Assembly (NCBI GenBank): GCA_903920315.1
Contig: CAIXLU010000179.1
Coordinates: forward strand, 1 to 37,951
DNA from: an uncultured Oscillochloris sp.
Lineage (GTDB): Bacteria; Chloroflexota; Chloroflexia; Chloroflexales; Chloroflexaceae
Direction of reading: 5' to 3'
Length of the DNA stretch: 37,951 nt
The translations under genes were made by a program, and so were the position numbers. Under the pieces are notes generated by a model. That model saw only the letters and a program-made list of their open reading frames with translations, did not search any database and was not told where the DNA came from. This document shows, piece after piece, positions 1 to 37,951 of this stretch (positions are counted from its first letter, which is position 1; each line of letters opens with the position of its first letter).

Positions 1-27
1 GGGCGCGGCATGCCGCGCCCCTTTTGT
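1..27 (+). terminator. GC-rich palindrome followed by a T run
   Basis: Bases 1-20 form a perfect palindrome (GGGCGCGGCA against TGCCGCGCCC) followed by CTTTT on the plus strand. This is the shape of an intrinsic terminator for a plus-strand gene ending just left of the window. It also lies past the stop of the ferredoxin gene on the minus strand, so it may act in both directions, but the far side is not visible. Confidence 0.6.
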
Positions 28-43
28 GCTGCGTCCCTACGTC

Positions 44-280
44 TTACGCGCCAAAGAAAAGACGGTTCTTCTCGGTAAAGGATGCCCACTGTGCGGGAAC
101 AGAGTCATCAGCGAAAATTGCCTCTACGGGGCACTCAGGCTCACAGGCTCCGCAATCAATGCACTCATCGGGGTTGATGTAGTACTGGTCGTCGCCCTCG
201 TAAATACAATCTACCGGACAGACGGCAACGCAGGCGGAATCTTTTGTCCCAACGCATGGCTCAGCAACAACGTACGGCAT
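44..280 (-). CDS. 7Fe-type ferredoxin (3Fe-4S/4Fe-4S)
   Basis: A 78-residue soluble electron carrier. The first cysteine group is C9-x7-C17-x3-C21-P-x2-C25 and the second is C40-x2-C43-x2-C46-x3-C50-P. The wide C-x7-C spacing of the first group is typical of ferredoxins with one 3Fe-4S and one 4Fe-4S cluster (Thermus/FdxA type). An acidic C-terminal tail follows, as in that family. The ATG at 278-280 is chosen because GAGGAG lies just upstream and MPYVV is the usual start; the frame stays open upstream without good initiation signals. It lies downstream of the Crp-like gene on the same strand, separated by 179 bases and a small hairpin, so it probably has its own promoter. The electron partner is not evident. 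Confidence 0.93.
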
Positions 281-400
281 AGCAACTCTTCTCCTCAACG
301 CTATCTGCACAAACAACAGGTTTGACTCGGCGAGAACATGTCGCCGTGGTTCAGGCACAGACTACTGACATTTAAACTATTTGTCTACCACTAAAGTCCC

Positions 401-429
401 AAAACTACAAGGAATCGCACATATTCCTT
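401..429 (-). terminator. Short hairpin after the Crp-like gene
   Basis: The arms AAGGAAT (409-415) and ATTCCTT (423-429) pair across a 7-base loop. On the minus strand they are followed by GTAGTTTT. The hairpin sits 30 bases past the stop of the Crp-like gene and before the ferredoxin gene, so it is a plausible weak terminator. The stem is only 7 bp. Confidence 0.4.
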
Positions 430-459
430 GGCAGACGTTAGGGCGGCTGTGAACCATCC

Positions 460-1113
460 CTACTCCTCGATCACATGGGCGAGGCCAGTGGGGTCGAGAA
501 CGATGACCCGCCCGCGCTCAAGGCGCACCAGACCCTCTTGAGCAAGGCGGCGCAGGGCACGACCGGCGATCTCGCGCACGGTACCGGCGCGCTCGGCCAG
601 TTCCTGCTGGGTAAGATCGGCGGCACCGCCGGGAGCCTCGGCGAGGAGATGCCGAGCCATACGAGCACGCACGGTGCGAAAGGCGAGATCCTCGACCAAG
701 CCCACAAGATCGCGCAACTGCCCGGCCATAGAACTGAGCATTGAGAGGGCGAGGCCAGGATGTCGGCTAATCAGGGCCAGGAGATCCTCACGTGAGAGCA
801 GCAAACATGTCACCGGACTCATCGCGCGAGCGCTGCTGGGGTTTGGGCCATCATCAAAGAGGGGCGCAGGGTCAAATGGTTCACCGGGGCCGATCATGGC
901 CAGCACCTGCTCGCGCCCGTCGGCGGCGGTACGCGAGAGACGCACCCTCCCGCGCAGCACAAAGAAGAGCCCTGGCGCTTGTTCACCCTCGGTCAGAATA
1001 TGCTGGCCAGGACGAAAGCTACAGTGGCGCACGCGGCGAGCAGTATCGGCCAGCGTTGGCGTGTCTAGGCTGGCGAGGAGCGGAATGCTCCGGAGATCAT
1101 CGGTAGTCGACAT
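460..1113 (-). CDS. Crp/Fnr-family transcriptional regulator
   Basis: A 217-residue regulator with an N-terminal cyclic-nucleotide-binding-type beta barrel (about residues 15-125, with a GEQAPGLFFVLRG segment in the phosphate-binding region), a dimerisation helix, and a C-terminal winged helix (about 155-215, TQQELAERAGTVREIAGRAL) that would bind DNA. There is no N-terminal group of four cysteines, so it is not an iron-sulphur Fnr; whether it binds cAMP or another ligand cannot be told. The ATG at 1111-1113 gives the usual family length; the much longer open frame upstream overlaps the pfkA start and is not used. It is divergent from pfkA, sharing a 223-base intergenic region, so it could regulate glycolysis, but no clear TGTGA-N6-TCACA site was found there. 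Confidence 0.9.
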   Translation of the reverse strand: MSTTDDLRSIPLLASLDTPTLADTARRVRHCSFRPGQHILTEGEQAPGLFFVLRGRVRLSRTAADGREQVLAMIGPGEPFDPAPLFDDGPNPSSARAMSPVTCLLLSREDLLALISRHPGLALSMLSSMAGQLRDLVGLVEDLAFRTVRARMARHLLAEAPGGAADLTQQELAERAGTVREIAGRALRRLAQEGLVRLERGRVIVLDPTGLAHVIEE

Positions 1114-1254
1114 TGCGGACAAGTATACCACCGTCGTCACAGAGTACATACAATTCGCCAAGCAGCGAGCAGTTCTCGCCAGGGTGTGTGCAAAGTCCTG
1201 GCACCAGCCCCGCAACCTCGCAGTGCGTAACCCTCGCCCCACCAGCGTCGGGTG

Positions 1255-1260
1255 TATAAT
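1255..1260 (+). promoter_or_regulatory. Candidate -10 box for pfkA
   Basis: A perfect TATAAT lies 77 bases upstream of the pfkA start codon in the divergent intergenic region. No good -35 hexamer is seen at 16-18 bases, so a regulator, possibly the neighbouring Crp-like protein, may be needed. Confidence 0.35.
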
Positions 1261-1336
1261 TGCGGGCGCGGAGGAGCGCCGTAGCGAACATTCGCGGGGC
1301 AAGAAGGGGATATTCCCTCCATCAAGGAGTTTATAC

Positions 1337-2419
1337 ATGACAACAGGGAAACGGCAGCGGATCGGCGTTCTCACGAGCGGCGGCGACGCGCCTGGCCTGA
1401 ACGCAGTTATTCGTGCGGTGGTGAAGGCAGCATCTGGGCTGGGGTGGGAGGTGTTCGGGATTGAGTACGGATTTGAGGGTCTGCTTGGCGACAGATCGTA
1501 CCGCATCCTCACCAACGCGGATGTTCAGGGACTGCTGCCCCGAGGTGGCACCATCCTCAGTACGACCAACAAAGGCCACTTTGGACCACGGAATGTAGCT
1601 CTGTCATCCGACGAAGATCCTTACAACCTCGGTGTGCGGGCGATCCGCGAACTTGGATTAAGCGGCTTGATCACGATTGGCGGCGAGGGTACGCAGCGTA
1701 TCGCGCTGGAACTCTACAAGCTGGGGGCACCGGTGATTGGCGTGCCGAAGACGATTGACAATGACCTGGCTGGTACCGACCGCACCTTCGGCTTCGATAC
1801 GGCTCTCCAGGTGGCTACCGATGCAATTGACCGGCTACATACGACGGCGGCCAGCCATAATCGCGTGATGGTGCTTGAGGTAATGGGGCGTCACACCGGC
1901 TGGATCGCCCTACATTCGGGGCTAGCCGGTGGTACCGACGCCATCCTCATTCCCGAGATCCCATTCAACATCGAAACTGTGGCCACCAAGATTCGTCAGC
2001 GCGAACAGTATGGCAGCACGTTCAGCATCGTCGTCGTCGCTGAGGGTGCCCGACCAATGGGCGGAACCGAGATGTATATCGCGGACGGTCGCCTCGGTGG
2101 GGTTGGACACTGGGTAGGCGAACACATTCAGCGCCTCACCGGGAAGGATACCCGCGTTGTCGTGCTGGGCCATCTCCAGCGCGGCGGATCGCCCTCGCCC
2201 TACGACCGGCTACTCTCCACACGCTATGGCGCTGCTGCCGTGACCGCGCTATCGCGGGGTATTTCTGGCGAAATGGTAGCGCTGCGAGCAGAGGAGATCA
2301 TCACGGTGCCGCTAGCCGAGGCATGTGGTCATCTGAAAACGGTTCGACCTCACAGCGATCTGGTACTCTGCGCCCGTGCGCTGGGGGTTTTCTTCGGCGA
2401 CGAGGTTGTCTCCCCGTAG
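1337..2419 (+). CDS. pfkA: 6-phosphofructokinase
   Basis: A 360-residue enzyme that phosphorylates fructose 6-phosphate to fructose 1,6-bisphosphate in glycolysis. Visible motifs are GGDAPGLN (15-22), GGEGT (115-119), PKTIDND (137-143, with the catalytic aspartate) and MGRHTGW (about 184). The combination of Gly in GGEGT with Lys in PKTIDND is that of group III ATP-dependent enzymes; pyrophosphate-dependent relatives usually have Asp at the Gly position. ATP use is therefore predicted but not proven. The ATG at 1337 is supported by AAGGAG at 1324-1329; the upstream extension of the frame runs through the Crp-like gene and is not used. The next gene starts 26 bases after the stop. Confidence 0.95.
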   Translation: MTTGKRQRIGVLTSGGDAPGLNAVIRAVVKAASGLGWEVFGIEYGFEGLLGDRSYRILTNADVQGLLPRGGTILSTTNKGHFGPRNVALSSDEDPYNLGVRAIRELGLSGLITIGGEGTQRIALELYKLGAPVIGVPKTIDNDLAGTDRTFGFDTALQVATDAIDRLHTTAASHNRVMVLEVMGRHTGWIALHSGLAGGTDAILIPEIPFNIETVATKIRQREQYGSTFSIVVVAEGARPMGGTEMYIADGRLGGVGHWVGEHIQRLTGKDTRVVVLGHLQRGGSPSPYDRLLSTRYGAAAVTALSRGISGEMVALRAEEIITVPLAEACGHLKTVRPHSDLVLCARALGVFFGDEVVSP

Positions 2420-2445
2420 GACGTTTGATCGTCTCGGAGTTTCGC

Positions 2446-2679
2446 ATGGATGATCGGATGCTTGCTCCACAGCACATAGCAGAACAGATCGAGCGGGCTG
2501 GCCTGCGTGAACCCGCTGCTCTTCTGCTCGATGTGCTGCGCCCCCTCGATGTGATCAGTAGCCAGTTGGCATTATTTGTCCGCCCCCTTGTCCGTGGTAC
2601 TGGCCTCTACCCTTATGCGAATCTGTTGACAGATACGGCAACCTGGCATACGTTACGCAGGCTGCTTGCCCGTCAATAG
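2446..2679 (+). CDS. Small hypothetical protein
   Basis: A 77-residue product of unknown function. The ATG at 2446 has a CGGAG ribosome-binding site, and the gene starts 26 bases after pfkA on the same strand, so it is probably co-transcribed. The protein is predicted to be mainly helical with a Leu/Ala-rich middle and a basic C-terminus (LRRLLARQ). No signal peptide, cysteine pair or known motif is seen. A promoter for the next gene begins 3 bases after its stop, which suggests the pfkA unit ends here. Confidence 0.6.
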   Translation: MDDRMLAPQHIAEQIERAGLREPAALLLDVLRPLDVISSQLALFVRPLVRGTGLYPYANLLTDTATWHTLRRLLARQ

Positions 2680-2681
2680 TG

Positions 2682-2710
2682 TTGACAAAGCCGATCCTTT
2701 GGGTTACACT
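2682..2710 (+). promoter_or_regulatory. Sigma-70-type promoter for the membrane/MutL-like cluster
   Basis: TTGACA (2682-2687) is a perfect -35 hexamer. TACACT (2705-2710) is a 4-of-6 -10 match with a 17-base spacer. The expected start near 2717 gives a leader of about 60 bases before the DUF6754-like gene. It is the best-formed -35 in the window and marks the 5' end of a five-gene unit. Confidence 0.7.
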
Positions 2711-2777
2711 CGAAGGAGTAAAATCAGGGACGTTGTAAAGAATTGTCACGTTTGTCTCACCCCCGGAGAGCTTACTC

Positions 2778-3590
2778 ATGATCTCCGTGCCCCTGCCTCC
2801 GCCCCAAACACTCATTATCCTGCTGGTCACGCTGGTGGTTGTCTGTATGACATGGCTGCACCATGCGCGCATACTCGCTGGGCGGCTGCCCGTGCGGCGC
2901 TCACTGCCAGCCCTCGACGCCCTGCACAGTGCCCTCGCACATGGCGCAGAGACAGGCAAACTGCTGCACGTCTCGCCCGGTTCCGGTATGATCGGGGCGG
3001 GCAGCGGTACAGGCGGGACGACTGCTGAGACAGTGGCCGGGCTGATGGTGGCGAGCCGGGTTGCGGGGGAGGCTGCCTTAAATGGTGCCCCCATTCTCGT
3101 AAGTTCCGGTGATGTGATCACGCTACTGTCACTGCGCGGGGCAGTACGTCAGGCATATCAACAAGCCGGACAGACTCAGGACTACGATGGTGCCAAGGTG
3201 CATCTCCTCGCCCATCAGGATGCGCTCGCCTATGCCTCCGGTGTAACGACGCTGTATGGTCGTGAGCAGATCGGGGCGAGTGTGATGGTCGGTAGCTTCG
3301 GGCAGGAATTTCTGCTGATTGGCGAAGATGGGGCGCAGCGCGATTTGCCACAGGTGGTTGGATCAACAGGTAGCGCCGCGCTGCCACTGATGATGCTCAC
3401 CACGTCATCCACCCTGATCGGCGAGGAGGTCTTTGCCGCAGAGGCGTATCTCTCCACCGAACCCGTAGCGCAGTCACGGCTAATGACCCAAGATCTGCTG
3501 CGTACGGTGGTCATTATGCTAGTCATCGGTGGCTTCATCTATAGCCTGATCTCGCCCTCACTTGGGCTTCCGTCATTGGCTGGACTCTAG
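2778..3590 (+). CDS. DUF6754-like membrane protein
   Basis: A 270-residue protein with one transmembrane helix near the N-terminus (about residues 9-28), a long soluble middle and a second helix near the C-terminus (about 242-262). The middle contains a glycine-rich segment (GSGMIGAGSGTGGTTAET, about 68-85) and alternating beta/alpha stretches. This layout matches, from memory, the uncharacterised DUF6754 family found in Chloroflexota; no function is known. It is the first gene of a tight five-gene run, directly behind a strong promoter. The ATG at 2778 has GGAGAG nearby. The family name comes from pattern recall and should be confirmed by profile search. Confidence 0.75.
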   Translation: MISVPLPPPQTLIILLVTLVVVCMTWLHHARILAGRLPVRRSLPALDALHSALAHGAETGKLLHVSPGSGMIGAGSGTGGTTAETVAGLMVASRVAGEAALNGAPILVSSGDVITLLSLRGAVRQAYQQAGQTQDYDGAKVHLLAHQDALAYASGVTTLYGREQIGASVMVGSFGQEFLLIGEDGAQRDLPQVVGSTGSAALPLMMLTTSSTLIGEEVFAAEAYLSTEPVAQSRLMTQDLLRTVVIMLVIGGFIYSLISPSLGLPSLAGL

Positions 3591-3615
3591 CATTTGGAAG
3601 AGTAAGGGGCGTGGA

Positions 3616-4281
3616 ATGGCCTTCCTGCGCGATCTCAAACGTGCGTTTGCCATTCTGATTGCCGGAGTCTCCGGCCTCATTGTGCTACTCGACTTCGCCG
3701 GTAGCGGCGCGGTGGTGGCGATTGTTGCGCATACCCTGGTTCGATGGGCCGCCCTCATTACCGCGCTCGCGCTCCTGATAGGGTGCATGAGCGTTGTCGT
3801 CGCACACATACAGCGCATCCGCCACCGTAACCCCGACTGGGGCTATAGCCTCGTACTCTTGGCGGGCATGATTCTGGTGATTGTGTTCGGTATCTTCTTC
3901 CCCCTACCCGGCGCGACAGGGATCGTTCTGCCCAGCAGTCTGGCCGAGCAGCCCATTCACGCTCTTTTTAACGCAGTCTACATACCGCTATCGAGTAGTC
4001 TGCTGGCACTGCTGGCTTTCTTTAGCCTCAGCGCAGCGATTCGCGCCCTCGGTCGCCGTAGTGCAGATGCTACGGTTATCGTCATCGTCGCCGTTGTTGT
4101 GCTACTATCGCAACTGCCGACCATTTCTGCCCTGCCCGGCATCGGTGTCACAATCCAATGGGTAAACGACTATGTTGCCCTCGCTGGTGCCCGTGGACTG
4201 CTGATCGGTGCCGCTATCGGTGCGCTGGTTGCCAGTGTGCGTGTCCTACTTGGCTTCGATCTGCCGTATCTTGATCGCTGA
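3616..4281 (+). CDS. Polytopic membrane protein of unknown function
   Basis: A 221-residue protein with about six hydrophobic helices (around residues 10-30, 33-63, 73-95, 106-135, 145-165 and 185-208) and few conserved polar residues. No transporter or enzyme family is recognised. The ATG at 3616 is preferred over an earlier in-frame ATG at 3562 because AGTAAGGGG lies upstream and the earlier one overlaps the previous gene. It follows the DUF6754-like gene by 25 bases and is followed by the WL-repeat gene after 38 bases, so the three are likely one transcript. Its role is presumably as a membrane partner of that set. Confidence 0.8.
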   Translation: MAFLRDLKRAFAILIAGVSGLIVLLDFAGSGAVVAIVAHTLVRWAALITALALLIGCMSVVVAHIQRIRHRNPDWGYSLVLLAGMILVIVFGIFFPLPGATGIVLPSSLAEQPIHALFNAVYIPLSSSLLALLAFFSLSAAIRALGRRSADATVIVIVAVVVLLSQLPTISALPGIGVTIQWVNDYVALAGARGLLIGAAIGALVASVRVLLGFDLPYLDR

Positions 4282-4319
4282 TGCTAGGCCGCATAACGGG
4301 CCGGCTCTGACTTCACACC

Positions 4320-7300
4320 ATGGAACATCTGCCGCCCTGGCTTCGCAATCTGCCGCTTCCACCCCGCCCTGCCTCCGGCACAACACCGGATTGGCTGCAT
4401 GATGTGGTGCCGTCGGTATCCTCCGCTCAAACTACGCCTGAACCCGTTGATAATACGCCCGATTGGCTGCGCGAGCTACAGAGTGAGATTGGAGCTGCGC
4501 CCACAGGTGATACGAGCCTCCCAGGTGTGTCCCCACATAGGGACGATAATGATACGCCGGATTGGCTGCGCGATGTGGACACGTCTGAGCCAAACGCGAC
4601 GACCCGACCCGCGCCCTTCGGTGCGACCAATTGGCTGCATAGCCTCTCCTCTTCGTCTGACAGCACTGACGCCCCTGAACCTGAGCCTAAGCCAGAGCCA
4701 CCTTCTACCACAACCACCTCGCGGATTAGGATGCCGGTCGGCGCGACCGATTGGCTGCGCAGTATCGGCCAAGAGTCCGATCCCGCAGACCCCAAGCCGC
4801 CTCAGCCCTCGCTGTCTGAGATGATTGACGTGAAGAGCGGGGTTCCCGACTGGCTGCGCGATGTGAGTTCTGCTGAGATTGAGAGTATCTCTTCATCTGC
4901 GCCGGTTGCCGATGATCCACCACCGCCATCGCAGAAGGTATTTGATCCGCTCTCCTCAAACTGGCTGACGGATGAGCCTGCGGGTACGCAAGATGATAGG
5001 ACGGTTTTGGCCAATTGGGCCGACAATGCCTCTGCGCAGGCCGAGACGATAGCCGCTGATGGGGTTCCCGATTGGCTGCGTGATGTCACCCCGGTCTCAT
5101 TCAATGCGCCGACTGATCAGGGTCGTCTGCGCGACCCAGGCAGCGTGCCTGACTGGCTAAGTGGATCGGATAGTCCCGACTCATCTGCGACCGACTCGGA
5201 TGTTCCTGACTGGCTGCGTGATGTGTCTGGTGGAGATAACTCGCCCGATAATGCGGCACCCAGTTGGCTCAATGGCCCTGCTGCCACCTCGGAGCCTGCA
5301 ACCGATACGGAGGATGTGCCCGATTGGCTGCGGAGCGCGGAAGAAAGCTCGGCCCCCGCCGCCCCCGCCCCCGTCGAGGATGACGTCCCGGCGTGGCTGC
5401 GAGACGCGGAAGAAAGCTCGGCCCCCGCCGCCCCCGCCCCTGTCGAGGATGACGTCCCGGCGTGGCTGCGGGACGCGGAAGAAAGCTCGGCCCCCGTCCG
5501 TGCCCCCGCCCCCGTCGAGGATGACGTCCCAGCGTGGCTGCGGGGCGCGGAAGAAAGCTCGGCCCCCGCCGCCCCTGCCCCCGTAGAGGATGACATCCCG
5601 GCGTGGCTGCGAGACGCGGAAGAACACCCGACCCCCATCCCTGCTCCCGCCCCCGTAGAGGATGACGTCCCGGCATGGCTGCGAGATGCGGAAGAAAGCT
5701 CGGCCCCCGCCACCCCTGCCCCGGTCGAGGATGACATCCCGGCGTGGCTGCGAGACGCGGAAGAAAGCCCGGCCCCCGCCGCACCTGCCCCCGTCGAGGA
5801 TGACGTCCCGGCGTGGCTGCGAGACGCGGAAGAACGCCCGACCCCCGCCGCCCCTACCCCTGCCTCTGCCCCTGTCGAGGATGATATCCCGGCGTGGTTG
5901 CGAGACGCGGAAGAACGCCCGGCCCCCGCCGCGCCTGCGCCTGCGCCTGCGCCTGCTGCACCCATTCCTACGCCCACTCCTGCGCCCGCTGATGTACCGG
6001 ACTGGCTGCGCGAGGCTGCTGGGCCACCGGATAACGGTGGATCCACGGCCATCGCCCCGCAAGATCTGCCGCCTTGGCTCTCAACAACCTCGTCCGAGCC
6101 AACGACCACATCAGGCTCACCGTCCGCTGGAGACATGAGCCTGCCATCTTGGCTGCGCGGCGTTGCCGATGAGCCACCTCCAGCCCGTACACCTGCCTAC
6201 ACTTCGCAGACGGAAGATGTGACAACCCAGCCCCAGCGCCGGGTGTCGGCACATGAGGACGCTGAGGGCGATGACTTCTTTAAGGGAGCTGATCTTCCCG
6301 GTTGGCTGCGACCACCAGAGGTGGAGCAGCCTACGGGAAGCCCCGAGGGCCAAGCTCTCGATTGGCTCACCCGCTTGGGCGCAGCCGATGAAGGTGACAG
6401 CGAAGTGAGCATGAGCAACGCTCCTCCCCTCGCTACATCGGCGACTCCCGCACGCCGACTCTACCAGCGTAGCCCTGAACAGATGGGCGCGGTAGCCTTG
6501 CTCGGACAGCTCGTGCGTGCGCCCTACCCCGCACCTGTCATCGCACCTGCCCCGGTGCCTTTGTCACGCTGGCAGCAAGTCGGCCTTGACCGAGTACTCT
6601 ACATCCTGTTCGCCATCGTCCTCGTGGCGGGCATGCTGAATCCGCAGATCATCGTGCCGCTCCAGACCGCTACACCCACGGCACCGGGCGTCACCGATCT
6701 CAGTCAACGCCTCGCCCGCCTTGGCCCCGATGATATTGTAATGATCGCCTATGAGTGGGATGCCCAACGAACCGCCGAGCTGCGCCCGCTAGAACAGGCG
6801 GTGACGAGCCAGGTTATGAAGAACAAGACCAAGCTGATCGTGCTTAGCACGGATCTTCAGGGTACTTTGCTCTCGTTTGACCTGCGGGCGCAGTTGCGGG
6901 CTACTGGCTATAACATCGATCCTGACGGCAGAGTGTTTGGCGGGCGCGACTACGTGTTCCTTGGTTATCGCCCCGGTGGCGAACTGGCCCTGCGTCTCCT
7001 GGCGCAAAATCTGCGCGCTGAACTTCGGTCGGACTTTGAGGGCCGCGATGCAACCCAAGGTCTGTTGGCAACGAATTTGGACGGCTCGCCGCGTGTGAGT
7101 CAGATCTCCGATCTCTCGATGATCATCGTGTTGGCAGACCAGCCTCAGGATGCGCAGATCTGGATGGAGCAGGTACATAGCGCCGCACCCTCGGTGCCGA
7201 TCACCTTCCTGATACCACGGGAGTCTGAGCCGATGCTGCAGCCATACCTACGCCTGCCAAATGTGTATCATCTTGCAGGCTTGCAGGGTGCCCTGGCCCT

Positions 7301-7454
7301 GAATGCGCTTACCACAGGTGCCGATAGCGCCGATATTGCCCGCGCCACCGGCCAGCAGTCGCTGGCGGTGCTGACCTTTGTGATCCTGCTGATCGGCGGT
7401 GGCCTCGGCCTAGCCCTGGCGCACGCCCGTAAATCCCGGCGAGGTGCCGCGTGA
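4320..7454 (+). CDS. Giant WL-motif repeat protein with membrane-anchored C-terminal domain
   Basis: A 1044-residue protein in two parts. Residues 1 to about 690 are acidic, Pro/Ser/Ala-rich and probably disordered; they carry about 26 copies of a short motif of the form P-D/A-W-L-R-D/E. From about residue 340 to 530 the motif sits in eight near-identical units of about 23 residues. A transmembrane helix follows at about 758-775, then a 235-residue folded domain with alternating beta/alpha pattern, a second helix at about 1016-1036 and a short basic tail. With no signal peptide, the repeat region should be cytoplasmic and the folded domain outside (inference). Regularly spaced Trp-Leu motifs in a disordered tail suggest multivalent docking of a partner. 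The next gene overlaps its stop by 4 bases. The ribosome-binding site is weak. Function unknown. Confidence 0.85.
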   Translation: MEHLPPWLRNLPLPPRPASGTTPDWLHDVVPSVSSAQTTPEPVDNTPDWLRELQSEIGAAPTGDTSLPGVSPHRDDNDTPDWLRDVDTSEPNATTRPAPFGATNWLHSLSSSSDSTDAPEPEPKPEPPSTTTTSRIRMPVGATDWLRSIGQESDPADPKPPQPSLSEMIDVKSGVPDWLRDVSSAEIESISSSAPVADDPPPPSQKVFDPLSSNWLTDEPAGTQDDRTVLANWADNASAQAETIAADGVPDWLRDVTPVSFNAPTDQGRLRDPGSVPDWLSGSDSPDSSATDSDVPDWLRDVSGGDNSPDNAAPSWLNGPAATSEPATDTEDVPDWLRSAEESSAPAAPAPVEDDVPAWLRDAEESSAPAAPAPVEDDVPAWLRDAEESSAPVRAPAPVEDDVPAWLRGAEESSAPAAPAPVEDDIPAWLRDAEEHPTPIPAPAPVEDDVPAWLRDAEESSAPATPAPVEDDIPAWLRDAEESPAPAAPAPVEDDVPAWLRDAEERPTPAAPTPASAPVEDDIPAWLRDAEERPAPAAPAPAPAPAAPIPTPTPAPADVPDWLREAAGPPDNGGSTAIAPQDLPPWLSTTSSEPTTTSGSPSAGDMSLPSWLRGVADEPPPARTPAYTSQTEDVTTQPQRRVSAHEDAEGDDFFKGADLPGWLRPPEVEQPTGSPEGQALDWLTRLGAADEGDSEVSMSNAPPLATSATPARRLYQRSPEQMGAVALLGQLVRAPYPAPVIAPAPVPLSRWQQVGLDRVLYILFAIVLVAGMLNPQIIVPLQTATPTAPGVTDLSQRLARLGPDDIVMIAYEWDAQRTAELRPLEQAVTSQVMKNKTKLIVLSTDLQGTLLSFDLRAQLRATGYNIDPDGRVFGGRDYVFLGYRPGGELALRLLAQNLRAELRSDFEGRDATQGLLATNLDGSPRVSQISDLSMIIVLADQPQDAQIWMEQVHSAAPSVPITFLIPRESEPMLQPYLRLPNVYHLAGLQGALALNALTTGADSADIARATGQQSLAVLTFVILLIGGGLGLALAHARKSRRGAA
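5340..5915 (+). repeat. Coding minisatellite, about 69-bp units
   Basis: Eight tandem units within the WL-repeat gene each encode roughly 23 residues: an Ala/Pro run, VEDD, V/I-PAWLRDAEE and a short Ser/Pro tail. Third-position changes are few and some units differ by one or two Ala-Pro pairs. Recent in-frame expansion is likely. Confidence 0.9.
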
Positions 7455-8110
7455 CCAGCACTATGCTGAGCCTAGCCACCGGACTGGTGGGCGTGGTGCT
7501 GACGCTCATGGTCTTCAGCCGCCTGCTGGGCGACAACCCGGCCTTCCGTGTCGTACAGTACCTTTTTATCGGTATCTCGCTTGGCTATGCCTTTGTGGTG
7601 ATCTACCATCAGGTGCTACGCCCGAACGCCATGAGTGCTGTCGCAGCGATAGGCGATCCGATCAGTCTTGGCACGCAGGTACTACCCTTCCTGCTAGGTA
7701 CTCTCCTGCTCGCCCGCATCTCTGGGCGTCAGCAGATCTCGTGGCTGGCCAACCTGCCGCTTGCCCTGATCTTTGGCGTGGGATCCGCCCTCGCCCTTGG
7801 CGGTGTCCTGGTAGGTACTCTGATGCCCCAGCTACGGGACTCAACCAGACCGATTGGCAGCGACCCTATCCAAGCAGTCGGCTCCGTACTGCTCTCGCTT
7901 GGCGTGGTGGCGACGCTCTGTTACTTCTACTTCACGGTACCCCGCAAAACGCCGGCGGGGCGGGTGGTCGCCTTTGGCGCACGAATCGGACGCTGGCTGC
8001 TCATGATCGCCTTCGGGTTCTTCCTGGCTGGCGGTCTACTCACCTACATCACGGCCCTAAACGAGCGCCTTGCGTTTATTGTTGGCTGGGTTCGCAGCCT
8101 CTTGGGATGA
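7451..8110 (+). CDS. Polytopic membrane protein of unknown function
   Basis: A 219-residue protein with about six hydrophobic helices (around 5-25, 36-57, 70-90, 97-122, 140-162 and 176-200) and a short basic segment between the last two. It starts with GTG at 7451; the GTGA overlap with the stop of the preceding gene points to translational coupling, and GGCGAGG lies just upstream. No family is recognised. Its place between the WL-repeat protein and the MutL-like protein suggests a fixed stoichiometric partner in the same membrane assembly. Confidence 0.85.
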   Translation: MTSTMLSLATGLVGVVLTLMVFSRLLGDNPAFRVVQYLFIGISLGYAFVVIYHQVLRPNAMSAVAAIGDPISLGTQVLPFLLGTLLLARISGRQQISWLANLPLALIFGVGSALALGGVLVGTLMPQLRDSTRPIGSDPIQAVGSVLLSLGVVATLCYFYFTVPRKTPAGRVVAFGARIGRWLLMIAFGFFLAGGLLTYITALNERLAFIVGWVRSLLG

Positions 8111-8156
8111 CATCGGCAGTTATCAACAAGCGGAGATCTGAGGGGATAGAGCTGAT

Positions 8157-10328
8157 ATGTTAGGTTCGGTACTTGTCGCCGAGATCGGCAGCCTGATTAC
8201 CAGGGTTACACTGGTGGATCAAGTAGACGGTGAGAGCCGTATGATCGGCCATGCCGAGACGAGCAGCAGCATCGAACCGCCCTATCAGAACGCGCTCTAT
8301 GCGGTGCTGGAGGCTGCGGCGCAGATCGCAGAACTGACGGGTCGGCAACTGATTCGTGACGGCCAGTTGATTATGCCGCAGGACGGTGACCGCGATGGAG
8401 TCAACGAGTTGGTGGTGGTGACGAGTGCCGCTGGCGCAATGACTCTGGTGATCACGGCGATCTCCGCCGATGTATCGGCCCGCAGTGCGCTGCGGGCCAG
8501 CCGCGCTACCTACACCGCCCTCCTCCAGTTGGTAACTCTCGATGATGCGGTGGGCCAGCCACTGGTGAGCGCCGGGGATCTTTCGTGGATTGAGCGCCAG
8601 GTACAGTCGCTCATGAGCCTGCGCCCTGATGCGATGCTGATCGCCGGTGGGCTTGAGCATGGTGCCGTGGATGCGGTCAACCGGCTCGCCCATATTGTCG
8701 GCCTCACGGTGGTGAGTACGATGGTGGACAGCAGCGGGCAGCAGCGCCAAGATAGTGCGTCCCGACCGGTGATCTACGCAGGCAACAGCGATGCCCGTGA
8801 GCGGGTTGTTGCGGCAATCTCTGACCGGGCCGAAGTTTTTGTGGTAGAGAATCTGCGTCCCGCCCTCGACCAAGAGTACTTGGAACCAACGCGCATGGAG
8901 CTGTCGCGGCTGTACGAGAAGCAGATTATGTCGCGCCTGCCGGGGATCGCAGGGTTGCGCCGCACGAGCCGCACGCCGATTCGTACAGTCTGCGATGCCT
9001 CGGGCCTCGTGGCACGCTTTGTGGCTGAACGCTCGGGTCGGCGGGTGCTACTGGTGGATAGCGGCGCGAGCAGTAGTTCAGCCTTCTACGCGGCACCCGG
9101 TCGCTACCATCCAGCCGTCCTGGGCGTCTGCGGGGTAGCCTACGGGATCTCGTCAATCCTGGCTGAACGCGGCGTGGCCGCTGTGGCCCGCTGGTTACCC
9201 TTCCCGATCAGCACATCCGACCTTACCCATCGCCTGCTGAATAAGATGCTTCGCCCGCATATGCTCCCGGCAAGCCCGGAGGATCTCGCTATTGATCTGG
9301 CCCTCGCCCGTGAGTCACTCTCGATGGCGGTCGTTGCTCTGCGCGATGAACAGCCTCTGAACGATTACGATTGGCTGATCGCGTGCGGTGGATCGCTTTC
9401 TCACGTGCCACACCCTGGCATGGCCCTGCTGGCTCTGCTCGATGCACTGCAGCCCGGTGCCGATCAAGGCCAGCCGATTCTCGATATTCATCTAGACAAC
9501 CTCGGCCTTGTGCCGAGCATTGGTGCCCTCGCCTCGCTCGATGCTGATGCTGCGGTGACGATCTTTGATCGCGATCTGCTCGGCAATATGCCGCTGGCCA
9601 CCTGTGTCATGCTGAGTGGCGAGGGGCGTCACGGCGAGGTTGCCCTTGAGCTGGATCTGAGCGTGGTCGGTGGAAAAACCCAGCGATATACTGTGCGTCA
9701 CGGTGAACTGTTGCGCGTGCCACTTACTCTAGGACGCTACGCGCAGTTGATTTTGCATCCCGCCGCAGGTGTGCGAATAGGTCGCGCTGCCCCCGGTGAG
9801 GAGGTAGCATCCGACCCGGCGGCAATTGGCGGCAGCGCCCTTGGCGTGGTGATTGATGCACGTGGCCGACCGCTCCAACTCCCCACCAATGATCAGCAAC
9901 GCTGCCTGAAGATATGGGAGTGGCTGGTTGCCCTCGGCGCGGAGCGCGGGCCAAGCCCGTATGTCGAGTCCCATTCAGCGATGAGTATGCCCGCTCTTGC
10001 GCCCGTTGAGGTACCTGCGCCCACGTCTAAACCGAAGCCCGCCCCGAAGCCCGCGCCCGCCCCGAAGCCCGCGCCCGCTCCAAAGCCCGCGCCCGCTCCA
10101 AAGCCCGCGCCCGCCCCGAAGCCTGAGGTAATTGCCCCCGATGCCCCCAAGGCCACTCCCGGCAAGCGGATCTCGCTCAGCGACCTCGCAGAAAAAGATA
10201 AACGAAAGCCTACCGCGACACCGCCGCCCTCCGCTTCCCCATCCAGTAGCCTCGATGGCGATCTGGACTCACTGCGGCAGACGGTGGAGACACCCAAGCC
10301 TCGCGGACTCTTCGGGCGAAAAAAATAG
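8157..10328 (+). CDS. MutL (glutamate mutase L)-like actin-fold protein
   Basis: A 723-residue soluble protein resembling the MutL/GlmL family of actin-like ATPases, which in clostridia is encoded with glutamate mutase. An N-terminal phosphate-1-like segment (AEIGSLITRVTLVD, 8-21) and a second phosphate-like loop (LLVDSGASSSSAF, about 297-309) are visible. The first loop has Glu where Asp is usual. A Pro/Ala/Lys-rich linker made of KPAPAP repeats (about 620-655) precedes a basic tail, a layout not expected for a stand-alone mutase helper. No glutamate mutase or B12 gene is nearby, so a role in that pathway is unlikely here; it more plausibly powers or organises the membrane cluster it ends. 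Start ATG at 8157, with GGGGAT about 10 bases upstream. Confidence 0.75.
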   Translation: MLGSVLVAEIGSLITRVTLVDQVDGESRMIGHAETSSSIEPPYQNALYAVLEAAAQIAELTGRQLIRDGQLIMPQDGDRDGVNELVVVTSAAGAMTLVITAISADVSARSALRASRATYTALLQLVTLDDAVGQPLVSAGDLSWIERQVQSLMSLRPDAMLIAGGLEHGAVDAVNRLAHIVGLTVVSTMVDSSGQQRQDSASRPVIYAGNSDARERVVAAISDRAEVFVVENLRPALDQEYLEPTRMELSRLYEKQIMSRLPGIAGLRRTSRTPIRTVCDASGLVARFVAERSGRRVLLVDSGASSSSAFYAAPGRYHPAVLGVCGVAYGISSILAERGVAAVARWLPFPISTSDLTHRLLNKMLRPHMLPASPEDLAIDLALARESLSMAVVALRDEQPLNDYDWLIACGGSLSHVPHPGMALLALLDALQPGADQGQPILDIHLDNLGLVPSIGALASLDADAAVTIFDRDLLGNMPLATCVMLSGEGRHGEVALELDLSVVGGKTQRYTVRHGELLRVPLTLGRYAQLILHPAAGVRIGRAAPGEEVASDPAAIGGSALGVVIDARGRPLQLPTNDQQRCLKIWEWLVALGAERGPSPYVESHSAMSMPALAPVEVPAPTSKPKPAPKPAPAPKPAPAPKPAPAPKPAPAPKPEVIAPDAPKATPGKRISLSDLAEKDKRKPTATPPPSASPSSSLDGDLDSLRQTVETPKPRGLFGRKK

Positions 10329-10397
10329 ACAACGAAAAGGCACGAATAAACGAATGGAGCAACTGCTCCATTCGTTTATTCGTGCCTTTTCGTTGTC
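10328..10397. terminator. Perfect 34-bp inverted repeat between convergent genes
   Basis: The arms 10328-10361 and 10364-10397 are exact reverse complements with a 2-base spacer. The structure begins on the last base of the MutL-like stop codon and reaches into the cyclophilin stop codon (10396-10398). It should act as a bidirectional terminator; T runs (CCTTTTCG) occur inside each arm. The stem is much longer than most intrinsic terminators. Confidence 0.8.
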
Positions 10398-11205
10398 AGT
10401 TCTCGGAGATCGTGATGCCGAGGATGGTCTCGCCGGGCTTTGCCGCATCGGCGGGGCTGTCTGGGTTGCGTAGCGGGATAGCGTTGACAATATCCTGGCC
10501 CTGGGTGACCCGGCCAAAGATCGTGTACTGGTTATTGAGCGCGGGAGCCGGGGCAGTGGTGATAAAGAACTGCGATCCGGCGCTGTTGGGGTCGCTAGAG
10601 CGGGCCATCGCCAGAAGGCCGGGCTTATCGTAGAGGATCTTATCGGTGAATTCGGCGGGGATCGAGTAGCCGGGGCCGCCTCTGCCATCACCCTGCGGGT
10701 CGCCGCCCTGGGCCATAAAGCCTGCGAGGACGCGGTGCCAGGTCAGGCCGTTGTAGAAATTCTGGCGAGACAGGAAAACGAAGTTATTCACCGTCTGCGG
10801 GGCGATATCGGGCAGCAACTCAACCACAATGTTGCCACGGGGCGTCTCGATGGTGGCGGTATATTTCTTTGCCGGGTCAATTGTCATCGGCGGGGCCGCG
10901 CTATAGGTGTGAGTGGTGGTGGTGGGCAGCACCTGGGCGTTGACAACGGGCGCGGAGGTGGGCGCGGCGGCAGCTACGGTGGGTGCCACTGGCACGGTGG
11001 GTATGGCGGCGGCGGTACGTGAGATGCCGTTGTCGGCCTGGCTCGCAGGGGCCGGCTTATTGGCAGTTCCGGCGCGGCTAACCAGCAAGCCGACAACGAT
11101 CCCGACGACAAGAAGTACGACAGCGGCGGAGACAATACCGGGCATGGTATTTTTCGGCGCAGCCGGTTCGGGCTGCTTCGGTCGAGGAGAGGGCGACTGG
11201 CTCAC
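10396..11205 (-). CDS. Membrane-anchored cyclophilin-type peptidyl-prolyl isomerase
   Basis: A 269-residue protein with a short N-terminal tail, one transmembrane helix (about 22-43), an Ala/Pro/Thr-rich linker (about 45-105), and a C-terminal cyclophilin domain (about 115-269) that would catalyse proline isomerisation outside the cytoplasm. Family signatures visible are ETPRGNIVVEL, FHRV-like TWHRVLAGFMAQGGDP, MARSSDPNSAGSQFFITT and NNQYTIFGRV. The start is GTG at 11203-11205, chosen because AAGGAG lies 7 bases upstream and the encoded N-terminus begins right at the tail; an in-frame ATG further upstream lacks such a site. It is downstream of the UV endonuclease gene on the same strand but has its own extended -10 promoter. 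Confidence 0.93.
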   Translation of the reverse strand: MSQSPSPRPKQPEPAAPKNTMPGIVSAAVVLLVVGIVVGLLVSRAGTANKPAPASQADNGISRTAAAIPTVPVAPTVAAAAPTSAPVVNAQVLPTTTTHTYSAAPPMTIDPAKKYTATIETPRGNIVVELLPDIAPQTVNNFVFLSRQNFYNGLTWHRVLAGFMAQGGDPQGDGRGGPGYSIPAEFTDKILYDKPGLLAMARSSDPNSAGSQFFITTAPAPALNNQYTIFGRVTQGQDIVNAIPLRNPDSPADAAKPGETILGITISEN

Positions 11206-11271
11206 GAACAACTCCTTAAAGCTACAGGGCAAGAATCTTCGGGTCGGGCATACGAGAGCATAATCGCCCGC

Positions 11272-11280
11272 ATTATAGCA
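11272..11280 (-). promoter_or_regulatory. Extended -10 promoter for the cyclophilin gene
   Basis: On the minus strand the sequence is TGCTATAAT, a perfect extended -10 element about 66 bases upstream of the GTG start. Such elements need little -35 sequence, and none good is seen. Confidence 0.55.
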
Positions 11281-11342
11281 TGGCCTCAATAGACAACAGC
11301 CGATAACAGCATATCAAAGATCGCGTCTGAATGCGTTGCGTT

Positions 11343-11375
11343 CAATCTACAATCTACAATCTGCAATCTGCAATC
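11343..11375 (+). repeat. Heptanucleotide array CAATCTA/CAATCTG
   Basis: Two copies of CAATCTA, two of CAATCTG and a partial fifth copy lie in direct tandem, ending 2 bases before the stop codon of the UV endonuclease gene. Related arrays occur at 24910-24997 and 33517-33537. Confidence 0.9.
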
Positions 11376-11377
11376 GT

Positions 11378-12301
11378 CTAGCCAAGGGCCAGAGCGAGGC
11401 GAGGTGTGCGGCGGGCGATCTCGGCACGTAGTCGCAGCAGGGCGAGGTCGCCCGCCTTTGCCTCAAGCATCAGGTCGAAGGGCGGCAGCCCGCGTGCGGC
11501 AGCCAGCAGGCGCTGGAGGCTACCGGTATCAATAAAGTCAGCATGTTGGCCAGGGCGTGGCGGCAATACGGCGGCCTGCTGGCCAGAGCGTGGCGGCAGC
11601 AGGTGGGCTTCACTACGCTGGCTGCTCAGGTGTACCTCCGGGAGCGTTTTGGGTGGCCATGTGGCCAGGGCCAGGCCAAGGGCAATGTCGAGCGGGATTG
11701 CCTCAGGATTCCAGATCTCCCAGTGCAGAGCGTCAAAGACTACCGGCGCACCGCAGCGGTGATGCAGAGCGAGGAGTTGTCCCAGACTGTGGCCCGCGCT
11801 ATCGTGTTCGACCGCTAGGCGCGAGCGCGCCCGCGCCGAGAGGGCGTGGTGGCGCATGGCGAATCGTTGCAGAGTCGCCGGGTCGGCGGCGGGGCCACCT
11901 ACGTGTACCACAATAGTTCCTTCGATTCGCCCAGCGGGCCGGTGCGCGTCCAGCCGCTCAAGCAGGGCTGCCATCGCCTCGATCTGAGCCGCCCCATCCG
12001 CCGCAAGGGATTCATCAGCACAACCAAGGGCCACGCTATGATCGAGGTGAGCCGTTAGCCGGGTACCCGTGGCAACGAGATGTCGGGCCAGCAGATCAAT
12101 CTGCGCAGCGCACTCGTCAATCTGGCGCATACCGTCAGAGACCAACATACCCGCCGCGATACGGTAAAATCGCACGCCAATCTGCTCGATGTAGCTCAAT
12201 ACATCGCCCAGGCGCACAAGGCCAATGCTTAAGTGTGCGGGTCGCCCGCTGCCCAGGCCGGGCCGACCGACGACACGCACCGGAAATCCGAGTCGGATCA
12301 T
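11378..12301 (-). CDS. uvsE: UV-damage endonuclease (UVDE/UvsE family)
   Basis: A 307-residue TIM-barrel nuclease that nicks DNA beside UV photoproducts in an alternative excision-repair route. The family pattern is visible: RLGFPV at the N-terminus, YIEQIGVRFYRIAAG (about 37-51), LTAHLDH with metal-type histidines, TIVVHVGG, LAVEHD and PVVFDALHWEIWNPE, in the expected order, and the length is usual. The segment near residue 240 has two similar short stretches (LPPRSGQQ and LPPRPGQH), a small local duplication. The start ATG at 12299-12301 has only a weak ribosome-binding site. A perfect extended -10 lies about 40 bases upstream. Confidence 0.85.
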   Translation of the reverse strand: MIRLGFPVRVVGRPGLGSGRPAHLSIGLVRLGDVLSYIEQIGVRFYRIAAGMLVSDGMRQIDECAAQIDLLARHLVATGTRLTAHLDHSVALGCADESLAADGAAQIEAMAALLERLDAHRPAGRIEGTIVVHVGGPAADPATLQRFAMRHHALSARARSRLAVEHDSAGHSLGQLLALHHRCGAPVVFDALHWEIWNPEAIPLDIALGLALATWPPKTLPEVHLSSQRSEAHLLPPRSGQQAAVLPPRPGQHADFIDTGSLQRLLAAARGLPPFDLMLEAKAGDLALLRLRAEIARRTPRLALALG

Positions 12302-12337
12302 AGAGATTCCGAGGATTAAAAACCGGAAACGTGTAGT

Positions 12338-12346
12338 ATTATAACA
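12338..12346 (-). promoter_or_regulatory. Extended -10 promoter for uvsE
   Basis: The minus strand reads TGTTATAAT, a full TGn-TATAAT extended -10, about 37 bases upstream of the uvsE start codon. It partly overlaps the hairpin that follows the TPR gene. Confidence 0.55.
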
Positions 12347-12382
12347 CGAAAACGTAAGAACTTCGCTCTTATGTTTTTGTGT
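12344..12382 (-). terminator. Hairpin at the end of the TPR gene
   Basis: 16-base arms (12344-12359 and 12367-12382) pair with two G-T wobbles across a 7-base loop and include the TPR gene's stop codon. The arms contain A and T runs, so on the minus strand the stem is A/T-rich at its base, consistent with termination between the TPR gene and uvsE. Confidence 0.6.
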
Positions 12383-13604
12383 TCACCTTGCGATGGTTGC
12401 GGGTATAGTAGCGGATCTGGCGGGGCAAGTTGCCATCAATGGGCGTCTCGTGGAATGCCTGGATGATCTGCTGGGTAGCCAGGGACACACAGGCGTCAAT
12501 CTGAACTGCGGCAGCACCATCAGCGCGTAGACAGCGCAACTCAATCTCCCAGGGTACACTACATGCTCCGTGGGCGGCGATACCGATCAGGTCGGGCAGT
12601 GCCTTGCTGTGGCGCAGCCAGTTAAGTCCGAGGCAGAAGGCGGTCGCAGAGCAGGGGATTCGCTCAAGCGTGAGCAGAAGCAACTCCGCCTCGTGGGCAA
12701 CAGCGATCAGCAGGAGCGCACGATCATCCGGGACAAGCTGATCAACACTACGCTGCGGGATTTCCATCAAATGCGCGAGGGCACCGGCTAAGGGGCGGGT
12801 GAGGGTATCGCCGCAGACGATGGCGGTGAAACTCCAGCGTGAGCTTTTGATCAGCGCAATCAGACGCTGGAGAGTGATACTGACATCCGGGTAGGTGAAG
12901 TGGAAATCGTGGACTTCCTGCACATTCAGTCCATCGTCGTGGGCCGAGCCGAGGTAGATCACACCTTCCTGAGCATAAAGCTGATCTTTAACCGTCGTGA
13001 GACTACGGAACTCGCGGTAGCGTTCGACGGTGTTGATATTGTCGAGCAATTCTACCTGAACCTGCGGACTATTGGTGAGCAGCAGTGCGCGGCCAAAGGC
13101 ACTCATAGCTTCATCATAGCTACGCATTCCCAGGTAGCACTTGCCCGTCAGGTTATGGATCTCCCAATCGCTAGGATAGCTGATCAGGGGCATCTGGAGG
13201 TGGCTGAGGGCCGCGCCATAATCGCCACAGGCATAGTGGATCAGCCCGATCTCGAAGTGGGTGGCGGAGTCGTTCGGGTCAAGGCCGAGGCAGTGACTAA
13301 AGGTGTCCAATGCCTCATCGTAGTGTTCCAATTCCACCAGGATATAGCCAAGGTTGAAGTAAGCCAGGAAGTCACCGACGAGGCTGGCGACAGTACGAAA
13401 CTCATCGGCAGCCTTGGTGAGCAGCCCGCTACGCTGGTAGTAGAATCCGAGCGCGTTGTGGGCCTCGGAGAGATAGGGATAACTGGCGATGGCCTGACGG
13501 TACGAGTCAACGGCCTCGGCGATGCGGTTCGAGCGCTCAAACGCTATGCCACGCTGAAGGTGGCGCATACCTGATTCGCGGTTGTTGTGCTGCTCTTCCT
13601 GCAT
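12369..13604 (-). CDS. TPR-repeat protein with uncharacterised C-terminal domain
   Basis: A 411-residue, probably cytoplasmic protein. Residues about 12-190 contain five tetratricopeptide repeats (for example AVDSYRQAIASYPYLSEAHNALG and similar helices), which usually bind other proteins. The C-terminal half (about 200-411) is a separate alpha/beta domain with no family I recognise; a segment near FTAIVCGDTLTRPLAGALA faintly recalls a phosphoribosyltransferase loop but lacks the diagnostic acidic pair. The ATG at 13602-13604 is supported by AGGAG 9 bases upstream. It lies 53 bases downstream of the RNase PH gene on the same strand and may share its transcript. Confidence 0.85.
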   Translation of the reverse strand: MQEEQHNNRESGMRHLQRGIAFERSNRIAEAVDSYRQAIASYPYLSEAHNALGFYYQRSGLLTKAADEFRTVASLVGDFLAYFNLGYILVELEHYDEALDTFSHCLGLDPNDSATHFEIGLIHYACGDYGAALSHLQMPLISYPSDWEIHNLTGKCYLGMRSYDEAMSAFGRALLLTNSPQVQVELLDNINTVERYREFRSLTTVKDQLYAQEGVIYLGSAHDDGLNVQEVHDFHFTYPDVSITLQRLIALIKSSRWSFTAIVCGDTLTRPLAGALAHLMEIPQRSVDQLVPDDRALLLIAVAHEAELLLLTLERIPCSATAFCLGLNWLRHSKALPDLIGIAAHGACSVPWEIELRCLRADGAAAVQIDACVSLATQQIIQAFHETPIDGNLPRQIRYYTRNHRKVNTKT

Positions 13605-13657
13605 CGTACGTTTCTCCTGGTGCTATGTAGGGGGTAAAAAGTGGAAGTACGGTTCTC

Positions 13658-14377
13658 TTAGGTTTTAGCCTCAAGCGCCGCCCGTTGGGCCGCAATCAGC
13701 CTGCCGATCCCGCGACCGGCCAGATCGAGCAGGGCGTCCATCTGCGTCCGGCTCACCGGATCGCCCTCAGCGGTGCCCTGTACCTCGACAAATGCGCCGC
13801 TATCGGTCTGCACCACATTGCAGTCCATATCGGCGCTGCTATCCTCACTATAATCAAGGTCGAGCAGCAGTTCGCCGCCGACAATACCGACGCTCACGGC
13901 GGCCACCGCCCGCGCCAGAGGATCGTGGGTCAGCGTACCGTTGGCCTGAAGCGTACGCAAGGCCAGGGCCAGTGCCACGTATCCGCCCGTGATCGCCGCC
14001 GTGCGGGTGCCGCCATCGGCCTGAATCACATCGCAGTCTACGGTAATCAGGCGTTCGCCGAGGGCGGTGAGATCGACAGCGGCACGCAGCGCCCGACCGA
14101 TCAGGCGCTGGATCTCCTGGGTGCGCCCGCCGGCTCCGGTGCGCTCGCGCCGGGTACGGGTGTGGGTTGATCGCGGGAGCAGTGCGTATTCGCCGCTCAC
14201 CCACCCGCGCCCCTGGCCACGCAACCAACCCGGCACATGATCTTCAATACTGGCTGTGCACAGCACCCGCGTGTTGCCACAGCTAATCAGGGCCGAACCC
14301 TCGGCGTAGGGTGCGTACCCAGGAATGATCTCGATCTGGCGTAGCTCGTCAGCGAGCCGCCCATGATGTCGTGTCAT
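13658..14377 (-). CDS. rph: RNase PH
   Basis: A 239-residue phosphorolytic 3'-to-5' exoribonuclease that trims tRNA 3' ends using phosphate. The single RNase PH fold is complete. Visible family features are [14 protein letters not shown], an Arg-rich loop ([10 protein letters not shown]) that takes part in tRNA binding, [35 protein letters not shown] and [17 protein letters not shown], with the metal- and phosphate-site Asp residues. The ATG at 14375-14377 has GGAGAA upstream and gives the normal family length. The codon style matches its neighbours. Confidence 0.97.
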
Positions 14378-14456
14378 GGATTCTCCGTCTGGGAAGGGGA
14401 TTGTACATATCATACCACAATCTTTTTTTAATAATCATTTTTAGTTCTCAGCAGAT

Positions 14457-14667
14457 AGGGCTGATGCAAAGTCCTCAGATTGCCCGTGCCATAGACATGG
14501 TGTCAGGTGTCGGGTGTCAGATTTACAGTTCGTAGTGCGGGCTTCCAGCCTGCCGACGCACATCTGGCAGGCTGGAAGCCCGCACTACAAACACCGCACA
14601 CTGTAAATCCGATCTGAACCTTGTCATAGGCGTAAACGGGTCGGGTGTGTGACGTTGCATCAGCCCT
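14457..14667. repeat. Dispersed hairpin repeat, copy 1 (MITE-like)
   Basis: This element fills most of the 430-base gap between rph and selB. Outer inverted arms of 17 bases (14457-14473 and 14651-14667) match at 16 positions. Inside are CCATAGACATGG (14489-14500), three GTGTCAG-type heptamers (14500-14520), 10-base arms GATTTACAGT/ACTGTAAATC, and a perfect 23-base inverted repeat (14532-14554 and 14566-14588) with an 11-base loop. No coding capacity. A related copy is at 18111-18259. The rest of the gap (14378-14456, 14668-14807) shows no gene. Confidence 0.8.
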
Positions 14668-14807
14668 GGCGTGACACGCATAACAGGATAACTTTTGCCC
14701 TCTATTGCAAACACGGAACCATTATAGTTGCGCATGGTACAACGAGTGGTACCATGGGTGCTCTACCCTCATGTTTCTGGTTGCTCATCACTTGGTGCGT
14801 ACACCTC

Positions 14808-16655
14808 ATGTATGTTATCGGCACCGCCGGCCACGTCGATCATGGTAAGTCTACACTCGTGAAGGCGCTGACGGGGATTAACCCCGACCGCCTGGCGGAG
14901 GAGCAGCGTCGCGAGATGACGATTGATCTCGGCTTTGCATGGATGAGCCTGCCGAGCGGGCGCAGTGTGAGCCTGGTGGATGTGCCGGGACACGAGCGCT
15001 TTATCAAAAATATGCTCGCGGGTGTTGGCGGGATTGACGCTGCGCTCCTGGTGATCGCTGCCGATGAGACGATGATGCCGCAGACCATCGAGCATCTGGC
15101 GATTCTCGATCTGCTCGGCATTACTCACGGTGTGGTGGTACTTACCAAGGCCGATCTCGTAGATGCCGACTGGCTAGCTTTGGTGCGCGAGGAGGTGGGT
15201 GTGCGGCTGGCGGGTACGAGTCTCTCCAGCGCACCCATCGTCGCGGTCTCGGCTCGTCGTGGCCAGGGTCTTGATGATCTGCGTGTCGCCCTCGATGCTA
15301 TGCTTGACGCAACCCCGGCGCGCACAGGTAATACGGGTATCCCGCGACTACCGATTGACCGTGCCTTCACTATCGGCGGATTTGGCACGGTGGTGACAGG
15401 CACCCTGATTGATGGCCCCCTGGCGGTGGGTCAGGAAGTTGAGATTCAGCCGACTGGGCTGCGCGGGCGTGTCCGGGGCATCCAGACACACACGCAGCGC
15501 AGTGAGATCGCGCTCCCTGGCACACGGGTGGCGGTGAATCTGGCAGGAATCCCCCACAGCCAGATGAGCCGGGGCGATGTGTTGAGTCTGCCCGATGCCC
15601 ATACGCCCACAACGATGCTTGATCTGCGTTTGCGGGTGCTGGCCGATGCCCCACACATGATTGAGCAGAACGATGGACTGGATCTGTTTGTCGGCGCGGC
15701 GGAGGTACCCTGCCGAGTGACGCTGCTGGATGCCGAGACATTGGCTCCTGGGGCGATAGGCTGGGTACAACTGCGCCTCGATCGCCCGATCCTGGTCGCT
15801 CGGGGTGACCGCTGTATCCTGCGGGTGGCCTCACCTAGCCTGACGGTAGCGGGTGGCACGGTGATTGATCCGCATCCGCTACGCCATCGCCGCTTCCGCA
15901 GCGAGGTGCTGTCCGCCCTGGAAATCCTGGCCCGTGGAACCCCAGATGAACTGCTGCTCCAGGCGCTCGGTGACGGGCCGCCGCGTACGTGGGCAGAGTT
16001 ACGGCACGAGGTAGGTCTCTCCGAGATGGTGGCCGAGGCTACCCTCGCTGATCTGCTCTCCCGTCGTCGGGTTCTGGCGCTTGGCAAACAGATCATCACT
16101 CCTGTTGGCTGGAACAAACTGGTGGAGCGTATGCTGCCGCCGCTGCGGGCCTACCACCGGCGCTATCCGCTGCGCGAAGGTATGCCGCGTGAGGAGCTAC
16201 GTCAGCGCTTGCGCCTGAGTCCATACGCCTTTGCCGCATTCCTCGATGCTGCCGCCCACCACGGAATGATGGGCCAGAGCGAGACGTATGCGTGGCTAGC
16301 GGGACATCTGGCCCAGCCCGACGCTGCTGCTCGCCGCGATCTGGATATGGCCCTGGCCGCGATGTCTCGCGTCCCCTACAGTCCGCCCACACCGGATCTC
16401 GATAGTGAACTGCTAGCCTGGGCATGTGATCGCCGCCTGCTCGTGCGGGTCGCCACCGATGTCTACTTCCTATCCGAAACCTACGATGAATTGCTGGCCT
16501 GGGTGCGCGCCACCATCCTTGCCGAGGGCGGACTAAGCGTTGGATACCTGCGCGATCATTTTGGCAGCACGCGCAAGTACGCCCTGGCCTTTCTTGAACA
16601 CCTTGATCAGCGCACGATCACTCGCCGTGTCGGCGAGAAACGGGTGTTGCATTGA
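14808..16655 (+). CDS. selB: Selenocysteine-specific elongation factor SelB
   Basis: A 615-residue translational GTPase that delivers Sec-tRNA to UGA codons marked by a SECIS element. The G domain shows GHVDHGKST (8-16), MTIDLGFA switch region (37-44), DVPGH (58-62) and TKAD (about 112-115). EF-Tu-like beta-barrel domains follow, including FTIGGFGTVVTGTL. The C-terminal third has the chain of winged helices typical of SelB, ending in LSVGYLRDHFGSTRKYALAFLEHLD and a basic end, which bind SECIS RNA. The ATG at 14808 starts the conserved MYVIGTAGHVDHG; in-frame ATGs at 14649 and 14754 would add non-conserved sequence. The ribosome-binding site is weak. No other selenium gene is in the window. 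Confidence 0.93.
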   Translation: MYVIGTAGHVDHGKSTLVKALTGINPDRLAEEQRREMTIDLGFAWMSLPSGRSVSLVDVPGHERFIKNMLAGVGGIDAALLVIAADETMMPQTIEHLAILDLLGITHGVVVLTKADLVDADWLALVREEVGVRLAGTSLSSAPIVAVSARRGQGLDDLRVALDAMLDATPARTGNTGIPRLPIDRAFTIGGFGTVVTGTLIDGPLAVGQEVEIQPTGLRGRVRGIQTHTQRSEIALPGTRVAVNLAGIPHSQMSRGDVLSLPDAHTPTTMLDLRLRVLADAPHMIEQNDGLDLFVGAAEVPCRVTLLDAETLAPGAIGWVQLRLDRPILVARGDRCILRVASPSLTVAGGTVIDPHPLRHRRFRSEVLSALEILARGTPDELLLQALGDGPPRTWAELRHEVGLSEMVAEATLADLLSRRRVLALGKQIITPVGWNKLVERMLPPLRAYHRRYPLREGMPREELRQRLRLSPYAFAAFLDAAAHHGMMGQSETYAWLAGHLAQPDAAARRDLDMALAAMSRVPYSPPTPDLDSELLAWACDRRLLVRVATDVYFLSETYDELLAWVRATILAEGGLSVGYLRDHFGSTRKYALAFLEHLDQRTITRRVGEKRVLH

Positions 16656-16692
16656 ACATTGACATGAATTTTTACCATAATGCCCTTCCGAT

Positions 16693-16731
16693 TTAACATT
16701 TTGTTCATACTTCGTTAATCTTGACTTAAAC
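16693..16731 (+). promoter_or_regulatory. Four-fold 11-bp-period repeat (candidate Pho box)
   Basis: Four hexamers, TTAACA (16693), TTCATA (16704), TTAATC (16715) and TTAAAC (16726), start exactly 11 bases apart in an AT-rich stretch about 110 bases before pstS. Direct repeats with an 11-base period are the known layout of PhoB/PhoP-family sites in several phyla. A phosphate-responsive regulator site is inferred from this and from the adjacent pst genes. Confidence 0.65.
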
Positions 16732-16838
16732 ACCCTTGTTTAAACTTGCAGATGCCATCGTGTGATGGCGTGCCGATCTGCGTAAGTGCGACGGCACGAC
16801 ACCGATATATCGTCGGCAGGTGATTGAGGAGGACTATT

Positions 16839-17993
16839 TTGTTTCGACAGATGCGACCTTGGGACATGTTCGCCCTGCTTCTGCTGATCCCGACCCTCGC
16901 TGCCTGTGGCGGCACAGCCACGACAAATGCCCCCACGACGGCACCGGCAGCCCCCGCCGCCACAGTTGCCGCCCCCGCCGCCACGGCTCCCGCCCCCGCC
17001 GCCACGGCTCCCGCCCCCGCCGCCACGGTTGCTCCGGCTACTACCGCCCCCGCCGCCACGGTTGCTCCGGCTACCACCGCCCCTGCCGCCACGGTTGCTC
17101 CGGCTACTACCGCCGCCACGACCAGCGCAGGTGTTACTCTCCCTGAGGTTGATGCGAAAACAGTGACGGGCAACATCATTGCGGCAGGGTCGAGCACCGT
17201 CTTCCCGCTGGCCGAGCGAATGGCTGAGCTGTTCAAGAAAGACGGCTACGCCAGCCAGATCACCATAGACAACGTCGGCACGGGCGCAGGATTTGAGCGC
17301 TTCTGCAAGAACGCCGAGACCGACATCGCCACCGCCTCGCGGCCAATCAAGGACGACGAGACGGCGGCATGCGTAGCCAAGGGCCGCACTCCCGTCGAGT
17401 TCCGCGTCGGCACCGACGCCCTGGCGATTGTGGTCAGTTCCGCGAATACCTTCCTGACCAATGTCACCAAGGCTCAGTTGGAAGCAATTTTCTCGGGCCA
17501 GGCCAAGACGTGGAAGGACGTAGACCCCAGCTACCCGGCAGAGCCGATCAAGCTGTTCAGCCCCGGCACCGATAGCGGCACCTTCGACTACTTCGTCGAG
17601 GTAATCTTCGCCAAGGACAAGCAGAAGCTGCTGGGTGCCAACCCCCAACTCTCCGAGGACGATAACGTGCTGGTGCAGGGCATTGAGGGTAGCCCCTACG
17701 CGATTGGCTACTTCGGTTTTGCCTACTACCAGGAGAACAAGGCCAAGCTGCACATCCTGAATGTCGAGGGCGTAACCCCCGACGAGGCCACGGCTGAGAG
17801 CAACAAGTACCCGCTGTCTCGCCCGCTCTTCCTCTATTCCGACGCCAAGATCATGAAGGACAAGCCTCAGGTGGCCGCCTTCATCAACTACTTCCTCTCC
17901 TTCGTCAACGACGAGATCCTCGGCGTTGGTTACTTCCCTGCCAGCAGCGCAGCGCTGGATGAGGCGAAGAACAACTGGCTGTCCGCACGGTAG
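16839..17993 (+). CDS. pstS: Phosphate ABC transporter substrate-binding lipoprotein PstS
   Basis: A 384-residue lipoprotein that captures phosphate outside the membrane and passes it to PstCA. It has a signal peptide ending in a lipobox (L20-A-A-C23), a 75-residue Ala/Pro/Thr linker, and a PBP domain from about residue 105. Phosphate-site motifs are AAGSSTVFPLAE, NVGTGAGFERFC and SPGTDSGTFDYF. The start is taken as TTG at 16839, because AGGAGG (16827-16832) sits 6 bases before it; an in-frame ATG at 16851 lies too far from that site but would also work with the signal peptide. A 19-bp hairpin follows the gene, so expression above that of pstCAB is likely. Confidence 0.95.
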   Translation: MFRQMRPWDMFALLLLIPTLAACGGTATTNAPTTAPAAPAATVAAPAATAPAPAATAPAPAATVAPATTAPAATVAPATTAPAATVAPATTAATTSAGVTLPEVDAKTVTGNIIAAGSSTVFPLAERMAELFKKDGYASQITIDNVGTGAGFERFCKNAETDIATASRPIKDDETAACVAKGRTPVEFRVGTDALAIVVSSANTFLTNVTKAQLEAIFSGQAKTWKDVDPSYPAEPIKLFSPGTDSGTFDYFVEVIFAKDKQKLLGANPQLSEDDNVLVQGIEGSPYAIGYFGFAYYQENKAKLHILNVEGVTPDEATAESNKYPLSRPLFLYSDAKIMKDKPQVAAFINYFLSFVNDEILGVGYFPASSAALDEAKNNWLSAR

Positions 17994-18006
17994 TTCTTTT
18001 GGCCCA

Positions 18007-18055
18007 CAGAACAAGAGGGACGTGGGAGGATCTTCGCCACGTCCCTCTTGTTCTG
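18007..18055 (+). terminator. 19-bp perfect hairpin after pstS
   Basis: The arms 18007-18025 and 18037-18055 pair perfectly across an 11-base loop, 14 bases after the pstS stop. No T run follows, so it may protect the pstS message or attenuate read-through into pstC and may not stop transcription fully. Confidence 0.7.
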
Positions 18056-18110
18056 CAATCATATGTGTGGGAGAGAGGATTTCCCAGTCAGGAAGATCGT
18101 GGAACTCGCC

Positions 18111-18259
18111 CCATAGACATGGTTCAATCCAGCTTTACCGTTTGGGCTGCGCGTCGTGCGGGCTTCCGCCCGCCAGATGCGCGTCGGCAGGCGGGAAGCC
18201 CGCACGACGAACCTGACACCTGACACCTGACACCTGACACCTGGACACCTTGTCATACC
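18111..18259. repeat. Dispersed hairpin repeat, copy 2, between pstS and pstC
   Basis: This copy begins with the same CCATAGACATGG as copy 1 (14457-14667) and ends with ACCTTGTCATA, also shared. It has a 22/23-base imperfect inverted repeat (18153-18174, 18186-18208) with an 11-base loop matching copy 1's loop at 10 of 11 positions when reversed. Four CTGACAC heptamers (18213-18240) are the reverse complement of those in copy 1, so the two copies lie in opposite orientation. Together with the pstS hairpin it fills the 318-base gap; nothing else is seen there. Confidence 0.8.
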
Positions 18260-18262
18260 AGC

Positions 18263-18268
18263 TATAAT
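18263..18268 (+). promoter_or_regulatory. Candidate -10 box for pstC
   Basis: A perfect TATAAT lies 43 bases before the pstC start, just outside the end of the dispersed repeat. No good -35 is seen. It would let pstCAB be transcribed apart from pstS. Confidence 0.4.
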
Positions 18269-18311
18269 GGGCGCACGGTTGGGACAAATGCGAATGAGGA
18301 GGAGCTTTCAT

Positions 18312-19271
18312 ATGGCTGATCAAGCCCGTGTCGCCACAGATCCGGGCGGCACCGTTACGACGAGGCCGCCGCTCGATCTGCGGCGACGCCCACGGATCGG
18401 TGAGGCGATCATCCAGTTCATCCTGTTTGCCTGCGGCCTTACCTCGATCTTCGTCACCCTCGGCATTGTCTATGTCCTCGGTAAGGAGTCGCTGCTCTTT
18501 TTTCGCGACCCGACCGTCTCGCTGGTAGATTTTTTTACCACAACCATCTGGCAGCCATCCATCGGCAAGTTCGGCATCCTGCCTCTGGTTAACGCCACCC
18601 TAATGACCAGTCTCATCGCCATGCTGGTAGCCATTCCTCTCGGCCTGGGCGCGGCGATCTACCTAGCAGAGTATGCCTCTGAGCGCGCCCGTGGCATCCT
18701 CAAACCCATCTTGGAACTGCTTGCTGGTGTCCCCACCGTGGTCTATGGGTATTTTGCCCTCACCTTCGTTACTCCGATCCTGCGCAGTGTCTTCGGCCAA
18801 GATACGGTTGAGATCTATAACGACCTCTCGGCGGGCATCGTTGTGGGCATCCTGATCATCCCGATTGTCGCCACGCTCAGTGAGGATGCTCTGAGCGCGG
18901 TGCCCACAGCCCTGCGACAAGCCGCCTTCGGACTCGGTGCGACAAAGTTTGAAACTGCTGTCCACGTTGTTGTCCCCTCGGCCCTCTCTGGCATCGTCGC
19001 CGCCGGGATCATCGCCATGTCCCGCGCAGTGGGCGAGACGATGGTGGTGGCTCTGGCAGCCGGTGCCAGTCCCAACTTTACCTTCAACCCCTTCAAGCCT
19101 GCCGAAACCATGACTGGCCACATCGCCCGCATTTCCGGCGGCGACCTGAGCTACGGCACGATTGACTACACCAGTATTTTTGCCATCGGCCTAATCCTCT
19201 TCGTGATCACGATGGTACTCAACATACTGAGCCGCTGGGTTGTACAGCGCTTTCGGGAGGTTTACGAGTGA
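18312..19271 (+). CDS. pstC: Phosphate ABC transporter permease PstC
   Basis: A 319-residue inner-membrane permease forming half of the phosphate channel. It has a cytoplasmic N-terminal tail, about six transmembrane helices, and the permease coupling loop ([24 protein letters not shown], then a conserved Gly) that contacts PstB. The motif [13 protein letters not shown] is typical of PstC. The ATG at 18312 has GAGGAGGAG upstream; an earlier in-frame ATG at 18267 overlaps that site. Its stop overlaps the pstA start by 4 bases, so translation is coupled. Confidence 0.96.
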
Positions 19272-20602
19272 TACGTGCAGATTTAACCAGCTCCGTCGTC
19301 CGCAGCACCGGGCGGCTGCCCGAAGGTGCGGCGGTGCATAAAAATGTATCTGCCCGCCAGCGGGTTGGTGCGATCTGGCAGGGGCTGCTCTTCACCTGCA
19401 CGATGATCAGCATCGTTATCCTGCTGCTGCTGCTCTACAACATTGCCAACGACGCTTTCGGTGGCATTGCGGTGCAGCAAGAGGTGCCGACAAGCGAGAT
19501 CTATGCCAATCGCCAGCCGAGCGATCTGAGCCAGGAAGATCTGATCGGCATCCTGACGCAGCGGCTACGCTCGCGTGTGCTACACAATCTAGAGCGTGAA
19601 CGGCCTCTGGCCGAGCGCACTCCGGCGGATCTGATTGCGATCATTAATGCCGAGGTAATTAAGCCCGAACTGGTGGCGATCTATCCGCTGCGCGAGTATC
19701 TTTTCAACCGCAGCGAGATCACGGCTCAGCTTACGCAAGAATTCCCGCGTGCCGAGATCCGGTTCAAGAGTTGGCTGAGCACCAGCTTTATCACCAGCCC
19801 GATGGCGTCGGATGCGCAGGGTGCTGGTGTGCGTACCGCCATCCTGGGCACGCTCTGGATGCTGGGACTCACCATACTCTTCGCCTTTCCACTGGGTATC
19901 GGCGCGGCGCTCTACCTGGAAGAGTACACCAGTGATCGGCCCTTCGATGTGCGTTCCCCGGTAGGTCGCTGGCTCAACACCGCAACGGATCGACTGTCGA
20001 CCCTGATCGCGATCAACATCTACAACCTGTCAGGCGTTCCGTCTATCATCTATGGTATCCTGGGCCTGGCGATTTTCGTGCGTGCCCTGGAGCCAATCAC
20101 CAGCGGCCAGGCGTTTGGCCAAGCTGCCGATGAGACGGCCAACGGGCGAACAATTATCGCGGCGGCGCTCACGATGGCCCTGCTCGTGCTGCCGGTTGTG
20201 ATCATTAGTGCCCAAGAGGCCATCCGCGCTGTGCCGAACTCGCTGCGCCAAGCCAGCTACGGCCTAGGTGCCACCCGCTGGCAGACCATCTGGCGAATTG
20301 TGCTGCCCAGCGCGATGCCCGGCATCCTCACTGGCGCAATCCTAGCAATCTCGCGGGCAATTGGCGAGACCGCCCCGCTGATCGTGATCGGCGCATCAAC
20401 CTTCATTGTCACTGACCCGAGTGGCCCCTTTGCGAAGTTCACCGTGCTACCGATCCAGATCTATAACTGGACCGCACGGCCTCAGGGCGAGTTTCGTGCA
20501 ATTGCAGCGGCGGCAATCATTGTGCTGCTGATCCTCCTCCTCTCCATGAATGCGACCGCGATCATCCTCCGCAACTACCTGCGCTCGAAGAGGGTTTCCT
20601 AG
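19268..20602 (+). CDS. pstA: Phosphate ABC transporter permease PstA (with large extra loop)
   Basis: A 444-residue permease that pairs with PstC. After the first transmembrane helix (about 39-60) there is an unusual insert of roughly 110 hydrophilic residues (about 65-175, with [15 protein letters not shown] and acidic/basic helices) before the standard FITSP...[13 protein letters not shown] segment and five more helices. The coupling loop ([24 protein letters not shown]) is intact. Usual PstA proteins are around 290 residues, so the insert is the main departure. It starts with GTG at 19268 in a GTGA overlap with pstC. pstB begins 2 bases after its stop. Confidence 0.94.
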
Positions 20603-20604
20603 CT

Positions 20605-21390
20605 ATGGCGAACAACGACTCGTATGCGCTCGAAGCGCGCAACATGCACATCTTCTACCGAACCTTCCGTGCGGTCAGGGATGTGAGCCTCCAGATCAGG
20701 CACAACGAGATCACGGCGCTGATCGGTCCGTCGGGCTGCGGCAAGAGTACCGTGCTGCGCTCATTCAACCGCATGAACGACCTTGTTCCCGGCGCACGCA
20801 CCGAGGGCGAGGTACTCTTCTCAGGTCAAAACCTCTACGCGCCTGATGTAGACGCGGTGCAGGTGCGTCGGCGGATTGGCATGGTCTTCCAGAAGCCAAA
20901 CCCCTTCCCCAAGAGCATCTACGATAATATTGCCTTCGGCCCGAAGATTAACGGGTGGAAGGGCAGCAAGGCTGAGATGGACGCGCTCGTGGAAAGTTCG
21001 CTGCGCGGGGCGGCCCTGTGGGATGATGTGAAAGATAAACTCCCGCAAAGCGGGCTCTCGCTCTCGGGCGGGCAGCAGCAGCGCCTCTGCATCGCCCGCG
21101 CCCTGGCGGTCGAGCCAGAGATCATCCTGATGGACGAACCCTGCTCGGCCCTCGATCCGATCTCGACTCTGAAGATCGAGGAATTGATGTTCGAGCTGTG
21201 CGAGCGCTACACGATTGTGATCGTCACCCACAATATGCAGCAGGCCGCCCGCGCATCCGACCACACAGCTTTCTTCCTCATGGATGAGGATCGCGCCGGG
21301 CAACTGGTGGAATATGGCTCCACCGAACAGATCTTTCAGAACCCGAGCGACAGCCGTACCGAGCAATATATCTCCGGGCGGTTCGGCTAG
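20605..21390 (+). CDS. pstB: Phosphate ABC transporter ATPase PstB
   Basis: A 261-residue ATPase that powers PstCA. Walker A is GPSGCGKST (41-49), the signature is LSGGQQQR, Walker B is [12 protein letters not shown], and the switch histidine is in [29 protein letters not shown] is characteristic of PstB. It starts 2 bases after pstA and ends the operon; a strong hairpin follows. No phoU is present after it, unlike in many pst operons. Confidence 0.97.
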
Positions 21391-21406
21391 AGTCTGGTAC
21401 ACAAAG

Positions 21407-21452
21407 AAGCGAGATGCCTGCACACTCCGGTGCGCAGGCATCTCGCTTTGTT
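21407..21452 (+). terminator. Terminator of the pst operon
   Basis: 15-base perfect arms (21407-21421 and 21434-21448) are followed by TGTTTGT, 16 bases past the pstB stop. The hairpin also lies before the stop of the convergent PepSY-like gene and may serve both. Confidence 0.8.
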
Positions 21453-21475
21453 TGTGGGTTACCAAAGGCGAATAA

Positions 21476-22066
21476 TTAGCGATCCTCGCGCTCTCCACCC
21501 TCATGCTCGCCACCCTCACCGCCCTCACCGCCGCCGCCGCCGCCGCCCTGCGCACGGTTCATCACGGAGTTCGTTGCGGTGCTGGCAACCACCAACCCGC
21601 TGGTGGCGTCTACATAAACCATACCGGTATCCAGAGTCACCTCGTAGACAATGGCTCCCTGGTAGCTCACCAGCATCGGAGCACCGGTAATCGTTGCGCC
21701 AGGAGAGTCTGCGAGGGCGTTTGTGCCGGCCTGATCCGCCGAGACCGGGTAGGAACCCTGCTGGGCGGCACTGGTACTCACCGGCTGGGCCGCTGGCTGA
21801 GCAGCAGTGGTACTCACCGGCTGGGCAGCGGAGGTGCCCGCTGGCTGGGCAACCGTAGCGCTGGCCGGCTGAGCAATGGTGGCACGGACGGGCAGGACAG
21901 CACTGGCGCTGGCCGGCTGAGCGGCGGTGGCGCTGGCCGGCTGAGTATCTGTTGGCTGAGTGGTCGTGCCTGTGCTGCTGGATCGATTTGCCACCACAAG
22001 GCCGATAGCTACCAGAATGATCGCCGCAACGACAGCGGCGAGAGTACGAGTTGTGCGCCTGTTCAC
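21476..22066 (-). CDS. Anchored PepSY-like protein with Gly/Glu/His tail
   Basis: A 196-residue protein with one N-terminal transmembrane helix (about 9-27), a low-complexity Ala/Gln/Pro/Thr linker (about 30-105), and a small domain (about 107-165) whose pattern YPVSADQAGTNALA...YEVTLDTGMVYVDATSGLVV resembles a PepSY domain. It ends in an acidic glycine run with one histidine (GGEGGEHEGGERED), possibly metal-binding. The start is GTG at 22064-22066, with AAAGG about 9 bases upstream. It is convergent to pst and divergent from the redox genes. PepSY domains often inhibit peptidases or occur in redox membrane proteins; which applies here is unknown. Confidence 0.75.
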   Translation of the reverse strand: MNRRTTRTLAAVVAAIILVAIGLVVANRSSSTGTTTQPTDTQPASATAAQPASASAVLPVRATIAQPASATVAQPAGTSAAQPVSTTAAQPAAQPVSTSAAQQGSYPVSADQAGTNALADSPGATITGAPMLVSYQGAIVYEVTLDTGMVYVDATSGLVVASTATNSVMNRAQGGGGGGGEGGEGGEHEGGEREDR

Positions 22067-22250
22067 GAGAAAAGCCTTTCATATACCTGTACGCAGATCC
22101 TCCTTATAGCATAGAGTTACCTTCTTGGAAACACATTAAGAAGGATGGCTGATTCCTTAAGGTTATCTCTCATAAAGCACATCCATCAGAGTACGCAACC
22201 TCGCGTGATCCTGTCCACATCACAAACAGATAGATCTCCCATCCATCACG

Positions 22251-22279
22251 TTCATAACCAAGGAGCATGGCTATATATA
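22251..22279 (+). promoter_or_regulatory. Weak candidate promoter for the redox island
   Basis: TTCATA (22251-22256) and TATATA (22274-22279) are separated by 17 bases, each matching 4 of 6 consensus positions. This is the best pair in the 355-base gap 22067-22421, which otherwise holds only short imperfect hairpins and no convincing gene. Confidence 0.3.
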
Positions 22280-22421
22280 AGAACTTACACCGCAGAGTAG
22301 TGAAACCTCTACTCATGAGATCATGTTTCTCGGCAAATTCCAAGCGCCGTGCGCTACCATAGCGTATGCGCAACCTGACGCAAGAAAGATCAGACGTTAC
22401 TCACAACACGAGGAACCCGCT

Positions 22422-22676
22422 ATGTCACTCGAACGACGCTCGATTTTTTTTGACCTCACCCGTGTGGAGGTGCTAGCCAATGGGCATGTGCTGCCCGAGT
22501 CGGCGCGCTGCGTGCAGTGTGGGATCTGCTCATATAATTGTCCACTCGGCCTTGACGTGCGCGCCTATGCTTGGCGAGGCGAGCCGATTTTTGATAGCAC
22601 CTGTCTCACGTGCGGGCAGTGCGTGGCTCGTTGCCCACGTGGCGTCCTCACCTTCGCTCCACTAACAAATGGATGA
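22422..22676 (+). CDS. Small two-cluster 4Fe-4S protein
   Basis: An 84-residue protein with two clean cluster motifs, CVQCGICSYNCP (about 31-42) and CLTCGQCVARCP (about 62-73), each of the CxxCxxCxxxCP type for a 4Fe-4S cluster. The spacing and the sequence before each motif resemble the HdrC-like or dicluster subunits that link flavoproteins to other carriers, more than a free bacterial ferredoxin. ATG at 22422 with GAGGAA upstream. It is 63 bases before the flavoprotein gene, so the two are likely co-transcribed and exchange electrons (inference from context). Confidence 0.9.
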   Translation: MSLERRSIFFDLTRVEVLANGHVLPESARCVQCGICSYNCPLGLDVRAYAWRGEPIFDSTCLTCGQCVARCPRGVLTFAPLTNG

Positions 22677-22739
22677 GCATAAATCAATGATGGCAGTTTG
22701 CCACCGTTGATCTCTGCTCATCTTAGAGAGGATTACCAT

Positions 22740-24062
22740 ATGGCCGCAAACTACGTTATCGTGGGATCGGGGGTCGCTGGCATCGCGGCAGCTGAGGTTC
22801 TGCGTGCACGGGCACCGGGGGCAAGCATCACCATTGTCTCTGAAGACCCTGACGGATACTATTCGCGCCCCGGACTGGCCTACTACCTGAGCGGGGAGAT
22901 CCCGGAAAAACACCTCTTCCTGCGATCAAAGGCCGACTTCCGCGCCCTCGGCATCCACTGGTTGCATGCCCAGGCCACCCAGATTGATGTCGCAGGTCAT
23001 CGCCTGATCCTCGCCGATAAGCGCTCGCTCGCCTACGACAAGCTGCTCATCGCCACCGGTGCCCGTGCGGCTGCTCCCGATTTTCCTGGCGGCGACCTCG
23101 ACGGGGTGTTCACTCTCGATACGCTGAAGGATGCCAAACGGCTAGTGCGCAAGGCCAACAAAAGCGGACAAGCAGTGGTGGTAGGCGGCGGAATCACCGC
23201 CCTGGAACTGGCCGAGGGACTACACGCCTGCGGCGTGAATGTCCACTACCTGCTGCGTGGTGCCCGCTACTGGGCCAACGTCCTTGATGCCGAGGAGTCG
23301 GAACTGGTTGAAGCGTACTTGCGCGGTGACGAGATCGAGATCCACTACCACGCACGGGTGCGTCAGGCACTAGGTAAGCGGGGCAAGCTGTACGCGGTAG
23401 AGACTGACTCGGGCGAGATCATCCCCTGCCAGATTCTGGCCGTCGCCATCGGTACGCGCCCACACCTCGACCTGGCCCGCACTGCCGGGATCACCATTGA
23501 TCGCGGTATTCTGACCGACTCCTGCCTGCGCACGAGTGCACCCGACATCCTGGCGGCGGGGGATGTGGCCCAGGTACACGACGATAGCACGGGCCGAGCA
23601 AGTCTTGATACGCTGTGGCCAACGGCACGCGCCCACGGCGAGGCTGCGGCGAACACCATGCTCGGCACACCCACGCCATACCATCGTGTGGTGGCGATGA
23701 ACGTCACGCTCCTCGCCGGTATTCCGACGACGATCATCGGTGCCCTCGGCAGCGGCAGCGATGAGGATCTGGTGGCGATTGCCCGTGGCGATAGCGAGAA
23801 CTGGCGCACCGCCGCGCCAACGTGGGTTGTCGTCGAACGACACGAGGTCAACCGGATCCGGCTGATGCTTGGTGATCGCACGATCACAGGCGCGCTGGTG
23901 ATGGGAGATCAGACTCTCTCACGCCCGCTCCAGCGCCTCATCGCCGCAAAAGCCGATATTAGTCCGATCCGCGATGCACTGCTGGCTGATGATCACGCCG
24001 TTCTCCAGCTCATCGCCACCTTCTCAGCTGAATGGGAGCGTAACCATGCAGCCACCACGTGA
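22740..24062 (+). CDS. FAD-dependent NAD(P)-type oxidoreductase
   Basis: A 440-residue flavoprotein of the pyridine-nucleotide-disulphide oxidoreductase class. The FAD-binding GSGVAGIAAAE (9-19), a second nucleotide-binding GGGITALELAE (about 147-157), ATGARA and the late AGDVAQ (about 280) are present. There is no redox CxxC pair, so it belongs with the ferredoxin/rubredoxin- and nitrite-reductase-like NAD(P)H flavoproteins rather than with thiol reductases. ATG at 22740 with AGAGAGGAT upstream. The 3' end overlaps the cytochrome b-like gene by 17 bases. It would pass electrons between NAD(P)H, the 4Fe-4S protein and the membrane protein; the direction is unknown. Confidence 0.92.
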   Translation: MAANYVIVGSGVAGIAAAEVLRARAPGASITIVSEDPDGYYSRPGLAYYLSGEIPEKHLFLRSKADFRALGIHWLHAQATQIDVAGHRLILADKRSLAYDKLLIATGARAAAPDFPGGDLDGVFTLDTLKDAKRLVRKANKSGQAVVVGGGITALELAEGLHACGVNVHYLLRGARYWANVLDAEESELVEAYLRGDEIEIHYHARVRQALGKRGKLYAVETDSGEIIPCQILAVAIGTRPHLDLARTAGITIDRGILTDSCLRTSAPDILAAGDVAQVHDDSTGRASLDTLWPTARAHGEAAANTMLGTPTPYHRVVAMNVTLLAGIPTTIIGALGSGSDEDLVAIARGDSENWRTAAPTWVVVERHEVNRIRLMLGDRTITGALVMGDQTLSRPLQRLIAAKADISPIRDALLADDHAVLQLIATFSAEWERNHAATT

Positions 24063-24906
24063 TCTGCCGACGGCGAAGGCGAACCGCCCGGTACGTCAGA
24101 CCACCTACGAGATTGAGATCTCCCTGGTATCGGTTGGTGCGATAACCGGGTTGTACCTGTGGGCATCACGCCTTGGCACACCGGCGTCGAGCGGGCTCTT
24201 CGGCCACGGGCTTGGTATTCTTGGATTTGTGCTCATGCTGGCGACGGAAACCCTTTACTCACTACGCAAACACGCACGTGGGCGGGCTATCGGGCGCCTG
24301 AGCAACTGGCTCCAGTGGCATATTGTCACCGGGATCGTCGGCTCGTATATGGTGCTGCTCCACACCGCCTGGCAGTTTAACGGTCTGGCCGGTGTGATCA
24401 CGCTGCTGACACTTGTGGTGGTGGGCAGCGGCTTTATCGGGCGCTACCTGTATACGGCGATCCCACGCACGGTAGAAGGTGCCGAAGTAACCCTCGCCGA
24501 ACTGGAGTCGCAGTTGTCGGCGGGAGCCTCCCGACTAGAGATCCTCACTCCCTCGCGTGCCGCACCAGGAGAGACTCCAACACGTCTGCGGTTGCCGCCC
24601 CTGGCTGCCACGCCGGGTGGTGCACTCACCAGCGTGATCGCCCGCCCGCTGATTAGCTGGCGTGACCGGGCCGCCCTGAACCGCGCTCTCAACGATCTCG
24701 GAAGCCAGGATCAGGCCACAGCGGATGAACTGCGCCGACTGATCAACGAGCGCCATAGCCTACTACGCCAGATCGAGCGTCTGGCCACGGCGCGCCGCCT
24801 CCTCGCGCTCTGGCATACGGTGCATATTCCGATTGGCGTTGCCCTTTTCATCTTGTCTTTCGTGCATGTCGGCGCCGCGATCTACTACGCGACGCTCCTC
24901 CGTTAA
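24046..24906 (+). CDS. Membrane cytochrome b-like protein
   Basis: A 286-residue protein with about five hydrophobic helices: four in residues 25-140 and one near 255-280, separated by a long hydrophilic section (about 145-250) that ends in a probable coiled helix (QATADELRRLINERHSLLRQIERL). Histidines inside or at the ends of helices (H54, H92, H106, H257, H260, H274) are placed as in dihaem cytochrome b proteins. A quinone or haem-relay role is inferred. The family is not recognised further. ATG at 24046 with GGGAGCG upstream; the overlap with the flavoprotein gene suggests coupled translation. Confidence 0.8.
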   Translation: MQPPRDLPTAKANRPVRQTTYEIEISLVSVGAITGLYLWASRLGTPASSGLFGHGLGILGFVLMLATETLYSLRKHARGRAIGRLSNWLQWHIVTGIVGSYMVLLHTAWQFNGLAGVITLLTLVVVGSGFIGRYLYTAIPRTVEGAEVTLAELESQLSAGASRLEILTPSRAAPGETPTRLRLPPLAATPGGALTSVIARPLISWRDRAALNRALNDLGSQDQATADELRRLINERHSLLRQIERLATARRLLALWHTVHIPIGVALFILSFVHVGAAIYYATLLR

Positions 24907-24909
24907 AGC

Positions 24910-24997
24910 GATTGCAGATTGTTGATTGTTGATTGTGCGATAAGACGCGACATACGATTTCATCTGCAAATCTGCAATCTGCAATCTGCAATCTGCA
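24910..24997 (+). repeat. Inverted pair of heptanucleotide arrays
   Basis: Four GATTGnn heptamers (24910-24937: GATTGCA, GATTGTT twice, GATTGTG) face five ATCTGCA copies (24962-24997, with one extra A). The two arrays are roughly reverse complements and could form a long stem just before the first multihaem gene. They fill the 109-base gap. Confidence 0.85.
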
Positions 24998-25018
24998 CTG
25001 TGTCCTGGGAGAGCTATG

Positions 25019-26455
25019 ATGCGTCGTCTTGGTTGTCTTACACCCTTTGGCATGGTCGCTGGTGCTATTGCGATTGTTGGGGTGATCGTTGCCGCGCTGC
25101 TGAGCGGTGGCTCGATGTTCAGCCCTGGCTCACTCAACGCTCAGGCGCATGCGGGCGTTACCCTTGGCGGGGTGAAATCCCACGCCGCTATCGGTGGGAA
25201 TTGCGCTGCATGTCACACATCCCCCTGGGAATCCCGCACCATGGCCGCGAATTGCCTCAGTTGCCACACCGATATTCAGGCTGAACTCAAGGACACCAAG
25301 ACGCTCCACGGCGCACTGTCTGATGGCGCATCCTGCCTGAGTTGCCATACCGAGCATAAGGGCGCAACCGCCAATCTTACGAAGACAGATCTAGCCAGCA
25401 ACTTCCCTCATGAGTTGCTCGGTTTCTCGCTGGCGGCCCACAAACGTACATCCGCTGGCGTTGTCTTCGCCTGTGCCGATTGTCATACCGCCCTGCGTCA
25501 ATCCCCTCGTCCGTCAAATGTTTACGCCCTCGACTCGGCGGGTTGCATCGGCTGCCATGTGGATTATCAGGCCGCCTTTATGACCACGCACCGCGCCGAT
25601 TTCGGCGATGATTGTTTGTCGTGCCACGACGGTGTGGATCGCTATAGCAACTTTAACCACGCCAAGGTGGGCTTTACGCTCGAAGGCAAGCACATTGAGG
25701 TAGGTTGCAAGCTCTGCCATACGTCTGCCCGCACCCAGGCCGATTTCAAGATTGCCGACAGCACATGCGTGGCCTGTCACCAAAAGGACGACGTACACAA
25801 GGGTTCCTTCGGCCCTGATTGTGTGGCCTGCCACACGCCCAGCGGCTGGGATCAAGTTACGTTCGACCATAACAAGACGGCCTTCCCGCTCACGGGTGCC
25901 CATATTAAGACGGCATGTGTGGACTGTCACAGCAACCACGTCTATAAAGGCACACCCACCACATGCGTGGACTGCCACGCTGAGCCGCAGGAACACCTGG
26001 GCCAGTACGGCACCGACTGCGCCGCCTGCCATACGACCAACGACTGGAAAGAGGTTACGGCATTCGACCATAGCAAGACCGCCTTCCCGCTCACGGGTGC
26101 TCACATCAAGACAACATGTGTGAAGTGTCACGCTAACAACGTCTATAAGGGTACGCCCACCACATGCGTGGGCTGTCACGCCGACCCGCAGGTTCACCTT
26201 GGTCAGTTTGGCACCGACTGCGCCGCCTGTCACGTGACGAGTAGCTGGAAGAATGTCATCTTCAAACACACCTTCCCGCTCAACCACGGAGGCAAAGGAC
26301 AGATTCCATGCGTAACATGCCACACGAATGTGGGGTCGCAACAGTTTAAGACCTACACCTGCTACAAGTGCCACTCCCAGAGCGGTGTAGCCGCAGAGCA
26401 TCGCGGGATGGGCGACTACAGCAATTGTATGCGTTGCCACGCCGATGGTCGGTAA
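25019..26455 (+). CDS. 18-haem c-type cytochrome
   Basis: A 478-residue secreted or anchored protein (479 from the ATG one codon earlier; the second ATG is preferred for spacing to GGAGAG and because the paralogue begins MRRLGC). An N-terminal hydrophobic segment (about 11-33) serves as signal or anchor. After it come 18 CXXCH haem-attachment motifs, with many extra His that could be distal ligands. Haems 7-15 form three repeats of a three-haem module of 67-70 residues, with conserved VYKGTPT, GTDC and FDHSKTAFPLTGAH. It ends with a three-haem cap shared with its paralogue. It would be matured outside the cytoplasm and act as an electron conduit. It follows the cytochrome b-like gene by 112 bases. 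Confidence 0.95.
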   Translation: MRRLGCLTPFGMVAGAIAIVGVIVAALLSGGSMFSPGSLNAQAHAGVTLGGVKSHAAIGGNCAACHTSPWESRTMAANCLSCHTDIQAELKDTKTLHGALSDGASCLSCHTEHKGATANLTKTDLASNFPHELLGFSLAAHKRTSAGVVFACADCHTALRQSPRPSNVYALDSAGCIGCHVDYQAAFMTTHRADFGDDCLSCHDGVDRYSNFNHAKVGFTLEGKHIEVGCKLCHTSARTQADFKIADSTCVACHQKDDVHKGSFGPDCVACHTPSGWDQVTFDHNKTAFPLTGAHIKTACVDCHSNHVYKGTPTTCVDCHAEPQEHLGQYGTDCAACHTTNDWKEVTAFDHSKTAFPLTGAHIKTTCVKCHANNVYKGTPTTCVGCHADPQVHLGQFGTDCAACHVTSSWKNVIFKHTFPLNHGGKGQIPCVTCHTNVGSQQFKTYTCYKCHSQSGVAAEHRGMGDYSNCMRCHADGR

Positions 26456-26465
26456 CAGAGCAACG

Positions 26466-26502
26466 AGCGTAAGGTTGGTGCATTTATCGCCAACCTTGCG
26501 CT
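26466..26502 (+). terminator. Hairpin between the two multihaem genes
   Basis: 13-base arms (26466-26478 and 26490-26502) pair with one G-T wobble across an 11-base loop. No T run follows, so it may stabilise the upstream message or partly stop transcription. Confidence 0.5.
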
Positions 26503-26545
26503 GATCGCTGAATCTAGGGATGCCTTCATCTGAGAGAGGGCTATC

Positions 26546-28993
26546 ATGCGTCGTCTTGGCTGCCTTACACCCTTCGGCATGGTCGCAGGTCTTATCGCCG
26601 TCGTCATCACTGCCGTTATCGCCCTACTGAGCGGCGGTGCGATGTTTAGCCCTGGCCCCCTCAGTGCTCAGACGCATGTTGGCATCACCCTTGGCGGGGT
26701 GACATCCCACGCCGCCCTCAGCACCAACTGCGGCGCGTGCCATAACGCCCCCTGGGATAAGCGCACGATGGCAGAGAGTTGTCTCGCTTGTCACACCGAA
26801 ATTCAGGCTGATATTGCCAATCCCAGCACGCTCCACGGCGTGCTGACCAATGGCACCGCATGTCTGACCTGTCACACCGAGCATGCGGGTGCAACCGCCA
26901 ATCTCACCAAGGGCGATCTAACCAACTTCCCCCACGAGAAGATCGGTTTTTCGCTGGCGACCCACAAGCGGATGAGTGATGGAAGCACATTCACCTGCGC
27001 CGATTGCCACACGGCCCTCAGCAAATCTCCTCGCCCGTCGAACGCCTACGTCCTTGGCTCGGCAGATTGTGTGAGTTGCCACGTGGACTACCAGGCTGCC
27101 TTTATGACCACGCACCGCGCCGATTTTGGCGATGACTGTTTGTCATGCCACGACGGTGTGGATCGCTATAGCGATTTCAACCACGCCACCCTGAGCTTTG
27201 CACTCGAAGGTAAACATGCGGATGTGGGCTGTCGGCTCTGCCATACCGCTGCCCGTACCCAGGCCGATTTCAAGATCGCCGATAGCACATGTGTCGCTTG
27301 TCACCAGAAGGATGATGTGCATAAAGGTGCCCTTGGCAGCGACTGTGCCAGTTGCCACACACCCGCTGACTGGAAGAAGGCCACGTTCGATCATAACAAG
27401 ACGAATTTCGCCCTCACCGGTACCCACGCCACGGTGGTCTGTGCCAAGTGCCACAGCGACCACGTCTATAAGGGAACGCCGACCACGTGCGTGGGTTGTC
27501 ACGCCGATCCGCAGGTTCACCTCGGCCAGTTTGGTACCGACTGCGCCAGTTGCCACGTCACCAGCGACTGGAAGGATCTGTCGCTATTCGACCATAGCAA
27601 GACGAACTTTGCCCTCACCGGCGATCACATCAAGGTGGTCTGCGCCGACTGCCACGCCAACCACGTCTACAAGGGCACGCCCACCTCGTGCGTGGCCTGC
27701 CACGCCGAGCCGAAGAAACACCTCGGCCAGTTTGGCACCGACTGTGCCAGTTGCCACGTCACCAGCGACTGGAAGCAGGTCTCTGCCTTCGACCATAGCA
27801 AGACCGCCTTCCCGCTCACCGGTGCCCACGCCAAAGTGGTCTGTGCCAGTTGCCACGGCAATAACATCTACAAAGGTACGCCCACCTCGTGTATCGCCTG
27901 TCATCAGAAGGATGATGTACATAAAGGTGCCCTTGGTACCAACTGTGCAGGCTGCCACTCCACCAGCGCGTGGAAGCAGATCACCTTTAACCACAGCAAG
28001 ACCGCCTTCCCGCTCACGGGTGCCCACGCCAAGGCGGTCTGCGCGAGCTGCCACGCCAACCACGTCTATAAGGGCACGCCCACCAGTTGTGTCGCCTGTC
28101 ACCAGAAAGACGACAAACACCAGGGCAGCTTCGGCACCAACTGCGCCAGTTGCCACGTCACCAGCGACTGGAAACAGATCACCTTTAACCATAGCAAAAC
28201 CGCCTTCCCGCTCGCCGGTGTCCATGCGACGACGGTCTGCGCCAGTTGCCATGTCAACAACGTCTACAAGGGCACGCCCACCTCGTGTATCGCCTGCCAC
28301 CAGAAAGATGACAAGCATCAGGGGGCCTTCGGCACCGACTGTGCCAGTTGCCACACGGCTAGCGGCTGGGGCCAGGTCGTATTCGACCATAACAAGACCG
28401 CCTTCCCGCTCGTCGGTGGCCACACCAAGACGGTCTGCACCAATTGCCACGCTAACAACATCTACAAGGGCACACCCACCGCGTGTGTTGCGTGCCACCA
28501 GAAAGATGACAAGCATCAGGGAGCCTTCGGCACCGACTGCGCCAGTTGCCACACACCTAGCGGCTGGGGCCAAGTGACATCGTTCGACCACAGCAAGACG
28601 GCGTTCCCACTCACCGGTGCCCACACCAAGACGGTCTGTAGCAAGTGCCACGCCAACAACGTCTACAAGGGCACACCCACCGCATGCGTCGCGTGTCATG
28701 CCGAGCCGCAGGAACATCTTGGCCAGTTTGGCACCGCCTGCGCTAGTTGCCACACAACGAGTAGCTGGAAGGGTGCGACCTTCAAACACACCTTCCCGCT
28801 CAACCACGGAGGCAAAGGCCAGATCCCGTGCGCCACATGTCACACGAACCCGCCGCCACAGCAGTACCAGACCTACACCTGCTACGGATGCCACGCCGAG
28901 GCCCGAATGATCTCGAAGCACCGTGAGGAGGGAATTGGCGACATTAGCAACTGTGTACGCTGCCACTCCGGTGGTCGGAATCACGACGACTGA
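26546..28993 (+). CDS. 33-haem c-type cytochrome
   Basis: An 815-residue paralogue of the upstream 18-haem cytochrome. The same N-terminal anchor (MRRLGCLTPFGMVAG, hydrophobic to about 33) leads into 33 CXXCH motifs. The first six haems and the last three align with the shorter protein; between them are eight copies of the three-haem module (haems 7-30) in place of three, which accounts exactly for the 15 extra haems. The modules share CxxCHxNxVYKGTPT, the HLGQFGTDCASCH or HQGxFGTDCASCH type, and DHSKTAFPLTGAH. ATG at 26546 with GAGAGAGGG upstream. The predicted product is a long haem chain for moving electrons in the periplasm or outside the cell. No other domain is seen. Confidence 0.95.
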   Translation: MRRLGCLTPFGMVAGLIAVVITAVIALLSGGAMFSPGPLSAQTHVGITLGGVTSHAALSTNCGACHNAPWDKRTMAESCLACHTEIQADIANPSTLHGVLTNGTACLTCHTEHAGATANLTKGDLTNFPHEKIGFSLATHKRMSDGSTFTCADCHTALSKSPRPSNAYVLGSADCVSCHVDYQAAFMTTHRADFGDDCLSCHDGVDRYSDFNHATLSFALEGKHADVGCRLCHTAARTQADFKIADSTCVACHQKDDVHKGALGSDCASCHTPADWKKATFDHNKTNFALTGTHATVVCAKCHSDHVYKGTPTTCVGCHADPQVHLGQFGTDCASCHVTSDWKDLSLFDHSKTNFALTGDHIKVVCADCHANHVYKGTPTSCVACHAEPKKHLGQFGTDCASCHVTSDWKQVSAFDHSKTAFPLTGAHAKVVCASCHGNNIYKGTPTSCIACHQKDDVHKGALGTNCAGCHSTSAWKQITFNHSKTAFPLTGAHAKAVCASCHANHVYKGTPTSCVACHQKDDKHQGSFGTNCASCHVTSDWKQITFNHSKTAFPLAGVHATTVCASCHVNNVYKGTPTSCIACHQKDDKHQGAFGTDCASCHTASGWGQVVFDHNKTAFPLVGGHTKTVCTNCHANNIYKGTPTACVACHQKDDKHQGAFGTDCASCHTPSGWGQVTSFDHSKTAFPLTGAHTKTVCSKCHANNVYKGTPTACVACHAEPQEHLGQFGTACASCHTTSSWKGATFKHTFPLNHGGKGQIPCATCHTNPPPQQYQTYTCYGCHAEARMISKHREEGIGDISNCVRCHSGGRNHDD
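27230..28753 (+). repeat. Eight three-haem modules within the 33-haem gene
   Basis: Eight direct repeats of about 190-210 bases each encode three CXXCH motifs. Stretches such as the VYKGTPT codons are nearly identical between copies. The 18-haem gene has three such modules at 25706-26233. Confidence 0.9.
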
Positions 28994-29013
28994 TCGTAGA
29001 TAGTAAACGCATA

Positions 29014-29048
29014 AGAGGAGGGTACCAACTAAACGGGCACCCTCCTCT
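29014..29048 (+). terminator. Terminator of the redox island
   Basis: Arms AGAGGAGGGT (29014-29023) and ACCCTCCTCT (29039-29048) pair perfectly, 20 bases after the 33-haem gene's stop. No long T run follows. Confidence 0.65.
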
Positions 29049-29121
29049 CGTGTATCCAAGCGTGAGATTCTGTTCCAAAATGGGCGGGATCATCCCCCCT
29101 CCCCACACTTGCGCCCCGGTG

Positions 29122-29127
29122 TATAAT
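29122..29127 (+). promoter_or_regulatory. Candidate -10 box for the MshEN gene
   Basis: A perfect TATAAT lies 45 bases before the MshEN-like gene and after the hairpin that closes the redox island. No good -35 is seen. Confidence 0.4.
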
Positions 29128-29172
29128 GATAGATCCAACCCAATAACCCGAGCATGATACGGATTAACTGCG

Positions 29173-29922
29173 ATGAAACAATGCACTCATCCTTGCCAAA
29201 CTGTCACCTCCAACCATAGTAACCTAGAGAAATTGCGTACTCACCTGATCGAGGGACACCAGTGTCTGGACGCATGGCTGGCCCTGAGCCAGCTTGTGAA
29301 CGATCCACGCCAGCAGAAGGATTGCCTTGAGCGAGCTTCTGTACTGGCCCCCGACAACGAACAGGTACAGATCGCCTATCTGGAGGCGTGCATTGCACTT
29401 GAGCCAAACAACGTTATCGCACAGCATCGGTTGGCCGAGATTCGCACGATGCAACTGCTCTCTGGCATGAAGACGGATCACTTCCACGATAAGCCACGTC
29501 CACGCCTAGTCGGTGACATCCTGATCGCAAACGGAGTGATCTCGGGTGACGAATTGAACGAGGTGCTGCGCATACAGAAAGCCGGCAGCGTGATCGCCTC
29601 CGACCGGCGGGTCGGACAACTGCTGCTCAAAAAGGGGCTGATCACGCCGAGTAAACTCGCACAGGCTTTGATCATGCAGCAGCAGGAGCGCAGCCAACTG
29701 CGCATCGCCCCCCAGGTACTTGGCGAATACCTTGTTGAGCAAAACTATATTACCCCTCAGCAGCTTGAAATGGTTCTCGCCGAGCAACTGCGCCTCGACC
29801 AGAAGGGCCAGCGGCTCAGCCTCGGCCAGATCCTCGTCCGCCTGAACCTCATAAGTCAGGCTCGGATCGATCACGCGGCCAAAGAGCATGAACTTTCATT
29901 CTGGTCGAAATTTGGCTATTAG
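29173..29922 (+). CDS. Stand-alone TPR plus MshEN-like repeat protein
   Basis: A 249-residue soluble protein. Residues about 18-95 form TPR-like helices. The rest contains four copies of a pattern RLGxxLxxxxxIxxxxLxxAL: 111-133, 146-168, 182-204 and 216-237. This is the half-repeat of the MshEN (GspE N-terminal) domain, which in type IV pilus and type II secretion ATPases binds cyclic-di-GMP or the membrane platform. No ATPase domain follows, so it is probably an adaptor or sensor. The first two copies keep the Arg of the cyclic-di-GMP motif. The start at 29173 lacks a clear ribosome-binding site. It has a hairpin on either side and so is a single-gene unit. Confidence 0.8.
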   Translation: MKQCTHPCQTVTSNHSNLEKLRTHLIEGHQCLDAWLALSQLVNDPRQQKDCLERASVLAPDNEQVQIAYLEACIALEPNNVIAQHRLAEIRTMQLLSGMKTDHFHDKPRPRLVGDILIANGVISGDELNEVLRIQKAGSVIASDRRVGQLLLKKGLITPSKLAQALIMQQQERSQLRIAPQVLGEYLVEQNYITPQQLEMVLAEQLRLDQKGQRLSLGQILVRLNLISQARIDHAAKEHELSFWSKFGY

Positions 29923-29934
29923 GGCTACCGCCCT

Positions 29935-30003
29935 AAACAACCGATGGGACGGATGAAAGGTTCCAGCTTTGTTGGGACCTTCCATCCGTCTCATCGGTTG
30001 TTT
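29935..30003. terminator. Long hairpin after the MshEN gene
   Basis: 27-base arms (29935-29961 and 29977-30003) pair with one G-T wobble and one mismatch across a 15-base loop, 12 bases after the stop. The base of the stem ends in AAA/TTT. Termination is the likely role. Confidence 0.7.
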
Positions 30004-30070
30004 GAGGATGAGCATCCAAAATCCCTACGAACAACGGACACGATCATCGGCGACAACCTACAGACGGGCA

Positions 30071-30079
30071 TGGTATAAT
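30071..30079 (+). promoter_or_regulatory. Extended -10 promoter for the FmdB-like gene
   Basis: TGGTATAAT is a full extended -10, and GCGACA (30050-30055) 18 bases before the TATAAT hexamer matches 4 of 6 of the -35 consensus. The start codon is 48 bases downstream. It likely drives the three-gene run 30127-32448. Confidence 0.6.
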
Positions 30080-30126
30080 TTTTGAAACGTAGCAAACACC
30101 ATACGTGTCCATTCTGAGGTGAAGCA

Positions 30127-30372
30127 ATGCCGATGTACGAATACGGCTGCCTGTCCTGCAACAATCGCTTTGATCGCCTTCGTCGAATGAATCAGGACGA
30201 TGCCGATGTGACGTGTCCGGTATGTCGCAGCAAGTCTGTACAGCGTCGTCTGTCTGTATTCGCCTCCTACACGAAGGGTGCGTCCTCCAGCGACATGGCA
30301 GAGTCTGCCGCACCAACCAGTAGCTCCTGCGGGCGTGGCTGCCCTGGATGCGGCTGCGGAACAAGGAATTAG
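30127..30372 (+). CDS. FmdB-family zinc-ribbon protein
   Basis: An 81-residue protein beginning MPMYEYGCLSC, the hallmark of the FmdB/CxxC-CxxC-SSSS family. Cysteine pairs C8/C11 and C30/C33 would hold one zinc ion. A Ser-rich stretch and a second Cys cluster (CGRGCPGCGCG) end the protein, as in many family members. The role is usually given as putative regulator; no substrate is known. ATG at 30127 with TGAGGTGAA upstream. The nucleotidyltransferase gene starts 3 bases after its stop. Confidence 0.92.
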   Translation: MPMYEYGCLSCNNRFDRLRRMNQDDADVTCPVCRSKSVQRRLSVFASYTKGASSSDMAESAAPTSSSCGRGCPGCGCGTRN

Positions 30373-30375
30373 CCC

Positions 30376-31353
30376 ATGAAAGTGATGATCCTCACCGCTG
30401 GTCTCGGCACTCGTCTGCGCCCGCATACCTACAGTAAGCCAAAGCCCCTGGTGAGTGTGGCGGGCAAGCCCGTACTGGCCCATATCATTGACGAACTGCT
30501 CGACATTCAGATCGACGAGTTAATCTGTGTGACTGGCTACCTGGGCGATCAGATCGAAGGCTACGTGCGTGGACGCTACACCATGCCGTTGCGGTTTCTG
30601 GTACAGAAAGAGATGCGCGGCCAGGCTGATGCGATCTATCTGGCCAAAGATAGTGCCGATGGGCCGATGCTGGTCGTCTTCGGCGATGGTCTGGTGGGCG
30701 TTGATAAGGCCCGCCTGAACGCGCACCCCGGTGAGGGCATCATCTACTGCCAGGAAGTTGATGATCCCAGCCGATTTGGTGTCGCAGTCCTTGATGGGGA
30801 CAGGATCACGCGGCTCGTGGAGAAGCCTAGTACGCCAGTGTCAAAATTGGCCGTAGTCGGGTTCTACTACGTGCCCGAGGCCCGCCGCCTGATGGACGCG
30901 ATAGCCTTCATGATGGAGCATAACATCCAGACGAAGGGCGAGTACTACCTCGCAGACGCCGTTCAGATCATGATCGAACGTGGCGAGGTCTTTCACACCG
31001 AAATCGTCTCCATGTGGCGTGACTGCGGTACGATTGATGCACTACTCGACACAAACCGCTACCTGCTGGCGCATGGACACAACCGCGATGGAGCGGTTGC
31101 GAACTCGGTGATTGTCCCGCCTGTCCATATTGGTGCGGGGGCGCGGGTAGAGAATACCGTCCTCGGCCCACACGTGTCTCTTGGCGCGGGCGCAGTCGTG
31201 CGCAACGCCGTTATCAGTGACTCGATCATCAACACGGGTGCCCAGATCACAGGCGCGATCCTGACCGGGAGCGTGATCGGCGATCATGCCGTCGTCACGG
31301 GCGCGGGCCAGGAGCTTAATATCGGTGATGCCTCTTCTATTCATATAAGGTGA
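30376..31353 (+). CDS. Sugar-phosphate nucleotidyltransferase with beta-helix tail
   Basis: A 325-residue enzyme that would join a sugar 1-phosphate to a nucleotide. The N-terminal Rossmann-like domain has AGLGTRLRPHTYSKPKPL (8-25) with the pyrophosphorylase signature, and GDG-type metal site (VFGDGLVG) and VEKP further on. From about residue 245 hexapeptide repeats (IGAGARVENTVLGPHVSLGAGAVV) form a left-handed beta-helix. This matches glucose-1-phosphate thymidylyl/uridylyl-type and GlmU-like proteins; the actual sugar cannot be told. AAGGA upstream. It lies between the FmdB-like and ATPase-like genes in a tight run. Confidence 0.93.
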   Translation: MKVMILTAGLGTRLRPHTYSKPKPLVSVAGKPVLAHIIDELLDIQIDELICVTGYLGDQIEGYVRGRYTMPLRFLVQKEMRGQADAIYLAKDSADGPMLVVFGDGLVGVDKARLNAHPGEGIIYCQEVDDPSRFGVAVLDGDRITRLVEKPSTPVSKLAVVGFYYVPEARRLMDAIAFMMEHNIQTKGEYYLADAVQIMIERGEVFHTEIVSMWRDCGTIDALLDTNRYLLAHGHNRDGAVANSVIVPPVHIGAGARVENTVLGPHVSLGAGAVVRNAVISDSIINTGAQITGAILTGSVIGDHAVVTGAGQELNIGDASSIHIR

Positions 31354-31356
31354 ACC

Positions 31357-32448
31357 ATGATCGCCTACAACTTCCGAGCCGGCGGCAAAGGCGCCACCGG
31401 CCAGGCCGGTGCAGGCCAGGGGAAGTCGGCATATACGCCAGCTACGGCGTACGCCCCTATACAACACGGCTATCGTATCGCTCAGGCGCGTGCCGGTGAG
31501 CGCGATTTGCTCGACTATGTCTGTGATGCCCTGGGCGGAACGTTCCCCCGTCCGCTCATTACGAGCTACTACGTATCGCTGAAGACGAACCCTTTTGTCG
31601 TTCTCACTGGGCGCGAGGGTGCCGGTAAGGCCGCCCTCGCCTCTGGTTTCGCCTCGGCACTGGTCGGTGCCCAGAGCGAGCAGTTCGCCACCATCGGCTC
31701 TGGCAGTTGGGCGCAGCGCAGCGGTCAGAGTAGTTACTACCAGGACGTTCACGAGCGTTTTGGTTCGCTCCACTTCCTGGAATTGCTTCAGGATGCGGCC
31801 TCACCCGCGAACCTGGGCAAGCTCTATATGGTGCTGTTGCGCGGCCTCACCCTCGATGAGCTGGGACACTACTTCCGCGATCTGCTCCGGATTGATGCGG
31901 GAGGTACCCGCCACCTCGCACTACCTGGACTGGCCCCTAGTGAATGCCCAATCTTGCCGTCGAATATCTTCATCACGGCGACGCTCCACGTCCCACGGGT
32001 GGTAACCGCGAACGAACGCGAGGTGCTGCGCTCGGCGGGCCAGATTGCCTTCGACACTGCTGCCTGTCATCCTTCGACACTGCCGACGCCGCCCGTCCCC
32101 CCGGTTGGGCTTCAGCGAATTATGCTTGCCTCGGCTCGCCATAACTCCACTAATGCCCGCGAGCGACTCGCCGCGATCCTTGGACAGCGTGAGCTGCGTC
32201 GGCTCGGCCCGTCGGCTGCGCTCTTACGCCGATTGCCCGACAGTAGCCTGATCGTGAAACAGTTGACTGACACGATCATCGCCTATGTCTCGAACAGCTT
32301 TGACAGCGCAGGGCGCGGCCTCTTCGACCCAGACGATGCTCGACGCAATGCCCAGATTGCCTTCGATGACCAGGTGACTCAGCGTTCCCTCGATCAGATT
32401 ATCCCCAGGCGCGGCAAGTTCTCGCGTATCGCCCCGGTAATTGCGTAA
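31357..32448 (+). CDS. P-loop ATPase-like protein, degenerate Walker A
   Basis: A 363-residue protein starting 3 bases after the nucleotidyltransferase. Its core LITSYYVSLKTNPFVVLTGREGAGKAALASGFA (split here at about 68-98) resembles the first part of McrB-type AAA+ domains. Walker A is GREGAGKA (85-92): the Lys is kept but the usual Ser/Thr after it is Ala, so ATP hydrolysis may be lost. Downstream, LPSNIFITATLH (about 204-215) takes the place of a sensor-1 region. The N-terminal 30 residues are Gly/Ala-rich. No nuclease partner is adjacent, so a restriction role is doubtful. The function is unknown. Confidence 0.7.
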   Translation: MIAYNFRAGGKGATGQAGAGQGKSAYTPATAYAPIQHGYRIAQARAGERDLLDYVCDALGGTFPRPLITSYYVSLKTNPFVVLTGREGAGKAALASGFASALVGAQSEQFATIGSGSWAQRSGQSSYYQDVHERFGSLHFLELLQDAASPANLGKLYMVLLRGLTLDELGHYFRDLLRIDAGGTRHLALPGLAPSECPILPSNIFITATLHVPRVVTANEREVLRSAGQIAFDTAACHPSTLPTPPVPPVGLQRIMLASARHNSTNARERLAAILGQRELRRLGPSAALLRRLPDSSLIVKQLTDTIIAYVSNSFDSAGRGLFDPDDARRNAQIAFDDQVTQRSLDQIIPRRGKFSRIAPVIA

Positions 32449-32470
32449 TTTGGGGCGGAATAGGTGCCTC

Positions 32471-32504
32471 AATGCCCCATGCACGTCATTTTGCATGGGG
32501 CATT
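32471..32504. terminator. Bidirectional terminator
   Basis: 13-base perfect arms (AATGCCCCATGCA at 32471-32483; partner 32492-32504) close an 8-base loop between two convergent genes and reach the panE stop codon. It is T-rich on both strands outside the stem. Confidence 0.75.
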
Positions 32505-33484
32505 TACGAGTTGCTCACCACCTTGTCGAGCAGCTTTGTGCTGGCATAGATGGCGTCAATGTGTGGGGTGGGGACACCGACAAGACGACCAAGTTCGGCT
32601 ACCGCACCGACGAGGGCGTCCACCTCGGTAGAGCGACCGGCCTCCACGTCCTGGAGCATTGAGGTTTTATGGGCACCGATATCCTCTGCCATCTTGAGTC
32701 GGCGCTCAATGCTCAGCGGGAAGTGGATGCCTAAAACCCCGGCCACCTGCTGAGCTTCCGTCATCATGGCAGTGAGCAATGCACGAGTGCCGGGATCAGC
32801 GAGGATTACGTCCATGGTTGCACGGGTGAGGGCGCTGATTGGGTTGACCGAGAGATTGCCCCACAGCTTGATCCAAATTTCGCTGCGGATGTCGGGGCGG
32901 GCAGGTGCCTTGAGACCGGCCTCGGTAAAAAGCTGAGAGAGGGCCAGGACGCGCTCGCTGCGGCTGCCGTCGGGTTCGCCGAGGGTGAAGCGGTTGCCCT
33001 CGATATGGCGGATGACGCCGGGGCGGGCGATAGCGGCAGCCGGGTAGATCACGCAGCCCAGCACGCGTGCAATCTCGACATGGGCAGCGATCTGGCCACC
33101 AGGATCAACCGCCTCAATCCGGCGGCCCTCGTACATGCCGCCGTGACGGTAGAAATACCACCAAGGGATGCCGTTCTGCGCGTAGACAACGGTTGTGTTG
33201 GAATCGTAGAGGGCGCGCATAGGCGCGGCGAGAGCGGACAGAGCCTGGGTTTTCACGGCGACGATCACCACGTCATGAGGGCCAGCCGCCGCCATATCGG
33301 CGGTCGCGTGGGCGGGACGGGCCAGATCGTGACTTCCATCGGCGTACTCCACGGCCATGCCGTTGCGCAGGATGGCATCCAAATGCGCGCCACGGGCGAT
33401 CAACGTGACCTCGGCACCGGCCAAGATGAGCCGCGCCCCCAGGTATCCACCGATGGCCCCGGCACCAACTATTGCGATTTTCAT
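32504..33484 (-). CDS. panE: Ketopantoate reductase-family protein
   Basis: A 326-residue NADPH-dependent reductase; the family converts 2-dehydropantoate to pantoate on the way to CoA. The N-terminal GAGAIGGYLG (7-16) binds NADPH, VKTQ follows strand 4, and the C-terminal domain holds KLWGNLSVNPISAL with the catalytic-type Lys and Asn. The pantothenate kinase gene lies directly upstream on the same strand, which strengthens the pantoate assignment, though the family also includes other 2-oxo acid reductases. ATG at 33482-33484; a start 30 bases upstream is possible. The ribosome-binding site is poor. Confidence 0.88.
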   Translation of the reverse strand: MKIAIVGAGAIGGYLGARLILAGAEVTLIARGAHLDAILRNGMAVEYADGSHDLARPAHATADMAAAGPHDVVIVAVKTQALSALAAPMRALYDSNTTVVYAQNGIPWWYFYRHGGMYEGRRIEAVDPGGQIAAHVEIARVLGCVIYPAAAIARPGVIRHIEGNRFTLGEPDGSRSERVLALSQLFTEAGLKAPARPDIRSEIWIKLWGNLSVNPISALTRATMDVILADPGTRALLTAMMTEAQQVAGVLGIHFPLSIERRLKMAEDIGAHKTSMLQDVEAGRSTEVDALVGAVAELGRLVGVPTPHIDAIYASTKLLDKVVSNS

Positions 33485-33495
33485 TATTTTTACCG

Positions 33496-33537
33496 TTGCA
33501 GATTGGCATGCCAATTTGCAATCTACAATCTACAATT
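33496..33537 (-). repeat. Heptanucleotide array with 14-bp palindrome
   Basis: Three heptamers TGCAATC, TACAATC and TACAATT (33517-33537) follow a perfect palindrome ATTGGCATGCCAAT (33502-33515) and a reversed TTGCAGATT. They fill the short gap between coaA and panE, so the array is likely transcribed with them. Confidence 0.8.
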
Positions 33538-34486
33538 TCCGTAGCGATACCATCTCTAGCGTGTGGCGGGGGCCTTTCTCCAGAATGAGGTCGGCCCGCT
33601 CGCGGGTGGGTTCGATATTCTGCCTGAGGTTGACTCCGTTGATCTCGCGCCAGATCCGCTGGGCAACGGAGATGGCATTATCGGTGCTTAGCCCGCTGTA
33701 GCGCCGGAAATAGGAGTTTGGATCGCGGAAGGCCGTCTCGCGTAGCCGCAGGAAGCGCTCAACGTACCACTGCTGGAGCAAGGTCTCGTCGGCATCCACG
33801 TAGATCGAGAAGTCGAAGAAGTCTGAGACGAAGACCTGCGGGCGACGGCTGGGCTGTCCACCGCGCTGGAGTACATTCAGCCCCTCGACGATCAAGATAT
33901 CTGGTCGATCCACAATCTGCACCTGATCATCTATGATGTCGTACACCAGATGCGAGTAGATCGGCGCGGTAAGGCGGGGGTGGCCAGACTTCACATCGGC
34001 CATGAACTGGATGAGTTCGCGACGGTTGTAGCTCTCGGGGAAGCCCTTGCGGTGCATGATCCTGCGCTCTAGGAGTACCCGGTTCGGGTAGAGAAAACCG
34101 TCGGTCGTAACAAGGTCTACGCTGCGGGCGACGGAGCGACTGGCCAGCAAAGCCTGGATGATGCGGGCGGTGCTGCTCTTGCCCACAGCCACACTACCGG
34201 CAATGCCAATGACATAGGGCACCTTCTCGGCTGGGCTGCCGAGGAAGGCGCTCGTTTCTCGGTAGAGCTGCTGGGCGGACTCGTAGTAGAGCTGGATAAG
34301 CCGTACCAGCGGCAGGTAGATGTCGGCAACATCCTCTAGCGAAACGCTATCGTTAAGGCTGACCATGGTCTGGAGCTGGGCCTCGCTGAGAGGCAGCCGC
34401 GACCCGTTCCGCAGCCTGGCCCACTCAGCGCGTGAGAAGGAGGTATAAGGGGCGAGGCGACGCTCATCGGTAAGCGGTGCATGCAT
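33530..34486 (-). CDS. coaA: Pantothenate kinase, type I
   Basis: A 318-residue kinase for the first step of CoA synthesis. The P-loop [12 protein letters not shown] (94-105) is exact for the type I family, as are [29 protein letters not shown], and IVEGLNVLQ. Length is normal. The ATG at 34484-34486 has AAGGAAC upstream and the usual first helix follows; the in-frame extension upstream has no such site. It is preceded on the same strand by the acyl-CoA ligase (90-base gap) and followed by panE, so the three form a CoA-related set. Type I enzymes are commonly inhibited by CoA; that is family knowledge, not seen here. Confidence 0.96.
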
Positions 34487-34576
34487 AACGGTTCCTTTTG
34501 ATGTGTGCGGGTGGATTCGCCGCCCGTACGCATCAAAATAGCAATGGTTCGCGGGCACAGGTGCCCCCACATTTTC

Positions 34577-36097
34577 CTACAGGGTAAGTCCGAGAGTCTT
34601 GGCCATGCTGATGCGCTGGAGCTTGCCGGTGGCCCCACGCGGCAGGGCGTCGAGAATGTGGATCTGGCGCGGAACCTTGAAGTCGGCCAGAAAGCGGGCG
34701 CAGTGCTCGCGCAACTCCTGCTCGCTGGCGGCGGACTTCAGCACGACCGCCGCATGCACATCCTCACCGAGAGTCTTGTGGGGGACGGCGAAGGCCAGAG
34801 CCTCGGCGACGGCGGGGTGGCGTAGGAGAAGATCGTCAATCTCCAAGGGCGAGATCTTCTCACCGCCCCGGTTGATCAACTCCTTGAGCCGCCCCGTCAG
34901 AGTCAGGTAGCCCTCCGCATCCACGTAGCCCTGGTCGCCGGTGCGGAACCAGCCGGCGCTGAAGGCGGATGCGTTCGCCTCGGGATTATTCTCATAGCCG
35001 TCCACGACATTTCCACCGCGCACCACAACCTCGCCACGCTCGCCCTGGGCCAGCATCGTACCGGCGTCATCCATAATCCCCACATCTACGCCAACCCCGA
35101 CACCAACAGAGCCAGCCTTACGCGGGGCGGGTGGCAGCGGGTTGGATGTCATCTGGTGGCTGGCCTCAGTCATGCCGTAACTTTCCAGCACCGGGACGGC
35201 GAAGGTGGCCTCCAGGCGCTCCATCACTACCGGGGGTAAGGGTGCGCTGCTGGATCTGATGAAGCGGAAGGGGTTGTTGCGGATCACATCCTGGTTACGC
35301 TCGGCGCGAGCCAGGAGCATCTGGTGCATGGTTGGGACGGCTGAGTACCAAGTGGGACGGTACTGCTCGACCCAGCCCCAGAAGCGCAGCGCATCGAAGC
35401 CGGGTGGGCAGATTAAGGTGCCGCCAGAGGCTAGGGTGCTGAGCATGGAGGCAACAATGCCGTGGATGTGGAAAAGCGGCATCACGCAGAGGGCGCGGTC
35501 GGCGGGGCCGAGTTGGTAGGTCTCGATGATGTTGGCCGCAGAAGTGGCCAGGTTACGCTGGCGGATGGGCACGCGCTTAGGACGGCTGGTGGTGCCGCTG
35601 GTATGCAGGATCATGGCCACATCGTCGGGATCGGCGAAGGAGGGCTGAGGGCTGAGGGCTGAGGGCTGAGCATCTATGGCGAAGGCCAGGGTGCCGTTGG
35701 GTTGGGCATGAGCCTCGATCACCTGCATACCGGGGAGTAGTGCGGCGCGGGCCTCGGCCTGGGTACCGGGGAGGACGAGCAGCGCCGTGGCGCGGGTATC
35801 CTCGTAAGAGAAAGCAAACTCGTCGGCACGATATTTGGGGTTGAGGGGAGCAGCGGTGGCGATGGCGGTGACGGCCATGAAAGCGATGACCATCTCCGGG
35901 CCGTTACCCATCGCGATAGCCACACGATCACCGCGACCGATGCCAGCGGCATGGAGTTGGGATGCCAACTGAACGACGTTATGCCGCAGCATGGCGTAAC
36001 TCAGATCAGGCCGATCTGGGGCCACCAGAGCCGGGTGGCTATCGTCGCCGCGACCGAGCAGATCGAGCAGGGTAGAGCGTAGAGGCTCGCGAGCCAT
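34577..36097 (-). CDS. Acyl-CoA ligase (AMP-forming)
   Basis: A 506-residue adenylate-forming enzyme that would activate a carboxylic acid to its CoA ester. Motifs in order: LHTSGTTSRPKRV (164-176), MPLFHIHGI, YGMTEASHQM, GWFRTGDQGYVD, GRLKELINRGGEKISPLEID and the C-terminal PRGATGKLQR with the catalytic Lys. It resembles the AAE3/Pcs60 (oxalate- or short-acid-CoA ligase) subgroup, but substrate choice is not readable. A heptanucleotide repeat lies in frame at residues about 143-152, just before the first motif. ATG at 36095-36097 with GAGAGGA upstream. It is first of a likely three-gene unit with coaA and panE. Confidence 0.93.
   Translation of the reverse strand: MAREPLRSTLLDLLGRGDDSHPALVAPDRPDLSYAMLRHNVVQLASQLHAAGIGRGDRVAIAMGNGPEMVIAFMAVTAIATAAPLNPKYRADEFAFSYEDTRATALLVLPGTQAEARAALLPGMQVIEAHAQPNGTLAFAIDAQPSALSPQPSFADPDDVAMILHTSGTTSRPKRVPIRQRNLATSAANIIETYQLGPADRALCVMPLFHIHGIVASMLSTLASGGTLICPPGFDALRFWGWVEQYRPTWYSAVPTMHQMLLARAERNQDVIRNNPFRFIRSSSAPLPPVVMERLEATFAVPVLESYGMTEASHQMTSNPLPPAPRKAGSVGVGVGVDVGIMDDAGTMLAQGERGEVVVRGGNVVDGYENNPEANASAFSAGWFRTGDQGYVDAEGYLTLTGRLKELINRGGEKISPLEIDDLLLRHPAVAEALAFAVPHKTLGEDVHAAVVLKSAASEQELREHCARFLADFKVPRQIHILDALPRGATGKLQRISMAKTLGLTL
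35641..35670 (-). repeat. In-gene heptanucleotide array AGGGCTG
   Basis: Four exact copies of AGGGCTG plus two bases lie inside the acyl-CoA ligase gene and encode AQPSALSPQPS. Because the unit is 7 bases, gain or loss of one copy would shift the reading frame. Confidence 0.92.
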
Positions 36098-36233
36098 AGA
36101 CCATCCTCTCGCAGATGGGACGAGCGCGGGTATTATGCCATATTATCAGCGTGAGTCGTGAAGGGTTGACTCGATTGCCCTGCGCTGTTACGCTACGGGT
36201 GGCAGTTCGCCCCCTAACACTATCTGCAATCTT

Positions 36234-37787
36234 ATGATCACTCGCACCCTGCTCACTCTGCTCGCCCTCGTCGCTATTGCCGGCGGCTGTATCCCGGCTG
36301 TCACCTCTGTCGGTGCCGCCCCGGTAATCAGGGCCGCTACCGCCACGCCGCAGCCCAGACCCACACCCACGCCAGCACTGCCGCCGGAGGTTGCCGTCCA
36401 GTCTCCCGCGCTTTTGCCCGCAGCGGTGGGCGATCTCTCCAACGCCGCCGCGTGGGATCGCTACACGATTATCGCTGCCCTCAGCCCGGGCGATCTCAGC
36501 GTACGCGGCACGGTTAGCCTTGATATGCTCAACCGCTACGGCATCAATCTGGATCGACTCTATTTTCACCTTTACCCAAACCACCCCGACTTCGGCGGGC
36601 GGCTTGATGTCACCAGCGCCAGCGTAAACGGTGTGCCGGTGGCTTCGGGTACCCAATACAGCGATACCCTGCTGCACCTTGAGCTACGCACGCCGCTGCG
36701 CCCTGGCCAATCTGCCCATGTGGTGCTGGGATTCAGCGCCAGAACCCCCAAGAATGCCAGCGGCAAGACCTTCGGGGCCTCCAATTTCGAGGCCGGGGTC
36801 TGGTCAATGGCCAACTTCTACCCTATCCTGGCCCGCCACCTCGCCGACGGCGGCTGGGATACCCGGCAGATTGAGTCACGCGGCGACTTTACAGTCTCTG
36901 GCGTGGCACTCTACGATGTGACAATTGACGCGCCGAACGGCTGGACTCTGGTGAGTACGGGAGTGTCAATCAGCGACGGGCCGGTAAACCCGCAGGTTCA
37001 CCGCCAGCGCTTCGTCAGCGGGCCGCAGCGCGAGTTCTACCTGGGCGCGCTTCAGGGACTCGCGCATGCCGAGGCTCTGGTGGATGGAACCCGCGTAGTT
37101 TCCTACTTCCAGCCCGGCAGCGCCGACGCCGGAAAGCTCGGCCTGGAGGTGGCGAAACGCTCTCTGCGCGCCTTTAACACACGCTACGGCACCTATCCCC
37201 TCACCGAACTTGAGGTGGTGCAGTCGGCCCTCACCCAGTTCTTTGGCATGGAATACCCCGGCGTCGTGCTGATCGAGCAGAAACTCTATGCGAAGCCCTC
37301 AGGCGATCTGGAGCCAATTATCGCTCACGAGATCGCCCACCAGTGGTGGTACAGCCAAGTCGGCAACGATGCGCAGGGCGAGGCGTGGCTCGACGAGGGT
37401 TTGGCCAGCTACTCGCAGGCGATCTACTACGAAGCCAGCAACGATCCGCAGAGCATTGAGAATGAGCTTCAGTTCTTCCGCGACACCTTCAGTTTTGCCC
37501 GCAGCGTCGGTCGCGATGCGCCCCTGAACAGTTCGTCGGCAGATCTGGGCGGCGGTCGCTACTACCCGGTGATCTACGCCAAGGCCCCGCTTTTTTTCCA
37601 CGCCCTGCGTGGCCAGCTTGGCGAGGCAGGATTCGACCGCTTTATCCGCGCCTACTACACCGCCTTTCGCTACCAGGACGTGACTGGCCCCGATCTGCTG
37701 CGGATCGCCCAGCAGAGCTGTAGCTGCGACCTAGCGAAGATCTATAAGGACTGGGTACTCACGTCGGCGAAGGTGGCAATACCGTAG
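36234..37787 (+). CDS. M1-family metallopeptidase lipoprotein
   Basis: A 517-residue secreted lipoprotein (signal peptide ending AGGC, Cys19), followed by a Thr/Pro-rich linker and an N-terminal beta domain. The catalytic domain has FGMEYPG (the GxMEN-type site) and the zinc motif HEIAHQWW (365-372) with the third ligand Glu exactly 18 residues after the second His (E388), as in gluzincin aminopeptidases. It is probably an aminopeptidase; the C-terminal helical domain is short relative to PepN. No ribosome-binding site is visible before the ATG at 36234, so the message may be leaderless or an upstream start used. Its TAG stop is part of the following repeat array. Confidence 0.9.
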   Translation: MITRTLLTLLALVAIAGGCIPAVTSVGAAPVIRAATATPQPRPTPTPALPPEVAVQSPALLPAAVGDLSNAAAWDRYTIIAALSPGDLSVRGTVSLDMLNRYGINLDRLYFHLYPNHPDFGGRLDVTSASVNGVPVASGTQYSDTLLHLELRTPLRPGQSAHVVLGFSARTPKNASGKTFGASNFEAGVWSMANFYPILARHLADGGWDTRQIESRGDFTVSGVALYDVTIDAPNGWTLVSTGVSISDGPVNPQVHRQRFVSGPQREFYLGALQGLAHAEALVDGTRVVSYFQPGSADAGKLGLEVAKRSLRAFNTRYGTYPLTELEVVQSALTQFFGMEYPGVVLIEQKLYAKPSGDLEPIIAHEIAHQWWYSQVGNDAQGEAWLDEGLASYSQAIYYEASNDPQSIENELQFFRDTFSFARSVGRDAPLNSSSADLGGGRYYPVIYAKAPLFFHALRGQLGEAGFDRFIRAYYTAFRYQDVTGPDLLRIAQQSCSCDLAKIYKDWVLTSAKVAIP

Positions 37788-37921
37788 GTTTTAGGTTTTA
37801 GGTTTTAGGTTTCAGGTTTTAGGTTTTAGGTTTTAGGTTTTAGGTTTTAGGTTTTAGGTTTTAGGTTTTAGGTTTTAGGTTTTAGGTTTTAGGTTTTAGG
37901 TTTTAGGTTTTAGGTTTTAGG
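37785..37921 (+). repeat. Long heptanucleotide array TTTTAGG
   Basis: About 19 tandem copies of TTTTAGG (written TAGGTTT from the stop codon) with one variant copy, TTTCAGG, around 37810. The array begins with the stop codon of the peptidase gene. No spacers are present, so it is not a CRISPR array. Confidence 0.95.
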
Positions 37922-37951
37922 CAGTAGAGCAGAAGTAACGCTGTGACGTCA

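Follow-up and report, generated by a model that had tools for sequence, protein, structure and literature searches.

A conserved seven-gene set of four membrane proteins and a MutL-family ATPase in Chloroflexota and other phyla, and its possible role as an ATP-switched complex

The window analysed here, 37,951 nucleotides from an uncultured Oscillochloris sp. (contig CAIXLU010000179.1), raises the question of what a MutL-family, actin-fold ATPase does at the end of an operon of membrane proteins, in a genome in which glutamate mutase E (PF06368) has no match. The original prediction described a cluster of five genes, and all five large genes are borne out as open reading frames or profile matches, each on the forward strand: a DUF6754 protein (2778..3590), the 6-TM membrane protein TMA, which belongs to no known family (3616..4281), a 1044-residue WL protein (4320..7454), the 5-6-TM membrane protein TMB (7451..8110) and the MutL-family ATPase (8157..10328; PF13941, E 6.2e-57). 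The GTGA overlap between the WL and TMB genes is likewise present, at 7451-7454. The operon, however, consists of six genes, one more than first described. Its first gene, overlooked before, occupies 2446..2679 on the same strand and encodes a small helical protein of 77 residues (SHP), while a further component, a barrel-sandwich protein, is encoded elsewhere in the genome. A profile built from small proteins directly 5' of MutL in other phyla (A8) matches the SHP gene at 2470-2595 with an E-value of 7.6e-6 for the whole genome, and it finds matches in 33 of 61 relatives. At most Chloroflexota loci, this one included, the SHP gene lies directly 5' of DUF6754, and its homologues elsewhere are the family that adjoins MutL or DUF6754 in other phyla.

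Three bases past the SHP stop codon begins a sigma-70-type promoter, TTGACA-17-TACACT (2682..2710, forward strand), which had been called strong. It carries 10 of 12 consensus bases and lies within an intergenic block conserved in three species; in the two related species L121 and L128 its hexamers are unchanged and much of the flanking block is identical. By count, however, promoter-grade matches are not above chance (2 found, 2.2 expected), and because the SHP gene is homologous to the family neighbouring MutL and DUF6754 elsewhere, the operon probably starts upstream of this promoter. On the 3' side of MutL the unit is closed by a bidirectional terminator with a perfect 20-bp stem (10339..10386), shared with a convergent peptidyl-prolyl isomerase gene. 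No RNA elements or tRNAs were found in the window. An anti-phage defence system was considered as well and rejected, as neither the five large proteins nor the barrel-sandwich protein matched any PADLOC model; SHP gave partial matches with E-values of 0.004-0.01.

The DUF6754 protein scores 129.5 bits against PF20539 (E 1.6e-37; gathering cut-off 27) and is thus a member of this family, which has no known function and is named in no paper that we found in the open literature searched. Its AlphaFold2 model (pLDDT 91) shows a TM segment at each end and a Rossmann-like alpha/beta domain in between, which by the positive-inside rule is probably cytoplasmic. The WL protein is anchored by two helices, as predicted, near residues 761 and 1015. 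These belong to a conserved core (6480..7451, forward strand; homologues of 270-280 residues) that is modelled with a pLDDT of 86 as TM1, a Rossmann-like domain with a WxEQ motif, and TM2, and that constitutes the entire protein in other phyla. By the same rule its Rossmann-like domain would face outward, to the extracytoplasmic side, all topologies given here being derived from hydropathy and charge only. When the two alpha/beta models were compared with solved structures, only Rossmann-like matches were obtained and no solved homologue stood out; the best Foldseek matches were RCK-type or dehydrogenase-like, with Z to about 10, and since many unrelated structures were tied, we do not deduce a function from the fold. 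Neither the alpha/beta pair (A3 and A4) nor the 6-TM pair (A5 and A7) showed homology in profile comparisons.

N-terminal to this core, the WL protein extends into a disordered-looking arm (4320..6479, forward strand), which is probably cytoplasmic according to the positive-inside rule. The arm was said to hold about 26 WL motifs, and 26 is the exact count, compared to a mean of 1.65 and a maximum of 7 in 2000 shuffles; 26 of its 27 tryptophans are followed by leucine, and the consensus reads [DE][LVI]P[DA]WL[RQ][ED]. A recent tandem duplication with a 69-bp unit accounts for the segment 5325-5932, but not for the remainder of the array. Across lineages the number of motifs per protein ranges from about 69 in Chloroflexus down to 0-4, and the arm is absent altogether from the f16 lineage of Chloroflexota (L085, L086) and from other phyla, where the two-TM protein measures about 270-300 residues. 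As judged from these sequences, the arm is an addition specific to Chloroflexota, and as the system's other parts are retained without it, the basic function cannot depend on it. The motif itself recurs close to MutL. Chloroflexota families that lack both TMB and DUF6754 encode a soluble, unrelated zinc-ribbon protein with LPxWLR directly 5' of MutL, and in Herpetosiphonaceae PDWL and PEWL motifs are found in the MutL tails, tying the motif genetically to MutL. In view of this recurrence, the arm is probably a multi-site docking strip. A candidate second WL-repeat protein in the same genome was rejected: the 57 exact PDWL sites, 9 of which fall within the WL gene, are about as frequent as matches to the reversed control pattern (51), and the one close pair of sites elsewhere belongs to two unrelated proteins.

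The MutL-family protein matches PF13941 with 193.8 bits (gathering cut-off 27) over profile positions 1-450 and residues 5-474. GlmL/MutL accessories of glutamate and ornithine mutases belong to the same Pfam family, but the protein encoded here stays below the cut-offs of the corresponding NCBIfam models (32.7 of 204 bits for TIGR01319, 39 of 475 for NF040745 and 67 of 600 for NF040744). Beyond the Pfam model it carries an extra C-terminal domain with a DARGRP motif (VVIDARGRPLQLP, about 9850-9888), and MutLs of this system have the motif GLxIDARGRP in common; it is found neither in five GlmL-type proteins of about 460-480 residues nor in one long relative, from all of which the system's MutLs branch separately in the tree. 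The protein ends in the predicted Pro/Ala/Lys tail, encoded by 18-bp repeats (10037-10123), its last residues being PRGLFGRKK. Glutamate mutase E exceeds its cut-off in only 4 of 201 Chloroflexota genomes. The missed cut-offs, the extra domain, the separate branch and the rarity of the mutase argue that the operon's MutL is not a glutamate-mutase accessory, in line with the earlier suggestion that it has another job, and MutLs of the system type are not linked to B12-dependent mutases. In Chloroflexaceae the phosphate-1 Asp of MutL is replaced by Glu, so that ATPase activity is not certain. No paper linking MutL, actin-like proteins and glutamate mutase was found in the open literature searched, in which GlmL turned up in work on mesaconase.

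Conservation of the gene order had been proposed as a check, and the order proved to be kept across Chloroflexota and beyond rather than confined to this genome. Among 301 Chloroflexota genomes searched, DUF6754 exceeded its cut-off in 67 and MutL in 122. Both lie on one contig in 53 genomes, in every case on the same strand and 2.8-7.3 kb apart; of the remaining DUF6754 genomes, 12 have MutL on a different contig, a split probably caused by the repetitive arm in short-read assemblies, and 2 are without MutL. Neighbourhoods from many families have the five large genes in identical order, with the small gene, DUF6754, a 6-TM protein, the two-TM Rossmann-like protein (with the WL arm), another 6-TM protein and MutL following one another. 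Among 201 genomes, 48 have the two-TM core, and almost all of these 48 also have DUF6754. MutL, the barrel-sandwich protein and TMB are jointly absent from two small genomes, G039 and G058; G039 also lacks DUF6754, and G058 lies outside the DUF6754 sample. Conversely, some Chloroflexota have MutL without TMB, which suggests that MutL there has a role independent of the membrane module.

A scan of GTDB genomes for the C-terminal motif GLxIDARGRP returned 573 matches, of which 555 are MutL relatives. The best 80 of these 555 include proteins from Armatimonadota, Planctomycetota (Scalindua, Brocadiaceae), Eisenbacteria, Zipacnadia, Poribacteria and Cloacimonadota, although the lineage names of some of these metagenome-assembled genomes may be wrong. 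A second order appears here, in Planctomycetota including anammox bacteria, in Armatimonadota and in others: small gene, MutL, barrel-sandwich, DUF6754, 6-TM, 2-TM, 6-TM, with all seven genes in this order at 14 loci among the best 80. Of 8 genomes in these other phyla whose MutL locus is devoid of membrane genes, 7 encode TMB at a different site, within the same four-gene block in every case inspected. A Cloacimonadota genome has the block twice in tandem, and an Eisenbacteria genome has five such blocks. With block and MutL locus separable in this way, the system falls into two modules. The membrane module is a fixed set of four genes inherited together, those for DUF6754, both 6-TM proteins and the two-TM Rossmann-like protein; the soluble module that accompanies it comprises MutL, the barrel-sandwich protein and SHP. 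A few soluble modules may serve several membrane modules. The Oscillochloris genome has the complete system, with the four membrane genes in fixed order and the three soluble ones present.

Of 61 Chloroflexales genomes, 56 carry a single copy of the barrel-sandwich gene, at a locus apart from the operon and in the vicinity of ATP synthase and regulator genes; here it lies at C33:18053-19165, near an ATP synthase operon and response-regulator-like genes, both recognised by eye. The protein matches RnfC_N, NQRA_N, KOW and Biotin_lipoyl weakly. While this likens it to the barrel-sandwich domains of RnfC and NqrA, it stays below the curated cut-offs where these are shown, and no other Rnf or Nqr subunit was recognised at the loci. 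In anammox bacteria the system neighbours a SpoIVB-type S55 peptidase. The neighbours thus vary by lineage, and none is common enough to name the function of the system.

We propose, with a probability of roughly 0.4, that the operon encodes an ATP-switched complex, a so far undescribed seven-protein machine of several phyla, anammox Planctomycetota and phototrophic Chloroflexota among them, in which the actin-fold ATPase drives or gates the four-protein membrane complex and, in Chloroflexota, is recruited by the LPxWLR arm. The soluble module would dock on the cytoplasmic face of the membrane module, and binding and release of ATP by MutL would shift the state of the latter, much as PilM acts on the platform of type IV pili, or reactivases on their enzymes. 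The arm of the Chloroflexota two-TM protein would offer its motifs as a multivalent strip, most likely to MutL or to a partner controlled by MutL, and would thereby gather many copies at one complex. This proposal draws on the order fixed across Chloroflexota and the seven-gene order of other phyla, on the four-gene block that stays intact where TMB lies apart, on the near-constant presence of the barrel-sandwich gene in Chloroflexales and the joint absences in the two small genomes, and on the WL motifs of zinc-ribbon proteins and Herpetosiphonaceae MutL tails. A further element is PilM: it is the one PDB entry that the MutL profile matches, weakly (E 0.015) and locally (profile positions 256-329). 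Against the proposal speak the Glu at phosphate 1 in Chloroflexaceae MutL, the Chloroflexota that have MutL without TMB, and the retention of the other components in lineages that lack the arm. Of the membrane assembly originally envisaged around a docking arm, the conserved assembly stands and multi-site docking is plausible, but in general the arm is not central to it, as the phyla and the f16 lineage without it attest.

The arm could also bind another cytoplasmic client, or itself, its motif being a generic recruitment signal on a clustering or condensate scaffold at the membrane of which MutL is merely a fellow member. The absence of the arm in phyla with an intact MutL would fit this, as would the tandem expansion and a motif number that varies from 0 to about 69; LPxWLR on zinc-ribbon proteins beside MutL, in genomes without TMB, is then hard to explain, and we consider such a client possible but on balance doubtful. 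The family name of MutL suggests a different role, in which it would assist a cofactor-bearing enzyme as its chaperone or reactivase, the part that has been proposed for GlmL; the barrel-sandwich protein would be its lipoyl- or biotinyl-like client, and the membrane module would anchor that protein or handle a cofactor. The Biotin_lipoyl and RnfC_N matches of that protein accord with this, and so do the glycine-cleavage and lipoate ligase genes that adjoin the system in Eisenbacteria, Cloacimonadota and two further metagenome-assembled genomes. These neighbours were not seen at Chloroflexota or Planctomycetota loci, though, and both the scarcity of glutamate mutase E and the C-terminal domain foreign to GlmL-type proteins make a reactivase unlikely.

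Less likely still is an assembly platform akin to those of pili or secretion systems, of the PilM/PilN/PilO type, with MutL as a structural coupler, possibly in gliding or filament formation. The pair PilN-PilM likewise sets a membrane protein bearing a linear motif beside an actin-fold protein, and the arrangement found here, with the PilM match of MutL, resembles it. Against this stand the weakness and local extent of that match, the occurrence of the system in anammox and Armatimonadota genomes, and the neighbour families listed (25 of 83 in one list, and part of the Chloroflexota neighbours), which contain no pilin, PilB, PilC or secretin and no recognised motor ATPase. In place of PilN-, PilO-, PilC- or PilB-like genes, none of which was recognised, the operon has the two 6-TM proteins, DUF6754 and the two-TM Rossmann-like domain. 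The system may nevertheless be distantly akin to PilM-type platforms.

Taken as a whole, the gene set fits no known kind in the libraries searched, in which no function is recorded for it, while its ATPase falls within the broad MutL family. When seven genes, four of them for membrane proteins and one for a dedicated ATPase, form a fixed set in several phyla, an important cell function is usually behind it. Annotations of such genes as "glutamate mutase L" are probably wrong. The arm also offers a natural example, of a rare kind, of a membrane protein in which one short motif recurs as often as about 69 times. As the system is presumably kept in cultured relatives of the genera Chloroflexus, Roseiflexus and Herpetosiphon, it should be amenable to testing.

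Several genomes carry parts of the system in more than one copy. The four-gene membrane module (DUF6754, TMA, the two-TM Rossmann-like protein and TMB) occurs twice in tandem in a Cloacimonadota locus (L239, 1980-11154), and five times, as separate copies, in one Eisenbacteria genome (L240-L244). By eye, ExbB-, ExbD- and TonB-like genes were recognised immediately before the tandem modules in L239. The soluble parts are multiplied in loci L169 and L170, each of which encodes the pair of MutL and barrel-sandwich protein twice, together with two genes for the small helical protein.

As to the topology of the membrane module, the DUF6754 protein of locus L188 (6921-8501) carries a Cu_amine_oxidN1 domain N-terminal to its TM region, and this domain order suggests that the DUF6754 N-terminus is located outside the cell.

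The system is flanked by glycine cleavage genes (gcvT, gcvH, gcvP) in five loci (L153, L157, L174, L183 and L189), two of which also have a flanking lipoate ligase gene. A gene for a SpoIVB-like S55 peptidase lies upstream of the system in five loci from anammox-type genomes (L175, L176, L181, L182 and L186).

Elsewhere in the window, an ORF resembling the selenocysteine elongation factor SelB was recognised by eye (14649-16655, + strand); a tRNA search of the window found no tRNA-Sec. Further downstream, a membrane protein gene precedes two neighbouring CxxCH-rich paralogues on the + strand (25016-26455 and 26546-28993), with many haem-binding motifs in tandem modules. The arrangement resembles a gene cluster for electron transfer that has undergone recent internal duplication.

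Follow-up and report, generated by a model that had tools for sequence, protein, structure and literature searches.

The Hmc and Tmc complexes of sulfate reducers combine an outer multihaem cytochrome with a b-type membrane subunit and an inner Fe-S protein. In ANME, the Mco locus consists of a gene for a VhtC-like cytochrome b followed by a gene for a 7–11-haem cytochrome, and a role in extracellular electron transfer was proposed for it in the part of PMC9012536 drawn on here. Among Chloroflexota, the Anaerolineales possess large multihaem cytochromes with variable haem number and no porin-cytochrome complex (PMC7399161), in a report whose main text contains neither the term cytochrome b nor the term flavoprotein. 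Another chloroflexote encodes a 24-haem protein (PMC3971608), and in Ardenticatena, which carries out extracellular electron transfer, no single protein has more than seven haems (PMC5808234). Giant cytochromes of the phylum have already been reported, and functional analogues of a module that would feed them exist (NOX, Hmc/Tmc and Mco). For an input module composed of a flavoprotein, a 4Fe-4S protein and a cytochrome b, no description in Chloroflexota was found in the openly licensed literature, where nothing was found on Oscillochloris and multiheme cytochromes either.

The window, a stretch of 37,951 nucleotides from an uncultured Oscillochloris sp. (contig CAIXLU010000179.1), carries five plus-strand genes at 22422–28993, all at the place and on the strand given in a preliminary description that had read them as a candidate path between cytoplasmic reductant and an outer haem wire. 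They encode an 84-aa 4Fe-4S protein (22422..22676), a 440-aa FAD/NAD(P) flavoprotein (22740..24062), a 286-aa cytochrome b-like protein with five transmembrane helices (24046..24906) and two c-type cytochromes with 18 (25016..26455) and 33 (26546..28993) haem-binding motifs. The overlap reported for the flavoprotein and cytochrome b-like genes amounts to 17 bp (24046 vs 24062). The start codon of the flavoprotein was corrected to the ATG at 22740, and the start of the 4Fe-4S protein was placed at 22422 by comparison with relatives. A Pfam search of the five genes matched 4Fe-4S, Pyr_redox_2 and cytochrome c7/c3-type models and gave no match for the cytochrome b-like protein. Reaction-centre genes of the PF00124 type and c-haem assembly genes (PF01578, CcsA/CcmF-type) are present in the host assembly, consistent with an anoxygenic phototroph able to make c-type cytochromes. 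Promoter and terminator scans returned no more than they did on shuffled sequence. We propose that the five genes probably specify one transmembrane NAD(P)H:multihaem-cytochrome oxidoreductase that feeds an outer haem wire.

Relatives of the cytochrome b-like protein were gathered by scanning 84,980 species genomes with a pattern and by whole-genome searches. The pattern scan, which reaches close relatives only, returned Chloroflexota records exclusively, and the whole-genome searches detected relatives in 61 of 400 genomes of the phylum and in 11 of 41 genomes of the family. The closest loci belong to Oscillochloris, in which the membrane protein is 87% identical to that of the window, and they place the window in the order Chloroflexales; most of the loci found are from Anaerolineae. 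The search for this gene order in other genomes, suggested in the preliminary description, did not find the homologues apart: of 47 distinct flank-complete loci, 46 encode the 4Fe-4S protein, the flavoprotein, the cytochrome b and one or more multihaem cytochromes together on one strand (47 of 48 if a contig fetched twice, L006/L094, is counted both times). Forty distinct loci have the order 4Fe-4S, flavoprotein, cytochrome b, multihaem, and six have the order cytochrome b, multihaem, 4Fe-4S, flavoprotein, multihaem; the single flank-complete locus with cytochrome b alone is L014. Flavoprotein and cytochrome b were correlated in their tree distances (r=0.953; maximum of 0.32 in 999 permutations), and the two proteins seem to have descended together as one unit. 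No extra neighbouring gene is conserved across the whole locus set. In about a dozen Anaerolineales, and only there, the cassette lies next to an ATP synthase operon.

The cytochrome b-like protein of the window contains no Cys and eight His residues. Its AlphaFold2 model (pLDDT 83) comprises helices at residues 18–41, 51–76, 85–106, 113–138 and 256–283, and places a cytosolic helical insert (residues 150–255; 24493..24810), delimited by model and alignment, between TM4 and TM5. According to the alignment, Anaerolineae orthologues of 184 aa lack this insert, which is possibly a docking site. Thirteen positions are invariant among 65 aligned relatives, including four His residues that form an H-x13-H pair on each of two membrane helices: His92 (24319..24321) and His106 (24361..24363) on TM3, and His260 (24823..24825) and His274 (24865..24867) on TM5. 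Each of the four is kept in 65/65 relatives, and conserved histidines, on which the preliminary description had made its reading depend, are therefore present. His92 and His106 are also invariant in deep paralogues, as are His260 and His274 in every deep paralogue read except L197, which aligns over the first half only. The positive-inside charge pattern assigns loops 2 and 4 to the cytoplasm, which puts His92 (cytoplasmic half of TM3) and His260 (cytoplasmic end of TM5) at the inner face and His106 (outer end of TM3) and His274 (outer half of TM5) at the outer face. This predicted arrangement is that expected for two stacked b haems, with His92 and His260 as putative ligands of an inner haem and His106 and His274 as putative ligands of an outer one. 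Together with the linkage of the genes, the four invariant His residues support the earlier reading of the locus as a candidate path.

Fold comparisons returned several two-haem cytochromes, along with other helical bundles. Matches of the whole window model were swamped by the coiled-coil insert, and the BAR domains and chemoreceptors that it retrieved were rejected for this reason; the insert-free 184-aa orthologue was folded instead (pLDDT 85.5). Its neighbours included a designed two-haem bundle (Z 10.0) as well as superoxide oxidase (5oc0, Z 10.2), cytochrome b561 (4o6y, Z 9.3), cytochrome b6 of the b6f complex (9.1), SpNOX (9.0), FdnI (8.1) and NOX5 (7.3–7.4), with unrelated helical bundles such as talin also in the list; a Z of 8–10 lies in the chance range for a helical bundle and may reflect a common arrangement only. 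Foldseek searches with the cytochrome b models gave no match at E < 0.001. At the profile level, PF01292 (b561/Ni-hydrogenase type) was matched in 56 of the 65 members at E values up to 1 (best E 1.8e-6), but the window protein reaches 15 bits and the short orthologues about 23–24 bits in the genome search, both below the curated cut-off of 30.1. Alignment to b561 with hhalign had a probability of 7–11% and a raw score near that of the reversed control, and alignment to Chloroflexota PF01794 sets (ferric reductase/NOX) had a probability below 1%. PF01794 itself was found in the cytochrome b of one deep paralogue at E 1.5e-4 and 22 bits, under the cut-off of 28. Neither a NarI nor an NrfD model occurs among the listed weak Pfam matches of the 65 members. 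Given Z values in the chance range and no firm profile link to NOX or b561, the protein is likened to these families in its working and is not classed as a member of either.

These comparisons bear on the main competing explanation, which we regard as unlikely though the strongest of its kind, namely that the cassette is a respiratory branch built around a quinone-reactive cytochrome b of the b561 type. In this view, menaquinone would trade electrons with the flavoprotein and with the haem chain, and electrons would pass from the quinone pool to the outside. Cytochromes b561 are often quinone-reactive, and the nearest fold is that of the Escherichia coli superoxide oxidase, which we take to be a quinone-linked b561; the PF01292 similarity, weak and widespread, points the same way but is too weak to prove membership. 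Moreover, b subunits linked to quinone-type carriers have been proposed to act beside multihaem proteins in the ANME Mco and SRB CbcBA systems, as presented in the consulted parts of PMC9012536 and PMC10553843. However, two helices with two invariant His residues each suit direct transmembrane transfer, and a dedicated flavoprotein and 4Fe-4S protein would be superfluous for a quinol:cytochrome reductase.

Two proteins of the cassette would lie on the cytosolic side. The 4Fe-4S protein, matched by Fer4_17/Fer4_10, is ferredoxin-like, without a membrane segment, and harbours two CxxCxxCxxxCP motifs whose eight Cys residues are invariant in 47/47 homologues; it is proposed to be the electron carrier between flavoprotein and cytochrome b. 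The flavoprotein, proposed to be the NAD(P)H entry point, belongs to Pyr_redox_2 (PF07992, E 9e-54) and resembles PadH, AorC and the N-terminal part of NirB. Its best NCBIfam model is PadH (NF045765), with 188 bits against an equivalog cut-off of 475. The NAD(P)-binding loop HYLLRG (23244..23261) includes Arg173, invariant in 49/49 homologues and located where the loop contacts the adenosine ribose. The nearest solved chains are 1xhc, which has HRG at this site, and 8c0z_E (AOR FAD subunit), which has Glu. BphA4 variant entries, presumably engineered towards NADPH, have C/Q-R-G. This comparison favours NADPH over NADH as the substrate that the flavoprotein may prefer.

The haem counts of 18 and 33 given in the preliminary description were reproduced exactly as CxxCH motifs, of which only about 0.2 and 0.5, respectively, are expected from the Cys and His content of the two proteins. 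The two are paralogues with 67% identity over their common part. The 18-haem protein matches the Pfam models Cytochrome_C7/Cytochrom_c3_2 and, by sequence, no solved structure. Tandem modules of 66–67 residues and three haems each, defined by module alignment and a DNA identity matrix, number seven in the 33-haem protein (27374..28777) and two in the 18-haem protein, and the five additional modules account for the difference in length. An assembly artefact is an unlikely source of the 33-haem gene, since its 3-haem modules share only 65–84% DNA identity. An N-terminal membrane segment following an RLGC motif (RLGCLTP....) is common to both cytochromes and their relatives, and the stretch ahead of the first haem is conserved throughout. 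The proteins are thus probably membrane-anchored with their haems outside: of the secreted cytochromes described earlier, the outside location is retained as a prediction, and free secretion probably gives way to a conserved anchor. Haem number in relatives varies from 9 to 47. Each of the other Oscillochloris loci with enough sequence read carries a single chain, of 15 or 18 haems, so the 33-haem gene has expanded locally and is not the extreme of the family. The combination with a 33-haem chain had been considered unfamiliar; the cassette recurs across relatives, and 33 haems are not unusual among chains that reach 47.

From this established anatomy (gene set, motifs, linkage, invariant His residues and topology prediction) we infer how the proteins may assemble, bind haem and pass electrons, in which direction, and to what physiological end. 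The flavoprotein would oxidise NAD(P)H in the cytoplasm, and electrons would travel singly through the two 4Fe-4S clusters, reaching first the inner b haem (His92/His260), next the outer b haem (His106/His274) and finally the membrane-anchored 18- and 33-haem cytochromes. These chains could spread electrons over the cell surface or wall of the Chloroflexota filament to an extracellular acceptor. Electron flow is probably outward on thermodynamic grounds, since with any common extracellular donor inward transfer to NAD(P)+ would be uphill in redox terms and would also have to work against the membrane potential. Outward transfer alone would conserve no energy, and the likely role is therefore that of a sink, probably used to get rid of surplus reductant, as in dark fermentation or photoheterotrophic growth.

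In an inward conduit, a partner cell, an electrode or extracellular Fe(II) would instead supply electrons that come in by way of the haem chains and reduce NAD(P)+ for phototrophic CO2 fixation. The reaction-centre proteins of the host genome are in its favour, as are both the cathodic and the anodic current of the chloroflexote Ardenticatena (PMC5808234). Nevertheless, we consider it improbable, because Fe(II) is far too weak a reductant to bring electrons to NAD(P)+, at about -320 mV, against the membrane potential. The distribution of the loci also argues against it: Anaerolineae, which contribute the majority, are generally regarded as non-phototrophic fermenters.

FAD-FeS-cytochrome b trios without a multihaem gene were found in Chloroflexota families with large genomes, and in several cases response regulators adjoin them. 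One deeper paralogue carries an FHA domain on the flavoprotein and cyclic-nucleotide-binding domains on the Fe-S protein. The four His residues are kept in these chain-less deep relatives, the FHA/cyclic-nucleotide paralogue included, and the trio therefore appears to be a unit able to act without haem chains. Together with the domains of that paralogue, the chain-less trios suggest a modular, regulated electron-export device. The position of the trio directly 5' of the giant cytochrome genes, and the need for an outer-face reductant to assemble 51 haems, might indicate that it serves in cytochrome maturation by reducing haem or thiols, and not as a donor or acceptor of electrons for the chains. 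This is the least probable of the explanations weighed here, since related trios occur in genomes without an adjoining haem-chain gene and CcsA/CcmF-type assembly genes are already present in the genome. Two loci, L089 and L196, have cytochrome b with an 8-haem and a 7-haem cytochrome, respectively, and no flavoprotein in the stretch fetched. The pair His54 and His257 was considered as a strict mark of haem-chain partners and rejected: the pattern is true for 54 main-clade sequences and for L080 and L089, but L196 pairs with its 7-haem cytochrome without them.

The proposed oxidoreductase would be a complete candidate path from cytoplasmic reductant to outer haems, where earlier work had the cytochromes and no porin conduit (PMC7399161), and it offers a concrete candidate route by which filamentous Chloroflexota may exchange electrons with their surroundings. 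The four His residues of the cytochrome b stand out as targets for mutation. A path free of quinones would set the cassette apart from the best-known systems of extracellular electron transfer, whose inner-membrane step is quinone-linked. We put forward tentatively, and with less assurance than the oxidoreductase itself, that the cassette is a quinone-independent respiratory device typical of Chloroflexota, an NADPH-oxidase-like modular complex in which NAD(P)H would reduce a covalent haem wire directly across a single membrane, with the wire as an electron sink, and which may have arisen from an FAD-FeS-cytochrome b trio by recruiting and repeatedly lengthening haem chains.

Among known systems, the Mtr and Pcc porin-cytochrome conduits need a beta-barrel porin, and none is encoded by the five genes of the cassette. 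The cytochromes reported in PMC7399161 are, by their description, like the cassette chains in being giant, in belonging to Chloroflexota and in having a variable haem number. The flavoprotein partnering Fe-S proteins on NAD(H) has counterparts in PadF/PadH and in the FAD subunit of tungsten AOR; those enzymes are soluble, whereas the cassette pair comes with a membrane cytochrome and with haem chains. Mco shares with the cassette the order of a cytochrome b gene followed by a multihaem gene, but it is proposed to oxidise methanophenazine and is described without a flavoprotein or 4Fe-4S gene in the part of PMC9012536 on which this comparison draws, whereas the cassette has a built-in NAD(P)H side. 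Like Hmc and Tmc, the cassette would be a transmembrane link between outer haems and a cytoplasmic partner. Nevertheless, the HmcA match of the cytochromes is sub-threshold (59 vs 400 bits), the Fe-S protein of the cassette matches Fer4 models only and no CCG domain, no NrfD-type subunit was recognised among the matches listed, and the cytoplasmic end is an NAD(P)H flavoprotein. NOX, SpNOX and ferric reductases (PF01794) appear to work in a similar way, with a cytosolic NAD(P)H-FAD module, two stacked b haems and outward transfer, a likeness suggested by sequence features and models. The PF01794-type pattern of two His residues per helix, about 13–14 residues apart, is seen in H92/H106 and H260/H274, for which haem binding is predicted. 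However, NOX has an FNR-type FAD/NADPH domain where the cassette flavoprotein is of the Pyr_redox_2 type, and the cassette consists of separate subunits, with an added 4Fe-4S carrier and giant multihaem cytochromes on the outer side. The cassette could thus be viewed as an NADPH oxidase divided into subunits, in which a haem wire would replace oxygen as the first outer acceptor.

Two histidines of the cytochrome b-like protein (286 aa; gene at window 24046-24906, + strand), His54 (window 24205-24207) and His257 (window 24814-24816), largely separate its relatives according to their association with multihaem c-type cytochromes. Both residues are invariant in the clade whose genes lie beside such haem chains and in L080 and L089, two loci from other Chloroflexota, whereas the chain-less group of cytochromes b has neither, with L196 as the exception to this split. 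Trios of FAD flavoprotein, Fe-S protein and cytochrome b genes with no multihaem genes were found in loci L086-L091, and four of these (L086, L087, L090 and L091) carry a response-regulator-like gene near the trio.

The cassette in the window, which combines such a trio with the 18- and 33-haem cytochromes (22422-28993), is followed by a gene for a protein with three MshE-type c-di-GMP-binding motifs (29173-29922). Directly upstream are ABC transporter membrane and ATPase genes (18267-21390) resembling a phosphate (pst) operon. A divergent gene on the - strand (21476-22066) also lies upstream, and the selenocysteine-specific elongation factor SelB is encoded at 14649-16655. The divergent gene product contains a repeat region rich in Pro, Ala, Gln and Ser and had no match in a Pfam search, and its C-terminal part, judged by eye, resembles a PepSY domain.

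Other arrangements were also observed. The whole cassette occurs twice in tandem at L026:1035-10215, with haem chains of 41 and 20 haems. In L022, L028, L034 and about nine more Anaerolineales loci, visual inspection of the sequences identified F-type ATP synthase genes no farther than about 8 kb from the cassette. At L198:1675-5725, a distant cytochrome b relative precedes a 1100-aa molybdopterin oxidoreductase. A deep paralogue of the trio is present in large-genome Chloroflexota (L206:1761-6688; further copies in L207, L208 and L211). Since the L206 flavoprotein carries an FHA domain and its Fe-S protein cyclic-nucleotide-binding domains, the domain content suggests that transmembrane electron transfer by this paralogue is regulated.
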